Shown here piece by piece: positions 1 through 64,000 of a stretch of 64,000 nt of DNA. The stretch is from contig NZ_MPDK01000007.1 of NCBI RefSeq assembly GCF_003144315.1, positions 62,001 through 126,000 on the forward strand. The letters run 5' to 3'. The translations under genes were made by a program, and so were the position numbers. Position 1 is the stretch's first letter. Each line of letters begins with the position of its first letter. The stretch comes from Sulfoacidibacillus thermotolerans (GTDB taxonomy: Bacteria > Bacillota > Bacilli > Alicyclobacillales > SLC66). A model generated the notes under the pieces. That model was not told the DNA's origin. It ran no database searches and saw only the letters and a program-made list of their open reading frames with translations.

Positions 1-336
1 TTCCGCGGCATCGAAGTGGAATCTGAAGAGGAGGCGCAAAACGTCAGATCCAAGCAATGCAAACAGGCGATCGCAAGGGGCATGGATCCCGAGTATTATG
101 TAATCGATGATCAGGCGGCGAGTCATGCGTATTCTGATCCGTATCTAGCGCCTCCGATTTCTGAGCAGGTGAAAGAACCTGCCAAAGTACGTTCTGCAGA
201 AGCGTCAGAATCGATCTACCTCTTTGATGAGGAAGGAAGACCGCATGAATTATCTGAAGCCTCCTTCCTTGTGTATGCGGTTCGCAACCGCAGCGTGTAT
301 GCGCGACGTGTGTTATTTCCGGAGGAATGGGCATAG
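1..336 (+). CDS. C-terminal part of an unrecognised protein
   Basis: An open frame runs in from the left edge and ends at TAG 334-336, giving about 111 visible residues. It is hydrophilic and acidic/basic mixed, with no membrane segment and no motif I recognise; it ends in a Val-Leu-Phe-Pro-Glu-Glu-Trp-Ala tail. Its stop overlaps by one base the GTG start of the sigma-54 activator downstream, so the two are probably co-transcribed and translationally coupled. The internal GTG at 16 has no convincing ribosome-binding site, so the gene most likely starts outside the window. Function unknown; location suggests a link to the lysine locus, but nothing in the residues proves it. Confidence 0.6.
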   Translation, partial: FRGIEVESEEEAQNVRSKQCKQAIARGMDPEYYVIDDQAASHAYSDPYLAPPISEQVKEPAKVRSAEASESIYLFDEEGRPHELSEASFLVYAVRNRSVYARRVLFPEEWA

Positions 337-1772
337 TGGCAGAACAACGCTCGCATTGCGATTTGTGGTTAGCGGAAATTTTAAACGTTGTTGATGTGGG
401 GATTCACGCAGTCGATATTCAAGGGGTGACTATTTACTACAACCAAAGTGCAGCCAAATTGGATGGAGTAAATCCTCATGAAGTGATCGGACGACATGTA
501 CTTGATGTTTTTCCTTCGCTCTCAGAAGAGACGAGTTCGCTCCTGCGCGTGTTGCGCTCTGGCGAAAAAATTTCCCATCGTCAACAGACATACACGAATT
601 TCCGTGGGCAAGAAGTGCACACCTCCAATACGACCATTCCGGTCTATTCTGGAGCAAAGCTGATCGGTGCGCTTGAAGTTGCAACAGACATGACAGAAGT
701 TAAGCATCTCGCAGAGAAAGTTGTGAACTTGCAGGCGGCAACCATGCCGCAGCAAAAGAAGCATCCCGCAGGGGGAACTGTTGACTATACACTTTCTCAC
801 TTGATCACGAATTCAGCGTCTGTGAAAGCAGTGATTATGTTAGCACATAAGGTGGCCCACACTTCCTCTCCGGTGCTCGTGTATGGCGAAACGGGAACGG
901 AAAAGGAACTTTTAGTGCAAGGGATACACAGTGCAAGTCCGCGAGCACAGCAGCCATTTATTGCGCAAAATTGTGCAGCTTTACCAGAGCCTTTGCTAGA
1001 AGGAATTTTATTTGGCACGGTGAAAGGGAGTTTCACTGGTGCTGAAAATCGCCCTGGCTTGTTTGAACTTGCGCATGGAGGAACGCTTTTTTTAGATGAG
1101 TTGAATTCAATGCCGCTTGATTTACAAGCGAAGTTGTTACGTGTCTTAGAGGACCATAAAGTGCGGCGTTTAGGAGATAATAAACTCATCCCAGTCGATG
1201 TACGCATTATGGTTGCGATGAATATAGATCCTGAAGAAGCTGTTCAAAAGGGGATTTTGCGGCCTGATCTATATTACCGCATTCGTGTTGCTGCATTGCA
1301 TTTACCGCCACTGAGGGAGCGTCGTGAGGATATCCCCTTACTCGTCAATCACTTTGTTCAGGTATTTAATCATCGCTTTGCAAAACATGTTCGTGAGATT
1401 GCTCCAGATGCATTGAATTTCTTACTTCACGCAGAATGGCCGGGGAATGTTCGAGAGCTAAAACATGCGCTTGAGGCAGCCATGATCGTTGTTGAAGGAG
1501 ATCGTATTGAATGTGACCATTTGCCAATCTACCTGCAAAATGGGAGAGGAAAGACCTCTGATTCGCCTTCTTGGACTGTTTCAACGCTAGCAGAAGCAAA
1601 CTCGGAAGAAGTGTTTATGCCGATCAACCTGAAGCAAAAGTTGGCTGAAGTTGAGCGGGAATGGTTACATCAGGCCTTGCAAAAAGCAGATGGCAACATT
1701 GCATTGGCAGCAGAATATCTAGGGTTGCCTCGGCAAACGTTACAATCCAAACTAAAAAAGTATGGGGTTTGA
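336..1772 (+). CDS. Sigma-54-dependent transcriptional activator (PAS + AAA+ + Fis HTH)
   Basis: Enhancer-binding protein that remodels sigma-54 RNA polymerase. Order: N-terminal PAS-like sensor (about residues 5-115), AAA+ domain (about 150-390) with the sigma-54 contact loop GSFTGA and Walker B (GGTLFLDE), and a C-terminal Fis-type helix-turn-helix ending LGLPRQTLQSKLKKYGV. It resembles the RocR group of amino-acid catabolism regulators. I chose GTG 336 rather than ATG 327 because GGAGG (321-325) lies only one base before the ATG but ten before the GTG. Oddity: the Walker A reads GETGTEKE at residues 184-191; the usual Gly before the Lys is Glu189. A near-consensus -24/-12 promoter ahead of kdd is its likely target; the inducer is presumably lysine or a pathway intermediate (inference). 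Confidence 0.93.
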   Translation: MAEQRSHCDLWLAEILNVVDVGIHAVDIQGVTIYYNQSAAKLDGVNPHEVIGRHVLDVFPSLSEETSSLLRVLRSGEKISHRQQTYTNFRGQEVHTSNTTIPVYSGAKLIGALEVATDMTEVKHLAEKVVNLQAATMPQQKKHPAGGTVDYTLSHLITNSASVKAVIMLAHKVAHTSSPVLVYGETGTEKELLVQGIHSASPRAQQPFIAQNCAALPEPLLEGILFGTVKGSFTGAENRPGLFELAHGGTLFLDELNSMPLDLQAKLLRVLEDHKVRRLGDNKLIPVDVRIMVAMNIDPEEAVQKGILRPDLYYRIRVAALHLPPLRERREDIPLLVNHFVQVFNHRFAKHVREIAPDALNFLLHAEWPGNVRELKHALEAAMIVVEGDRIECDHLPIYLQNGRGKTSDSPSWTVSTLAEANSEEVFMPINLKQKLAEVEREWLHQALQKADGNIALAAEYLGLPRQTLQSKLKKYGV

Positions 1773-1798
1773 ACAGTTTTTATTGAATCATGTATAGT
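1769..1798 (+). promoter_or_regulatory. Possible sigma-A promoter for the structured intergenic RNA
   Basis: TTGAAC (1769-1774) and TATAGT (1793-1798) are separated by 18 bases and overlap the end of the activator gene. The -10 matches consensus at 5 of 6 positions and the -35 at 4 of 6. A start near 1805 would place the first base-paired element (1826) about 20 bases into the transcript. Prediction only. Confidence 0.4.
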
Positions 1799-1825
1799 TT
1801 TCCTGCAGATGAGCCAAAATAAAAG

Positions 1826-2001
1826 TGCGATGGATGAGAGGGTGTGGTTGCGTTGGAAAACGAAACTCAGCACTCAGCGGAAGATGATACGTCCACTTCG
1901 TGAGAAGCTGGAGGGATGTGCTAAAGACAACTCCACAGTTGTTTCCGCGTCTATTTTAGCTTTCGGGAAGGGAATTTCTATCTGACGATTCTTCCATCGC
2001 A
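1826..2001 (+). ncRNA. Candidate structured RNA / leader upstream of the lysine operon
   Basis: This lies in a 389-base gene-free stretch between the activator and kdd. TGCGATGGA (1826-1834) is perfectly complementary to TCCATCGCA (1993-2001), closing a roughly 176-base domain. Inside are at least three further helices: 1846-1867 (CGTT/AACG around a GGAA tetraloop, extended by GGTT/AACT), 1873-1878 with 1907-1913, and 1920-1925 with 1955-1960 enclosing the hairpin ACAACT-CCAC-AGTTGT (1927-1942). The domain abuts a strong intrinsic terminator. The layout (promoter, multi-helix junction, terminator) is riboswitch-like, but I find none of the signature segments of lysine, cobalamin, glycine, SAM or T-box leaders. 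It could instead be a small RNA or carry activator binding sites. Confidence 0.4.
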
Positions 2002-2029
2002 AAAGGGGACCTACGGGTTCCCTTTTTTT
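2001..2029 (+). terminator. Strong rho-independent terminator
   Basis: GGGGACC (2005-2011), loop TACG, GGTTCCC (2016-2022), extended by AAAA (2001-2004) against the start of a seven-T run (2023-2029): eleven pairs with one G-T wobble. It ends the transcript of the activator or of the structured RNA before the sigma-54 promoter. Confidence 0.85.
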
Positions 2030-2085
2030 GTGCCGAAAAATCGGCTGGTTTGAACTCATATAAATTCTTTTGTCTCACTTTTTAT

Positions 2086-2108
2086 GGGGATCACGTCTTG
2101 TGATCCCC
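2086..2108 (+). repeat. Perfect 9-bp inverted repeat abutting the -24 element
   Basis: GGGGATCAC (2086-2094) - GTCTT - GTGATCCCC (2100-2108). It ends two bases before the TGG of the -24 element and has no T-run, so it is not a normal terminator. It may be a protein-binding site or a hairpin that insulates the promoter from read-through. Confidence 0.5.
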
Positions 2109-2109
2109 T

Positions 2110-2125
2110 TGGCATAGAAGTTGCT
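2110..2125 (+). promoter_or_regulatory. Sigma-54 (-24/-12) promoter of the lysine operon
   Basis: The sequence TGGCATAGAAGTTGCT matches the sigma-54 consensus TGGCACRNNNNTTGCW at every defined position except one (C to T). The invariant GG (2111-2112) and GC (2123-2124) are spaced by exactly ten bases. A start about 12 bases past the GC (near 2136) leaves a short leader holding the kdd ribosome-binding site. The sigma-54 activator encoded immediately upstream fits this reading, and the promoter shows that kdd must start downstream of 2136. Confidence 0.85.
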
Positions 2126-2161
2126 TTAATGTTGGTGATGTTGGTACGAGGGGAGTTGTTC

Positions 2162-3196
2162 TTGTTGTTAGATCCATATGGGTTACAGCGGGTTCTGGAG
2201 CCACGTGGTGCCATGCCACAACCGGCTTGGAAAATTGACAATACAATGACGTGCGGGGCGGATGAAGTACTCATTGCAGTAGAGACATTAAATATCGATT
2301 CTGCTAGTTTTACTCAGATTAAGCAGGAAGTTGGATCTGATGAGATTGCGGTTGCAAAGCGTATGAAGGAAATTGTAGATCAACGTGGCAAGCATCATAA
2401 TCCGGTCACTGGGTCTGGAGGCATGTTGATCGGACGCGTAGAGGAGATCGGTCCCGCATCGTCAAAGCGTGCTGAATTACAGGTGGGCGATCGCATTGCA
2501 ACGCTTGTCTCCCTTTCATTAACACCACTGCGAATTGACAAAATCACGCACATCGAACTCGGAACAGGACAAGTCGATGTGATTGGCAAAGCTATTTTAT
2601 TTGATCGCGGGATCTATGCAAAAATGCCGGATGATCTTCCTGACCGCGTCGCGTTGGCAGTTTTTGATATTTGTGGCGCACCAGCACAAACTGCACGGAT
2701 TGTAAAGTCTGGACAGACGGTGATTGTACTTGGAGCTGGTGGAAAATCAGGGATGATGGTTTTAGCACAAGCGCGCCGAAATCTCGGCAAAACAGGACGG
2801 CTTATCGCTTTAGAATATGACGAAAAATCGGCAAAAAAAGTTCAGGAGCTTGGGTATGCAGATGATGTTCTCGTTTGTGATGCGCAAAATCCGGTGGAGA
2901 CGTTAACTACAGTACAGGAAGTAGTAAAGGATCAGCTTGCAGAGGTAACCATTAATTGTGTAAGCGTCCCTGGCACAGAACTTGCTTCTATCATGGTTAC
3001 GAAAGATCGGGGTCTCATCTATTTTTTTAGCATGGCGACGAGTTTTACAACTGCTGCACTTGGCGCAGAAGGACTTGGAAAGGATGTCGACATGATGATT
3101 GGCAATGGGTATGCGCAGGGGCACGCGGATTTGGCGTTACATCTCATTCGCACAGAACCTGCTTTACGTGCAGCGTACGAGCAAAAATGCAACTAA
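2162..3196 (+). CDS. kdd: L-erythro-3,5-diaminohexanoate dehydrogenase
   Basis: Oxidatively deaminates 3,5-diaminohexanoate to 5-amino-3-oxohexanoate with NAD(P)+, the third step of the beta-lysine route. 344 residues from TTG 2162. The N-terminal family stretch (RVLEPRGAMPQPAWKI), NPVTGSGGMLIG, ATLVSLSLTPLRID and the nucleotide-binding VLGAGGKSG (about residue 190) agree with clostridial/fusobacterial Kdd. The longer frame from ATG 2084 is rejected because it spans the sigma-54 promoter; GAGGGGAG at 2148-2155 serves TTG 2162 or 2165. A perfect sigma-54 consensus also occurs inside the gene at 2971-2986. Confidence 0.93.
   Translation: MLLDPYGLQRVLEPRGAMPQPAWKIDNTMTCGADEVLIAVETLNIDSASFTQIKQEVGSDEIAVAKRMKEIVDQRGKHHNPVTGSGGMLIGRVEEIGPASSKRAELQVGDRIATLVSLSLTPLRIDKITHIELGTGQVDVIGKAILFDRGIYAKMPDDLPDRVALAVFDICGAPAQTARIVKSGQTVIVLGAGGKSGMMVLAQARRNLGKTGRLIALEYDEKSAKKVQELGYADDVLVCDAQNPVETLTTVQEVVKDQLAEVTINCVSVPGTELASIMVTKDRGLIYFFSMATSFTTAALGAEGLGKDVDMMIGNGYAQGHADLALHLIRTEPALRAAYEQKCN
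2971..2986 (+). promoter_or_regulatory. Perfect sigma-54 consensus inside kdd
   Basis: TGGCACAGAACTTGCT matches all defined positions of TGGCACRNNNNTTGCW, with GG (2972-2973) and GC (2984-2985) ten bases apart. It lies on the coding strand about 240 bases before kamA. It could be an internal promoter or a coincidence of the codons for PGTELA. Confidence 0.4.
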
Positions 3197-3226
3197 TTTG
3201 ATCTAGATCTGGGGGAGGGAATTTCA

Positions 3227-4528
3227 GTGAGTGTAAAAGAACATGACATTCTTTATGGAAAAAAACAGCGCCATTTTCGGGATATTCCCCTTTGGAAAGA
3301 CGTTACGGATGAGCAATGGAATGATTGGAAATGGCAATTGACGCACACGATTGATACAGTTGAAGATCTAGGGCAAGTAATCCATCTGACAGAGGCGGAA
3401 ATTCAAGGAATCAGTCGTGCGGGGAAAGACTCCATCCCGTTACGAATTACACCTTACTATGCGATGCTGATGGATCCAGATGATCCGAATTGCCCGATTC
3501 GTTTGCAAGCTGTGCCCATTTCGACAGAACTCACCCGTTCGCCCTGGGATATGGAGGATCCATTACATGAAGACGAGGATGCCCCGGCGCCTGGCCTGAC
3601 ACATCGCTATCCGGATCGAGTCCTCTTTCTAATTACCAATCAATGTTCTATGTACTGTCGCCACTGTACGCGCAGGCGCTTTTCTGGGCAAGTGGGCCAT
3701 GCAGTGCCTAAACCACAACTTGATGCGGCGATTGATTATATTCGACGCACACCACAAATCCGTGACGTTTTACTTTCTGGCGGCGATGGGCTACTTGTGA
3801 ATGACCGTATTCTTGAATACATCATATCGAGTTTACGAGCAATTCCTCACGTGGAGATTATCCGAATTGGTACGCGGGCACCTGTCGTTTTCCCACAACG
3901 CATTACAGAAAATCTTTGTAATATATTAAAGAAATATCATCCAGTTTGGTTAAATACGCATTTCAATCATCCGGATGAGATTACTCCTGAGGCGAAAAAA
4001 GCGTGTGAAATGTTGGTAGACGCTGGAGTGCCAGTGGGCAATCAGAGTGTTTTGTTGCGCGGGGTGAACGATTGTACTCACGTGATGAAGGATTTGTTGC
4101 ACCAATTAGTGAAAATTCGGGTACGTCCTTATTACTTATATCAATGTGATTTATCTGAAGGCATCGAGCACTTTCGCACGACCGTTTCGAAAGGAATCGA
4201 GATTATGGAAGAATTGCGCGGTCATACGTCAGGATATGCGATTCCGACGTTCGTCGTAGATGCGCCGGGCGGAGGAGGGAAGATCCCTGTGATGCCGCAA
4301 TACTTAATCTCACAAGGACATGGAAAAGTCGTACTGCGTAACTTTGAAGGCGTGATATCCGTATATCATGAACCGACATATGAAGATAAAGGATGTCCGC
4401 CCTCTTGTAAGCATGACCATCAAGAAGAAACGATTGGTGTGGCTAAATTGCTGCACAACCAAGCGGTCAGCTTGGAACCGCAAGGTTTAAAGCGAGCTGT
4501 GGCGCACCGCCATCATGAAGAGGGATAA
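3227..4528 (+). CDS. kamA: L-lysine 2,3-aminomutase (radical SAM)
   Basis: Converts L-lysine to L-beta-lysine using a [4Fe-4S] cluster, S-adenosylmethionine and PLP; first step of the pathway. 433 residues, normal for the family. The radical SAM motif CSMYCRHC starts at residue 140 (Cys140, 144, 147). Other family stretches are RYPDRVLFLITNQC, LSGGDGLL, IRIGTRAP, NTHFNHP and the C-terminal DAPGGGGKIP. The GTG start follows GGGGGAGGG. It is the second gene after the sigma-54 promoter, 30 bases from kdd. The related glutamate and arginine 2,3-aminomutases are possible in principle, but the kamBCDE neighbours make lysine by far the best reading. Confidence 0.95.
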   Translation: MSVKEHDILYGKKQRHFRDIPLWKDVTDEQWNDWKWQLTHTIDTVEDLGQVIHLTEAEIQGISRAGKDSIPLRITPYYAMLMDPDDPNCPIRLQAVPISTELTRSPWDMEDPLHEDEDAPAPGLTHRYPDRVLFLITNQCSMYCRHCTRRRFSGQVGHAVPKPQLDAAIDYIRRTPQIRDVLLSGGDGLLVNDRILEYIISSLRAIPHVEIIRIGTRAPVVFPQRITENLCNILKKYHPVWLNTHFNHPDEITPEAKKACEMLVDAGVPVGNQSVLLRGVNDCTHVMKDLLHQLVKIRVRPYYLYQCDLSEGIEHFRTTVSKGIEIMEELRGHTSGYAIPTFVVDAPGGGGKIPVMPQYLISQGHGKVVLRNFEGVISVYHEPTYEDKGCPPSCKHDHQEETIGVAKLLHNQAVSLEPQGLKRAVAHRHHEEG

Positions 4529-4533
4529 AAGCT

Positions 4534-5598
4534 GTGAGTCGCCGGGAGAAAGCAAGCATGTGGAAGCGTATAGATGAACTCGCCGTCCGCGACCTTGCAA
4601 TCGTTGGCGTGAGTAAACACGCAGGGAAGACGACTGCGTTGAATCGCTTAATTCAGGACGCCGCCTTAACTAAGCGGCGTCTCGCTATTGCAAGTATCGG
4701 GATTGATGGGGAGCGCGCCGATCATGTACTTGGCACAGTTAAACCAGAAATTTGGGTCCCAGCTCACACGCTGTTTGCTACTGCGGGATCTGTAATGTCT
4801 ACCGCGAGTGCGGCGGTTGAGTGGAAAGTACCGACAGGCATCTATTCACCTCTAGGTGAAGTATGGATTGGTGAAACCATCACACAAGGGACGATTTGTT
4901 TGGCTGGGGTCAGACAATTGGCCCACTTACTCACTGTAAAAGAGATATTTCGTAAGTTTGCTGTAGATCATATCCTCTTTGACGGCGCGTTATCCCGTCT
5001 GATTGCCACTCATCCTCTCGTGTCTGATGGAGTGATTGTATCAACGGGGGCTGTTGTCGGTCCGCTTTCTGAAGTGGTGAAAGTGACGCAGGGAATTTTG
5101 CGCAAGTTAAATTTGCCTGCGTTTCCTGACCCATTTTTAAGGGAATTACCGATAGACGACGCTGGGGTTTTTGTGGGGAAAATGTTCCCTCGAGTGGATC
5201 ATGCAGATCATTTCAGTGAATTTGAATTGGGAGAGATCGAACATTATCCCAATGCGAGTGCATTTACTGTGGATATACGAGGACAGGTGGCGTTAACCGA
5301 AGAGCATCGTTTATTTATCTATGGCGGAGCCGTCACTGACGGTGTGCTCCGTGGGTTGCAGAGTCGAAAGGCGCCTGTTTTTGTAGTTGCAGCGACACCT
5401 GCTCATGTGTTTGTATCTGATCTTGCTTGGCGGTCGTTTACTCGTGCCGGACACCATCTTTTCGTGCGCTTTGCGACACGAGTGATTGGGGTTACAGTGA
5501 ATCCGACTTCTCCGAAGGGGACGATGATCGATCGGGAGCAACTCCTGCGGGGAATCGAATCGCTTACGGACGTTCCAGTATGGGATGTGATGGAGTAG
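4534..5598 (+). CDS. kamB: KamB-like P-loop protein of the lysine 5,6-aminomutase cluster
   Basis: 354 residues with a P-loop GVSKHAGKTT near residues 24-33. The gene sits between kamA and the MutS-like gene as in clostridial kamABCDE clusters. Its biochemical role is not established to my knowledge; together with KamC it is usually assumed to help assemble or reactivate the B12-dependent aminomutase (inference from constant co-occurrence). No membrane segment. Start: GTG 4534 behind GAGGGATAA; ATG 4558 behind GGGAG is an alternative. It ends directly before the kamC ATG with no intergenic base. The symbol rests on position as well as sequence. Confidence 0.75.
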   Translation: MSRREKASMWKRIDELAVRDLAIVGVSKHAGKTTALNRLIQDAALTKRRLAIASIGIDGERADHVLGTVKPEIWVPAHTLFATAGSVMSTASAAVEWKVPTGIYSPLGEVWIGETITQGTICLAGVRQLAHLLTVKEIFRKFAVDHILFDGALSRLIATHPLVSDGVIVSTGAVVGPLSEVVKVTQGILRKLNLPAFPDPFLRELPIDDAGVFVGKMFPRVDHADHFSEFELGEIEHYPNASAFTVDIRGQVALTEEHRLFIYGGAVTDGVLRGLQSRKAPVFVVAATPAHVFVSDLAWRSFTRAGHHLFVRFATRVIGVTVNPTSPKGTMIDREQLLRGIESLTDVPVWDVME

Positions 5599-7215
5599 AT
5601 GCAAAAGCCATTTTTAAATCAATGGACCTACGAGCAAATCCAATTTTCGACTGTGCAGGCGATGGTAAAACCACTGACTGCAGCTGGGCAACGCTTAGCT
5701 CGATCAAGAACACCGTTTTTATGTGGGGATGAAGCACTGTGGTTGGCAGATCAAGAAGACGCACATAAGCTTTCTGCCGCGCTCTCACTCCCGCAGCGAA
5801 ATGGGAAAGAATTGCGCGCAAACGTAGTGGCTCAGTTTATGTCGATGCCAGACCTGGAAGAAATTTTACGTTTATTACAACATGGTGAATCCTTGTTTCT
5901 CGAGCATATGGCGAACCTCAAACGCTTTTTCTACTTTGCTTGGCAACTTGGTGGGTATTTGCGTGAAGCAGACTTACACTTTGTCTGGTGGAATATCGAT
6001 GCGGTGCCGCTTCTATCCTGTTTACAACAATCTGGATCAGCATTCACACCCACTTTTTCACTCGTCGAAGTAGGGGATGTCAGGCTGCGTGAAGCGCGTG
6101 CTGAACTAGAAGCGACGATACAAAAGCGGGGACAGCTTGAGTACGCCTTTTTAAATCAACTGAAAGAGCGGTATAAAATCTCGTTACGTCGCGATCAAAC
6201 GCTGGTGATTGGTCTTGACTATGTCGATCTTTTACAACAAGCGCGGTCAGATCCTCAGTTGCAAATGCGCATGCAAACGATGTTTGAAGTGGTCTTTGCA
6301 CCGATTTGGCCATCTGAGCGCGATGCTTGGATCGAGTTAGAAGCGAAACAGCGCGCAGACATAGCAGAGCTTGAACAGTCTTCCTTGCAAATGCTTACGC
6401 AACGGCTATTCCCTCTGCGTGAACGCATCGTTGCCCTTGTAAATCAAGTTGCACATTTAGACGAGTTGCTCGCGCGCGTCGCTGTGCATAAAGACCGCGG
6501 GTATACATGGACGGCATTATCATCCCATGACATTCAGTTAGTCGGCGGGTATCCGGTAGAGCATCCCGAGTTTACACCCATTGATTTAACCTTACACAAC
6601 TCGATTTCCGTATTGACAGGCCCCAATATGGGAGGGAAAACGGCGGCGCTTAAAACGGTACTTACTGCGCTTGTTTGTCACCACTATGGGTACCCGGCAC
6701 CCGTGACTGCATTTTTTGCACCATTATATGCACATGTGCGTTATGTAGGTGGGGATGCTCAATCCTTGCAATCTGGATTGTCTTCCTTTGGGGCTGAAAT
6801 CGTTGCAATTCAAGAAGCGCAGAGTTTGCCAACTGCGTTTGTTTGTTTTGATGAAGTGGGGCGCAGCACAAATCCTATAGAAGGAGCGGCCTTAATCGAG
6901 GCGATTTTGCGTGAAGCACAAGTCGCGATGCAGAGCCAAATTCTCTGTGCGACGCACTTTCCGATTCGTTTGCAAGCACCAGTTTCCTATTTTCGTATAA
7001 AGGGGGTTCAAATGGATAAACTTCCCCTGGATCAAGTAGTAGAGGATTTATCAAAGCGTCTCGCTCTATTGCAGGAAGCGATGGATTACCACATAGTTGA
7101 GCAAACGTCAGGCGACGTTCCGCAGGAAGGATTGACGATTGCGAAGTGGCTAGGACTTTCTGATTCCGTCGTGCAAACTGCAGAGAGCCTTGTAAGAGGG
7201 AAAAAGAAGGGTTGA
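5599..7215 (+). CDS. kamC: KamC-like MutS-family ATPase
   Basis: 538 residues. The C-terminal half is a MutS-type ATPase: Walker A LTGPNMGGKTAALK (about residue 340) and Walker B CFDEVGRSTNP (about 415), where mismatch-repair MutS has DEIGRGTS. The N-terminal half is mostly helical and lacks the MutS mismatch-recognition domain (no Phe-X-Glu motif seen), so DNA repair is unlikely. Such proteins are regularly encoded with lysine 5,6- or ornithine 4,5-aminomutase and are thought to serve enzyme maintenance. The ATG follows the kamB stop without a gap. Symbol by family and position. Confidence 0.8.
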   Translation: MQKPFLNQWTYEQIQFSTVQAMVKPLTAAGQRLARSRTPFLCGDEALWLADQEDAHKLSAALSLPQRNGKELRANVVAQFMSMPDLEEILRLLQHGESLFLEHMANLKRFFYFAWQLGGYLREADLHFVWWNIDAVPLLSCLQQSGSAFTPTFSLVEVGDVRLREARAELEATIQKRGQLEYAFLNQLKERYKISLRRDQTLVIGLDYVDLLQQARSDPQLQMRMQTMFEVVFAPIWPSERDAWIELEAKQRADIAELEQSSLQMLTQRLFPLRERIVALVNQVAHLDELLARVAVHKDRGYTWTALSSHDIQLVGGYPVEHPEFTPIDLTLHNSISVLTGPNMGGKTAALKTVLTALVCHHYGYPAPVTAFFAPLYAHVRYVGGDAQSLQSGLSSFGAEIVAIQEAQSLPTAFVCFDEVGRSTNPIEGAALIEAILREAQVAMQSQILCATHFPIRLQAPVSYFRIKGVQMDKLPLDQVVEDLSKRLALLQEAMDYHIVEQTSGDVPQEGLTIAKWLGLSDSVVQTAESLVRGKKKG

Positions 7216-7253
7216 AAAATGAGGAAGGCATGTAGGATGAAGGGGTGATTTTG

Positions 7254-8864
7254 GTGAGTAGCAAGTTATATCTTGATCCGCAATTGATTGATCAAGCGCG
7301 TCAATATGCGTCAGCGATTGCCGATGATGTTGCGCGTTTTATCGCAGATAAAACAACTGTTGCGACGGAGCGTACCGTCTTGCGCTTATTGGGACTTGAT
7401 GGTGTTGATGCAGAATATGTTCCATTGCCAAATGTAGTTGTAGACCATGTTCACGATCGCGGACAATTGCAACATGGAATTGCGCGGTTTGTGATCAATG
7501 GCATGATCCAAACAGGATGGTCGATCCAACAACTTGGTGAGGCAGTAGCTTCAGGGGCAATAGATTTATTAGCCTTACCGATGGCGCCTGAGAGTGAGTT
7601 AATCGATCTTGGCAAGCAGGCTGCAGACGCTGCACTTGCTAAAATTCGCGCGAATCGTGAGCGACGTGATCAACTTTTACAGAAACTTGGAGAAGGGCCA
7701 CAGCCGTATATTTATGTGATCGTTGCTACAGGGAATATATATGAGGATGTTATCCAAGCGCGCGCTGCGGCCCGCCAAGGCGCTGATATTATTGCAGTGA
7801 TTCGCAGTACAGGCCAAAGTTTACTCGATTATGTGCCCTTTGGCGCGACGACAGAAGGATTTGGCGGTACGTACGCAACGCAGGAGAACTTTAAGATTAT
7901 GCGGGCGGCTCTAGATGAAGTCGGGGAAGAGATCGGCCGCTATATACGACTGTGTAATTATTGCTCCGGGTTGTGTATGCCGGAGATTGCTGCTATGGGT
8001 GCACTTGAACGGTTAGATGTCATGCTAAATGATGCACTCTATGGAATTTTATTTCGCGATATCAATATGCAACGAACCTTGATCGACCAAAACTTCAGTC
8101 GCATGATTAATGCGTATGCAGGGGTCATTATCAATACGGGGGAGGACAATTATTTAACCACTGCAGATGCTGTAGAGGCGGCGCATACAGTGCTTGCCTC
8201 TCAATTAATCAATGAGCAGTTGGCGTATCGCTCAGGATTGCGCGCGAATCAATTAGGATTAGGCCATGCATTTGAAATGAATCCCATGATCGAAGATGGA
8301 TTTTTACTTGAATGGGCACAAGCATTGATGGCTCGGGAAATATTCCCTGAAGCGCCCCTTAAATACATGCCACCTACAAAACATATGACAGGAAATATTT
8401 TTCGAGGTCATGTGCAAGATGCTCTCTTCAATTTGATTGGGATTGCAACTGGCCAAGGAATCCAATTATTGGGAATGATGACAGAAGCGATTCACACGCC
8501 ACTCATTCATGATCGGCAACTTGCCATTGAATCTGCAAAGTACATTTTCAATAATGCACGCCATTTGCAAGATGAACTGGAATTTAAACGCGATGGATTG
8601 ATGGTCAAACGCGCAGCACAAGTGTTAGAAGAGGCAGTTACACTGTTGCGTGAGATCACACAAAAGGGACTTTTTAACGCCATCTCTGAAGGGATGTTTG
8701 CAGATGTAAAGCGTGCGATTACAGGAGGCAAAGGACTAAAAGGCGTGCTTGTGCGATCACAACAGTATTTCAATCCACTGGAAACGGCTTTGCGAACAGA
8801 ACTAGGGTTACCTCCAATCGAGAGTTTGCTTGCGTCAACGCCTAATGAAAAAAGGGGAGAATGA
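7254..8864 (+). CDS. kamD: Lysine 5,6-aminomutase, alpha subunit
   Basis: Large subunit of the adenosylcobalamin- and PLP-dependent mutase that moves the terminal amino group of beta-lysine (or D-lysine) to C5, giving 3,5-diaminohexanoate. 536 residues, as expected for KamD, a TIM-barrel subunit. Recognisable stretches include VVATGNIYEDV, ARQGADIIAVIRSTGQS, EGFGGTYATQENFKIMR and YCSGLCMPEIA. GTG 7254 is preferred to GTG 7245 because AAGGGGTGAT (7240-7249), a near-ideal ribosome-binding site, overlaps the earlier codon. It overlaps kamE by four bases (ATGA), fitting stoichiometric synthesis. Confidence 0.94.
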   Translation: MSSKLYLDPQLIDQARQYASAIADDVARFIADKTTVATERTVLRLLGLDGVDAEYVPLPNVVVDHVHDRGQLQHGIARFVINGMIQTGWSIQQLGEAVASGAIDLLALPMAPESELIDLGKQAADAALAKIRANRERRDQLLQKLGEGPQPYIYVIVATGNIYEDVIQARAAARQGADIIAVIRSTGQSLLDYVPFGATTEGFGGTYATQENFKIMRAALDEVGEEIGRYIRLCNYCSGLCMPEIAAMGALERLDVMLNDALYGILFRDINMQRTLIDQNFSRMINAYAGVIINTGEDNYLTTADAVEAAHTVLASQLINEQLAYRSGLRANQLGLGHAFEMNPMIEDGFLLEWAQALMAREIFPEAPLKYMPPTKHMTGNIFRGHVQDALFNLIGIATGQGIQLLGMMTEAIHTPLIHDRQLAIESAKYIFNNARHLQDELEFKRDGLMVKRAAQVLEEAVTLLREITQKGLFNAISEGMFADVKRAITGGKGLKGVLVRSQQYFNPLETALRTELGLPPIESLLASTPNEKRGE

Positions 8865-9619
8865 GTGTGCGAGACTTCAAACATGTGCGACCTTATGGCG
8901 ATACATTTAATGATGGTGTCGTGCAGTTTAGCTTCTCTTTACCTGTTCCCTTTGGCGAAGAGGCAAAGGAAGCTGCACGGCAATTTGTTGCAAAGATGGG
9001 GGTCCTAGAGCCGCGCGTTGTGCATAGTCAGGATCTAGGGGAAGAGATGACATTTTTCGTCGTCTATGGGAATGCGCCGTTTGAAATTGACTTTACAAGT
9101 ATAAAAGTTCCTAAAGTAGAGAGTCCCGTGATGGACTTTTACGAAATCAACCAGTTTATTCGCGAGCAAATCGGGCGTAAAATTGTTGTCATTGGTGCAT
9201 GTACAGGAACAGATGCACATACAGTCGGCATTGATGCGATTATGAACATGAAAGGATATGCAGGTGAATATGGACTTGAGCGCTATCCTGAGATTCAGGC
9301 GTATAATCTAGGGAGCCAAGTACAGAACGAAGAGATGGTCCGAAAGGCGATCGAACTTCAGGCCGATGCGATTCTTGTTTCCCAAGTGGTCACGCAAAAG
9401 GATGTTCATATTCCTAATTTAGGGGAACTTGTCGATTTGCTTGAGGCCGAAGGTCTGCGCAAGCGAATCGTGCTGATCTGTGGAGGGCCGCGGATTAGTC
9501 ACGAGTTAGCCCTTGAGTTAGGGTATGATGCGGGTTTTGGACCTGGGACGCTGGCGCCTGAAGTGGCATCGTTTATCGTCCACGAAATCGTTAAGCGTAA
9601 GTTGGCTTTCCACGAATGA
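8861..9619 (+). CDS. kamE: Lysine 5,6-aminomutase, beta (B12-binding) subunit
   Basis: Small subunit binding adenosylcobalamin and PLP. 252 residues with the B12-binding DxHxxG motif as D118-A-H120-T-V-G123, and a Lys (K131 in MNMKG) at the position that forms the PLP aldimine in the clostridial enzyme. The Rossmann-like cobalamin domain fills the C-terminal half (GACTGTDAHT, LVSQVVTQKD, CGGPRISHE). ATGA overlap with kamD. The next gene in the same direction, 16 bases on, is the UGA-containing glutaredoxin-like gene. Confidence 0.95.
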   Translation: MSVRDFKHVRPYGDTFNDGVVQFSFSLPVPFGEEAKEAARQFVAKMGVLEPRVVHSQDLGEEMTFFVVYGNAPFEIDFTSIKVPKVESPVMDFYEINQFIREQIGRKIVVIGACTGTDAHTVGIDAIMNMKGYAGEYGLERYPEIQAYNLGSQVQNEEMVRKAIELQADAILVSQVVTQKDVHIPNLGELVDLLEAEGLRKRIVLICGGPRISHELALELGYDAGFGPGTLAPEVASFIVHEIVKRKLAFHE

Positions 9620-9635
9620 GATGAGGCGATGACAA

Positions 9636-9872
9636 ATGCATGTCATTTTATATTCTCAGGCTACTTGACAGAAGTGTCAGGTAGCCAAGGTTTGGCTTGG
9701 GCGTTTAAAAATCCCCTTTGAAATTCGCGATATCTATGGTACAAAGGGTGCAGTAGAGGAGTTAACGCGTCTTGGGATTTCATCAGTTCCTGCCTTTCGA
9801 ATTGGAGATGTGTGGATTGAAGGGTTCAAACCTTTAGAAATCCTCGAAGTCGTAGCTTCTCAACACGAATGA
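9636..9872 (+). CDS. Glutaredoxin-like selenoprotein with in-frame UGA (Sec11)
   Basis: Reading ATG 9636 through one in-frame TGA (9666-9668) to TGA 9870-9872 gives 78 residues of a small glutaredoxin/NrdH-like thiol oxidoreductase. It has beta strand HVILYSQAT, redox centre U11-Q-K-C14 where the family has C-x-x-C, helix VAKAWLGR, strand IPFEIRDI, cis-Pro loop SSVPAF and a C-terminal GDVWIEGFKPLEIL. The UGA falls exactly on the nucleophilic Cys position and the frame beyond it is intact. A GGU-loop hairpin lies 20 bases downstream, as a bacterial SECIS should. GATGAGG (9620-9626) is a suitable ribosome-binding site 16 bases after kamE. Alternative: a recent Cys-to-stop mutation. Selenocysteine machinery is not in the window. 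Confidence 0.8.
9659..9686 (+). repeat. 12-bp inverted repeat containing the UGA codon
   Basis: GGCTACTTGACA (9659-9670), loop GAAG, TGTCAGGTAGCC (9675-9686): twelve pairs with one G-T wobble. The UGA (9666-9668) is within the 5' arm. The 3' arm shares bases 9683-9686 with the GGU-loop hairpin, so the two structures exclude each other. No T-run follows, so it is not a terminator. Confidence 0.6.
9683..9697 (+). promoter_or_regulatory. Putative bacterial SECIS hairpin
   Basis: AGCCAA (9683-9688), apical loop GGT (9689-9691), TTGGCT (9692-9697). The loop begins 20 bases after the UGA and opens with two Gs. This agrees with the general description of bacterial SECIS elements: a short stem, G in the first two loop positions, and roughly 16-37 bases from the UGA. 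SelB would bind this loop. Confidence 0.65.
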
Positions 9873-9907
9873 ATGATTGGCCACTCATTGTTCGGGTGTC
9901 GGGAAAA

Positions 9908-9926
9908 GTGTCAATCTGCTTGACAC
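9908..9926 (+). repeat. 7-bp inverted repeat before the Fe-S oxidoreductase gene
   Basis: GTGTCAA (9908-9914) - TCTGC - TTGACAC (9920-9926), a perfect 7-base inverted repeat in the 96-base gap after the glutaredoxin gene. Its arms resemble the TTGACA/TGTCAG core of the repeat at the UGA. It may be a weak hairpin or an operator. Confidence 0.3.
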
Positions 9927-9968
9927 GGAGTATGTTGCATCCGCATAGTGGCAATGGGGAGGAGTGAT

Positions 9969-11972
9969 TTGACTTTGCATACATTAAACATCATTGCTTT
10001 TACGATTCTCGCTGTCGCTGCTTTGTACGGATTTTTTGGGGGATTGTATCAGCGATATGAATTTCTTACTCTGGGACAACCGATTGATCGCAGCGATCGT
10101 CGGGGGGAACGATGGCGCAGTTTTGCGCAGAATGTCTTGGCGCAAGGGAAGGTGCTTGCAGAACCATCGGGAATCGGTCACTTTTCCATTTTCTGGGGAT
10201 TTATTCTACTTGGGTTTGGAGAACTGGACTTTTTCTCCTACGGGTTATTTGGAGTTCATATTCCAGGGTTTACAGCTCCATGGTTCACATTTACGCAGGA
10301 GATGTTGGCGACATTTGTCTTCGTTGCAATTGTCATAGCGGCTATTCGCCGGTATATCTGGCGGCCAATGCGGACAGAACCCACATTTGAGGCAGGATTT
10401 ATCTTATTTCTGATCTTTGCCATCGTGGTTACATTGTTTGTGGTAGGGGCATTTAGTGCATTGCAGCAAGGGAGTATGCCTGGGTCTGCGGCGCCGATGT
10501 CTAATCTTGTGGCTTCGTGGTTTGTAGGGGTAAGCCCTACGGTCGCAGGGATTGTTGTGCAACTCGCGTTTTGGATTCATACCCTAGCTATTCTGGGCTT
10601 TCTTGTCTTTATTCCGCGCTCAAAACATTTGCATATGATCGGGGCCATGTTTAATTCGTATTACCGTAACCTCGGGCCCGTTGGCAAGATTCGCTCATTG
10701 GATTTAAGTGACGAAGCGGTAGAGGAATTTGGGGTAGGGAATATCACACAATTCACTTGGAAACAGTTGCTTGATGGATATGCCTGTACGGAGTGTGGAA
10801 GATGTCATGTCAGTTGTCCAGCGACACTAACAGGAAAAGATTTGTCGCCTAAATATTTGATTCTTAAGATGAAGGATCACTTAATTGAAACGGCGCCGGC
10901 ACTGCTTGCTCAGAAAAAAATGGCAGCTGGTGCAGAAGACTTTTCACTTGCGACCGCACTTCAAGGAATGCCACAGCTCATTGGTGATGTGTATACGGAA
11001 GACGAGATCTGGGCGTGTACAACTTGTCGTGCATGTGAAGAAGCCTGTCCAGTGTATAATGAGCATGTGAGTCTCATTGTAGATATGCGTCGCAATCTTG
11101 TCTTGACGCAAGGGAGTGCACCAGGCGAAGTAAACCGCACATTTACGAATCTGGAGCGTCATTCAAATGAATGGGGGCGTCCACGTTCCGCCCGCGCCGA
11201 ATGGGCAGAAGGGCTTGATATCCCGTTGATGTCAGAACTAGAGGAACCTGTTGAATACTTGTACTACGTGGGGACTGCGGCTTCATTTGATGTGCGCAAT
11301 CAAAAAATTGCACGCGCTTTTGCTCAACTACTCAAACGGGCTGGCGTGAGCTTTGCGATTTTGGGGAAAGAAGAAGAGAGCGATGGAGATTCTGCTCGGC
11401 GTTTGGGGAATGAATTTTTGTATCAGGAATTGGTCGAGCGCAACATCGAAATTTTTAAGGAATATGGGATAAAGAAGATCATTACGACAGATCCACACGC
11501 CTATAATGCGTTTCGCAAAGAATACGTAGATTTTGGGTTTGAAGCTGAAGTGATTCATCATACAGAGCTTCTTGCACAGTTGATTGAGCAAGGGAAACTG
11601 CAGCCAAGTAAACGTGTAGAACGTAAAATCACTTATCATGATTCTTGTTATTTAGGTCGTTACAACGGAGTTTATTCAGCACCACGCTACATTTTAAGCA
11701 AAATTCCGGGTCTTGAGCTTGTTGAGATGGAGCGTAACCGCAACAAGAGTATGTGTTGCGGGGCCGGGGGCGGATCGATGTTCAAAGAAGAGACGGGTGA
11801 GCAACGCATTAATGTATTTCGCACCGAACAGGCTTTGGAGACGGGTGCAACAGCCATTGCGACAGCCTGCCCGTACTGTATGACGATGATGATCGACGGG
11901 ACCAAGGCAAAAGGTGTGGAAGATGAGATCGACACTTACGACATTGCAGAGTTGCTGTTGCAGGCCATCTAG
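9969..11972 (+). CDS. Membrane Fe-S oxidoreductase (ETF:menaquinone oxidoreductase-like)
   Basis: About 667 residues. N-terminal NarI-like membrane part with about five to six helices (to about residue 240) and His residues suited to b-heme. Then two ferredoxin-type [4Fe-4S] motifs (CTECGRCHVSCP, CTTCRACEEACP) and two HdrD/GlpC-type CCG regions. The second CCG is intact (DSCYLG, MCCGAGGG, ACPYC). In the first, all five ligands are replaced (Thr436, Ser471-Asp472, Asp508, Ala511). Related proteins (B. subtilis YwjF/FadF, syntrophic EMO) pass electrons from ETF to menaquinone; the acyl-CoA dehydrogenases downstream fit. Start: TTG 9969 behind GGGGAGGAGTGAT; GTG 9948 is upstream of that site. 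Exact partner is inferred. Confidence 0.85.
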   Translation: MTLHTLNIIAFTILAVAALYGFFGGLYQRYEFLTLGQPIDRSDRRGERWRSFAQNVLAQGKVLAEPSGIGHFSIFWGFILLGFGELDFFSYGLFGVHIPGFTAPWFTFTQEMLATFVFVAIVIAAIRRYIWRPMRTEPTFEAGFILFLIFAIVVTLFVVGAFSALQQGSMPGSAAPMSNLVASWFVGVSPTVAGIVVQLAFWIHTLAILGFLVFIPRSKHLHMIGAMFNSYYRNLGPVGKIRSLDLSDEAVEEFGVGNITQFTWKQLLDGYACTECGRCHVSCPATLTGKDLSPKYLILKMKDHLIETAPALLAQKKMAAGAEDFSLATALQGMPQLIGDVYTEDEIWACTTCRACEEACPVYNEHVSLIVDMRRNLVLTQGSAPGEVNRTFTNLERHSNEWGRPRSARAEWAEGLDIPLMSELEEPVEYLYYVGTAASFDVRNQKIARAFAQLLKRAGVSFAILGKEEESDGDSARRLGNEFLYQELVERNIEIFKEYGIKKIITTDPHAYNAFRKEYVDFGFEAEVIHHTELLAQLIEQGKLQPSKRVERKITYHDSCYLGRYNGVYSAPRYILSKIPGLELVEMERNRNKSMCCGAGGGSMFKEETGEQRINVFRTEQALETGATAIATACPYCMTMMIDGTKAKGVEDEIDTYDIAELLLQAI

Positions 11973-12034
11973 AGGGCAATGGAATACTGTAGAGTGTATG
12001 AAGATCCGCAGGTCGTAGCGATGGGAGGAAACGG

Positions 12035-12826
12035 ATGGATCAGCCGCTTGTAAATCTGCGCCATGTATATGAATTTGAACAAGGGAAATACGTGGAGGCC
12101 ACAACAGATGTGGTTGCGGAATACGCTCTTACAGTTTTTGTGAATGGACAAGAATTTGCAACGCTCGTGTGTACGCCTGCAAAACTACAGGAACTTGTAC
12201 TTGGTTTCATCGCCTCTGAGGGATTGATCATTACGATCGATGAAGTGCAATCTCTTGAAGTAAACGAAGAGTCTGGTATGGCCTATGTACAATTGCACAA
12301 GAATGTCGAGATGAATCCCGATCATTTTACGAAACGCTATATCTCTTCATGCTGTGGAAAAGGGCGGCAATCCTATTATTTTTATAATGATGCGCAGACT
12401 TTGCCGATCCTGACGGAGGGGCCATGGCTTTTGCCACAGCAAGTTATTGCGCTTGTGCAACAGATGCAGCGACATTCGACCCTGTTTTTAAATACGGGTG
12501 GTGTACACAACGCAGCCTTGTGTGATGTCTCTGGCATTCTTGTAGCGCGAGAGGATATCGGTCGACACAATGCACTCGATAAACTGTATGGCTATATTTT
12601 ACAGAACCGTGTTCCGGTCACGGATAAAGTCATGGTGTTTAGTGGCCGTATCTCATCGGAAGTATTGTTAAAGGTCGCGAAGATGGGGATAGGGATATTG
12701 CTTTCAAAGTCAGCGCCGACAGAATTAGCATTGCGAATGGCGGATGATTTAGGGATTACGGCAGTTGGGTTTGTTCGCGGAGAACGTTTTAAAGTCTATA
12801 CTCACCCAAGGCGTATCTTACTTTAA
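12035..12826 (+). CDS. fdhD: Formate dehydrogenase accessory sulfurtransferase FdhD
   Basis: 263 residues. FdhD transfers sulfur from a cysteine desulfurase to the molybdenum bis-MGD cofactor of formate dehydrogenases. Seen: the Cys pair ISSCCGKG (Cys106-107), the family stretches EGLI, FLNTGGVHNAAL, VAREDIGRHNALDKLYG and VMVFSGRISSEVLLK, and C-terminal ERFKVYTHPRRI. The ATG follows GGGAGGAAACGG. No formate dehydrogenase gene is in the window, so its client is elsewhere. It stands alone between the Fe-S oxidoreductase and the thiolase operon. Confidence 0.93.
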   Translation: MDQPLVNLRHVYEFEQGKYVEATTDVVAEYALTVFVNGQEFATLVCTPAKLQELVLGFIASEGLIITIDEVQSLEVNEESGMAYVQLHKNVEMNPDHFTKRYISSCCGKGRQSYYFYNDAQTLPILTEGPWLLPQQVIALVQQMQRHSTLFLNTGGVHNAALCDVSGILVAREDIGRHNALDKLYGYILQNRVPVTDKVMVFSGRISSEVLLKVAKMGIGILLSKSAPTELALRMADDLGITAVGFVRGERFKVYTHPRRILL

Positions 12827-12890
12827 AATCACGAGAATGTCTGACTACTCTATCCGTACAGCATCAAATATGTTAGTCTGATAGTGACAA

Positions 12891-12906
12891 GACTGAACGC
12901 TCAGTC
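12891..12906 (+). promoter_or_regulatory. Palindromic operator ahead of the beta-oxidation operon
   Basis: GACTGA-ACGC-TCAGTC, a perfect 6-base inverted repeat 40 bases before the thiolase start. Its form resembles operators of TetR-family fatty-acid repressors such as FadR. No such repressor gene is in the window, so the regulator is unknown. Confidence 0.5.
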
Positions 12907-12946
12907 GCCCGAAGACAGTCACCTCAGAAAGTGGAGGGATGAAGTC

Positions 12947-14119
12947 ATGCGAAGTGTAATTGTATCAGCGGCGAGGACCCCGTTTGGAAAGTTTGGCGGG
13001 GCGTTGGCTTCCATGAAAGCGGTTGACCTAGGGGGCATCGTCATTCAAGAAGCACTTGCCCGAGCTGGGGTAGATCCGGCTTCCGTAGACGAGGTCATCA
13101 TGGGGATGGTTTTACAAGGAGGGGCGGGGCAAATCCCTTCTCGTCAAGCAGCGCGAATTGCGGGCCTTCCTTGGGATACACCTACAGAAACGATCAACAA
13201 AGTATGTGCCTCTGGTTTACGGGCTGTTACGATGGCCGATCAGTTTATTCGCGCTGGTGACATCGAGGTTGCAGTGGCCGGGGGAATGGAGAGCATGTCA
13301 AATGCCGTCTATGCCTTGCCACGCGCGCGCTTTGGATTGCGCATGGGAGATGGCACAGCCATCGATCTCATGCAGCACGATGGGTTGCTTTGTGCTTTTC
13401 ACAACGTGCATATGGCGGTGCACGGGTCACATGTAGCAAAAGAGTATGGAATCACGCGGGAAGCGCAAGACAAGTGGGCGCTGCGATCTCATGAGCGAGC
13501 ACTTCGCGCGATGGACGAGGGGTTGTTGCGTGAGGAGATCGTTCCAGTGCGCGTGAGTGGGAAAAAGGGCGATGTCATCGTTGATACGGATGAAGCACCG
13601 CGTCGCGACACCAATCTAGAAAAATTAAGTGCGCTTGCACCTGTGTTTGATTCTGCTGGGACCGTAACAGCTGGAAATGCCCCCGGTGTGAATGATGGGG
13701 CCGGAGCACTTGTTGTCATGAGCGAAAAACGTGCAAAGGCCGAACAGCGCGAAGTGTTAGCAACCATTCGCGGGCATGCGGAAGTGGGGGCGGATGCGCC
13801 CTATATCGCAACTACGCCAGGCCTTGCCATATTAAAGTTACTTAAAAAGACGGGAGTTTCCCTCGAGGAAATTCGCTTGTTTGAAGTGAATGAAGCGTTT
13901 GCAGCGGTGACACTCACTAGTCAGGAAATTGTAAAATGGGATCCTGAAAAGGTCAATGTAAATGGGGGTGCTGTTGCTTTTGGGCATCCGATTGGCGCGA
14001 GTGGCGCGCGGATTTTAATGACTTTAATTTATGAATTGCGCCGACGCGGCGGCGGTCTTGGGATTGCAGCGATTTGCAGTGGTGCGGCGCAAGGAGATGC
14101 AATATTGGTGGAAGTCTAA
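12947..14119 (+). CDS. Acetyl-CoA acyltransferase (thiolase)
   Basis: Cleaves or forms 3-ketoacyl-CoA with CoA, e.g. acetoacetyl-CoA to two acetyl-CoA. 390 residues from ATG 12947, preceded by GTGGAGGG; the upstream GTG 12884 would include the operator and has no binding site. Catalytic residues: Cys87 in NKVCASG, His347 in GHPIGASG, Cys377 in [10 protein letters not shown]. The last motif differs from the usual CIGGGQG, which the second thiolase (43249-44427) retains. First gene of a run with a 3-hydroxyacyl-CoA dehydrogenase and two acyl-CoA dehydrogenases, similar to Bacillus mmgABC. Confidence 0.92.
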
Positions 14120-14137
14120 TTTGAAGAGGGGTTTGGT

Positions 14138-14992
14138 ATGGTGAGTTTTCAGCGTGTGATGGTTGTAGGCGCAGGACAGATGGGGAGCGGAATTGCTCAA
14201 GTCGCTGCGCAAGCAGGTTGCGATGTCATTTTGCAAGATATCAAGGAAGAGTATACGGAACGTGGCATGCGTACCATTGCAACTAGTTTGAACCGTTTTG
14301 TGAAGAAAGGTCAACTCACAGAAGAGGAGTCAGCGCAAATCCTAAAGCGCATCACGCCGACGACAGAGATTGAAATGGCGCGTAACGCAGAAATTGTGAT
14401 TGAAGCGGCCACAGAGCAAATGGCGATCAAAAAAGAGATTTTTAAAAAGCTAGATGAATTTGCTCCACAACAGACGCTGCTTGCGACGAATACTTCCTCC
14501 TTACCTGTTACGGAACTCGCTGCTGTCACAAAGCGTCCTGATCAAGTCATTGGTATGCATTTCATGAATCCTGTACCTATGATGAAACTTGTCGAAGTCA
14601 TTCGTGGATTACAAACTTCAGACGAGGTATTTCAAGCGGTGATGAATTTTTCTGAAGAACTTGGTAAGAAACCGGTGGCTGTACAAGATTTTCCGGGATT
14701 TATCTCGAATCGTGTGTTGATGCCAATGATCAACGAAGCAGTGTATTGCTTATATGAGGGTGTGGCAGAACCACAGGCAATTGACGAAATTATGAAGCTC
14801 GGGATGAATCACCCGATGGGTCCGTTGCAATTAGCAGACTTTATAGGATTAGATACCTGTTTGTACATTATGGAAGTTTTATATGACGGGTTTGGAGATT
14901 CGAAATATCGTCCTTGTCCGCTATTGCGTAAGTATGTGGCTGCTGGATGGCTTGGCAAAAAGACTGGTCGCGGATTCTATGTTTATGAATGA
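14138..14992 (+). CDS. hbd: 3-hydroxybutyryl-CoA dehydrogenase
   Basis: NAD-dependent oxidation of 3-hydroxyacyl-CoA to 3-ketoacyl-CoA. 284 residues, typical for the short Hbd/MmgB type without a crotonase domain. N-terminal Rossmann motif VVGAGQMGSGIAQV, then ATNTSSLPVTELA and GMHFMNPVPMMKLVEVI holding the catalytic His, and a C-terminal dimerisation domain with GFISNRVLMPMINEA and NHPMGPLQLADFIGLD. GAAGAGGGG precedes the start. It lies 18 bases after the thiolase and works in the same pathway; no enoyl-CoA hydratase accompanies it here. Confidence 0.94.
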   Translation: MVSFQRVMVVGAGQMGSGIAQVAAQAGCDVILQDIKEEYTERGMRTIATSLNRFVKKGQLTEEESAQILKRITPTTEIEMARNAEIVIEAATEQMAIKKEIFKKLDEFAPQQTLLATNTSSLPVTELAAVTKRPDQVIGMHFMNPVPMMKLVEVIRGLQTSDEVFQAVMNFSEELGKKPVAVQDFPGFISNRVLMPMINEAVYCLYEGVAEPQAIDEIMKLGMNHPMGPLQLADFIGLDTCLYIMEVLYDGFGDSKYRPCPLLRKYVAAGWLGKKTGRGFYVYE

Positions 14993-15115
14993 AGCGAAGA
15001 CGTTTACATTGGAAACTGGCAAAGACTCAGCAGCACAAAACTCAACTGCTGATTCTGAATGCTTCTATAACGTTTGAGAGTTGGTTTTAGTTGGAATGAG
15101 GAAGGAGGAATGGGC

Positions 15116-16261
15116 GTGGAGTTGAGACTGAGCTCTGAGCAGGAGGCCATGCGCAAACTGGTTCGCGATTTTGCAGGGCGCGTGATTGCGCCGCAGGCGC
15201 AGTCCATCGATGAAACGGACGCATTTCCTCGCAGTATTGTTAAACAAATGGGTGAATTGGGTCTGCTCGGGTTGCCGATCCCCGAAGAGTATGGAGGCGT
15301 CGGTGCAGATTACGTTTCCTACATGCTGGCAATTGAGGAGATCAGTTATGCGAGTGCAGCGCTTGGCGTAATTCTCGCCGTGCACACATCAGTAGGAACC
15401 TTACCCATTTATCATTTTGGAACGCCGGAACAAAGGGAACTCTATGTCCCTAAGCTCGCCACAGGCGAATGGATCGGTGCTTTTGCACTAACAGAGCCTA
15501 ATGCTGGATCAGATGCACAAAGCATCCAAACACGTGCTGTGCGAGATGGGGATTTTTATCGTTTAACAGGAAATAAAGTATTTATTACAAATGGTGGCGA
15601 AGCAGACGTTTATACAGTGTTTGCTGTGACACAACCTGGAATGGGCGCGCATGGAATGTCTGCGTTTATCGTCCCGAAAGAGACAAAAGGCTTTCACGTA
15701 GGGAAAAAGGAACGTAAGATGGGACTAAATGGTTCATCTACTGCCGAACTTATTTTTGACGAAGCATGGGTGCCAGTAGAAAACCGACTGGGCGCGGAGG
15801 GCGAAGGATTTAAGATTGCGATGTCACAACTCGATGGAGGGCGCATCGGGATTGCCGCCCAAGCATTAGGTATTGCGCGTGCCGCATTTGATGCGGGAAA
15901 GCAATATGTTGCGCAACGGCGACAGTTTGGGCGACCACTCGCCGATTTTCAGTCCATACAAATTACACTCGCCGATTTAGCAATGCAAATTGAGGCGGCC
16001 AAACTGCTGACCTATCGCGCTGCCACATTGCGAGCAAGGAATGCACCTTGTACCATGGAGGCGTCGATGGCAAAACTTTTCTCAACAGATACCGCTATGC
16101 ACGTGACAACGGAAGCAGTCCAGTTATTTGGGGGTTATGGGTATACAAAGGACTATCCTGTTGAGCGGTATATGCGTGATGCAAAAGTTACGCAGATCTA
16201 TGAAGGAACAAATCAAATTCAGCGCATCGTGATCGCCAAGAGTTTGGCGAATAAAGAGTAA
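15116..16261 (+). CDS. Acyl-CoA dehydrogenase (short-chain type)
   Basis: FAD enzyme that introduces the alpha,beta double bond in acyl-CoA and hands electrons to ETF. 381 residues from GTG 15116: AAGGAGG (15102-15108) is seven bases before this codon but only one before ATG 15110. Family motifs: [64 protein letters not shown] and the catalytic-base loop YEGTNQIQR. Very similar to the next gene, so the pair probably arose by duplication. A 123-base gap separates it from hbd, with no convincing terminator. Confidence 0.93.
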   Translation: MELRLSSEQEAMRKLVRDFAGRVIAPQAQSIDETDAFPRSIVKQMGELGLLGLPIPEEYGGVGADYVSYMLAIEEISYASAALGVILAVHTSVGTLPIYHFGTPEQRELYVPKLATGEWIGAFALTEPNAGSDAQSIQTRAVRDGDFYRLTGNKVFITNGGEADVYTVFAVTQPGMGAHGMSAFIVPKETKGFHVGKKERKMGLNGSSTAELIFDEAWVPVENRLGAEGEGFKIAMSQLDGGRIGIAAQALGIARAAFDAGKQYVAQRRQFGRPLADFQSIQITLADLAMQIEAAKLLTYRAATLRARNAPCTMEASMAKLFSTDTAMHVTTEAVQLFGGYGYTKDYPVERYMRDAKVTQIYEGTNQIQRIVIAKSLANKE

Positions 16262-16282
16262 ATTTAGGGGCGATAAAAACGT

Positions 16283-17425
16283 ATGAATTTTACATTGACT
16301 GAAGAGCAGGAAGCACTGCGCAAGCTCGTTCGCGATTTTGCGATGAAGGAAGTAGCTCCATCTGCCGCACAACGGGATGAAGAAGAAGTATTTGACCGGG
16401 CCATTTTCAATAAAATGGGCCGCATCGGTTTGACAGGAATTCCTTGGCCGGAAGAGTATGGGGGCGCGGGACTTGATTTTGTCAGTTACGTGATTGCAGT
16501 AGAAGAATTATCGCGTGTATGTGCATCGACTGGTGTAACTCTATCGGCTCATTTATCACTCGCTTCGTGGCCTATCTTTAAGTTCGGGACGGAAGAACAG
16601 AAGCAAAAGTACCTGCGGCCCTTGGCGCTGGGAGAGAAATTGGGTGCCTATGGACTTACCGAACCAAGTGCAGGTACAGATGCAGCAAGTCTTCGGACAA
16701 CTGCAGTGCGTGATGGGGACGAATATATTTTAAATGGCACAAAGATGTTCACGACAAATGGCGGCGAAGCAGATATTTATGTCGTGTTTGCAACCACAGA
16801 TGCAAGCAAAAAGGCAAAAGGAGTTACGGCATTTATCGTTGAAAAAGGAATGCCAGGCTTTACATTTGGCAAGAAAGAAAAGAAGATGGGGATTCGGTCA
16901 TCCCCGACTGTGGAATTGATCTTTGATCAGTGCCGAGTTCCAATGGCCAATGTACTTGGGGAGGAAGGTCAAGGGTTTAAGATTGCGATGATGACGTTGG
17001 ATGGTGGGCGTAATGGCATTGCCGCTCAAGCTTTAGGTATCGCTAGTGGAGCGCTGGATGCGGCGCTAGAGTATGCAAAAACGCGGACGCAATTTAATCG
17101 CCCGATTACCGATTTTCAAGCAATCCAATTTAAATTGGCAGATATGGCGAAACAAGTTGAAGCTGCTCGCTTATTGACGTATCAAGCTGCATGGTTGGAA
17201 GATAACCAACTTCCGTACGGGAAGGCCTCGGCGATGGCGAAGGTTTTTGCATCCGATGCTGCCATGTACGTGACAACTGAAGCGGTGCAAATTCATGGCG
17301 GCTATGGGTTTACACGAGATTATGCCGTAGAGCGCTTTATGCGTGATGCGAAAATTACGCAAATTTACGAAGGAACCAACGAAGTGCAACGCATCGTCAT
17401 CGCGGGCCATGTCCTCAAAGATTAG
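16283..17425 (+). CDS. Acyl-CoA dehydrogenase (second copy)
   Basis: 380 residues, starting [20 protein letters not shown]. Motifs: [69 protein letters not shown] and YEGTNEVQR with the catalytic Glu. It lies 21 bases after the first copy and is almost certainly co-transcribed. Substrate chain length cannot be read from the sequence; butyryl/crotonyl-CoA would suit the lysine pathway, but branched-chain acyl-CoA is also possible. Electrons should go through an ETF encoded elsewhere to the membrane Fe-S oxidoreductase at 9969-11972. Confidence 0.93.
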
Positions 17426-17493
17426 CAGAGATACAGAGAGCACGCATGTGTAGAATGTAAACAGGTTTGTCGTGAAACGGGGAGTTTTACACA

Positions 17494-18447
17494 GTGGAGC
17501 AGTTTGTCAAAGAGCTTGCACGTGGAAATCCACGTGCAATCGCACGTGCGATCACCTATATGGAGGAAGGTACTGAGGAGGCAAACGAGCTATTGGCTCG
17601 ATTACAAAGTCCTTTGGGGGCCGTCCGTCAAGTTCATATCATAGGGATCACTGGAGCACCAGGAGCAGGGAAGAGTTCGCTTGTTGATCAACTCATGGGG
17701 TATTTGCGGAGTCAAGGTTTGCGTCTGGCTGTACTTGCCATCGATCCCAGCAGCCCATTTACTGGGGGGGCTGTTCTTGGGGATCGTGTTCGTATGATGC
17801 GACATGCACTTGATTCAGGGATCTTTATTCGAAGTATGGGAACGCGGGGGAGCGGGGGAGGGCTCTCCCGTTCTGTTCGTGATGTACTGCAAGTCTTGTC
17901 TTATGCTCCGTTTGATGTGATTTTGCTTGAGACCGTTGGAGTAGGGCAGGCAGAACTTGATATCGTTTATGTAGCAGATACGGTAACGGTTGTCTTAACA
18001 CCTGTTGGAGGAGATCAAGTACAAGCGGCAAAAGCGGGGCTCATGGAAATTGGTGATGTCTTTTTGATCAATAAAGCGGATATTCCAGGAGCAGAACGCA
18101 CAGCAAAAGATGTGCGAGACATGCTCCACGTTGCGGATCACAAAGAGGATTGGGAACCGCCTGTGGTACTTGTCTCCGCATTACAAAATACAGGGATTGC
18201 GGAGTGGTGGGCAGAATGTGAGCGTCACTTTGCGTTTTTAGCTCAGGAGGAGCGACTACAAACGCGTAGAGGGCGTGCGCGTGTACAGGCGATGCGTGAG
18301 TTGCTGCAGCAAAATATGTGGCGAGAGATGGAGCGTAAATTGCGTCTGGACGAGCGGTATATTCGTTTGCAAGAGTATGTACAAAGTGGGGAATGGTCGG
18401 TGCAACGTGCTGTCCGTGAAATTCTACACGATATATTCAAGGAATAG
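17494..18447 (+). CDS. MeaB/ArgK-type G3E P-loop GTPase
   Basis: 317 residues. GTPase chaperone that in known cases gates cobalamin loading of and protects adenosylcobalamin mutases such as methylmalonyl-CoA mutase. P-loop GITGAPGAGKSSL (about residues 50-62), LAIDPSSPFTGGAVLGDR, MRHALDSGIFIRSMGTRG, switch ETVGVGQAE and base recognition NKAD. GTG start behind ACGGGGAG. No acyl-CoA mutase lies in the window; the only B12 enzyme here is KamDE. It may serve a mutase encoded elsewhere or, less conventionally, KamDE. Confidence 0.9.
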   Translation: MEQFVKELARGNPRAIARAITYMEEGTEEANELLARLQSPLGAVRQVHIIGITGAPGAGKSSLVDQLMGYLRSQGLRLAVLAIDPSSPFTGGAVLGDRVRMMRHALDSGIFIRSMGTRGSGGGLSRSVRDVLQVLSYAPFDVILLETVGVGQAELDIVYVADTVTVVLTPVGGDQVQAAKAGLMEIGDVFLINKADIPGAERTAKDVRDMLHVADHKEDWEPPVVLVSALQNTGIAEWWAECERHFAFLAQEERLQTRRGRARVQAMRELLQQNMWREMERKLRLDERYIRLQEYVQSGEWSVQRAVREILHDIFKE

Positions 18448-18573
18448 GGATTGCAAGGAACTCTTGGACGCTCTTTTTATAGGAATTTTCGCTATAACGC
18501 ATTGCGGCTGAGAGGCAAGTGTGATTTAATGATTTAATGATCAAGAGATGATGCATGAGTAGGAGTGTGCAAA

Positions 18574-19098
18574 GTGACAGTTCAGGTAAAGCTGGCCGAT
18601 CGAACGGCAGAACAACTGCGCGAGATGCCACTGATCGAGATTGCGTACGAGTTACTTGCAGAAGCAAAAGAACCGATTTACTATCGCGATCTGATGGGAA
18701 AAGTGGCAGGGCTCTTAGGGCTGACACAGGCAGAGATCGATGCGGTGATCGCCCATTTGTATACGGATATCAATATAGATGGCCGGTTTTTATGCATTGG
18801 GGACAACGTGTGGGGACTGAAGCGTTGGTACCCAGTGGAACGCAGTACAGAGCGCACATCGAGTCGTCGTTTTGTCCGTAAAGAAGCGCTCAGCTTAGAT
18901 GATGAAGACGATCTTGAGGTCGATGATCTCGAACTCGAAGAACTGGAGTTAGAAGAGGAGCCGCCGTTTGTTTTGGCAGATGATGAGGATCTTCTTGAAG
19001 AAGAGGATGAAATCGTCGACGACGAACTTGAGTTTCTGGATGCCGAAGATGAAGTGGAAGATCTTGTTGAGGAAGAAGAGGAAGGCGAAGATTTTTGA
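18574..19098 (+). CDS. rpoE: DNA-directed RNA polymerase delta subunit
   Basis: Firmicute-specific RNA polymerase subunit that increases promoter selectivity and recycling. 174 residues: N-terminal folded HARE-HTH domain (about 1-85, with MPLIEIAYELL, YYRDLMGKVA and VWGLKRWYP) and a long Asp/Glu-rich unstructured tail (about 100-174). GTG 18574 is chosen because AGGAG (18561-18565) overlaps the upstream GTG 18565. It precedes pyrG as in Bacillus. Confidence 0.92.
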   Translation: MTVQVKLADRTAEQLREMPLIEIAYELLAEAKEPIYYRDLMGKVAGLLGLTQAEIDAVIAHLYTDINIDGRFLCIGDNVWGLKRWYPVERSTERTSSRRFVRKEALSLDDEDDLEVDDLELEELELEEEPPFVLADDEDLLEEEDEIVDDELEFLDAEDEVEDLVEEEEEGEDF

Positions 19099-19123
19099 TT
19101 GTGCGGGCGTTTTCGCGCAATGC

Positions 19124-19153
19124 TTGACAGAGTCATTCCCTTCTCGGTACGAT
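19124..19153 (+). promoter_or_regulatory. Sigma-A promoter of pyrG
   Basis: TTGACA (19124-19129) and TACGAT (19148-19153), 18-base spacer, between rpoE and pyrG. The -35 is perfect and the -10 matches at 4 of 6 positions. Transcription should begin about 80 bases before the pyrG start and include the hairpin at 19186-19206. Confidence 0.6.
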
Positions 19154-19185
19154 AGGCAAGTCAATTGGATGATGTGCATGTAGTG

Positions 19186-19213
19186 CGTTCTGGCAAAGCC
19201 AGGACGTTTATTT
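19186..19213 (+). terminator. Terminator-like attenuator in the pyrG leader
   Basis: CGTTCTGGC (19186-19194), loop AAA, GCCAGGACG (19198-19206), then TTTATTT. Nine pairs with one wobble, placed between the pyrG promoter and its start codon. In B. subtilis a leader terminator of pyrG is bypassed at low CTP by repeated G addition at the transcript 5' end. The usual GGGC start is not obvious here, so the switch mechanism is uncertain. Confidence 0.65.
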
Positions 19214-19224
19214 TGTGATCGTAG

Positions 19225-20853
<1,629 letters not shown>

Positions 20854-20856
20854 AGC

Positions 20857-20883
20857 AGGAACATTTAACAAAATGTCGAATAT
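20857..20883 (+). promoter_or_regulatory. Sigma-H promoter of spo0F
   Basis: AGGAACA (20857-20863) and GAATAT (20878-20883) fit the sigma-H pattern RNAGGAWWW - 11/12 - RNNGAATWW; AGGA and GAAT are separated by 17 bases, the correct spacing. It starts right at the end of pyrG. B. subtilis spo0F is known to use sigma-H. Confidence 0.6.
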
Positions 20884-20977
20884 AGACAAAGTTGACTACG
20901 ATTCGCTTGTCAAAACACATGGCGCTGAGCTTCAGAAGTGTGTTGCGAAGATTCATGCGCTAGACAAGGAGTGACAA

Positions 20978-21385
20978 GTGACGATGAAAATTTTAGTCGT
21001 CGATGATCAATTCGGCATTCGACTGTTGTTGCAGGAAGTGCTCAGCCGGGACGGATATGAAGTGTACTGTGCGGAAAATGGCACGCAGGCGCTCTCCGTC
21101 TTGGCGCGCGAGCAGCTGCAGCTGGTGCTGTTAGACATGAAGATTCCAGGAATGAACGGAATTGAGATTTTAACGAATATCCGCAAGCTAGATCCACGTT
21201 TAAAGGTGATTATGATGACAGCTTACGGAGAATTGGATTTAGTTAAAGAAGCCGCTGCGCTCAATGCCATAGGACATTTTGCTAAGCCATTTGACATTGA
21301 CGAGATGCGGCGGTATATCGCACAATTGATCGGGGTGCCTGGAAATGACGGAAACGTCCAATCTGCAGGAGTACAGTTCTATTAG
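20978..21385 (+). CDS. spo0F: Sporulation phosphorelay response regulator Spo0F
   Basis: Single-domain receiver relaying phosphate from sensor kinases to Spo0B. Acid pocket VVDDQFGIR, phospho-acceptor Asp53 in [11 protein letters not shown], Thr/Tyr switch MMTAYGELD and Lys in [12 protein letters not shown] are all typical. GTG 20978 or ATG 20984 may start it, behind AAGGAG. The C-terminus is longer than in B. subtilis because the frame runs 41 bases into kal, whose ATG is at 21345, so the two genes are probably translationally coupled. A sigma-H promoter lies about 100 bases upstream. Confidence 0.95.
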
Positions 21386-21794
21386 TCAAGCGCTCAATCA
21401 ACAAGAGTATGTGATTCTTCGCACACGTATGGCGTCTGCTGATGCACATTATGCGGGAAACTTGGTGGATGGCGCAAAAATGTTGCAATTATTTGGCGAT
21501 GTTGCGACGGAATTGCTAATTCGCCATGATGGGGATGAAGGATTATTTGTCGCTTATGATCGCGTTGAATTTAAAGCGCCCGTATTTGGCGGTGACTATG
21601 TCGAAGTGTATGGTCGGATCGTAGATGTTGGAAAAACCTCGCGGAAGATGGAATTTTATGCGTTCAAGGTCATTCGCGCGGCGATTGATCCCGCAAATCC
21701 TTCAGCGGCGCAAGTGCTGAGTCCTCCAGAGCTTGTTACATTTGCATCGGGGACATGCGTTGTGCCTAAGGAAAAGCAACGCATAGTGAGGTGA
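21345..21794 (+). CDS. kal: 3-aminobutyryl-CoA ammonia-lyase
   Basis: Removes ammonia from L-3-aminobutyryl-CoA to give crotonyl-CoA, the fifth step of lysine degradation. 149 residues, hot-dog fold. Family stretches: [65 protein letters not shown] and [14 protein letters not shown] 21345 lies inside spo0F behind GGGGTG; the later ATG 21429 would remove the conserved strand VILRTRM. Its stop overlaps the ribosome-binding site of kce. It is 11.7 kb away from the main lysine operon. Confidence 0.92.
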
Positions 21795-21799
21795 GAGAC

Positions 21800-22621
21800 A
21801 TGCAAAAACTAGTGATTACTGCAGCCGTCAATGGAGCAGAGGTAATGCGGGAGCAAACACCCTATGTACCCATTACCCCCGAGGAGATCGCGAGTGCAGC
21901 AGTTGAGGCAGCAGCAGCGGGTGCTTCGATTGTACACGTTCATGCGAGGCGTCCGGATGGGAGTCCTACACAAGATAAAGCAGTGTATCGAGAAATTATT
22001 GAGCGCATCAGAGAGCAAAGTTCTGTGATCGTCCAAGTTTCAACGGGCGGAGCAGTGGGCATGACAGCGGATGAACGCGGTGACGTCATTTCACTTGCGC
22101 CTGAGATGGCAACGCTTTCAACAGGGACTGTGAATTTTGGTGAAGGGGTTTTTTACAATTCGCCAGATTTAATTGCAGATTTTGCGGCGCGAATGAAAAA
22201 ATACGGTGTTCGTCCAGAAATTGAAGTGTTCGATATCGGAATGATCGCTAATGCACAAAACCTGGTGAAAAAGGGGTTGCTGAGTGAACCCCTGCATTTC
22301 GATCTTGTACTGGGAGTTCCTGGGGCGATACCGGGTGAGATCGCGCATCTTATGCATATGATTGCGACACTTCCGCAAGGAAGTACATGGACAGCGGCTG
22401 GAGTAGGCCGCGCCCAATTGCCAATTACGACAGCAGCGATCTTGCTAGGTGGACATGTTCGTGTAGGGCTTGAAGATAATATTTATTATACAAAAGGTCG
22501 TTTAGCTGAATCGAGCGCCCAGTTGGTTGCACGAGTCGTGCGAATTGCGCAAGAACTCGGTCGAGAGCTGGCAACACCTGATGAAGCGCGTCAAATAGTT
22601 GGGATTTCGTCACGCGCGTGA
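21800..22621 (+). CDS. kce: 3-keto-5-aminohexanoate cleavage enzyme
   Basis: Reacts 5-amino-3-oxohexanoate with acetyl-CoA to give 3-aminobutyryl-CoA and acetoacetate (BKACE family, Zn-dependent TIM barrel). 273 residues from ATG 21800, behind GAGGTGAGA. Metal-binding HVHAR near residue 45, VSTGGAVGMTADER, PEMATLSTGTVNFG, PEIEVFDIGM, WTAAGVGRAQLP and GGHVRVGLEDNIYY with the conserved Arg and Glu-Asp. It follows kal directly and supplies kal with substrate, so the pair is a functional unit placed between spo0F and fba. Confidence 0.94.
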   Translation: MQKLVITAAVNGAEVMREQTPYVPITPEEIASAAVEAAAAGASIVHVHARRPDGSPTQDKAVYREIIERIREQSSVIVQVSTGGAVGMTADERGDVISLAPEMATLSTGTVNFGEGVFYNSPDLIADFAARMKKYGVRPEIEVFDIGMIANAQNLVKKGLLSEPLHFDLVLGVPGAIPGEIAHLMHMIATLPQGSTWTAAGVGRAQLPITTAAILLGGHVRVGLEDNIYYTKGRLAESSAQLVARVVRIAQELGRELATPDEARQIVGISSRA

Positions 22622-22672
22622 TATGATGTACCTAGTTAACACATATTGAATGTAAGGATGGGGGAGATTCTT

Positions 22673-23527
22673 TTGCCTTTTGGTTCATTTAAGGCGGCTT
22701 TAGAAGATGGCTTTAAAAATGGATATGCAGTGGGACAGTTTAATATTAACAATTTAGAGTGGACGCAAGCGATTGTGGAGGTAGCGAACGAAGAGAATTC
22801 ACCTGTGATTCTTGGTGCTTCTGAAGGCGCAATCAAGTATATGGGAATTGAATATGTCGGCGCCATCGCTAAGGCGGCTGCAGATATGTCAAAGGTTCCG
22901 ATTATTCTTCATCTTGATCATGGAAGTAGCTACGATATGATTTTAAAATGTATCCGCTATGGATTTACCTCTGTTATGATTGATGGATCACATTATCCTT
23001 TGGAAGAAAATATTGCACTCACGAAAAAGGTTGTCGAAGCTTGTCATCCACTGGGCATTCATGTCGAAGGCGAACTCGGTCGCATTGGCGGTGTTGAAGA
23101 CGATTTGACGGTAGATGCGCGGGAGGCGGCACTTGTACGTCCTGAGGAGGCAGAGCGCTTTGTAAAGGAAACGGGCGTAGATGCATTTGCACCGGCAATT
23201 GGTTCTCAACATGGTCATTATAAAGGCAAACCGAATTTAGCGTTTGATCGTTTAGAAAAAGTGCGTGATCTGACGGGGATTCCGCTCGTTTTGCATGGCG
23301 GTACCGGAATTCCAGACGAAGATATCCGACATGCGATCAGTCTTGGTGTTGCGAAGATCAATGTCAATACCGAGAATCAATCCGCCTTTACGAATGTCAT
23401 TCGAGAGATTTTTGACCGTGATAAAGAAGTCTATGACCCCCGCAAATACCTCGGGCCAGGACGAGCAGCGATTAAAGATGCGGTAAGGGCAAAAATTCGT
23501 CTGTTTGGCAGTGCGGGTCGCGCTTGA
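22673..23527 (+). CDS. fba: Class II fructose-1,6-bisphosphate aldolase
   Basis: Zn-dependent aldolase of glycolysis and gluconeogenesis. 284 residues from TTG 22673 (MPFGSFKAAL), behind GGGGGAG; this matches the start of B. subtilis FbaA residue for residue in length. Metal-site HLDHGSS, DGSHYPLEEN, GELGRIGGVED, AIGSQHGHYKG, HGGTGIPDEDI and INVNTENQ. Standard neighbour of spo0F in Bacilli; here kal and kce are inserted between them. Confidence 0.95.
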   Translation: MPFGSFKAALEDGFKNGYAVGQFNINNLEWTQAIVEVANEENSPVILGASEGAIKYMGIEYVGAIAKAAADMSKVPIILHLDHGSSYDMILKCIRYGFTSVMIDGSHYPLEENIALTKKVVEACHPLGIHVEGELGRIGGVEDDLTVDAREAALVRPEEAERFVKETGVDAFAPAIGSQHGHYKGKPNLAFDRLEKVRDLTGIPLVLHGGTGIPDEDIRHAISLGVAKINVNTENQSAFTNVIREIFDRDKEVYDPRKYLGPGRAAIKDAVRAKIRLFGSAGRA

Positions 23528-23599
23528 TTGGTTAGACGAGATTGTTCTGGTTTTTGGATTCGGTGATGAGCGCCAGACGAAGGGAGTGAAGGGAAACCA

Positions 23600-24262
23600 G
23601 TGCGGTTTTACTTGGAGACTGCGCGTTTTTCTGAGGCACAACGGGCTTTGGCGCTCGGATTTGTTACGGGCATTTACATTGTGCGCAATGCGGTGGAGAT
23701 GAAAGGAAGGGACTACAATGATTTAGTTGGGGAGATCTCGAAACTGTCTCTTCCTTGGCTAGGCGTTGAACTTGATGCATTAGATCGCGAAGGGATCATT
23801 ACAGAAATACGCGAATTGCTACAGGTTGCGCCTGGATCATCCTTCCATCTGTTTACCCCTCTTACGCTCCAGACACTTCAAGCGTTGCATTCAGTGATCA
23901 GCCAATCACTCTTTTCAGAAGTGAATGTTGGTTTTCAGTATATTTGTTCGCTCACACAGTTGCTACTTGCAGTTCGGGCTGGCGCAAAAGAAGTTTTACT
24001 TGATGCGCGTACATTGAGGGAAGTCGGTATTGCTCTCCCGAATTTGCTATCCCAGATGAAGCGTTCGCTTATATCACATGGGCTCTCTTGTCAACTACTA
24101 GTTTATGGGGTTCAGGATGTACTTGAAGTGGAGCAATTGGCTTTAGCAGATGCAGACGGTGTCATTGGCTCATGGGATCTTTTGCAGGGACTTGCCTACC
24201 ATCCATATACAGATGTAAGTATCCAACGTATTTTGGTACAGCGCGGAAAGACGACCTCGTAA
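23600..24262 (+). CDS. Degenerate transaldolase-family protein (probable pseudoenzyme)
   Basis: 220 residues in the place of B. subtilis ywjH (tal). Overall pattern fits the short transaldolase/fructose-6-phosphate aldolase barrel (MRFYLETARFSEAQRALALG at the start). The catalytic residues are changed: Asp6 to Glu6, the TTNPS loop to IVRN at about 27-30 (Asn28 to Val), and the Schiff-base Lys of the VKIP strand aligns with His83 or neighbours in FHLFTP. The reading frame is intact with a good ribosome-binding site (AGGGA), so it is kept but unlikely to be a transaldolase. Function unknown. Confidence 0.75.
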   Translation: MRFYLETARFSEAQRALALGFVTGIYIVRNAVEMKGRDYNDLVGEISKLSLPWLGVELDALDREGIITEIRELLQVAPGSSFHLFTPLTLQTLQALHSVISQSLFSEVNVGFQYICSLTQLLLAVRAGAKEVLLDARTLREVGIALPNLLSQMKRSLISHGLSCQLLVYGVQDVLEVEQLALADADGVIGSWDLLQGLAYHPYTDVSIQRILVQRGKTTS

Positions 24263-24383
24263 CCTCGTAACATGATTGCTCGTTGCCCCTCTCTTAGTAC
24301 TAACCTCAGAATATGAGCTTCCTTTCATGTAACTCAGAAATTGGTCATGAAGATGTGTAACAAGATTAAGGAGTGGAAATTTC

Positions 24384-25619
24384 ATGGATAGTTATATTCA
24401 AAATCTCTTTGCAGAGCGCATTGGCGGCTCAGCGTTTGGGAAAGAAACGGTAATCTATAAATTCGAGAAAATTAAGCGCGCAAAAGCAGCTGCACTTGCT
24501 GCTCATCCAGAAGTTCCTATGATCGACATGGGGGTTGGTGAACCGGATGAACGAGCAGATGACGGCATTGTTGATGTGTTGGCGCGAGAAGCGCGTAAAC
24601 GGGAAAATAGGTTTTATTCAGATAATGGGATCGCCGAATTTAATGAAGCGGCTGCCAAGTATCTAGCACGTGTTTACGGGGTTGTGGGTATGGATCCCGT
24701 AAAAGAAATCAATCATGCGATTGGATCAAAGCCAGCGTTGGCGATGATACCAAGTGCATTGATCAACCCGGGTGACGTCACGATTATGCCTGTTCCAAAT
24801 TATCCGGTTCTTGGAACACACACAAAGTGGCTAGGTGGCGAAGTATATACACTACCTCTTACACCTGAAAATCATTTCCTTCCTGATCTCTCCGCTATCC
24901 CTGTAGAGATTCGCAAAAGGGCGAAACTTCTCTATCTGAACTATCCTAACAATCCAACAGGCGCAACAGCAACTCGTGCATTCTTTGAACAAGTAGTGGA
25001 ATTCGCAAGGGAAAATCAGATTGTTGTGGTTCATGATGCTGCATACTCTGCTTTAACATTTGATGGGGAACAACCATTAGCTTTTCTTTCCGTTCCTGGG
25101 GCAAAAGAAGTGGGAATTGAACTTTTCTCCCTATCCAAAGCGTTCAATATGACAGGATGGCGCATTGCATTTGTGGCGGGAAATGAGTTGCTCGTTAAGG
25201 CGTTTGCGACAGTAAAAGACAACAACGATTCAGGGCAATTCCGCGCGATTCAAAAAGCAGCTATATACGGGTTAGAACATCCAGAGATCACAGAGAAGAT
25301 TGCTCAGAAATACTCCCGACGCCATACCCAACTAGTTGCAGCATTGCGTGAGCTAGGATTCGATGCAAAGAAACCGGGAGGATCCTTCTTTCTCTATACG
25401 AAAGCACCCAAAGGAATCAAAGGAGGTCCGCGTTTTTCTACAGCTGAGGAGTTCTCGCAGTTTTTGATTACAGAAAAGCAAATCTCGACCGTACCGTGGG
25501 ATGATGCGGGTGCATTTGTGCGTTGGAGTGTCACATTTGAAGCAGATTCAGAACAAGCGGAACAAGAAGTGATTGCAGAAATCAAACGGCGTTTATCGAG
25601 TCTAGAATTTGAGTTTTAG
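24384..25619 (+). CDS. dapL: LL-diaminopimelate aminotransferase
   Basis: PLP enzyme, fold type I, converting tetrahydrodipicolinate plus glutamate to LL-diaminopimelate for lysine and peptidoglycan synthesis. 411 residues, usual for DapL. Seen: IDMGVGEPDERAD, FYSDNGIAEFNEAAAKYL, IGSKPALAMIPSALINPGD, NYPNNPTGA, HDAAYSALTFDG and the PLP Lys in LFSLSKAFNMTGWR. ATG behind AAGGAGTGG. In B. subtilis this spot holds murAB. Bacilli commonly use acetylated/succinylated DAP routes, so the single-step enzyme is noteworthy. Other aminotransferase specificity cannot be excluded. Confidence 0.85.
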   Translation: MDSYIQNLFAERIGGSAFGKETVIYKFEKIKRAKAAALAAHPEVPMIDMGVGEPDERADDGIVDVLAREARKRENRFYSDNGIAEFNEAAAKYLARVYGVVGMDPVKEINHAIGSKPALAMIPSALINPGDVTIMPVPNYPVLGTHTKWLGGEVYTLPLTPENHFLPDLSAIPVEIRKRAKLLYLNYPNNPTGATATRAFFEQVVEFARENQIVVVHDAAYSALTFDGEQPLAFLSVPGAKEVGIELFSLSKAFNMTGWRIAFVAGNELLVKAFATVKDNNDSGQFRAIQKAAIYGLEHPEITEKIAQKYSRRHTQLVAALRELGFDAKKPGGSFFLYTKAPKGIKGGPRFSTAEEFSQFLITEKQISTVPWDDAGAFVRWSVTFEADSEQAEQEVIAEIKRRLSSLEFEF

Positions 25620-25649
25620 TGGAGTTGTACAAACAAAGGTGGGGATTGT

Positions 25650-26615
25650 ATGGATCGCGAACTCGCGCTGGAATTTACACGTGTAACAGAAGCGGCTGCA
25701 TTAGCAGCCGCAAAATGGATGGGAACTGGAAAGAAGATGGAAGCTGATAATGCAGCAACTACTGCAATGCGCAAGGTGTTCGATACGATTGCGATTGACG
25801 GGACCGTGGTGATTGGTGAAGGGGAAATGGATGAAGCGCCCATGCTGTACATTGGTGAAAAATTGGGGCACGGGACAGATCCTGTAGACGTTGCAGTCGA
25901 CCCGTTAGAAGGGACAAACATCGTCGCGAAGGGACTTTGGAATGCGATGGCCGTCGTCGCAGTTGCGCCTCAAGGGACTCTCCTGCATGCTCCTGATATG
26001 TATATGGAGAAACTCGCGGTAGGACCTGCAGCGAAAGGGTTAGTCGACATCGAAGCGCCAGTTGAGCATAACTTGCGTGTGGTCGCGAGAGCGCTTGGAA
26101 AATCACTGGAGGATGTGGTTGCGATTTTGCTCGATCGCCCGCGCCATGCAGAGTTGATCGAGCGTATTCGTAAAACGGGCGTACGCATAAAGTTAATTAC
26201 AGATGGGGATGTCGCTGCAGCGCTAAATACAGCGTTTCCAGAAGTGGGAGTCGACATTATGTTTGGGACGGGCGGGGCGCCCGAAGGGGTGCTTGCGGCT
26301 GCAGCATTAAAATGTTTAGGTGGGGAATTTCAAGGTCGATTAGTCGCGCAAAATGAAGAGGAGCACAGGCGGTGTCTGGAAATGGGATTACAAGATCCAA
26401 GTGCTGTTCTGCGCATGGAAGACCTTGTAAAAGGTGAGGATGCCATATTTGCTGCGACAGGTGTGACTGATGGAGAATTGCTGCGCGGTGTACGCTTTTT
26501 AGGAGGTGATCAAGCCACCACGCATTCTCTTGTGATGCGCGCAAGCAGTGGAACTGTGCGATTTATCGAAGCGCGCCATCGCTTAGGAAAGAAACCGAAT
26601 CTCGTGATGGTTTAG
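25650..26615 (+). CDS. glpX: Class II fructose-1,6-bisphosphatase
   Basis: Gluconeogenic hydrolysis of fructose-1,6-bisphosphate. 321 residues. Metal and substrate motifs: [40 protein letters not shown] and [15 protein letters not shown]. Located between dapL and rho, as B. subtilis ywjI/glpX sits before rho. Together with fba it forms a gluconeogenic pair, consistent with growth on amino acids or fatty acids. Confidence 0.95.
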
Positions 26616-26730
26616 ACAGCAGAGTCAAATCTTCATAACTAGTTGCTAGAAACTTGCATAAAGTGAAGAAAGAGCGGCAAACCTCTTAGTATGTGCAATA
26701 ACATTCTGAATACAGTGAGGGTAGGTTCCA

Positions 26731-28056
26731 TTGCAAATTAAGGAGCTAGAAACAAAAAAGCTCGCCGAACTCTATAAATTGGCGAAGGAATTTCAGATTC
26801 CCTATTACGCCACTATGAAAAAGAAGGAACTCATTTTTGCAGTGTTGCGAGCGCAAGCGGAAAAAGATGGCCTCCTTTTTGCAGAAGGTGTACTCGATAT
26901 CATGTCGGATGGATATGGATTTTTACGTCCAATCGGCTATCTCCCAAGTGCTGAAGACATCTATGTGGCAGCTTCGCAAATTCGTCGTTTTGATTTGCGG
27001 GCAGGTGATCTCGTTTCAGGCAAGGTGCGTCCTCCTAAAGAGAATGAGCGTTATTTTGGACTTCTACAAGTGGAGGCTGTAAATGGTACGAATCCTGAAA
27101 CGGCGGCGGAACGTCCACATTTTCCTGCATTGACACCACTATTTCCCCAACAAAAGTTGAAATTAGAAACATCACCCGAGAAGTTTGCGACGCGGATGAT
27201 GGATCTACTTGCGCCAGTTGGACTTGGGCAACGCGGGTTAATTGTAGCGCCACCTAAAGCTGGGAAGACCCTATTACTCAAAGAGATTGCAAATAGTATT
27301 TCGACAAATATGCCCAATGCGGATCTATTTGTCTTGCTTATTGATGAGCGACCTGAAGAAGTAACGGATATGCAGCGCTCTGTCCGTGGGGAAGTGGTTG
27401 CGTCGACATTTGACGAAGTGCCGGAAAATCATATCAAAGTAACTGAACTCGTCCTGGAACGAGCAATGCGCTTGGTCGAACATAAACGCGATGTAATCAT
27501 TCTGATGGATAGTCTCACGCGTTTGACGCGCGCCTACAATCTCGTCATTCCGCCGAGTGGACGAACTTTGTCTGGAGGGATCGATCCAGCTGCTTTTCAC
27601 CGGCCGAAACGGTTTTTTGGCGCAGCGCGCAATATTGAAGAAGGTGGGAGTCTCACGATACTTGCAACCGCGTTGATTGATACAGGTTCACGGATGGATG
27701 ATGTCATTTACGAAGAGTTTAAAGGGACTGGTAATTTAGAGTTGCATTTGGATCGCCGCCTCGCTGAGAAACGCATTTTCCCCGCTATCGATATTCGCCG
27801 CTCCGGAACGCGCAGAGAAGAACTTCTCTTGACCAAAGAGGAATTAGAAAAAATTTGGGCCTTGAGAAAATCATTAGGCGACAATAACGAATTCACAGAA
27901 ATCTTCTTGCGACGCTTTACGCATACGAAAACGAATGCGGAATTTTTAGCAACACTGGAGAGTCCGCGAGAAACCAAGGAAGCACGGGATAACACGCGCG
28001 ATGGGAATCATCGGGATCATCGGGACCGCGATCATCGACAAGCGAGTGTTAAGTAG
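26731..28056 (+). CDS. rho: Transcription termination factor Rho
   Basis: RNA-dependent ATPase/helicase ending transcription. 441 residues. N-terminal helical domain, RNA-binding cold-shock-like domain ([16 protein letters not shown]), ATPase core with P-loop [11 protein letters not shown], Walker [18 protein letters not shown]-loop [20 protein letters not shown] and R-finger region [14 protein letters not shown]. Starts at TTG 26731 behind GTGAGGGTAGG. Oddity: a C-terminal tail of about 20 residues made almost only of His, Arg, Asp and Asn ([10 protein letters not shown]) extends past the usual end. Confidence 0.96.
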
Positions 28057-28065
28057 GTGAGTTTC

Positions 28066-29319
28066 GTGTATATGGTCTACGCGAATAAAAACGGTGAACT
28101 GTTTGATGACCGTTCACTTCGTGCTGTGGGTCGAACGGGGAGAGCAGTAACAGAAGTGGATGATCGCGAATGGATCCCGCTTCCTGAAGGCGCGACGATG
28201 GTTTCTCTTCCAGGAACACGAGCGCTCGGCCTTGATGCAGCAGGGAAACTCAAGGCACTTCCTGAATCTGCGGTGGCGGTCGGCGCACTTTTACCTCAAG
28301 GCTATACGCGTCTTCTATTGCCCGCCTATTTCAAACCGATCGGAACAGAGCCGTTTCCACTATTCGGGTATACGGCAGTCGGGTTCAAAAAGGGGCGCTT
28401 CTATGTTGCAGCTACGCAGAGTGACGATCCCCGTCCGTGGAATCCGACACAATACAAAGAGAACGAAGTGCATAAAAAAGTACAGCAGATGGTGCTTAAT
28501 CATCCGGATAATCGCTTGTATCAACACCTGCAAACTTGTGCAGTGGAATATGAGTGTGTCACATCACGCAATACTTTTTTTGGTCGTCTAGAAGGGGCGA
28601 TTCCTGTGTCCCCTACTTGTAATGCAGGGTGTCTCGGATGTATCAGTGAGCAACCGGATGCAGCAGGGTTTCCATCTCCCCAGATCCGCATGACGATACG
28701 CCCAACGGTTGAGGAAATGGTAGATTTGATGGTGACACATCTGCGCGCTGCAGGTCCAAAAGGTGTGATTTCTTTTGGACAAGGATGTGAGGGGGAGCCA
28801 TCCTTGCGTGGACGCGAAATTGCACTAGCAATTCGCAAAACGCGAGAGCAAGTAACCTTTGGTGCGATCAATATCAATACGAATGCCGGATTAACAGCGA
28901 ACATTCAGCAGATCGTCGATGCTGGACTCGATCTCATGCGAATCTCGACAATTAGTGCATTACAAGATCACTACAATGCGTACTATCAGCCGCGTGGCTA
29001 TACGGTAACAGACGTGGCTGCTTCTGCGCGCTATGCATCAGAACGCGGAGTCATTGTCTCACTCAATTATTTGGTTTTCCCTGGGATCTCTGATCAACCG
29101 CAAGAGATTGAAGCGATGATACATTTTATAAACCAAAATGGCATCAAACTTGTTCAACTGCGCAATTTGAATATTGATCCGGATTATTATTTGGAGCGTA
29201 TTCCTTCACGAACAGAAGAACCGATTGGCATGTTAGCAATGATTGAAGCATTCAAGCAAGAATGCAAGGGATTGAAAATCGGTAGTTACACACATACGCC
29301 TGACTGGTATCTCATATGA
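28066..29319 (+). CDS. Radical SAM protein of unknown substrate
   Basis: About 417 residues. The radical SAM cluster motif CNAGCLGC (CxxxCxxC) lies in the middle, following an N-terminal domain of some 180 residues with no motif I recognise. Additional Cys occur in QTCAVEYEC and GQGCEGEPSL; the latter, with GVISFGQGCEGEPS, matches the usual glycine-rich SAM-binding segment. It ends HTPDWYLI. Starts GTG 28066 behind TAGGTGAG; it directly follows rho and precedes rpmE, where B. subtilis has nothing comparable. The neighbourhood does not define a function. Confidence 0.85.
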   Translation: MYMVYANKNGELFDDRSLRAVGRTGRAVTEVDDREWIPLPEGATMVSLPGTRALGLDAAGKLKALPESAVAVGALLPQGYTRLLLPAYFKPIGTEPFPLFGYTAVGFKKGRFYVAATQSDDPRPWNPTQYKENEVHKKVQQMVLNHPDNRLYQHLQTCAVEYECVTSRNTFFGRLEGAIPVSPTCNAGCLGCISEQPDAAGFPSPQIRMTIRPTVEEMVDLMVTHLRAAGPKGVISFGQGCEGEPSLRGREIALAIRKTREQVTFGAININTNAGLTANIQQIVDAGLDLMRISTISALQDHYNAYYQPRGYTVTDVAASARYASERGVIVSLNYLVFPGISDQPQEIEAMIHFINQNGIKLVQLRNLNIDPDYYLERIPSRTEEPIGMLAMIEAFKQECKGLKIGSYTHTPDWYLI

Positions 29320-29393
29320 TAGCACTTGTAGTTAGGGGAACAACGTGGTAATATGTAAATTATCGTGTTCTTCGCAGTAGGAGGTGAATAACC

Positions 29394-29591
29394 ATGAAAC
29401 CAGGGATTCATCCGGAATATAAAAAAGTGATGGTGACCTGCGCCTGTGGCGAGCAATTTGAGACAGGTTCAGTAAAAGGAAATCTGCGCGTGGAAGTATG
29501 CTCGAAATGTCATCCATTTTTCACGGGTAAACAAAAGTTTATTGATGCCGGTGGACGTGTGGATCGTTTTAAGAAAAAATATGGAATGTAA
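29394..29591 (+). CDS. rpmE: 50S ribosomal protein L31 (zinc form)
   Basis: 65 residues. Four-Cys zinc site from [10 protein letters not shown] and [12 protein letters not shown], typical of the C+ type L31, with the usual basic end FKKKYGM. Excellent ribosome-binding site GGAGGTGA (29380-29387). Position after rho is conserved in Bacilli, here with one gene between. A plausible promoter is TTGTAG - 17 - TAATAT starting near 29324. Confidence 0.97.
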
Positions 29592-29613
29592 TTGGCCTCT
29601 AGTTTATGATATA

Positions 29614-29646
29614 GGCGGTACTGCACGACTTTGCGGTACCGTCTTT
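29614..29646 (+). terminator. Terminator-like hairpin after rpmE
   Basis: GGCGGTAC (29614-29621) pairs with GTACCGTC (29636-29643), eight pairs with one wobble, inner GCA/TGC, followed by TTT. The T-run is short, so termination may be partial. Confidence 0.5.
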
Positions 29647-29746
29647 GTGTGTACAGGTTTTGCAATACGAATGAAGAAGAATGCAAAAAAGCGCGCTATG
29701 CATACATTGTATAGCCATAGTAGATAACTTTTAGGGGTGAATCAGC

Positions 29747-30823
29747 GTGTTTCATCGTTTGCAGGCGGTTGAAGAGCGCTACGATCAGTTAAGCGCCCTT
29801 TTGTCCGATCCTGAAGTGATCAGCGATGTCGATAAACTGCGTTCCTATGCGAAAGAACAGTCAGATTTAGAAGATACTGTTCAGGCTTATCGAGAGTATA
29901 AAAAAGTCTCATCACAACTTCAGGATGCCAAGGAAATGCTAAATGAAAAACTCGATGAGGAAATGCGAGAGCTTGTAAAGCAAGAGTTAGCGGAACTGAC
30001 GCAACAAAAGGAAAAACTGGAGCATGATTTAATGGTCTTGTTACTTCCAAAAGATAAAAATGATGATAAAAACGTCATTGTGGAAATTCGCGGCGCTGCG
30101 GGTGGAGAGGAAGCTGCATTATTTGCAGGAGACCTGTTTCGCATGTATAGTCGTTTTGCTGACCGCAAGGGTTGGAAAATTGATGTGATCGATGTCAATG
30201 AGACAGATATTGGCGGTATTAAAGAAGCGATCTTTAGTGTGCAGGGCAAAGGAGCGTACAGTTTACTAAAATATGAGAGTGGTGCACATCGCGTGCAGCG
30301 AGTTCCAGCTACTGAATCAGGTGGACGCATTCACACCTCAACGGCGACTGTTGCTGTTTTGCCTGAAGTCGAGGAAGTTGAAGTGGAAATTAATGAAAAG
30401 GACTTGCGGATTGATACTTTTTGCTCGACAGGTCCAGGGGGACAAAGCGTCAACACAACCCAATCGGCAGTTCGAATTACACACTTACCAACAGGAATTG
30501 TCGTTTCCTGTCAAGATGAAAAATCTCAGCTTAAAAATCGCGATAAGGCGATGCGTGTACTCAGAGCGAGGCTTTATGAAAAGTACCAGCAAGAGCAACA
30601 ACAGGAGTATGCCGAGCAGCGCAAATCAGCTGTAGGGACGGGCGATCGCAGTGAGCGAATTCGCACATATAACTTTCCGCAAAGTCGCGTTACAGACCAT
30701 CGGATTGGATTAACCTTGCATCGTTTAGAAAGTGTACTGGCAGGGGATCTCGATGAGATTATCCATGCACTTGTGACCGCAGAACAGGCACAGAAGCTTC
30801 AAGCGGCAAGTGGTGACGAATGA
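29747..30823 (+). CDS. prfA: Peptide chain release factor 1
   Basis: Reads UAA/UAG and hydrolyses the peptidyl-tRNA ester. 358 residues, normal length. N-terminal coiled helices, [18 protein letters not shown], catalytic GGQ in [17 protein letters not shown] (about residue 231), and [25 protein letters not shown] start behind AGGGGTGA. It overlaps prmC, which encodes the methylase of its own GGQ glutamine, by four bases. Confidence 0.97.
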
Positions 30824-31713
30824 CGCTTCAAGAACTGCTGAAAAATGCGGAGCAAACGCTGCGTGTGGCCGGAGTTGAGGTTCCTGAACGGACTGCGCGT
30901 TGGCTCTGGCAAGCTGTATCGGGCATGGGGACAGCTGAACAACTCGTGCATGCCAAAGATCCTGTACCTGCTGCGATCAGGGAAACGTATTGGCAATGGG
31001 TACAGCGTCGTGCGAACCGCGAACCGCTTCAATATGTGTTAGGCGAGACGGAATTTTGCGGCTTGCCTTTTTTTGTTGATCGAAGGGTGCTTATTCCACG
31101 GCCAGAGACAGAGCAACTTGTGGATTTGGCGATGCAACTCATAACAACACGCATTGCAAAGAAAAATGAAGTCACTGTTGTGGACGTAGGGACGGGTTCA
31201 GGCGCTGTGATTGTTGCGCTTGCAAAGTTTCTTCAAGGAAGTGCCATTCCTCTGCGGTTTTTGGCGACAGATATTTCACAAGACGCCCTCGATGTGGCAA
31301 TACAAAATGCAAAACGACATCAGGTAGATTCAAGTATTCAATTTGTGAAAGGGGAGTACTTGAATGGAGTGATGTTTGCAGCCCATAGCATCGATGTCAT
31401 CGTCTCGAATCCGCCGTATATTCCAGTCGGCACTCCTCTACAACCAGAAGTTGAAGAGTGGGAACCGCATATTGCACTCTATGCAGAGCAGCAAGGCCTT
31501 GCCTGTTATCGGGGGCTTGCTCAGGCGGCGCAACAATATGTAGCGGAGGATGGCTGTCTAGCCGTTGAGCTAGGTGTCGGGCAAGCGGATGCCGTACAAC
31601 AGATCTTTCGAGCGGCAGATCCATCCTTTGTGCTTCACGTAGTCAGTGACTTTCGCGGGATTGATCGTTTTGTAATTGCAGATCGCGGAAGTGGACTCTG
31701 TGAAATCTCTTAA
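30820..31713 (+). CDS. prmC: Release factor glutamine methyltransferase
   Basis: SAM-dependent N5-methylation of the GGQ glutamine of RF1 and RF2. 297 residues: helical N-terminal substrate domain with [18 protein letters not shown], then the methyltransferase fold with [15 protein letters not shown] and the substrate-binding NPPY motif in [14 protein letters not shown] overlap with prfA ensures coupling. Confidence 0.95.
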
Positions 31714-31759
31714 TTTCCTGTAACATTTTAGAAGATGTTTAAGAAGTTCATAGTCTGAC

Positions 31760-31810
31760 CATACTGCCTCTTAGAACTCATCGATCGTGAGAACTCAAGG
31801 AGGCAGTATG
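31760..31810 (+). promoter_or_regulatory. Hairpin sequestering the spoIIR ribosome-binding site and start
   Basis: CATACTGCCTC (31760-31770) is perfectly complementary to GAGGCAGTATG (31800-31810). The 3' arm contains most of the ribosome-binding site AAGGAGG (31797-31803) and the ATG (31808-31810). The 29-base loop contains a smaller CTCA/TGAG stem. An mRNA beginning upstream of 31760 would hide the start codon; one beginning inside the loop would not. Confidence 0.65.
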
Positions 31811-32494
31811 CGTATGAAAACATGGATCGTCATACTCATCTTTCTAGCAGGATTATTCGGCATTCTCAATGGGTTCCAAGTCACAGGGATTGGGAAGGCC
31901 CACGCGTTTGTTGGACCTGATCCCAATGTGATTCCGCAAGATGCTTTGCGTTTTCGTGTCATCGCAAATAGCAACAGTCCCTGGGACCAAAATTTAAAAC
32001 GAGACATTCGCAATCGCGTGATTGCTTTCATTGGTGAAAAAATGGCGCATGTGACGTCTGTATCACAAGCGCAAATCGTACTGCAACACTCTGTGCCTGA
32101 AGTTGAAGCGATTGCCATAGCAATGTTAAAAAAATACCATGCACCTTATGGTGCAACGACGACATTTGGCTTCGCTCATTTCCCGACAAAGCTTTACGGG
32201 GATAAGGTGTATCCAGCAGGGACATATAAGGCATTGCGCATCACATTAGGGAAAGGTGCGGGGCAAAACTGGTGGTGTGTATTGTTTCCTCCTCTGTGTT
32301 TTGTTGCGTTGAGTGATGGAGACGCAGTGGCGGCAACAGCTGCTTTTCCCGATTATCCTCCGCTTGCTGTGCGCTACATAAAAAACCCGGATGGGAAAGG
32401 CCGCATTCCCGTCGCCTTACGACTTGCTGTGGTAGACTATGGAGAAGAACTGCTAAAGGTTATTCGTGCGGATTTTGCACATTTGACACTCTAG
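31808..32494 (+). CDS. spoIIR: Stage II sporulation protein R
   Basis: Signal protein made in the forespore and exported to trigger SpoIIGA-dependent processing of pro-sigma-E in the mother cell. 228 residues: N-terminal signal/membrane segment (WIVILIFLAGLFGILNGF), then the exported domain starting VIPQDALRFRVIANSNSPWDQ, with RDIRNRVI and GAGQNWWCVLFPPLCF. AAGGAGG serves ATG 31808 or 31814; the start lies in an 11-bp hairpin. prmC-spoIIR-ywlC is the B. subtilis order. Confidence 0.93.
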   Translation: MRMKTWIVILIFLAGLFGILNGFQVTGIGKAHAFVGPDPNVIPQDALRFRVIANSNSPWDQNLKRDIRNRVIAFIGEKMAHVTSVSQAQIVLQHSVPEVEAIAIAMLKKYHAPYGATTTFGFAHFPTKLYGDKVYPAGTYKALRITLGKGAGQNWWCVLFPPLCFVALSDGDAVAATAAFPDYPPLAVRYIKNPDGKGRIPVALRLAVVDYGEELLKVIRADFAHLTL

Positions 32495-32584
32495 GGAGCA
32501 CGCGGAAAGGACGGATAAGAAAGATTGGCGAAAACTGATAGGGAAAAGACAATTTTATGGCAATTAGAGGAGGCGGATGACCTC

Positions 32585-33649
32585 TTGCAGCGACGTTCAC
32601 TGGACAGTAGCTATCCAGAGGTACGGATACAACGTCTTCCGGTTGAACAACTTGTCTTTGAGGCGGCACAGCATCTTCGCGCAGATGAACTCGTTGCCTT
32701 TCCCACGGAAACGGTGTATGGGCTAGGAGCAAGCGCAGTGAGCAGCAAAGCACTGTTGCGTGTCTTTGCGGCAAAAAAGCGTCCTCTAGACAATCCCCTC
32801 ATTGCACATGTGAGTTCCCTGACACAACTCGAACAGTTGACGACACACGTTCCTTCATTAGCACAACAACTAATGGACGCTTTTTGGCCCGGACCGCTCT
32901 CGATTTTACTTCCAGCTCGTCGCGATTTGCCAAAAGAGTTAACGGCGGGATTGCCAACCGTAGCCGTACGGATGCCGCGTCATCCATTGACACTCGCATT
33001 GATTGAAGAGGTTGGCATGCCACTTGCAGGACCATCGGCGAATCGCAGTGGCCGTCCGAGTCCAACAAAAGCCCAACATGTATTGGAAGATCTTGCCGGA
33101 GAAATTGCAGGTGTTGTCGATGGAGGGACTTGTTCGGTAGGAATTGAATCCACGGTAATCGAGATTATGGATGGGAGAATTGTAATTCTTCGGCCTGGGG
33201 ACATTACCAGTGCGGATCTTAAAAGCTTTGGGGTCCCCGTTGTCTACGATCAACATCTAGTAGAACCACAAGAAGAGGCAGCTGTCCCGCGTTCACCAGG
33301 TCAAAAATACCGTCACTATGCGCCGCGAGGCGAGATGCGCGTGCTCATTGGTGAGACTGCAGCGTGCAGGAAGTATGTGCGCGAAGCCATTGGATTGGCG
33401 CACAATCAGGGCAAACGAGTCGCTGTGCTCGGATTTGAATCTTCAATTGGTGAAGGCGCCGATTTTTTTCTTGATTTAGGGAATAGTAGTCAAACGATTG
33501 CTGCTCATTTATATGAGGCACTACGAGCCTGTGATGAGGCGGCGATCGATCTGATCTTTGTGCGTGGATATGAGCCATCAGAATCACATTTTGCGTTGAT
33601 GAATCGGCTTTTTAAAGCATCTGGCGGTGCGTTCATTGACTTGCGATAG
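32585..33649 (+). CDS. ywlC: Threonylcarbamoyl-AMP synthase (Sua5/YwlC)
   Basis: Makes L-threonylcarbamoyl-AMP from Thr, bicarbonate and ATP for t6A modification of tRNA. 354 residues: YrdC-type domain (FPTETVYGLGA, KRPLDNPLI, RMPRHPL, GPSANRSGRPSPT, GIESTVIEI, RPGDI) followed by the Sua5 C-terminal domain after SPGQKYRHYAP. TTG 32585 has AGAGGAGG nine bases upstream and gives the expected N-terminal length; the longer frame from TTG 32525 has only a distant site. Confidence 0.93.
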   Translation: MQRRSLDSSYPEVRIQRLPVEQLVFEAAQHLRADELVAFPTETVYGLGASAVSSKALLRVFAAKKRPLDNPLIAHVSSLTQLEQLTTHVPSLAQQLMDAFWPGPLSILLPARRDLPKELTAGLPTVAVRMPRHPLTLALIEEVGMPLAGPSANRSGRPSPTKAQHVLEDLAGEIAGVVDGGTCSVGIESTVIEIMDGRIVILRPGDITSADLKSFGVPVVYDQHLVEPQEEAAVPRSPGQKYRHYAPRGEMRVLIGETAACRKYVREAIGLAHNQGKRVAVLGFESSIGEGADFFLDLGNSSQTIAAHLYEALRACDEAAIDLIFVRGYEPSESHFALMNRLFKASGGAFIDLR

Positions 33650-33728
33650 CACCGCAAAGCACTCGTCTCATGAACCTGTCCGACGTTGCATACACATGTA
33701 ATCGGATGTGGTGAAAGGTGGAGACGCT

Positions 33729-34289
33729 GTGTTAAGTTATACTCCTCTGTTGCTTTGGACAGTGGTCCTGATTGGGCTTGCGCTCAGTATGGACGCCTTT
33801 TCGCTTGGTCTTGGTCTTGGTGCCCAAGGCTTGCGCTGGCGTGATGTCGGACGCTTGTCACTGATCATCAGTTTATTCCATCTTTTACTCCCTCTTCTTG
33901 GTGTTTGGATTGGAGATGTACTATATGCACGATTTGGTGATATTGTACAAAAAATAACGGCAGTAGTGATGATGTTTCTTGGGTCTCAAATGATCGTCAA
34001 ATCCCTTCAATTTGAAATGGGGATTCAACCGCCCCCGTTTCGCGCGCATTTTTTGCAATTAGTTGGCTTTGCTTTTGGCGTCAGCATCGACGCATTGTCA
34101 GTTGGCTTGACATTGGGTACACTAGGGATGACACCCGTCGTTCCAGCTGCTATGTTTGCGTTATTGAGCGGGGCGCTTTCGATGGTAGGACTTTACATCG
34201 GACGTCAGGTAAATGCGCGATTAGGGCGGTATGGACAACTAGCCGGTGGCGCAATTCTTGCATTTTTAGGGCTTAAGTTTTTCTGGTAG
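33729..34289 (+). CDS. mntP: Manganese efflux pump MntP
   Basis: 186-residue integral membrane protein with six helices arranged as two repeats. The MntP signature acidic residues appear in LALSMDAFSLGLGLG (first half) and FGVSIDALSVGLTLG (second half). GTG 33729 lies behind AAAGGTGGAG; GTG 33708 would add an unlikely polar leader. B. subtilis ywlD holds the same position between ywlC and ywlE. Confidence 0.92.
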   Translation: MLSYTPLLLWTVVLIGLALSMDAFSLGLGLGAQGLRWRDVGRLSLIISLFHLLLPLLGVWIGDVLYARFGDIVQKITAVVMMFLGSQMIVKSLQFEMGIQPPPFRAHFLQLVGFAFGVSIDALSVGLTLGTLGMTPVVPAAMFALLSGALSMVGLYIGRQVNARLGRYGQLAGGAILAFLGLKFFW

Positions 34290-34304
34290 ATGGAAGGCGA
34301 TACC

Positions 34305-34817
34305 ATGTATGAAATTCTGTTTGTCTGTACAGGGAATACGTGTCGGTCTCCGATGGCAGAGCGCATCATGGCGAATTTGCTAAAACAGTCTGGCTTGGAT
34401 ACGCAAGTATCCGTAAGTTCAGCGGGTTTATTTGCGTTGACGGGGGATGCGATGTCGCCGGGTGCACAAGCTGCACTGTTGCGTCGCGGCATTGGACAAG
34501 GAGAGACCCATAAGGCAAGGCGTCTAACGGAAGAACAGATAACCCAAGCGGATTTGGTGCTGACAATGACAGAAGCACATAAGAAAACCTTGCTGCAAGC
34601 GTTTCCGAAATTTCAAGAAAAGATTTTCACTCTTCTTGAATATGCCAAGGAAAGCGCGGGGGAAGGTGGAGTTTCTGCCGATCAGTTACCGACCTCTCTG
34701 GATGTGCAGGATCCGTTTGGATTAGACGATGAAGAGTATGAACGAGCGGCACGGCAGATTGAGGACGCGTGTGTATCGATAATTCAGCGGTTTCAGAACA
34801 ACCGTCAACTACCATAA
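34305..34817 (+). CDS. ywlE: Low-molecular-weight protein phosphatase (arginine phosphatase YwlE)
   Basis: 170 residues. P-loop CTGNTCRSPMAE near the N-terminus and the general-acid region VQDPFGLDDEEYE near the end. The Thr in GNTCRS is the residue known to favour phospho-arginine over phospho-tyrosine in B. subtilis YwlE, so arginine-phosphatase activity opposing McsB is expected. ATG 34305 is behind GGAAGGCGAT; the in-frame ATG 34290 has none. Confidence 0.92.
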   Translation: MYEILFVCTGNTCRSPMAERIMANLLKQSGLDTQVSVSSAGLFALTGDAMSPGAQAALLRRGIGQGETHKARRLTEEQITQADLVLTMTEAHKKTLLQAFPKFQEKIFTLLEYAKESAGEGGVSADQLPTSLDVQDPFGLDDEEYERAARQIEDACVSIIQRFQNNRQLP

Positions 34818-34881
34818 GCCTAGCATCATGTCTATAAGATGAGGAGCAGTTTTGCCTTGCAAAGGAGAGAGGAATAGAACC

Positions 34882-35358
34882 ATGCGAATTGCGATCGGAT
34901 CAGATCATGGGGGGTACGTGCTTAAACAGGAATTGCTTACACGTCTTCAGGATCTTGGCCATGAATGGAAAGATTTTGGCTGCTATTCTGAGGAATCTGT
35001 GGATTATCCGGACTATGCCATTGAGGTGGCACATCGCGTCGCTTCAGGTGAATTCGACCGTGGGATTTTACTGTGCGGGACTGGCATCGGGATGTGTATA
35101 ACCGCCAATAAGGTACCGGGAATTCGCGCAGCTACCGTACATGATCTCTTTTCAGCAGAGGCTACACGCGCCCATAATGATAGTAATATTCTAACGATGG
35201 GCGGGCGCGTGGTTGATCCTGATCAAGCGGAGAAAATTGCACGCATATGGTTGACTACACCGTTTGAAGGAGGTCGTCATGCTCGCCGCTTAGGAAAAAT
35301 AGAGGCACTTGAGCATGAGATTGAAAACGGTGCACAAGTTGGGAAGACCTCACGATGA
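34882..35358 (+). CDS. rpiB: Ribose-5-phosphate isomerase B
   Basis: Isomerises ribose-5-phosphate and ribulose-5-phosphate. 158 residues from ATG 34882 (MRIAIGSDHGGYVLK), behind AGGAGAGAGG. Family stretches: VDYPDYA, LCGTGIGMCITANKVPGIRAA with the active-site Cys, HNDSNILTMGGRVV and the C-terminal FEGGRHARRLGKI. Overlaps the next gene by four bases. Confidence 0.95.
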   Translation: MRIAIGSDHGGYVLKQELLTRLQDLGHEWKDFGCYSEESVDYPDYAIEVAHRVASGEFDRGILLCGTGIGMCITANKVPGIRAATVHDLFSAEATRAHNDSNILTMGGRVVDPDQAEKIARIWLTTPFEGGRHARRLGKIEALEHEIENGAQVGKTSR

Positions 35359-35918
35359 TCGAAGAATTTGAAAGGAAAGTTGCAACGGCAATCATGGAGT
35401 TACTTGCAGCGGCACAATTGACAGAAGATCAGATCCTTGTTGTGGGCGCAAGTAGCAGCGAAGTGCTTGGTCATCGCATTGGAACACACAGCTCACAGGA
35501 AGTTGCGCAAGCGATTGTCAGCGGGGTACTTCGTGTGCGCGCGAACCATCCATTTCATGTTGCTTTTCAGAGCTGTGAACACTTGAATCGCGCACTGGTC
35601 ACAGAGCGTCGCACATGGCGTGCCTTTCAACTTGAAGAAGTAACTGTCGTGCCAGCTGTGACAGCAGGGGGCGCAGTTGCTGCAACAGCCTATCGCACGT
35701 TGCAGCAACCTGTTATGGTTGAGCAGATTGCAGCACATGCAGGCATTGATATTGGCGATACATTGATTGGGATGCACTTGCGGCGTGTTGCCGTTCCCGT
35801 TCGTTTGACGATCAAGGAGATCGGATTTGCTCATGTAACGGCAGCGCGAACGCGGCCAAAACTCATCGGTGGCGCGCGTGCCGTGTATCAATTAGAGGAA
35901 CAGGGGGATAAGTGTTGA
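35355..35918 (+). CDS. ywlG: YwlG-family protein (UPF0340/TIGR01440)
   Basis: 187 residues. Conserved family of unproven biochemical function found in the same rpiB-glyA interval in Bacilli. Recognisable: [64 protein letters not shown] and [11 protein letters not shown]. No membrane segments. ATGA overlap with rpiB and overlap with the glyA start indicate one transcript. Confidence 0.9.
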
Positions 35919-37165
35919 GCCATTTACATTTAATGGATCCCGCAATCGCGGAAGCAATTGAAGCAGAGCGCATTCGCCAACACTCAAAAATTGAGCTGAT
36001 TGCGTCAGAAAACTTTGTCAGTCGTGCAGTGCTTGATGCACTTGGTACGGTATTGACCAATAAATACGCGGAAGGATATCCTGGGAAACGGTATTATGGG
36101 GGCTGTGAGCATGTAGATGTTGTAGAGCAAATTGCCATTGATCGGGCCAAGGAATTATTTAAAGCAGAGCATGTCAATGTTCAGCCACATTCCGGAGCAC
36201 AAGCGAATATGGCGGTCTATTTTGCGTTGCTAAAGCCAGGCGATACTGTGCTTGGAATGAATTTGGCGCACGGTGGACACTTAACGCATGGCAGTAACGT
36301 CAATTTTTCCGGTCAACTTTATCACTTTGTTGCATACGGAGTGGACCCTGTCACCCATCGAATCTCCTATGAGGAAGTCGAACGGCTAGCAAAAGAGCAT
36401 AAACCCAAACTGATCGTCGCGGGTGCTAGCGCATATCCGCGAGAATTTGACTTCCCGCGCTTGCGAGCGATCGCTGATGAGGTCGGCGCCTACCTAATGG
36501 TTGACATGGCACACATTGCCGGACTTGTTGCAACAGGTGTGCATTCGAGTCCAGTTCCCTATGCGCATGTGGTTACAACAACAACACATAAAACTTTGCG
36601 GGGCCCGCGTGGTGGAATGATTTTGTGTAAAGAAGAATTTGCAAAAGCAATTGACAAGTCCGTTTTCCCCGGCGTGCAAGGAGGACCCTTGATGCATGTG
36701 ATTGCAGCAAAAGCAGTCGCTTTTGGGGAAGCGATGCGTCCTGAATTTGTAGACTATACGAAGCAAATTGTTGAAAACGCGAAGGCATTAGCTGAAATGT
36801 TGACGGAGCGTGGCTTTACACTCGTTTCTGGAGGTACGGATAACCATCTATTGTTGATGGACGTCCGTAGTGTGGGTCTTACCGGAAAAGTGGCAGAACA
36901 TTTGTTAGATGAAGTTGGTGTGACGACGAACAAAAATGCAATTCCGTATGATCCAGAAAAGCCTGGTGTGACAAGTGGTGTGCGGATGGGGACGGCTGCT
37001 GTGACAACGCGTGGAATGGACGTTGAAGCGATGGGGCAAATCGCAGAAATTGTAGACCTTGTTTTGCGTCACCAAAATGAACAAGTACAGATCAATAAGG
37101 CGATACGTCTCGTCCGCGAATTAACGCAAAAGTTCCCACTGTATGATGGATTTTCATACCTTTAA
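35915..37165 (+). CDS. glyA: Serine hydroxymethyltransferase
   Basis: PLP enzyme interconverting serine and glycine with tetrahydrofolate. 416 residues. TTG 35915 gives [11 protein letters not shown], which aligns in length with B. subtilis GlyA; AGGGGG is seven bases upstream, while GTG 35912 is too close. Motifs: [63 protein letters not shown] and the PLP Lys in [16 protein letters not shown]. It overlaps ywlG by four bases. Ends in front of a bidirectional terminator. Confidence 0.97.
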
Positions 37166-37209
37166 ATCGATCTTACTTACTATGAAATCACCAACCTAAT
37201 AAAAAAGTA

Positions 37210-37245
37210 AAAGGGTGCTGTCGAATGACTTTGACAGCACCCTTT
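37210..37245 (+). terminator. Bidirectional terminator between glyA and the minus-strand operon
   Basis: AAAGGGTGCTGTC (37210-37222) pairs perfectly with GACAGCACCCTTT (37233-37245), 13 pairs. The A-rich run before it (37199-37212) gives a long U-tract for minus-strand transcripts, so it is strongest for the deacetylase operon and weaker for glyA. Confidence 0.85.
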
Positions 37246-37261
37246 GCAATGAGCGATGTTG

Positions 37262-38713
37262 CTATTTTACGTGTGAAGTGAATGGATCAATAAAAAGTTC
37301 TTCCAACGAGGATACGTGATCGGGAAGAGGCGGTCCTAGATAATAGCGGCTGAGTAGTTCCTCGCGCGTCATCCACAGCAATTTAGGATGCATGTCGCCA
37401 TGCCCTTGATACAACCGTTTGCGTCCCTCCGGGTGATAGAACACCATAATCCAGATAAGCAACATACTCACCCAGCGATTTGTTACAGTCGGTTCAATTT
37501 CTTCAACATGGAAACCGAGTTTTTCAGCGCCACGATGCATCAGTGTCATGCCAAATACACCTTTTGCATGGCGAAAGCGATCGTCATAAATGAGAGCGAG
37601 TGCCACGTCATGCATGCTATCTCGAAGCTCTTTTAATGCCCGAATCGCCATTTTTTCAGGTGATGGCATTTTTACTAATTGTTGCAGGAAGCCGTTTTGC
37701 AAATGCAATTCAACCATGAGATCGCCATCACAGAGTAGCGGCGTCGCATTTTCCGTTTCTGGGCTAGAATTCATGTGTTTTACCTGTTGAGCTGACGTTG
37801 CAGCGATATACGTTTGTGTATTCTCTATGTGTGTGGCGAATTGGATGGATCTTCGACCAAAACGCCATGGTACCACGCTTAAACGAAAGAGGCGAGACAT
37901 CGGATACACCGCGTACAAAGTGTCAAATAAGCGCTCCCACAGCATCCATAAAGGATGAATCAGGCGCTGCAAACGCCTGGGGAAAGGTGTTTGCGGTTCT
38001 GAAAGGCGTCTGGCCGCTTGGCGAACAGGATTGGTATTACATGTAATACCAATCTGGGAGATGCGCGGCAATAAGACCGTAAGTGCAGCCAAAGTATGCA
38101 AGGGTGCAACTACGTCGCCCCCACTGTCGTGCAGAAGAACAATTGCACCGTTTTGCAACTTGGATGCGATCGCGTGGGCAATTTCCTGGGCGGAGACGTC
38201 ACGACGCCAATCTCTCGCTGCAAATGTCCACAACACGGGAACTTGACCGATGCGGCGCATGATCAAAGGTGTTGCGATGGTTAATCTGCCCCAAGGGGGG
38301 CGATAAAAGCGCACAGGTTCCTCAATGATGGACTCGATGACTAGTTTTGTTTGGATCAGTTCGCGTTCTAGTTGTCTTGGTGTCATGAACCAAGCATTGC
38401 GATGATGATATGTATGGCTTCCGATCATATGTCCACGCGCATGAATGGCGCGCACCAATTCCGGGTATCGCTTTGCACGCTCACCTACAAGAAAAAAGAT
38501 GGCCTTCACATTGTGTTGTTCAAGTAAATCAAGCAATTGGGGTGTATACAAAGGGTGTGGCCCATCGTCAAAAGTAAGCGTGATCTCCCGTACGAGGTCA
38601 TTTCCCTTGTAGATCCCAAGCCAGTGGAAAAAATCAAAAATCCCTTCAGCGAGTGGCCCGTGGAGGGCCCAAATGAGAAGAATAAGTAAAACGATAAGGC
38701 CAATTCCGAGCAT
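37262..38713 (-). CDS. Polysaccharide deacetylase with C-terminal YkoP-like domain
   Basis: About 483 residues. N-terminal membrane anchor (IGLIVLLILLIWAL), then a NodB-type carbohydrate esterase 4 domain: catalytic Asp in TLTFDDGPH, metal His in IGSHTYHH, RPPWGR and IVLLHDSGGD, so residues for activity are present. The C-terminal 220 or so residues are a separate basic domain (DLMVELHLQNGF, IYDDRFRHAKGVFGMTLMHRGAEKLGF) resembling B. subtilis YkoP. ATG 38713 has GGAG eight bases upstream; GTG 38722 is too close. Last gene of the minus-strand envelope operon; probably modifies an extracellular glycan. Confidence 0.85.
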   Translation of the reverse strand: MLGIGLIVLLILLIWALHGPLAEGIFDFFHWLGIYKGNDLVREITLTFDDGPHPLYTPQLLDLLEQHNVKAIFFLVGERAKRYPELVRAIHARGHMIGSHTYHHRNAWFMTPRQLERELIQTKLVIESIIEEPVRFYRPPWGRLTIATPLIMRRIGQVPVLWTFAARDWRRDVSAQEIAHAIASKLQNGAIVLLHDSGGDVVAPLHTLAALTVLLPRISQIGITCNTNPVRQAARRLSEPQTPFPRRLQRLIHPLWMLWERLFDTLYAVYPMSRLFRLSVVPWRFGRRSIQFATHIENTQTYIAATSAQQVKHMNSSPETENATPLLCDGDLMVELHLQNGFLQQLVKMPSPEKMAIRALKELRDSMHDVALALIYDDRFRHAKGVFGMTLMHRGAEKLGFHVEEIEPTVTNRWVSMLLIWIMVFYHPEGRKRLYQGHGDMHPKLLWMTREELLSRYYLGPPLPDHVSSLEELFIDPFTSHVK

Positions 38714-38739
38714 AGCGGACACTCCAATTCATGAAACGG

Positions 38740-39957
38740 CTAGGTGCTCGGTTTCAGGTGACGATTGAGACCTGGGATGCGAATAAAGAGATACAAAAGC
38801 CCCATCGTACCTACAACAATAGCACTCATCCAAAAAGGGGCCTGCGGCCCAAATGCCTGCCATAGTCTGCCGCCGATATAAGGTCCAGTAGCGGTGCCAA
38901 GTCCTTCTACGGTCATGAAAACGCCCCACATCGCTCCGCGTTTTTCTCGGTCGATCGCTCCGTCAAGCACAGAATTCCACGATGGCAAAATCATCGCATA
39001 AGAGAGTGCAAGAACTAACATAAAGCCAATTGCAGGCCAGATCGCCGTTTGCAGAGTGAAGAGAATCAATCCAATGGCTGTGAGAAGAAAGCCGCCCGAT
39101 AAAAACGGACGAGCACCAATGCGGTCTACGAGTTTTCCCATAATCGGCAAGAAAATAGCAGTGGTTCCACCTACAATCACCATCGCCACGCTTTGCAGTT
39201 GTGGACTTACGCCGAGAACGACGCGTGCATAAGGCGTTAGCACAGGGATCAAAATTCCAATCGCTAGCGTCTGTACAAACATCCCCGGGAATAAGATTCG
39301 AATCTGCTTCAAGTTTACGATGATTTCACTAAAATATCTACGCGGCGCAATCAAAACTAAGAAGGGTTCATCGCCCTGCAGAGTTGACTGTTCAGGTTTG
39401 GTGAGGAGTGCGAGCAAACCACCGAGCAATAACAAAGAGATAAGCAACATAAAAGCAACTCGATAGGAGAGACCCAAGACCAAATTGATGACGACAGGTC
39501 CGGCTCCTCCTCCAATGAGCCAAGCAATATAAATATAGCCCATCGCACTTGCCTTTTGCTGCTCTGAGACAGTCCCAGTCACTGTAGAGATCACAGAGGG
39601 CCAAAGTGGTGAAGTCCCGACTCCTAGTATACCCGCCCCGACAGTTAAATTCACGGGGTTTGTCGCACGAGCGATGACAATCAATCCGACTGCGGCAATA
39701 AAGAGTCCGGTCACAAGCACAAAGCGATGTCCAAAGTGGTCGGCTAAAAAGCCCATAGGGCTACGCAAGATATTGTCAAAAAAGTAGTGAACACTAATCG
39801 CAAGACCAATCGCGGCGGGGGTTAGCCCTAGCGCATCGACTCCGATATTTGGAAGAAGCGCAAGCAAAAGTGCACCGCGCACGAATTCGACGAGCAGGAG
39901 GGTGACGAGTGCGCTTGCGACAAAGGGTTTGCGAATCTCTTGTGGAATCCCCCTCAT
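38740..39957 (-). CDS. MFS transporter
   Basis: 405 residues with about twelve hydrophobic helices. Recognisable MFS loop motif DHFGHRFVLVTG and the later DRIGARPFLSGG. Substrate not readable. Its start overlaps the glycosyltransferase stop by four bases, and it is followed closely by the deacetylase. An appealing guess from context is a flippase/exporter for the glycolipid made by the upstream enzyme (as LtaA does for UgtP product), but general drug efflux is possible. Confidence 0.85.
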   Translation of the reverse strand: MRGIPQEIRKPFVASALVTLLLVEFVRGALLLALLPNIGVDALGLTPAAIGLAISVHYFFDNILRSPMGFLADHFGHRFVLVTGLFIAAVGLIVIARATNPVNLTVGAGILGVGTSPLWPSVISTVTGTVSEQQKASAMGYIYIAWLIGGGAGPVVINLVLGLSYRVAFMLLISLLLLGGLLALLTKPEQSTLQGDEPFLVLIAPRRYFSEIIVNLKQIRILFPGMFVQTLAIGILIPVLTPYARVVLGVSPQLQSVAMVIVGGTTAIFLPIMGKLVDRIGARPFLSGGFLLTAIGLILFTLQTAIWPAIGFMLVLALSYAMILPSWNSVLDGAIDREKRGAMWGVFMTVEGLGTATGPYIGGRLWQAFGPQAPFWMSAIVVGTMGLLYLFIRIPGLNRHLKPST

Positions 39958-41141
39958 GATTGCTCCGCCAAAAGAGGAGGAGTATGGGGTTGCGGTGGAT
40001 GAATCACTTCTTGATTTTCAAGTTCAACGAGTTTATCAGCAATATCTCGTGCCGCGGTGACCTTGCGAATCGTGTTCGTATTTGCGCGCATGCGCGCGAG
40101 CAAAGATCCATTATCACGCAAGAGACGATAAATATGATCAATCACCTGTTTGCGCGTGCGTGCGAGGACAGCAACTCGAGATTTAACAAGAAAGGCTGCA
40201 TTTTGTGTTTCCTGTCCTGGAATCGGCCGATACAGTAGCATCGGCAACTCCATTGCCAAGGCTTCGCTCACTGTAAGTCCTCCCGCTTTTGTCACAATGA
40301 GATCAGAGACTGCCATCAATTCATGGACTTCACGTGTAAAGCCAAATACCCATACCGGATTTTTCGCATCTTTGGATAATTGTTCAATTTGTTGGCGTAA
40401 CTTCTCATTGCGTCCACAGACGACCATCAACTGCATACGCCGATCCGATTGAAACAATTCTTCGCAGATTTGTACAATATCCGATAACACACCGTAGGCA
40501 CCGCCCATAATGAGTAGTGTCGGATAGTCCGGCTCAAGTCCTAATTTGGCGCGAATTCCTGCGCGATTGCTCGCCTCAAGAAATGCCGGGCGAATGGGGA
40601 TGCCGGTAACAGAGATGCGACGTTCGTCGATTCCGCGCAAAATGAGTCCCTGTTTGACATGTTCAGAACCGACAAAGTAGTGATCGGTATACGGGTGGAT
40701 CCATTGACTGTGAATCGCATGATCCGTTATTACAGTCGCAGCAGGGATCTGAGTTAGACCGTGTTCACGCAAAACAGACATAACACCAGCAGGTGTTGGG
40801 AATGTCGAGAGAATGACATCAGGCTGTTCTTCGTGAAGGAATTCAGCTAATTCTTCGTATCCCAGATGATTGAGCCGCCGTTGAATGAGGGAAGAAGGGG
40901 CGATGCGGCTTGTTCCTTTGTAAAAAAGTCCATAAAGTGCAGGTGCAAAGCGCACACTTTTTAAATAACAGTAACGGGCGACTGAATTCAATCGCGGATG
41001 GACCATCTCAATGTAATCGACGATGTGCACTTCATGACCAGGATGACTTTCCATAATGGCGTCGCGCACGGCGAGTGCCGCTTGTTGGTGACCTTCACCG
41101 TACGAGGCGGACAAGATCAGCACGCGCTTAAGCTTTTGCAT
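39954..41141 (-). CDS. MGDG synthase/UgtP-like glycosyltransferase (GT28)
   Basis: 395 residues. N-terminal acceptor domain starts RVLILSASYGEGHQQAA, the usual MGDG-synthase opening, followed by PDVILSTFPTP and VITDHAIHSQWIHP. C-terminal donor domain has LLIMGGAYGVLSD, VVCGRNEKLR, VFGFTREVHELMAVSDLIVTKAGGLTVSEALA and YRPIPGQE. Expected to glycosylate diacylglycerol or a related lipid acceptor at the membrane. ATG behind ATAAGGAGG. First gene of the minus-strand operon, resembling B. subtilis ykoN. Donor and acceptor cannot be fixed from sequence. Confidence 0.88.
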   Translation of the reverse strand: MQKLKRVLILSASYGEGHQQAALAVRDAIMESHPGHEVHIVDYIEMVHPRLNSVARYCYLKSVRFAPALYGLFYKGTSRIAPSSLIQRRLNHLGYEELAEFLHEEQPDVILSTFPTPAGVMSVLREHGLTQIPAATVITDHAIHSQWIHPYTDHYFVGSEHVKQGLILRGIDERRISVTGIPIRPAFLEASNRAGIRAKLGLEPDYPTLLIMGGAYGVLSDIVQICEELFQSDRRMQLMVVCGRNEKLRQQIEQLSKDAKNPVWVFGFTREVHELMAVSDLIVTKAGGLTVSEALAMELPMLLYRPIPGQETQNAAFLVKSRVAVLARTRKQVIDHIYRLLRDNGSLLARMRANTNTIRKVTAARDIADKLVELENQEVIHPPQPHTPPLLAEQS

Positions 41142-41322
41142 GGAACATCCTCCTTATCTCCAAACGATGTACAAGACATCTTTAGCTATTGTAGGCGACA
41201 AAAGTTAGAATGGCATTAAAAGTGCGCTATAACTAATCAATTTTAACATGGAAAAGCCATTCTATACGAGGGGAAGGGAAAACTCCTCCTCTATGTGTCA
41301 TAGTAGCGAAGTCTCGTGGGTT

Positions 41323-41331
41323 TGATATAAT
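41323..41331 (+). promoter_or_regulatory. Extended -10 promoter of upp
   Basis: TGA-TATAAT: a perfect -10 (41326-41331) with the extended TG motif, 45 bases before the upp start. No clear -35, as usual for extended -10 promoters. It lies in the 234-base gap between upp and the divergent glycosyltransferase operon, in which I see nothing else. Confidence 0.6.
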
Positions 41332-41375
41332 GACTCCATATGTGTGTTTAAAGTGGTATAAGAGGAGAGTGTGAT

Positions 41376-42002
41376 TTGAAACCGATTCGCGAGATAAACC
41401 ATCCCCTCGCTCTTGAAAAGATCGGGCGGCTGCGCGAGCAGGCGACAGATGTGCCGACTTTTCGACGCCTCGTCCAAGAATTATCTCTACTTTTAGCGAT
41501 TGAATGCACGGATGATCTCAAAACAGAGTCAGTCACAGTCCAGACGCCTATTGCACAAGCGACGGTAGTACGCAGCAAAGAGGAAGTGACCCTGATTCCC
41601 ATTTTGCGAGCCGGGCTTGGTATGATGGAAGGGATGTTGCAATGGATTCCGACCGCTAAAGTCGGACATCTCGGCATGTACCGTGATCCTGAAACACTCC
41701 TGCCCGTAGAGTATTATGCCAATACACCTGCTGGCATGAGTGAGAGTGTGGTAATTGTCTTAGATCCAATGCTTGCGACAGGTGGATCTGCCACGGCAGC
41801 GCTCGATTTGTTAAAGTCAAGAGGCGCTCGACGGATTAAACTGGCTTCCATTCTCGCAGCCCCTGAAGGAATTGCTAAGGTGCAAAGCAATCATCCAGAT
41901 GTTCAAATATATGCGGTAGTAGTCGATCAAGGTCTAAACGATCATGGATATATTGTGCCGGGTCTAGGTGATGCAGGCGATCGCATATTTGGCACACTAT
42001 AA
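41376..42002 (+). CDS. upp: Uracil phosphoribosyltransferase
   Basis: Salvages uracil with PRPP to UMP. 208 residues. N-terminal INHPLALEKIGRLRE, ILRAGLGMMEGML, PRPP-binding VVIVLDPMLATGGSATAAL, and C-terminal GLNDHGYIVPGLGDAGDRIFGT that binds uracil. TTG start behind GAGGAGAGTGTGAT. Followed directly by mnaA and then the atp operon, as in B. subtilis. Confidence 0.97.
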   Translation: MKPIREINHPLALEKIGRLREQATDVPTFRRLVQELSLLLAIECTDDLKTESVTVQTPIAQATVVRSKEEVTLIPILRAGLGMMEGMLQWIPTAKVGHLGMYRDPETLLPVEYYANTPAGMSESVVIVLDPMLATGGSATAALDLLKSRGARRIKLASILAAPEGIAKVQSNHPDVQIYAVVVDQGLNDHGYIVPGLGDAGDRIFGTL

Positions 42003-42020
42003 GTGCAAGGGGATGATCAG

Positions 42021-43178
42021 GTGACGCGAAAACGCGTGATGACGGTGTTTGGCACGCGCCCAGAAGCGGTTAAAATGGCGCCGCTCGTCAAGGAATTGCA
42101 GGCCTCGGCAGAGTTTGAAACCACAGTGTGTGTCACTGCGCAGCATAGAGAACAATTGGATCAAGTGCTAAGCGCTTTTGCAATCCGCCCAGATTACGAT
42201 TTAAATGTGATGGAAGCGCGTCAGACACTGACGAAAATTTCTACGAAAGTACTCGAATTACTTGCGGGTGTCTTAGAAGAAGTGCGTCCGGATATTGTGC
42301 TGGTACATGGGGATACGACAACGACATTTATCGCGAGCCTTGCAGCGTTCTACCAGCAAATCGCGATCGGTCATGTGGAAGCTGGGTTGCGTACGTGGGA
42401 TAAATATTCTCCCTATCCGGAGGAGATGAATCGGCAATTGACGGGTGTACTTGCCGACTTACACTTTGCGCCGACCAACGTTGCGGCAGACAACTTGCTG
42501 CGTGAAGGCAAAGTGAAAGACCACATTTACATCACAGGGAATACGGCGATTGATGCGATGCGCACAACCGTACAGAAAAACTATGAGCATCCAGTGCTTG
42601 CAGAGGTGGGTGAATCGCGTCGACTTATTTACATGACAGCACATCGGCGCGAAAATATAGGGGAGAAGCTCGAAAATATTTTCACAGCTGTGCGGGAATT
42701 GGTGGATCTCTATCCGGATGTTTATGTCGTATATCCGGTACATTTGAATCCTGCTGTGCGCGAACCGGCCAATCGTTTGCTAGGGGGCCATCCGCGCATT
42801 GCACTCATCGACCCATTGGAGGTGATCGATGCGCACAATTTTATGGCGAAATCGTACCTTATTTTGACTGACTCTGGCGGCGTTCAGGAAGAAGCGCCAT
42901 TTTTAGGCGTCCCCTGTCTTGTCCTGCGGGATACCACTGAGCGTCCGGAAGGCATTGAGGCGGGTACGTTGCGCCTTGTCGGCACAGAACACGGCAAGAT
43001 TCTGCGCGCTGCAGCGGATTTGCTGGATCATGTTGAAGAATATGAGAAGATGTCGATTGCCGCGAGTCCCTATGGCGATGGCTTTGCCTCGCAACGCATT
43101 GTACAGGCATTGCGGCACTACTTTCAACTGGGTGAACGGCCGGCTCCCTTTATACCCAAACCGAAACAGCACAAGTAA
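42021..43178 (+). CDS. mnaA: UDP-N-acetylglucosamine 2-epimerase
   Basis: Interconverts UDP-GlcNAc and UDP-ManNAc for teichoic acid or other surface glycans. 385 residues from GTG 42021, behind AAGGGGATGAT, matching the B. subtilis MnaA start; GTG 42003 is immediately after the upp stop without a site. Motifs: VMTVFGTRPEAVKMAPLV, VHGDTTTTF, HVEAGLRTWDKYSPYPEEMNR, TAHRRENIG, LTDSGGVQEEAPFLG and VLRDTTERPEGIEAG. Confidence 0.95.
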   Translation: MTRKRVMTVFGTRPEAVKMAPLVKELQASAEFETTVCVTAQHREQLDQVLSAFAIRPDYDLNVMEARQTLTKISTKVLELLAGVLEEVRPDIVLVHGDTTTTFIASLAAFYQQIAIGHVEAGLRTWDKYSPYPEEMNRQLTGVLADLHFAPTNVAADNLLREGKVKDHIYITGNTAIDAMRTTVQKNYEHPVLAEVGESRRLIYMTAHRRENIGEKLENIFTAVRELVDLYPDVYVVYPVHLNPAVREPANRLLGGHPRIALIDPLEVIDAHNFMAKSYLILTDSGGVQEEAPFLGVPCLVLRDTTERPEGIEAGTLRLVGTEHGKILRAAADLLDHVEEYEKMSIAASPYGDGFASQRIVQALRHYFQLGERPAPFIPKPKQHK

Positions 43179-43248
43179 AAGCCAGTTTTCATTCGTTTAT
43201 AGTATGGGGATCTGCAATCGATTGAACATCCGAAAGGGGTAGAGAACG

Positions 43249-44427
43249 ATGACAGAAGCGGTGATTGTAAGTGCGGCGCGGACAGCGATTGGTAGTTTTG
43301 GGGGCAGCTTAGCAGGGATACCGGCTCCGGAACTCGGGGCGATCGTCATTCGCGAAGCGCTAGCGCGCGCGGGCGTCTCTGGAGATCTTGTCGATGAGGT
43401 GATCATGGGCAATGTTTTACAGGCTGGACTTGGCCAAAATCCAGCTCGCCAAGCGGCGGTTAAGGCAGGCCTTTCGTATGAGTTGCCTTCTTTCACGGTG
43501 AATAAGGTGTGCGGCTCTGGTTTGAAATCAGTGGCGCTTGCAGCGCAGTCGATCCGTGCAGGCGACCAAGACGTTGTCGTGGCAGGAGGCATGGAGAATA
43601 TGAGCCGTGCTCCTTATCTGCTTGAAGGAGCACGTACGGGGTACCGAATGGGTGACCAAAAAGTCGTTGATAGTATGATTCGCGATGGATTGTGGTGCGC
43701 ATTTAATCAGGTGCATATGGGGATTACTGCCGAAAATGTAGCGGAGCGCAACCACATTTCACGTGAAGAGCAAGATCGCTTTTCGTTGCAGTCGCAAGAG
43801 CGTGCGCTGGCAGCGATTGCAGCTGGACATTTCAAAGACGAAATTGTCCCAGTCACACTCCCGCAGAAAAAGGGAGAGCCTGTGGTGTTTGACACAGACG
43901 AGTATCCGCGCAAAACGACAATTGAAGCTCTCGCAAAACTTCGTCCTGCTTTCAAGCAAAACGGGAGTGTTACAGCGGGAAATGCATCTGGAATCAACGA
44001 TGGTGCGGCGGCGGTGCTTGTGATGGCAAAAGAGCGGGCGGAACAGCTCGGAGTAAAGCCACTTGCTCGCATTGTTGCGTATTCGTCTGCAGGGCTGGAT
44101 CCCGCTGTGATGGGACTTGGACCGATATATGCAACGCAAAAATTGTTAAATAAATCAGGGTTATCGGTGGCGGATATGGACCTGATTGAGGCCAATGAAG
44201 CGTTTGCTGCGCAAGCGCTTGCAGTAGGGCAGGAACTTGGATTGGATGAAAGGAAAGTCAATATAAGTGGCGGGGCTATTGCTTTGGGACATCCGATTGG
44301 CGCTTCTGGCGCACGTGTCTTAGTCACACTACTCTATGGATTACAGCGGACAGGAGGTAAGATGGGGCTTGCAACGCTTTGCATCGGTGGCGGTCAGGGT
44401 GTTGCAATGGTCGTAGAACGTCTCTAA
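43249..44427 (+). CDS. Acetyl-CoA acetyltransferase (second thiolase)
   Basis: 392 residues. Catalytic Cys88 in [10 protein letters not shown], His348 in GHPIGASG and Cys378 in CIGGGQG, the canonical set. Only moderately similar to the thiolase at 12947-14119, which has an altered last motif. ATG behind GAAAGGGG. It stands between mnaA and the atp operon without other beta-oxidation genes, so it is probably the housekeeping acetoacetyl-CoA thiolase. Confidence 0.94.
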
Positions 44428-44454
44428 TTAAAAGGAAGGATCAGTTCTGCAACG

Positions 44455-44475
44455 CAGGGACACATAGTGTCCCTG
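44455..44475 (+). repeat. Perfect 9-bp inverted repeat after the second thiolase
   Basis: CAGGGACAC (44455-44463) - ATA - GTGTCCCTG (44467-44475). No T-run follows, so it is either a weak terminator or an operator for the small zinc-ribbon gene 98 bases on. Confidence 0.5.
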
Positions 44476-44572
44476 ATAGGGTGTGCGGATTTTGCGTGGG
44501 TAGCAGGAATCTGCGCAAAGTGCAAAAATGCAGAAAAGGTACATCGTGAACCTGAGGAGGGGCAGTGCGAGC

Positions 44573-44755
44573 GTGGTGCATAAACATTGGGAAGTTGATT
44601 CGGGGTGTCCGCGTTGTGGAAAAATTAATCATGTGTCTGTTCCTGTAGGCGAGCGCGTGGTTCGCGTTCACTGTGAACATTGTACACATGGCTACGACTA
44701 TCTGCACGTGGTGGCAGAACATACAGAAGTCGAGGATGACGAGTCGACGAAATGA
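44573..44755 (+). CDS. Small zinc-ribbon protein of unknown function
   Basis: 60 residues with CPRC and CEHC pairs 22 residues apart, a typical zinc-ribbon spacing, and an acidic end. GTG 44573 is preferred because GGAGGGG (44556-44562) lies ten bases upstream; the in-frame ATG 44528 has no site. It forms a single-gene unit between the inverted repeat at 44455 and the hairpin at 44790. I do not recognise the family; a nucleic-acid or protein-binding role is possible. Confidence 0.6.
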   Translation: MVHKHWEVDSGCPRCGKINHVSVPVGERVVRVHCEHCTHGYDYLHVVAEHTEVEDDESTK

Positions 44756-44789
44756 ATTCGTTTGCATGGACTGTTTCCTGACGAGAATG

Positions 44790-44836
44790 GCGGCGGCATA
44801 AAGAATGGACACGAATTGTTCAAAAAGTGCCGCCGC
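44790..44836 (+). terminator. GC-rich hairpin before the atp operon
   Basis: GCGGCGGCA (44790-44798) pairs perfectly with TGCCGCCGC (44828-44836), 29-base loop, followed by TTTGATATTTAT. It lies in a 312-base gene-free stretch that also holds the atp promoter. Probably ends the zinc-ribbon transcript. Confidence 0.6.
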
Positions 44837-44937
44837 TTTGATATTTATCCGTTCCTGTGCATGATCATTCTTATTTCGCGAATTAAGTTTTTTTTTAGAA
44901 CCCTTGCTGTAAACGATATGATTACCGCTTTCAGTCG

Positions 44938-44967
44938 TTGACAATAAATTTTAGCATAGTGTAGTAT
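44938..44967 (+). promoter_or_regulatory. Candidate promoter of the atp operon
   Basis: TTGACA (44938-44943), 18-base spacer, TAGTAT (44962-44967) in an AT-rich region about 100 bases before the first atp gene. The -35 is perfect; the -10 is imperfect, with TATAAG three bases later as an alternative. Confidence 0.55.
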
Positions 44968-45067
44968 AAGCAAGGACTCATGCGTGTACCCTACTGCGCG
45001 AATATTTCAGACTAGGAATATTTTGCCATACAAGTTAACGCGACTTGGCGATGTAGGGATTAGGTCA

Positions 45068-45352
45068 ATGAGACACTCAACTCCTTTATGCATGCTAGGG
45101 GCGGTGAGGGATTTCGACAAGAATGATAAAAAACCTACGGCACCATTTAACACTTGGAAGGCAGTTGCAATCTTTTCGGGTGCATCCTTGCAGGTGTTGG
45201 TGACCATGACGGTGTTCGGATTCCTTGGCCATCTCCTTGCGGATCGATGGGGACGCCCATGGTTGACCGCAATCGGAGTTTTGTTTGGTTTGATTGTAGG
45301 GATATCTGGCTTATCGTTCTTAATTAAACAACTTTTGGGTGGTAAGTCGTGA
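45068..45352 (+). CDS. atpZ: AtpZ/AtpI-like ATP synthase accessory membrane protein
   Basis: About 94 residues with two hydrophobic helices (VAIFSGASLQVLVTMTVFGFLG and the following GVLFGLIVGISGLSFLI), joined by ADRWGRPW. This matches small AtpZ/AtpI-type proteins encoded before atpB, implicated in Mg2+/Ca2+ transport or c-ring assembly. The start is uncertain: ATG 45068 has weak upstream AGGG; ATG 45092, GTG 45104 and an earlier frame start at 44984 are alternatives. Overlaps atpI by four bases. Confidence 0.7.
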   Translation: MRHSTPLCMLGAVRDFDKNDKKPTAPFNTWKAVAIFSGASLQVLVTMTVFGFLGHLLADRWGRPWLTAIGVLFGLIVGISGLSFLIKQLLGGKS

Positions 45353-45750
45353 ACGATATCGAAAGATTACAAGCGCGCTTGCGCGTTGTGCAGCGAATCG
45401 GCATTGGGATCATTGCCCTGAGCGCGGTGGCGCGATTTGTCTTTCGCAGTGCACAGCCAGACATGAACGGATTGCTTTTGGGCGAATTGGGTGGGGCCTA
45501 TGTTTACTACAGCATGATCCGGCAGGGGCATTTGCGTGACGGGCTACAAGGAAAAGCTCTGTTTGCGTCTGGGATGCTTGGGATGGTCACGCGCTTTGTC
45601 GTGCTGATTGCAGTAATGGTCGTCGCGGTAAAATCGCCGGGCGTTAACCCGTTTGCTGCACTAGTCGGCTATTTGCTTGGTTTTGTTTTGCTCTTCTTTG
45701 GCCTTTACGGCTATGCGAAGAACCGACGAATAACTCCTGGGGGAAAGTAG
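45349..45750 (+). CDS. atpI: ATP synthase protein I-like
   Basis: 133 residues with four predicted membrane helices (IGIGIIALSAVARFVF, LLGELGGAYVYYSMI, MLGMVTRFVVLIAVMVVA, LVGYLLGFVLLFFGLYGYA), the AtpI pattern. Assists c-ring assembly in some bacteria. GTG start overlapping the previous stop (GTGA). Precedes atpB by eight bases. Confidence 0.85.
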   Translation: MNDIERLQARLRVVQRIGIGIIALSAVARFVFRSAQPDMNGLLLGELGGAYVYYSMIRQGHLRDGLQGKALFASGMLGMVTRFVVLIAVMVVAVKSPGVNPFAALVGYLLGFVLLFFGLYGYAKNRRITPGGK

Positions 45751-45758
45751 GTGAGAAA

Positions 45759-46520
45759 GTGCCAGCATTCCCATACCTGTTTTATAACACGATCTTTCGA
45801 ATCAATATCGTAACAATCGCCATGATGATATTGACGGGGATCATCGTCCTTGTCTTACTGCGTCTTGCCCAGCGCAATCTGGATGTGCGCAAGCCGCGTG
45901 GCCTGCAGAATTTTATTGAGTGGGCGATTGATTTTACAGCCAATATGGCGCGCGATACAATGCCGAGTGAGCGCATGGTGCAATGGATTCTGCCTTTGGC
46001 TTTCACGATGCTGATCTTTTTGTTTGTCGCCAACTGGTTAGGGCTCATCGCGACGATTAGCATTAAGCTGAATCATCCAATCCCATGGCTTGGCTTGACA
46101 GCGCAAAATTTGGCGATGGCGCACGGCGAAGTTCCGCTATTTGATTCGCCTACCGCGAATATGAGCATGACGCTTGGCATGGCATTTATGGTGTGGATAC
46201 TGAGCCACGCACAAGGTCTGCGTCACCCTAGGCAGTATTTTCGCCACTATCGGAATCCGATGGCAATCATTGAGGAGATTACAAACCCGCTTACGCACGG
46301 CATGCGTCTTTATGGCAATATCTTTGCGGGAGAAGCTTTGATTGGCGTCATTTTGACCATTCCGTTGATTTTTGGATGGCTTCCGGTCAGCATTCCACTG
46401 TTGCTCGTGTGGCTGCTCTACAGTGGCTTTGTGAGTACGATTCAGGCGTACGTGTTTACGATTTTGATGACACTTTATGTTGGGCATAAGTCATACGGCG
46501 ATCAAGTGGATCACGCATAA
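45759..46520 (+). CDS. atpB: ATP synthase F0 subunit a
   Basis: 253 residues, five to six membrane helices. Carries the essential proton-channel Arg in NPLTHGMRLYGNIFAGEALIGV and the following conserved Gly/Glu. Forms the stator half-channels next to the c-ring. GTG start behind AGTAGGTGAGAAA. A 90-base gap to atpE contains a GC-rich hairpin. Confidence 0.95.
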   Translation: MPAFPYLFYNTIFRINIVTIAMMILTGIIVLVLLRLAQRNLDVRKPRGLQNFIEWAIDFTANMARDTMPSERMVQWILPLAFTMLIFLFVANWLGLIATISIKLNHPIPWLGLTAQNLAMAHGEVPLFDSPTANMSMTLGMAFMVWILSHAQGLRHPRQYFRHYRNPMAIIEEITNPLTHGMRLYGNIFAGEALIGVILTIPLIFGWLPVSIPLLLVWLLYSGFVSTIQAYVFTILMTLYVGHKSYGDQVDHA

Positions 46521-46535
46521 GACAAAAGACAAAAC

Positions 46536-46563
46536 GCTCGCATAGGCGCCTTCGTGCGCGAGC
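46536..46563 (+). repeat. Hairpin in the atpB-atpE gap
   Basis: GCTCGC (46536-46541) pairs with GCGAGC (46558-46563), inner GC-rich loop. No T-run. Possibly an mRNA processing or stability element that raises c-subunit output; speculative. Confidence 0.35.
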
Positions 46564-46595
46564 AGTGAAACAAGCCCTATGCTTAAGATCATTGA

Positions 46596-46859
<264 letters not shown>

Positions 46860-46940
46860 GTCGCTCAAAATCCATTGCAACAACCCTAAGTGGCAGTGAG
46901 CCGTGGATCCATACCGGTTGGAAAGGGGAGACAGGCACAA

Positions 46941-47419
46941 TTGTTTGAACTTGGAACGTTTATCGTATCGATTGTGACGTTCTTGATCATGTTTTGGATT
47001 ATCAAGACGTACGGATTTGCCCCCTTGGCTCGAATGCTTGAACAACGTCGCCAGTTGGTGGAAGGGCAGATCAGTGAAGCAGAACAGAATCGTCTACAAG
47101 CCGAGAAATACTTAAATGAACAACACACATTACTAGAAGAAGCTAGAAAACAAGCGAAAGAAATTGTTGATGCAGCGCGCGTCCGTGCAGATGAACAAGC
47201 CCGCGAGATCGTGGCAGCAGCGGAGGCAGAAGCGGAGCGGCTGCTTGAATCAAACCGTCAGTTGATTGAACGCGAGCGTGCAGAAGCCATGTCAGAAGTT
47301 ATGGCGACCGTGTCATCGCTCACAGTGGAATTAAGTGAAAAACTGCTTCATCGTCACGCGGATCAAGCGGTGCATGCAGAAATGGTGCAAGAGGCCGAAA
47401 AAATGCTGGGTGACTTGGC

Positions 47420-47426
<7 letters not shown>
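46941..47426 (+). CDS. atpF: ATP synthase F0 subunit b
   Basis: 161 residues. One N-terminal membrane helix (FIVSIVTFLIMFWII) and a long charged coiled coil forming the peripheral stalk. TTG 46941 is preferred because AAGGGGAG (46923-46930) is ten bases upstream; GTG 46890 would put that site inside the gene and add a polar leader. Overlaps atpH by seven bases. Confidence 0.94.
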
Positions 47427-49488
<2,062 letters not shown>

Positions 49489-49531
49489 GCTTCGTGTCCC
49501 ATTCGAGGAACGTAAAAGGTGGTGAAAATGA

Positions 49532-50392
49532 GTGGCGCAAAGCCCAAGAGATATACGACGGCGGATTAAAAGCGTGCAAAACACAGCCCAGATTACAAAG
49601 GCGATGGAAATGGTTGCCGCTGCAAAGTTGCGGCGTGTGCAAGAGGCAGTACAGCTTTCCAAGCCCTATTTGGAAAAGATGCAGGAAATGCTTGCGGACA
49701 TTGCTCATTCTGCGCGCTTTGTGAAACATCCGTTGCTTGCTGTGCGTCCCGTTCGACGTACGGGATATCTAGTCATTACCTCCGATCGCGGATTGGCGGG
49801 CGCATACAATGCGAATGTGATTCGACGTGCTCTGCAAGAATTTCGCGGGAAGGACAAGGCGTCCTACACTATTTTTGCAGTGGGACGCAAAGGACGCGAT
49901 TTTTTCTCCCGTCATGGCTATCCATTATCGGGCGAAGCAACAGGTCTACCAGATTCGCCGACGTATCCAAGTATCAGTTCGCTAGCGGAGCAGATTGTCA
50001 GTGCTTACGGAGCGGAAGAGTTTGATGAACTATACATGGTGTACAACGAGTTTATCAATGCGGTCACGCAGCGGACCGTCGCAGTAAAAGTACTGCCGCT
50101 TACGGATCTAAGCAAAGCGGATACGGCCAGAAAGGTGAATTTCCTCTATGAGCCAGACGAAGTCACATTGCTGACTGCTTTGCTGCCAAAATATGCGGAG
50201 ACTCTGGTTTATCAGGCCGTATTGGACGCAAAAGCAAGTGAACATGGCGCGCGCATGACTGCGATGGGCAATGCTTCTGACGCAGCCGGTGAAATGATCG
50301 ACTCTTTAACATTGGCCTTAAACCGAGCGCGGCAAGCTGCAATCACCACGCAAATTGCAGAAGTGGTCGGCGGTGCCGAAGCGTTGAAGTGA
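49532..50392 (+). CDS. atpG: ATP synthase F1 subunit gamma
   Basis: 286 residues, central rotor shaft. N-terminal DIRRRIKSVQNTAQITKAM and C-terminal ARMTAMGNASDAAGEMI and LNRARQAAITTQI, the two helices forming the coiled coil, are typical. GTG start behind AAAAGGTGGTGAAAATGA. Confidence 0.96.
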   Translation: MAQSPRDIRRRIKSVQNTAQITKAMEMVAAAKLRRVQEAVQLSKPYLEKMQEMLADIAHSARFVKHPLLAVRPVRRTGYLVITSDRGLAGAYNANVIRRALQEFRGKDKASYTIFAVGRKGRDFFSRHGYPLSGEATGLPDSPTYPSISSLAEQIVSAYGAEEFDELYMVYNEFINAVTQRTVAVKVLPLTDLSKADTARKVNFLYEPDEVTLLTALLPKYAETLVYQAVLDAKASEHGARMTAMGNASDAAGEMIDSLTLALNRARQAAITTQIAEVVGGAEALK

Positions 50393-50399
50393 TCGCTAA

Positions 50400-51818
<1,419 letters not shown>

Positions 51819-51896
51819 GTCATGCCACTTGCATTTTTAGTGGTCCCTTGAAAAACTATGGGTGGATGATTCCCACTGCACAAAGGAAGTGTCGGC

Positions 51897-52352
51897 TTGA
51901 GCACCGTACCATTACAAGTCGTAACCCCCGACCGTGTCGTGCTTGATATGGACATACAGATGCTGTCCTTGCGCGGCGGCGGTGGGGAACTAGGAATTTT
52001 GCCGCGCCATACGCCGCTTGCGACGACCGTAAAGCCAGGAGTGATTAAGGTCAAATTGGCTGAAGGTGAAGACTTTCTTGCAGTGAGTGAAGGTTTTCTG
52101 CAAGTGATGCCAGATCGGATTACACTCCTTGTCGAATCTGCTGAAGTTGGCTCATTCATCGATATGGATCGGGTCTCGCTCGCTAAAGAACGAGCTGAAA
52201 AACGTTTGGCGGAACACGCTGACGATGTGCAGACCGAGCGAGCCAAAGCGGCGTTGCAACGGGCAAATTATCGGACAGAAGCACATGAATTGTCCTTAAA
52301 ACATGGCGAAGTCATTAAACACAGAATAGAAGGCAAAGAAAATATCCGTTAA
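51897..52352 (+). CDS. atpC: ATP synthase F1 subunit epsilon
   Basis: 151 residues: N-terminal beta sandwich (LQVVTPDRVVLDMDIQMLSL, GELGILPRHTPLATTVKPG) and C-terminal helical hairpin (from about residue 85). The C-terminal region is slightly longer than usual. TTG start; the 78-base gap after atpD shows no hairpin. Last gene of the atp operon. Confidence 0.93.
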   Translation: MSTVPLQVVTPDRVVLDMDIQMLSLRGGGGELGILPRHTPLATTVKPGVIKVKLAEGEDFLAVSEGFLQVMPDRITLLVESAEVGSFIDMDRVSLAKERAEKRLAEHADDVQTERAKAALQRANYRTEAHELSLKHGEVIKHRIEGKENIR

Positions 52353-52360
52353 AAAAGCAT

Positions 52361-52396
52361 AGCGTCAGTTCTGCGAGAGTAGACTGGCGCTTTTTG
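52361..52396 (+). terminator. Terminator of the atp operon
   Basis: AGCGTCAGT (52361-52369) pairs with ACTGGCGCT (52383-52391), nine pairs with one wobble, followed by TTTTT. It begins the 319-base gap between atpC and nuoA, whose remainder holds only the nuo promoter and a 42-codon frame (52400-52528) without a ribosome-binding site. Confidence 0.85.
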
Positions 52397-52541
52397 TACA
52401 TGAGCAAACACATCTGGACTCAGCATGAAACAACACATAAAGAAAGAGTAAAACAGCTCGTAAACTTCTATACGAGTGAAAAAAGGATGCGAAAATACGG
52501 GGAATTGGGTAAGCTAAGCACTAAGTAGTCTTACTGGGTGT

Positions 52542-52570
52542 TTTACTCCTACAGGGGGCTTTGTTATAAT
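52542..52570 (+). promoter_or_regulatory. Promoter of the complex I operon
   Basis: TTTACT (52542-52547), 17-base spacer, perfect -10 TATAAT (52565-52570). The start would be about 95 bases before nuoA, leaving a leader in which I recognise no regulatory structure. Confidence 0.6.
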
Positions 52571-52671
52571 ATCCGTGTTTCACTAGTAGAAATGCTGTCT
52601 CACGTGTTGAAAATGTGAAGTGTGCAGACAGCGACGCAATCAACCTTCCAAACAAAGGGGGTGTGGCGATT

Positions 52672-53034
52672 TTGTACGGGAATAATTATTTATTTGTCCT
52701 TATCTTCCTAGCACTTGGGGTTTTTCTACCAGTTTCCTCACTCATGGTCATTGGACCACTGTTACGACCTAATCATCCATCGCGAGCCAAGACCACTACC
52801 TATGAGAGTGGTCTAGAACCTGTGGGGGATGCGCGTGCGCGTTATAACGTAAGGTACTATCTGTTTGCACTGTTATTTGTCATATTTGATGTAGAAATTG
52901 TATTTTTGTATCCTTGGGCGGTGGAGTACAAACATCTTGGAGTTTTTGGATTTGTTGAGATGTTGATCTTCATTTTGTTGCTCGTGATTGGCCTTGTTTA
53001 CGCGTGGAGAAAGAAGGTGCTCGAATGGAAATGA
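52672..53034 (+). CDS. nuoA: NADH-quinone oxidoreductase subunit A
   Basis: 120 residues, three membrane helices. Family stretch [43 protein letters not shown] is split by standard helix boundaries; the acidic FDVE is characteristic. TTG 52672 follows AAAGGGGGTG with good spacing; the earlier frame start at 52615 lacks a site. First of eleven nuo genes. Overlaps nuoB by ten bases. Confidence 0.95.
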
Positions 53035-53567
53035 ATCCGCATGTCCAATTGCCGACGATCGAGTACGAAGGCTTTACGAAGGAGGAATCCTCTGAGCTTC
53101 GACGCGCAGGGGTGATCGTCGGACCATTGGAACAAATAAAAGGATGGGCGCGCAGCAATAGTTTATGGCCACTTACCTTTGGGCTCGCATGTTGTGCGAT
53201 TGAAATGATGGGAGCTGGCGCATCCCATTATGACCTCGATCGATTCGGGATTATCTTCCGAGCCTCACCACGCCAATCTGACGTGATGATTGTTGCAGGG
53301 ACAGTGACAAAGAAAATGGCTCCCTTATTGCGCCGTCTATACGATCAAATGCCGGAACCCAAATGGGTTGTTTCGATGGGGTCTTGTGCGACCGCAGGTG
53401 GGCCGTATGTGCGTTCATACTCTGTCGTTAAAGGGGTTGATCAGATCGTGCCGGTGGATGTATACGTGCCGGGATGTCCACCCTCCCCTGTCGCCTTAAT
53501 TTATGGACTCAATAAATTACAGGAGAAAATCCGCATCGAGGCGTCTGGAAGGAAGGTGTCAAGCTAA
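53025..53567 (+). CDS. nuoB: NADH-quinone oxidoreductase subunit B
   Basis: 180 residues. Holds cluster N2, the last electron carrier before quinone: tandem Cys in ACCAIEMM, Cys in MGSCATAGG and Cys in [11 protein letters not shown] 53025 has AAGGTG five bases upstream; ATG 53031 is an alternative. Peripheral membrane arm. Confidence 0.96.
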
Positions 53568-53568
53568 G

Positions 53569-54192
53569 ATGGCGGAAGATAAACAGGCAGATAAAGTAGC
53601 GTCGAGTGAGACGGTCGAAAAAGCGGCGCCTGAAAAGACCGCAAAAGCTGCACCTGCTAAAGCAGCCAAAGCACCGGCGCCCCCTGATCCACGTGTGGAA
53701 CAGGCAAAGCAACAGGGCGAAGCGATCAAAGTTGCGATTGAGCAAAAACTAGGAGCAGGGACGGTCGAGGAAGTCATTGCGAGCAAGGAGGTTCCCATTT
53801 TGCGAATCGCGTCCGCAAAATGGCGTGAGGCGATTACATTTTTGCGCGATGATCCCGAGCAGCGTTTCGATTATATTGAGCTTTTCGCTGGAACCGATTA
53901 CAAAGATTATATTGAAGTCGTGCTCTACTTGCATGCGATGTCGCGGGGTACATACATCAGCGTAAAGACCCGAACACCGCGAGAGCAAGCCGTGCTCCCT
54001 TCTCTTGCCCCAGTATTTCCAGGGGTTAACTGGGAAGAGCGAGAGGTCTTTGATTTACTTGGTGTCACCTTTGAAGGTCATCCTGACTTGCGACGTATCA
54101 TGATGTGGGATGGTTGGAATGGCCATCCACTGCGAAAAGACTACTCAGAGTTTGAAAACATGCCACAACGAGGAGGTGAACCTCGCGGATGA
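53569..54192 (+). CDS. nuoC: NADH-quinone oxidoreductase subunit C
   Basis: 207 residues. Core 30-kDa-subunit domain from about residue 60, with signature REVFDLLGVTFEGHPDLRRI and HPLRKDY. The first 40 or so residues are an Ala/Lys/Pro-rich, low-complexity extension (repeats of KAAPAK type) of unknown purpose. ATG 53569 follows GGAAGGAAGGTG. Overlaps nuoD by four bases. Confidence 0.94.
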   Translation: MAEDKQADKVASSETVEKAAPEKTAKAAPAKAAKAPAPPDPRVEQAKQQGEAIKVAIEQKLGAGTVEEVIASKEVPILRIASAKWREAITFLRDDPEQRFDYIELFAGTDYKDYIEVVLYLHAMSRGTYISVKTRTPREQAVLPSLAPVFPGVNWEEREVFDLLGVTFEGHPDLRRIMMWDGWNGHPLRKDYSEFENMPQRGGEPRG

Positions 54193-55295
54193 GTACGTCA
54201 CTTCGAACCGAAGAGATGATTTTAAACGTTGGACCTCAACATCCAAGTACACATGGTGTGTTCCGTCTTGTGGTCACTCTGGATGGAGAGCAAATCATAG
54301 ATGCCGATCCAGTCGTGGGTTATTTACATCGCGGTACTGAAAAGTTGGCCGAAGGGTTGCAATATACACAAATCATCCCTTATACCGACCGATTGGACTA
54401 TCTTGCAGCCATGTTAAATAATTACGCGCTCGTACACACCGTTGAGTATGCACTGGATCTTGAGATTCCAGCGCGTGCCGAATATTTGCGCGTGATTGTG
54501 ATGGAGCTAAATCGCATTGCCTCACACCTGTTGTTTTTAGGGACGTATCTACTGGATTTAGGAGCAATGAGTCCGTTTCTTTACGTCTTTCAGGAGCGTG
54601 AGCGCATTGTCCAATTGTTTAACGAAATTTGCGGTGCGCGTTTAACTTACAATTATATGCGCGTGGGTGGAGTCAAGTGGGATGCGCCTCCCGGATGGAT
54701 TGAAAAAGTCCGCGATTTCATCCCCTTTATGCGAGAAAAAGTGAAAATGTACGACAAGCTCATCTCAGGGAATGAAATCTTCTTGCATCGCGTGCGGGGC
54801 ATTGGTGTGATCACGAAAGAGGATGCACTGCAATATTCATTGTCAGGGATTAACTTGCGTTCGACAGGCATCGCATTTGACCTGCGCAAGAATCGTCCCT
54901 ACAGTCTTTACAATCAGTTTGAATTTGATGTGGTGACAGGGAAAAATGGGGACTGCTTTGATCGCTATTATCTTCATTTAGAAGAGATTCGGCAGTCGCT
55001 GCGCATCGTCGAACAAGCGGTCGCACAAATTCCAGAGGGTCCAGTGCTTGGCAAGGTGCCGAAATTGATCCGTGTTCCCGCTGGCGAATACTACCGCAGT
55101 ATCGAAGGCGCACGCGGTGAACTCGGTGTGTATATCGTGTCAGACGGTAAAGATAAGCCGTATCGCTTAAAGCTGCGCCGCCCCTCCTTTGTCAATTTGC
55201 AGATTCTGCGCAAGCTGCTCATTGGGCAGAGTATGGCCAACCTCATTGCAATCCTTGGTGCAGTGGACATTGTACTCGGGGAGGTCGACGCCTAG
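54189..55295 (+). CDS. nuoD: NADH-quinone oxidoreductase subunit D
   Basis: 368 residues, 49-kDa-type subunit forming the quinone pocket with NuoB. Starts LNVGPQHPSTHGVFRL with the conserved quinone-site His, then DPVVGYLHRGTEKLAE, YTDRLDYLA, and FDVVTGKNGDCFDRYYLHLEEIRQS. Standard length. Ends one base before the nuoH start region. Confidence 0.97.
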   Translation: MSTSLRTEEMILNVGPQHPSTHGVFRLVVTLDGEQIIDADPVVGYLHRGTEKLAEGLQYTQIIPYTDRLDYLAAMLNNYALVHTVEYALDLEIPARAEYLRVIVMELNRIASHLLFLGTYLLDLGAMSPFLYVFQERERIVQLFNEICGARLTYNYMRVGGVKWDAPPGWIEKVRDFIPFMREKVKMYDKLISGNEIFLHRVRGIGVITKEDALQYSLSGINLRSTGIAFDLRKNRPYSLYNQFEFDVVTGKNGDCFDRYYLHLEEIRQSLRIVEQAVAQIPEGPVLGKVPKLIRVPAGEYYRSIEGARGELGVYIVSDGKDKPYRLKLRRPSFVNLQILRKLLIGQSMANLIAILGAVDIVLGEVDA

Positions 55296-55296
55296 C

Positions 55297-56289
55297 ATGT
55301 TTTCATGGCAAACGCAACCACTCACCTGGATGCATTTTCTAGGGATGCTGATCGGGGCCGTCATTGTGCTTTTTCTCGTCCTTTTTATTGTTATGTATAC
55401 GATTTATTTTGAACGCAAAGTCATCGGTTGGATGCAAAACCGCATCGGTCCAAACCGCGTAGGGCCATTCGGCTTATTGCAGAGTGCAGCAGACGTTTTT
55501 AAATTGCTATTAAAAGAAGACATTATTCCGGCCAATGCAGATCGGCCGATGTTCCTGATTGCACCCATCATTGCATTTGTGCCATCTTTTATGGTGCTAG
55601 CGGTTATTCCCTATACAGCGACACACATTTTCACCGCGGGGTTAAATGTAGGGGTGCTATACTATATCGCATTGTCCTCTATCTCGATTGTTGGAATTGT
55701 ACTTGGTGGATGGGCTTCCAATAACAAGTATTCACTGGTTGGGGGATTGCGCTCTGCTGCGCAAATGATCAGCTATGAAATACCTCTTGGATTGTCAATT
55801 CTCGGGGTGATTATGCTTGCAGGATCGCTCAATCTCAACACGATCGTCACTCATCAAGCTACAGATCGTTTTGGTTGGTACATTATCCCCCAGATCATCG
55901 GGTTTGTCGTCTTTGTCATCGCAGCGATCGCAGAACTGAATCGCACCCCTTTTGACTTGCCAGAAGCAGAATCAGAACTAGTTGCTGGTTATTTTACAGA
56001 GTATACCGGATTTCGCTTCGCTTTTTACATGCTTGCGGAGTATGTCTATGTGTTTGCGATTTCTGCCCTTGGCACCACACTCTTTCTCGGAGGTTGGGAG
56101 GGTCCTTTCCTACCTTCTTGGCTGTGGTTTGCGATCAAAACGAGTGCCTTTATCTTTTTCCTCTTTTGGGTGCGCGCTACGATGCCGCGTATTCGGATTG
56201 ATCAGTTGATGGGATTTGCCTGGAAGGTACTGATCCCAGTTGCGCTGTTCAATATCCTACTCACGGGGGCGCTGTCGCTGATCTTATAG
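55297..56289 (+). CDS. nuoH: NADH-quinone oxidoreductase subunit H
   Basis: 330 residues, about eight membrane helices. Signature loops FERKVIGWMQNRIGPNRVGP and the Glu-rich LNRTPFDLPEAESELVAGYFTEY that lines the quinone tunnel. ATG 55297 is two bases after the nuoD stop, with GGGGAGG upstream; the longer frame from 55189 lies inside nuoD and is rejected. Confidence 0.97.
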   Translation: MFSWQTQPLTWMHFLGMLIGAVIVLFLVLFIVMYTIYFERKVIGWMQNRIGPNRVGPFGLLQSAADVFKLLLKEDIIPANADRPMFLIAPIIAFVPSFMVLAVIPYTATHIFTAGLNVGVLYYIALSSISIVGIVLGGWASNNKYSLVGGLRSAAQMISYEIPLGLSILGVIMLAGSLNLNTIVTHQATDRFGWYIIPQIIGFVVFVIAAIAELNRTPFDLPEAESELVAGYFTEYTGFRFAFYMLAEYVYVFAISALGTTLFLGGWEGPFLPSWLWFAIKTSAFIFFLFWVRATMPRIRIDQLMGFAWKVLIPVALFNILLTGALSLIL

Positions 56290-56322
56290 AGCGGACGCTA
56301 TTTTCAAGGAGGAGGTGGCGAA

Positions 56323-56835
56323 ATGTTCGGATTTTTAAAGGGACTGAGTGTTACGTTTGGCCAGTTGACGAAGAAAAAGCTAACGCTGCAATATCCAGAA
56401 GTAAAACCAGAGTGGCCGGAACGGTTTCGTGGGATCCACGAATTTATCCCTGAACTCTGTATTGTCTGCAATCAGTGTGCTCGGATTTGTCCGACAAGTT
56501 GCATCTCACTTTCAGGCAGTCGAGATGAGAACAAGAAGATGCACATCGATACGTATGATATTAATTTTGAAATTTGTATCCTATGTGACCTTTGTACCGA
56601 GGTGTGTCCAACAGAATCGATTCGTATGACCGATCGCTTTGAATTGGCGACTTACTCGCGCGATGATCTGTATAAAGATATGCATTGGTTGTATGAGAAC
56701 CATGTCAAGCATGGGAGTTATCAACGCTTGCAGGAAGAAAAGGCAAAGGCTGCGCAAGAAGCACAAGAGCAAGCAGCAAAAGAAGCGAAAGTTGAGGCTG
56801 CAGCAAAGTCATCAGGGGAAGGAGGCGACGCGTGA
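56323..56835 (+). CDS. nuoI: NADH-quinone oxidoreductase subunit I
   Basis: 170 residues. Two [4Fe-4S] clusters (N6a, N6b) from CIVCNQCARICP and CILCDLCTEVCP. The C-terminal 35 residues are an Ala/Lys/Glu-rich tail not needed for cluster binding. Strong site AAGGAGGAGG before the ATG. Confidence 0.97.
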   Translation: MFGFLKGLSVTFGQLTKKKLTLQYPEVKPEWPERFRGIHEFIPELCIVCNQCARICPTSCISLSGSRDENKKMHIDTYDINFEICILCDLCTEVCPTESIRMTDRFELATYSRDDLYKDMHWLYENHVKHGSYQRLQEEKAKAAQEAQEQAAKEAKVEAAAKSSGEGGDA

Positions 56836-57362
56836 TGTTATTTGGACTGCCAATCACCGGAGCTACAATCACCTATTTCGTACTTGCATTGATCATCATC
56901 GTATCTGGTGTTTTCATGCTCACACTCACAAATGTCATGCATATGGCCGTGTCACTTGTCGGCGTATTTCTCGGTGTAGCAGGCATTTTTATTCTACTCG
57001 GGGCGGACTTTGTCGGGTTAGTTCAAGTAATGGTCTATGCAGGAGCAATCACAATTCTCATGGTCTTCGCGCTGATGCTGACGCATCGTGGATTAAATGG
57101 GCATCTACAGGGAGAAGTGGGGCCGTTTCGTGGGACGTTGACTTTTCTTAGCGTCGCGATCATTGTCGGCACATTGCTGTATGCAATCCGTAGTACTCCA
57201 TGGCCGGGAAGCACGACGGCATTACAACCTTTTCACCAATCCACAGTGAATCTGATCGCAAATGCGATTTTTCATCAGTATACAGTGGCGTTTGAGTTGG
57301 TCTCTGCAGTGCTTACCGTAGCGCTCGTCGGGGCGGCTGTGATTGCTAGGAAGGAGGAGTAA
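56832..57362 (+). CDS. nuoJ: NADH-quinone oxidoreductase subunit J
   Basis: 176 residues, five membrane helices. Family segment [29 protein letters not shown] is the pi-bulge helix region. GTG 56832 or ATG 56835; AAGGAGG (56819-56825) fits either. Overlaps nuoI. Confidence 0.95.
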
Positions 57363-57364
57363 AC

Positions 57365-57670
57365 GTGGCTTTGCAACCCTTTCTTGCGCTCGGTGCAGTA
57401 TTATTTGGCATCGGACTGTATGGGGCGCTTACGAAACGCAATTTGATCATCGTTTTGATTTCAATTGAAATGATGCTGAATGCGGCAAACATTAATCTCG
57501 TTGCGTTTGCACATTTCCTGCCCAAACCCAATATCGAAGGGCAAGTTTATGCACTGTTTAATATCGCGATCGCTGCAGCAGAAGTGGCTGTCGGTCTCGC
57601 AATCTTGCTGTCGTTCTTTCGCGCGCGCAACACGAGTGATGTGCGCGATATGAACGCCATGAAGTGGTAG
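57365..57670 (+). CDS. nuoK: NADH-quinone oxidoreductase subunit K
   Basis: 101 residues, three membrane helices, with the two membrane Glu residues of the antiporter-like chain in [14 protein letters not shown] and [15 protein letters not shown] start two bases after nuoJ, behind AAGGAGGAG. Confidence 0.96.
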
Positions 57671-57680
57671 GGGTGATCGT

Positions 57681-59591
57681 ATGATCGGTCTAACATGGCT
57701 CGTTCCCGTGCTTCCTCTCATCGCCTATGTGGTGCTGTTAGCCACAGGAAAGCGCATGAGTGAAATGGCGATTACCGCCATCTCTGTACTCGCAGTACTT
57801 ATCGGGTTGATCATCTCCATTGGGGTAGTAGCAGCTGTGGGTCAGCATGGGCCTTATGCACCAGTCGTATATAATTGGCTTGCATTTGGTCAAACCACGC
57901 TTACGATGGGGTATCAAGTGACGAATCTAAATGCCATGATGTTACTCGTCGTCACACTTGTGAGTACACTCGTATTCCTGTTTTCAAAATCCTACATGCA
58001 CGGGGATGAACGATTCTCACGTTTTTATCAATACTTGAATTTGTTTGTGTTCTCGATGCTCGGTCTCGTGATCACGTCGAATTTGCTCGAACTCTATATC
58101 TTTTGGGAATTAGTCGGCGTGTGTTCGTACCTTCTGGTGGGATTTTGGTACTTCAAGCCAGAAGCGGCCGTGGCAGCGAAAAAGGCGTTTATTGTAACGC
58201 GCATTGGCGATGTGGGTCTCTTTATTGGGATTATCCTTTTATACTTAGGGACGGGATCCTTTGATTTTACAGTCGTCTTTTCACACCTGCACCACTTTGC
58301 AAGCGCACAAGCAAGTCTTGGCGCACTAGGACATGATGCCATCACGCGGTTGATGAATGTGCAGACATGGGTAACACTCACTGCTCTCCTTGTCTTTGTC
58401 GGTGCAGTTGGCAAATCGGCACAGTTCCCGCTGCATGTGTGGTTGCCAGACGCGATGGAAGGCCCAACGCCAGTGTCCGCATTGATTCACGCGGCAACGA
58501 TGGTCGCAGCGGGTGTGTACTTAGTTGCTCGCATGTTCCCGCTTTTTGAAGCCTCATCTACTGCCAGTGAGACGGTTGCGATCATCGGAGGAGTAACAGC
58601 GATTTTTGCAGCTTCTATCGGTCTTACACAGCGTGATATCAAGCGCGTCATTGCCTATTCGACAGTTTCGCAACTCGGGTATATGATGCTTGCGATGGGG
58701 GTTGGCGCATACGTCTCAGGGATGTTTCATCTAATGACACATGCGTTTTTCAAGGCACTTCTGTTTTTAGCAGCGGGCAGTGTGATTCATGCGCTTGATA
58801 CACAAGACCTTTTTGAAATGGGTGGATTGCGTAAATACATGCCAATCACACATGCAACTTTTCTCGCAGGGGCGCTCGCGCTGTCGGGGATTCCGCCATT
58901 TGCTGGATTTTGGTCGAAAGATGATATTTTAACGGCGACATTCGATAGCGGCCATTATGTATTGTACGCATTTGGTTTGATCGCAGCGTTTTTTACAGCA
59001 GTCTATATTTTCCGTGTCTACTTTCTTACTTTTTCAGGAACATACAAAGGGTCTAAACATCCGCACGAGGGTGGATGGGTGATGACGTTGCCGCTTTTGG
59101 TGTTAGGCTTGCTAGCAACGTTTGCTGGCTTCATCAATACACCGTTTGCACCCATACTCAGTCGTTTTCTCCAGCCCAACGGCCCAGTGGGGATTGATCC
59201 GCCAGCAAATTGGGGATTAATGGCCGTTTCGGCCGTAGTTGGTTTGCTTGGCATTGGGCTTGCTTACAGCTTATATGGGGGCGGCAAGCGAGCAGATGCA
59301 TGGGCAAAACGCATGGGCTTTTTGTACGCATTGAGTTACAACAAGTGGTATATCGATGAATTGTATGCCTTGATCATCGTGCTTCCTGTCGTCACTCTCG
59401 CTGAAGGGCTGCAGTTCTTTGATCGCTGGATCGTCGACGGACTTGTCAGGTTGATTGGTGAGGTGGGATACACAGGTGGCGTATCCTTAAAATATTCGGC
59501 TGATGGACAAATCCAAACCTATGGGCTTGTAACGGCCTTTGGACTTGCAGCTTTAGCTTTGGTTGCGCTTCGAATCGGGGGTGTCCTCTGA
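57681..59591 (+). CDS. nuoL: NADH-quinone oxidoreductase subunit L
   Basis: 636 residues, antiporter-like proton-pumping subunit with about 16 helices including the C-terminal lateral helix. Signatures: WELVGVCSYLLVGFWY, GDVGLFIGI, KSAQFPLHVWLPDAMEGPTPVSALIHAATMVAAGVYL, RDIKRVIAYSTVSQLGYMMLA. Overlaps nuoM by one base. Confidence 0.97.
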   Translation: MIGLTWLVPVLPLIAYVVLLATGKRMSEMAITAISVLAVLIGLIISIGVVAAVGQHGPYAPVVYNWLAFGQTTLTMGYQVTNLNAMMLLVVTLVSTLVFLFSKSYMHGDERFSRFYQYLNLFVFSMLGLVITSNLLELYIFWELVGVCSYLLVGFWYFKPEAAVAAKKAFIVTRIGDVGLFIGIILLYLGTGSFDFTVVFSHLHHFASAQASLGALGHDAITRLMNVQTWVTLTALLVFVGAVGKSAQFPLHVWLPDAMEGPTPVSALIHAATMVAAGVYLVARMFPLFEASSTASETVAIIGGVTAIFAASIGLTQRDIKRVIAYSTVSQLGYMMLAMGVGAYVSGMFHLMTHAFFKALLFLAAGSVIHALDTQDLFEMGGLRKYMPITHATFLAGALALSGIPPFAGFWSKDDILTATFDSGHYVLYAFGLIAAFFTAVYIFRVYFLTFSGTYKGSKHPHEGGWVMTLPLLVLGLLATFAGFINTPFAPILSRFLQPNGPVGIDPPANWGLMAVSAVVGLLGIGLAYSLYGGGKRADAWAKRMGFLYALSYNKWYIDELYALIIVLPVVTLAEGLQFFDRWIVDGLVRLIGEVGYTGGVSLKYSADGQIQTYGLVTAFGLAALALVALRIGGVL

Positions 59592-61138
59592 TGGCAGATG
59601 TTTTACTTTTCATCGTTCTAATCCCCTTGCTTGCAGGATTACTGATTCTTGCCCTGCCGGCACAAGCACGTGGGATCATTCGTGCAGTTGGACTCGTTGG
59701 TGCTTTGATCCCAGCATGCTTCTCATTCGCTGCGTATCTTGCGTTTGATAAGCAGACGACGGATCTGCAATTTCCATTTACAGCGACGTGGATGTCGATT
59801 GCGAACGCCTATAACATGCTCACCCTACACATTAACTTCGCGTTTGGTGTAGATGGGATTTCCATGCCGCTCGTGGTGCTTGTTGGCGTGATCAGCACGC
59901 TGACGATGATTCGTAGCTTTAAAGTGACAGAGCGCGTGAAGAGCCATTATTTCTGGATGCTCTTTCTCACCATGGGTCTGTATGGAGTTTTTGCTGCAGC
60001 AGATTTGTTCACGTTCTTCTTCTTCTTGGAGTCTACACTCGTAGCGAGCTATCTGTTGATTCACATCTGGGGCGGGGAAATGCGTCACTACGCGGCGACG
60101 AAGTTTCTGATCTATCGTGGACTTGCAAGTGTTGTCTTACTCGCGGGTTTGATCGGGTTGGCCTATGCTTACGCAACGACTGCACAAGTGGCAAGTAGCA
60201 GCGTTTTGATTCCCAATGCACCGAATTTCTTGACGTTGTCGATTTCGCAACTCTTAACAGAGGCAAAACTGATTCACATTCCAGCGGGTACACAGAATGT
60301 ACTGTTTCTCGTCTTCTTGCTTGCCGTCTTGATGGAGGAGGCATTTGTCCCGTTCCATACCTGGTTGCCAGATGCACATGAACATAGTGATACAGGGACA
60401 AACATGATGATTGGCGGAGCACTCATGAAAATAGGGCTGTATGTCCTGTTGCGTTTTGCCGTTTCGCTGCTTCCTCTTGGTTTGGCGCATTACGCGCTGT
60501 GGCTTGCGGTATTCGGAGTAATTAGCATTTTGTATGGGGCAATCGTCGCGGTGGCATCAAAAGATTGGCGACGCCTCATCGCTTTCTCAAGCATTAGTCA
60601 CATGGGTCTAGTGCTGCTCGCGATCGGCTCTATGCAAGAAATTGGGATTCAAGGTGCGGTCTTTATGCTCGTGTCTTCTGGACTCCTCACAGCTTTGTTA
60701 TTTATTACAGTTGGTGCACAGGCCGATCGTACAGGGACGTTCAAGATTGAAAACTTAGGAGGTCTCTCAAAATCATTACCTGTAATTTCAGGAGTGATGT
60801 TGGTTGCCGCACTCGGTTCGGTTGGACTTCCAGGACTCAGCGGCTTTATCAGCGAATTTTCACTGTTCGTAGGCGGATTTGCTGTCTTTCCGACGCTGTC
60901 TGCGCTCGCGACTCTTGGCATGATTTTTGCTGCGTTCTATCTTTTGTGGGCGATGCAACGCACTACATTTGGCCCAGTGAACACCGCGTTGCCCGTGATG
61001 ACGGATGCAAATGCGGTTGAAATGGTGCCCATGGTGATCTTAGTCGCGCTCGTAGTGTTAATAGGAGTTTTTCCGGGCGTGCTTGGCGACGTAGTGCATG
61101 GCACTGCACAGGCGATCGCAGCAAGGATAGGGGGTTAG
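59591..61138 (+). CDS. nuoM: NADH-quinone oxidoreductase subunit M
   Basis: 515 residues, about 14 helices. Signatures: FFLESTLVASYLLIHIWG, FHTWLPDAHEHSDTGTNMM (where many NuoM have EAPT), SKDWRRLIAFSSISHMG and GLPGLSGFISEF. The ATG is fused to the nuoL stop (TGATG). Confidence 0.96.
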   Translation: MADVLLFIVLIPLLAGLLILALPAQARGIIRAVGLVGALIPACFSFAAYLAFDKQTTDLQFPFTATWMSIANAYNMLTLHINFAFGVDGISMPLVVLVGVISTLTMIRSFKVTERVKSHYFWMLFLTMGLYGVFAAADLFTFFFFLESTLVASYLLIHIWGGEMRHYAATKFLIYRGLASVVLLAGLIGLAYAYATTAQVASSSVLIPNAPNFLTLSISQLLTEAKLIHIPAGTQNVLFLVFLLAVLMEEAFVPFHTWLPDAHEHSDTGTNMMIGGALMKIGLYVLLRFAVSLLPLGLAHYALWLAVFGVISILYGAIVAVASKDWRRLIAFSSISHMGLVLLAIGSMQEIGIQGAVFMLVSSGLLTALLFITVGAQADRTGTFKIENLGGLSKSLPVISGVMLVAALGSVGLPGLSGFISEFSLFVGGFAVFPTLSALATLGMIFAAFYLLWAMQRTTFGPVNTALPVMTDANAVEMVPMVILVALVVLIGVFPGVLGDVVHGTAQAIAARIGG

Positions 61139-61142
61139 TAGC

Positions 61143-62627
61143 GTGGGAAGCGCGGTGCAATGGTTATCCTTTAGCGATGTCTGGCGCAGTATGGGACCCG
61201 AACTCATCGTCATCGGTGGAGCCTTCCTCATCATGTTGATCGAGTTGCTGCTGCCGCAACAACAGCGAAAAGTGACTCCGTGGCTCGCAGTGATCGATGT
61301 TTTGCTAGCAGCACTCGTCACAATTGCGCGTTTTGGCGGAGGCATCCTGCTTTATTCGAATGCAGATTATGTCGTCGATGGATTTAGCAGTCTATTTAAA
61401 TTGTTGATCTTGCTTGGCACGTTTTTTGTCCTTCTTCTTGCGATTGCAGAACAACGTAAACAGTCATTGCCATACGAATACTCCTATCTCATGCTCTTTG
61501 CCTCAGGGGGCGCCATGATCATTACTTCGGGAATTGACTTGGTTCTCCTCTATGTGGGATTAGAACTGTTATCGATCGCAACGTATATTCTTGTTGCACT
61601 GAATCGCAAAGATGCGCGCTCCTCTGAGGGCGGACTTAAATATCTGATTATCGGATCGATTGCATCAGCGAGCATTCTGTATGGACTGAGTTTTTTGTAT
61701 GGCGTGGCGGGGTCAACAAATCTCGGTCAGATTGCCGTGACATTGCAAAATGCGTGGGCGAATGACGGGACAATCCTATTTGTATCCTTTGCGCTCATTC
61801 TAGCTGGGGTGGCTGTGAAAATCTCTGTCGTGCCGTTTCACTTATGGACTCCAGATGTTTATGAAGGGGCGCCTACACCTGTTACTGCATATTTAGCGGT
61901 GATTTCAAAAGCTGCTGTCATTGCTTTTTTCCTACGCGTGTTTCTTTTTGTCTACGGGGCGAAGTATCAAGACTGGTGGTTAGTGATCGCATGGCTTGCT
62001 GTGCTTACGATGATCATTGGAAATTTTGGTGCCCTTGCACAGCGCAATGTCAAACGCATCCTCGCATACTCAAGTATTGGACAGGTCGGCTATCTCCTTA
62101 TGCCGTTTGCGGCCATCGGTCAAACACAAAATGTCAATGATATGTGGCAAGCATTATCAGCGACAGTGTTTTATCTATTTGCTTACGCATTCATGACCAT
62201 TGGAGCGTTTGCGATATTTGGCAAGGTTGCGCAAATGAGGGGATCGGAGCAAGTTGAGGCGTTTGCCGGACTCTATCGAACCCACCCCTGGCTCGCAGCG
62301 ATGATGGCAATCTTTTTGCTCTCATTGGCTGGGTTGCCTCTAACAGGTGGTTTTTTTGGCAAGTTCATGATCTTCCTTGTGGCGTTTAATGCAGGCCAGT
62401 ATTGGCTCGGTGTGATTCTGTTTGCAACGTCTGCCGTCGCATTTTATTACTACTTTGGCATTCTCAAAGCAATCTTTGTACAAGAGCCACCAGCAGATGT
62501 GGAGAGTTCACGCAGTGGGAGTATGCTGACTGTCCTTGTCGGATTGTGCGCACTAGGCACGTTAGTTCTCGGCTTGCTTCCCGATCCGTTTCTACACATT
62601 CTAAATACAGTTCACTGGTTTGGCTGA
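61143..62627 (+). CDS. nuoN: NADH-quinone oxidoreductase subunit N
   Basis: 494 residues, about 14 helices. Signatures: YVGLELLSIATYILVAL, GGLKYLIIGSIASASILYG, VVPFHLWTPDVYEGAPTPVTAYLAVISKAA (shortened here only by wording), QRNVKRILAYSSIGQVGYLL. Last gene of the operon; no nuoE, nuoF or nuoG follows, so electron input is not through the standard NADH module. Confidence 0.96.
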   Translation: MGSAVQWLSFSDVWRSMGPELIVIGGAFLIMLIELLLPQQQRKVTPWLAVIDVLLAALVTIARFGGGILLYSNADYVVDGFSSLFKLLILLGTFFVLLLAIAEQRKQSLPYEYSYLMLFASGGAMIITSGIDLVLLYVGLELLSIATYILVALNRKDARSSEGGLKYLIIGSIASASILYGLSFLYGVAGSTNLGQIAVTLQNAWANDGTILFVSFALILAGVAVKISVVPFHLWTPDVYEGAPTPVTAYLAVISKAAVIAFFLRVFLFVYGAKYQDWWLVIAWLAVLTMIIGNFGALAQRNVKRILAYSSIGQVGYLLMPFAAIGQTQNVNDMWQALSATVFYLFAYAFMTIGAFAIFGKVAQMRGSEQVEAFAGLYRTHPWLAAMMAIFLLSLAGLPLTGGFFGKFMIFLVAFNAGQYWLGVILFATSAVAFYYYFGILKAIFVQEPPADVESSRSGSMLTVLVGLCALGTLVLGLLPDPFLHILNTVHWFG

Positions 62628-62683
62628 TCTTAGAAACATGTTACAATAGAAGCCATGATGACATGGCGCAAGATCGACTGAAG

Positions 62684-62706
62684 GCCCGCCTTGTGCGGGT
62701 CTTTTT
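62684..62706 (+). terminator. Terminator of the nuo operon
   Basis: CCCGC (62685-62689), loop CTTGT, GCGGG (62695-62699), extended by a G-T pair, then TCTTTTT. Short but GC-rich with a proper T-run. Confidence 0.75.
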
Positions 62707-62731
62707 GCGCGAAGGGTGAGGGGGGACGCAG

Positions 62732-63925
62732 ATGGCGCAGATTCGACATGCAGCAGATGAAGAACTGGTGACCTGGGTCGAAACGCTTGCATCCAAACTT
62801 GCGATACGGGCAGAGCGGTATGACCGTGAGGGGACATTCGTCAGCGAACAAATCACGTATTTGCAGAGTGTCGGCTACGCGGGATTGACCGTGCCTAAAA
62901 TTTATGGGGGACGCGGTTGTGACTTATATCAACTGCTGCTTGCTCAGGAGCGACTCGCCCATGGAGACCCATCGGCCGCACTTGTCATGGGCTGGCACCT
63001 TGGCATCACGCTGAGCCTCGCGTTAACAGGTGCTTGGCCAGAACCTATTTATGCGGAATTTTGCCGATCTGCTGTTCAAGGAAAGGCACTCGTCAATGCC
63101 TGTGGAACGGAACCTGACAGCGGCAGTCCGAGTCGCGGCGGACGACCATCGACTCTTGCCGTGCGTGCACCTGGCGGCGGATATCATTTGACTGGGAAGA
63201 AGACGTGGGCTACTGGGAGTCCAGCAATTACCCATATCCTTGTCACGGCTTATGTGGAAGATGTGGACTGCGTAGGTGAATTTCTCGTGCGAAAAGGTGC
63301 TGCAGGGGTTCAATTGGAACACTCTTGGGACAGTATGGCAATGCGCGGCAGCGGCAGTCATACGGTGGTGCTTGATCATGTTTTTGTCCCGGAAGAACAT
63401 TTGCTTGACCTCGTCGCACCAGGGCAAAAAACGGCACGCAGTAGTGATGGTTCCGGGTGGCTGTTGCATATCCCTGCGACATATCTTGGGATTGCTAATG
63501 CCGCTCGAGACTATACCATCGATTTCGCCAAAAAATACGCGCCCAATAGTTTGGGGCAACCAATCGCCACAGTGCCGCATGTGCGGGAAAAAATCGGCCA
63601 GTTAGAAGTCCAGCGCGGCATTGCAGAGTCCGTGCTATTTGCTACGGCACGCCGTTATGATGATGCGCCAACGCTCGAAGCAAAGCGCGCTTTGCGCGAA
63701 GAGCTTGCCCTCGCAAAGTACGCAGTTACAAATGCTGCTGTCTCCATGGTTGACCTCGCAATGCGAATAGTAGGTGGGCAGAGTATTTTGCGGTCGCACC
63801 CACTTGAACGTTACTATCGCGATGTCCGCGCTGGACTGCACAATCCCCCAATGGACGATGTCACGCTCCGACAATTGGCAGATCGCGCACTTGGAAAAGA
63901 AGTTGCGACAAAAAAGGAAAGATGA
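62732..63925 (+). CDS. Acyl-CoA dehydrogenase-fold flavoprotein (YdbM/DszC-like)
   Basis: 397 residues with the acyl-CoA dehydrogenase architecture: helical N-terminus, central beta domain (NACGTEPDSGSPSRGG, GKKTWATGSPAITHI, WDSMAMRGSGSHTVVLDHV) and C-terminal helical bundle (VGGQSILRSHPLERYYRDVRAG, LHNPPMDDV). It lacks the YEGTNQIQR loop with the catalytic Glu, and the LHNPPMDD end is like flavin monooxygenases of the DszC/SfnC group. Oxygenation of a sulfur compound or an atypical acyl-CoA reaction are both possible. ATG behind GAGGGGGGACGC. Confidence 0.8.
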   Translation: MAQIRHAADEELVTWVETLASKLAIRAERYDREGTFVSEQITYLQSVGYAGLTVPKIYGGRGCDLYQLLLAQERLAHGDPSAALVMGWHLGITLSLALTGAWPEPIYAEFCRSAVQGKALVNACGTEPDSGSPSRGGRPSTLAVRAPGGGYHLTGKKTWATGSPAITHILVTAYVEDVDCVGEFLVRKGAAGVQLEHSWDSMAMRGSGSHTVVLDHVFVPEEHLLDLVAPGQKTARSSDGSGWLLHIPATYLGIANAARDYTIDFAKKYAPNSLGQPIATVPHVREKIGQLEVQRGIAESVLFATARRYDDAPTLEAKRALREELALAKYAVTNAAVSMVDLAMRIVGGQSILRSHPLERYYRDVRAGLHNPPMDDVTLRQLADRALGKEVATKKER

Positions 63926-63960
63926 CGTCGAATACTATAGTGAGAAATGAGGGGTAGCTA

Positions 63961-64000
63961 GTGGGCATCTTTTCCGACATTTCTTTTCGCGTGCAGGGGG
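63961..64000 (+). CDS. Start of a further gene, possibly an ABC transporter ATPase (partial)
   Basis: GTG 63961 lies six bases after AGGGG and reads MGIFSDISFRVQG to the window edge. The pattern DISFRVQGG is common just before the Walker A of ABC transporter ATPases, which would suit a sulfonate/sulfur uptake system next to the flavoprotein upstream, but only 13 codons are visible. Confidence 0.35.
   Translation, partial: MGIFSDISFRVQG

Follow-up and report, generated by a model that had tools for sequence, protein, structure and literature searches.

The frame that directly follows kamE in the window (the whole 64,000-nt stretch of DNA analysed here) carries an in-frame TGA at its eleventh codon. 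This raises the question of whether the TGA ends a short relic or is read as selenocysteine (Sec) in a small redox protein and, if the latter, what such a protein may do beside genes of lysine degradation. An earlier note on this DNA had proposed a probable selenoprotein of the glutaredoxin type, and the sel genes of the genome, the exchange of TGA and Cys codons among relatives and a hairpin past the UGA are all favourable to that proposal. On this sequence evidence, the frame very probably encodes a selenoprotein glutaredoxin with UGA-11 as Sec; this degree of confidence applies to the Sec-glutaredoxin itself and excludes any lysine-specific role.

The UGA-containing frame and its decoding

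The single in-frame TGA, the 78-residue frame right after kamE and their coordinates are as the earlier note gave them, and a GAGG motif fits its claim of a ribosome-binding site (Table 1). The TGA stop of kamE lies 16 nt 5' of the glutaredoxin ATG, and purine-rich sites comparable to GAGG also precede the gene in relatives. Between TGA-11 and the stop TGA there are 67 sense codons, and the readthrough product would be MHVILYSQATUQKCQVAKVWLGRLKIPFEIRDIYGTKGAVEELTRLGISSVPAFRIGDVWIEGFKPLEILEVVASQHE. With TGA read as Cys, this matches the Pfam family Glutaredoxin (PF00462) at 34.4 bits (cut-off 22.9), and its active site is U-Q-K-C, Sec replacing the first Cys of C-x-x-C. No conserved protein was found in the extension past the second TGA. 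The gene will escape callers that take every TGA for a stop.

Table 1. Features of the kam-glutaredoxin region (window positions) and the selD genes of the same genome (contig positions).
Feature	Position	Strand	Details
kamA, lysine 2,3-aminomutase (radical SAM, LAM_C)	3227..4528	+	profile search
kamB-like protein	4534..5598	+	no Pfam match; named by operon position only; conserved order
kamC-like, MutS domain V protein	5599..7215	+	profile search; conserved order
kamD, lysine 5,6-aminomutase alpha subunit (PF09043)	7245..8864	+	profile search
kamE, B12-binding subunit of lysine 5,6-aminomutase (PF16554, PF02310)	8861..9619	+	stop 9617-9619
GAGG, putative ribosome-binding site	9623..9626	+	9 nt 5' of ATG, just past kamE stop; from sequence
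Predicted Sec-glutaredoxin gene	9636..9872	+	78 residues; ATG 9636; stop TGA 9870-9872; internal TGA probably read as selenocysteine; PF00462; 8 genomes
Predicted selenocysteine codon, TGA (codon 11)	9666..9668	+	first position of U-x-x-C; aligned to TGC in G559, G579, G589, G608
SECIS-like hairpin AGCCAA-GGT-TTGGCT	9683..9697 (loop 9689-9691)	+	6 bp; loop 20 nt past UGA
Fe-S oxidoreductase (4Fe-4S dicluster + CCG domain)	9948..11972	+	next gene downstream; start codon putative
selD copy L097	G000:C24:39787-40713		in-frame UGA
selD copy L098	C59:53271-54197		in-frame UGA

The same TGA glutaredoxin is found behind kam genes in eight genomes (the window's and seven further ones) belonging to four genera (g1, g2, g4, g5) of one family. 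The seven further copies show 44-82% identity with the frame intact after the TGA, which bears out the absence of frame decay claimed for the window; no decayed frame was seen in relatives. Public contig JAKACV010000002.1 (L049) and G002 contig C98 probably come from one assembly, so the former was left out of the independent count. Residues invariant among the eight kam-linked copies include both active-site positions and Pro52. For the codons past the TGA, dN/dS is 0.171, 0.165 and 0.124 in pairs among G000 (the window's genome), G001 and G002, 0.085 for G006-G013 and 0.109 for G005-G012, the values being rough in two of these close pairs because dS exceeds 1. By this codon measure, the frame 3' of the TGA is under purifying selection in close pairs.

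A search through the whole class added nearer relatives from two other families. The position of codon 11 is TGA in G568, G578 and G597 (two copies) and TGC in four genomes (Table 1), giving totals at the active-site codon of TGA in 12 copies and TGC in four close relatives. Both Cys and TGA, for which the earlier note had suggested searching relatives, thus occur, and the in-frame UGA of the window glutaredoxin aligns with the first Cys of the C-x-x-C centre of its homologues. A maximum-likelihood tree built from 33 short sequences (75 alignment columns, many forks unresolved) places the kam-linked copies in one clade (support 97/97) beside the TGA and TGC relatives. The two TGA copies of G597 related to that of the window are located on separate contigs (L185 and L186).

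The window's genome (2.87 Mb, 99.9% complete, draft in 135 contigs) contains all four sel genes over curated cut-offs: selA (585 bits), selB (368 bits), the tRNA-Sec gene selC (65 bits, anticodon tca) and two copies of selD (397 and 336 bits). selA is also over its cut-off in all of the eight glutaredoxin-carrying genomes. Both selD genes of G000 contain an in-frame UGA of their own, in the contexts GUGCK and GUAAK.

Decoding of the UGA as a different, selenium-free amino acid such as Trp, through a variant code or near-cognate readthrough, would likewise yield a full-length protein. However, kamC, kamD, kamE and the glutaredoxin gene itself all end in TGA, the codon aligns with the catalytic Cys, and the genome has the full set of Sec genes; on these grounds this reading was rejected as very improbable. 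The standard code gives just 10 residues before the TGA, as would be expected of an ordinary stop followed by a decaying relic, but a relic would not keep one TGA and no other lesion across genera, nor an intact frame under purifying selection in eight genomes at the identities given above. Conservation and selection together make a pseudogene extremely improbable, and it too was rejected. A sequencing or assembly error that turned TGC or TGT into TGA is conceivable in a draft genome; the TGA is, however, also present in seven further genomes and in the TGA relatives of another family, and since it recurs in eight genomes there is no sign of the read error that the earlier note had allowed for. 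With TGA recurring in independent genomes, the chance of such an error is negligible.

A SECIS-like hairpin past the UGA

The earlier note had described the hairpin past the UGA as a good bacterial SECIS. An alignment of the 12 TGA copies needs no gaps in the 48 nt counted from the UGA, and 10 of them have the full 6-bp hairpin with its loop 20 nt past the UGA, in the variants AGCCAA, GGCCAA or GGCCAG, loop GGT or GGC, and TTGGCT or CTGGCT. In the other two the loop is larger and fewer of the six pairs are left, three in G003 and four in G005. The hairpin is missing from all four Cys copies, though a near-identical peptide (A-K-A/T-W) is encoded there by other codons. The TGA and TGC relatives therefore provide a natural test of the SECIS hairpin, which is gone where the codon is Cys and the peptide almost unchanged. 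The chance of a full hairpin arising from random synonymous codons is 0.04-0.055 per copy (A-K-x-W peptides, window codon usage), copies within one genus not being independent.

Folding of synonymous sets for eight copies together gave 0 of 500 sets as good for the stretches 12-36 nt and 14-32 nt past the UGA and 9.4% of sets as good for 9-39 nt, the result depending on the stretch folded. Covariation of the hairpin pairs was not above that of shuffles, and folding energy was dropped as support for a SECIS (z-scores against shuffles from -1.5 to +1.4 in eight copies). The hairpin alone has -5.9 kcal/mol, and -9.6 kcal/mol with a lower stem; a competing fold of the same 48-nt RNA in isolation is slightly better (-11.2 vs -9.6 kcal/mol).

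Limits given for bSECIS elements are a loop of 3-9 nt, an upper stem of 4-16 bp, a G in the first two loop positions and a distance of 16-37 nt from the UGA (PMC13188914). The window hairpin (GGT, 6 bp, 20 nt) falls within those for loop, stem and spacing, and within the energy limit (at most -7.5 kcal/mol), at -9.6 kcal/mol, only if the competing -11.2 fold is set aside. The description as a good SECIS stands for loop, stem, spacing and absence from Cys relatives; for energy the picture is ambiguous, given a slightly better competing fold. The support for the hairpin is comparative, not thermodynamic.

Fold and relation to other Sec-glutaredoxins

The AlphaFold2 model (eight aligned sequences, mean pLDDT 94.2) has the element order E-H-E-H-E-E-H of a thioredoxin fold, with residue 11 just before helix 12-23. 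Of the PDB entries, it is closest to 7c10, named dithiol cGrx1 (TM 0.84, 30% identity), which by its name is probably the Grx1 selenoprotein of Clostridium oremlandii, the entry title being silent on this. The next fold matches are thioredoxin-like protein BC3987 and NrdH redoxins, and 7c10 and NrdH are the first two hits in a sequence search of the PDB. Grx1 of Clostridium (Alkaliphilus) oremlandii resembles the window protein in fold, in its U-x-x-C centre (U13-x-x-C16) and in consisting of a single small domain, but the two are ~30% identical. C. oremlandii Grx1 regenerates the selenoprotein MsrA (PMC4479559).

No NCBIfam model reached its cut-off with the window subgroup. The best were TIGR02196 (YruB; 41.5 bits, cut-off 88.55) and TIGR02194 (NrdH; 40.5 bits, cut-off 85.75), and although NrdH is also among the best folds, these scores are less than half of the cut-offs. 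NrdH serves ribonucleotide reductase, and no gene for that enzyme was seen beside the glutaredoxin. Models of Uxx-star selenoproteins were also below cut-off (NF041212, 25.6 vs 66; NF041211, 18.5 vs 100; NF047338, 16.2 vs 97) or had no reported match to the glutaredoxin (NF041114), and in contrast to those glutaredoxin-like proteins the window centre is U-x-x-C.

Sec-glutaredoxins are an established prokaryotic selenoprotein family (PMC13188914, PMC9312934), given for Alkaliphilus, Moorella and Geobacter (PMC1794560). The window subgroup shares the family (PF00462) and the UxxC centre, but differs from other members in its motif YSQ-x-x-U-x-x-C-x-x-A-K/R-x-W and in following kam genes in one bacterial family. 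Since Sec-glutaredoxins are already known, the window protein is therefore a new divergent member and not a new protein type; of the novelty that the earlier note had seen, what survives is the place behind the kam genes. Three selenoproteins are given for Firmicutes/Bacillales (PMC1794560), and the glutaredoxin adds a well-supported one to a lineage with few on record, taking the lineage of the window as the earlier note has it.

A second, distinct Sec-glutaredoxin (YTTTQUGKCKMVKEYL...) is found in G000, on contig C48:126187-126405 (- strand; loci L044 and L057). Its relatives have TGA in G001, G002, G007, G010, G016, G032, G049, G050, G051, G053 and G056, and Cys in G036 and G040; past its UGA, the first family's hairpin cannot be seen. 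A large group of clostridial-type Sec-glutaredoxins (TUPxCxxA[KR]xFL) also occurs across the phylum, some with a Cys shortly past the domain. Unlike that of the window, the clostridial-type loci found here (L102, L103, L104, L105, L107, L110, L112, L115, L119, L122 and L124) have no kam gene within 1.5 kb.

Gene order and possible role

All eight genomes have, on one strand, a dehydrogenase-like gene, kamA, kamB, kamC, kamD, kamE and then the glutaredoxin. kamE is its immediate neighbour in seven of the eight, the exception being G003, and the Fe-S oxidoreductase is the next gene after it in six. In G006 the Fe-S gene is located 2.5 kb beyond the glutaredoxin with other frames between, and the G013 contig stops 2.6 kb past the glutaredoxin, before any Fe-S gene is reached. 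Judging from G006 and G003, moving of the Fe-S gene left the glutaredoxin beside the kam genes, and an intervening frame on the kamE side left it beside the Fe-S gene.

The intervening frame of G003 (L052, about 10120-10870, - strand) has ~140 codons (MMMQEVINATDVRKNW...), and the end of kamE (SFIVHEMVKR / NIVHEIVKR) is present on both of its sides, seemingly repeated, a pattern such as an insertion with target duplication would leave. In G006 (L054, 4111-6590) the frames that separate the glutaredoxin from the Fe-S gene are, by eye, one on the same strand resembling an AbrB-type antitoxin (MSQEMKIMTLSKITRNGQITIPKIIREKL...) and one of 353 codons on the opposite strand resembling a Fic-domain protein.

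Of the 18 genomes of the family, including the window's, 12 have kamE. Eight of these 12 also have the glutaredoxin, and it was seen in none of the six that lack kamE, some of which are incomplete. Four genomes of the same family (G008, G011, G014 and G016) have kamE without an adjoining glutaredoxin. Other kam loci of the sister family are also without it, it was not found beside kamE in 28 other kamE loci from the phylum, and the closest relatives in other families adjoin different genes (frames seen by eye). From this absence from kam loci elsewhere, the kam-glutaredoxin association appears as a trait of one family. The novelty lies in the constant location past the last kam gene, seen in only this bacterial family among those sampled; judged by title and abstract, the open-licence papers searched contained nothing relevant on a kam-linked glutaredoxin or selenoprotein.

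In the proposed mechanism, SelB with Sec-tRNA(Sec), directed by the hairpin past the codon, would read UGA-11 as Sec and not as a stop, giving a small protein with a single thioredoxin-fold domain whose task would be to reduce disulfides or other oxidised thiols. The Sec11 selenolate would attack the oxidised thiol on the target, Cys14 would resolve the mixed bond and a reductase would reset the protein. Thioredoxin reductase or bacillithiol would be the most likely source of electrons. G000 encodes bshA (528 bits) and two thioredoxin reductases over cut-off, which makes bacillithiol and thioredoxin reductase both candidate donors.

As its gene follows kamA-kamB-kamC-kamD-kamE, the glutaredoxin is probably co-produced with the lysine aminomutases, and the gene order suggests a role for it in lysine degradation. 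Its specific use may be to keep a protein of the lysine pathway or the adjoining Fe-S electron-transfer protein reduced, candidate targets being the radical SAM enzyme KamA, the B12-dependent KamDE and the Fe-S protein with its 4Fe-4S dicluster and CCG domains. The place behind kamE gives a concrete hypothesis that, if true, would make lysine degradation in these bacteria dependent on selenium. The case for a redox partner of radical SAM and B12 enzymes is drawn entirely from gene order, and that the protein is a dedicated selenium redoxin maintaining or reactivating the aminomutases or the Fe-S protein, with selenium-dependent lysine degradation, is put forward tentatively, as the sort of proposal that would fail more often than it held. 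A real Sec-glutaredoxin could instead serve thiol repair in general, its place in the kam operon being incidental and its task not specific to lysine, an alternative that opposes the proposed role and not the selenoprotein reading. The different genes beside the relatives in other families, the kam operons of the same family that lack the glutaredoxin and the second Sec-glutaredoxin elsewhere in G000 all favour general repair, whereas the confinement of the gene within the family (8/8 copies behind kamE, 0/6 in genomes without kamE) speaks against it; we give it slightly better than an even chance.

At its end, the glutaredoxin gene shares bases with an imperfect inverted repeat, AATGAATG-ATTGGC-CACTCATT (window 9868-9889). 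A search of the window for its core, with one mismatch, gave no more sites than chance. The repeat is largely kept in G001, G002, G003 and G005, between the glutaredoxin and the Fe-S oxidoreductase, and could be the operator of a regulator.
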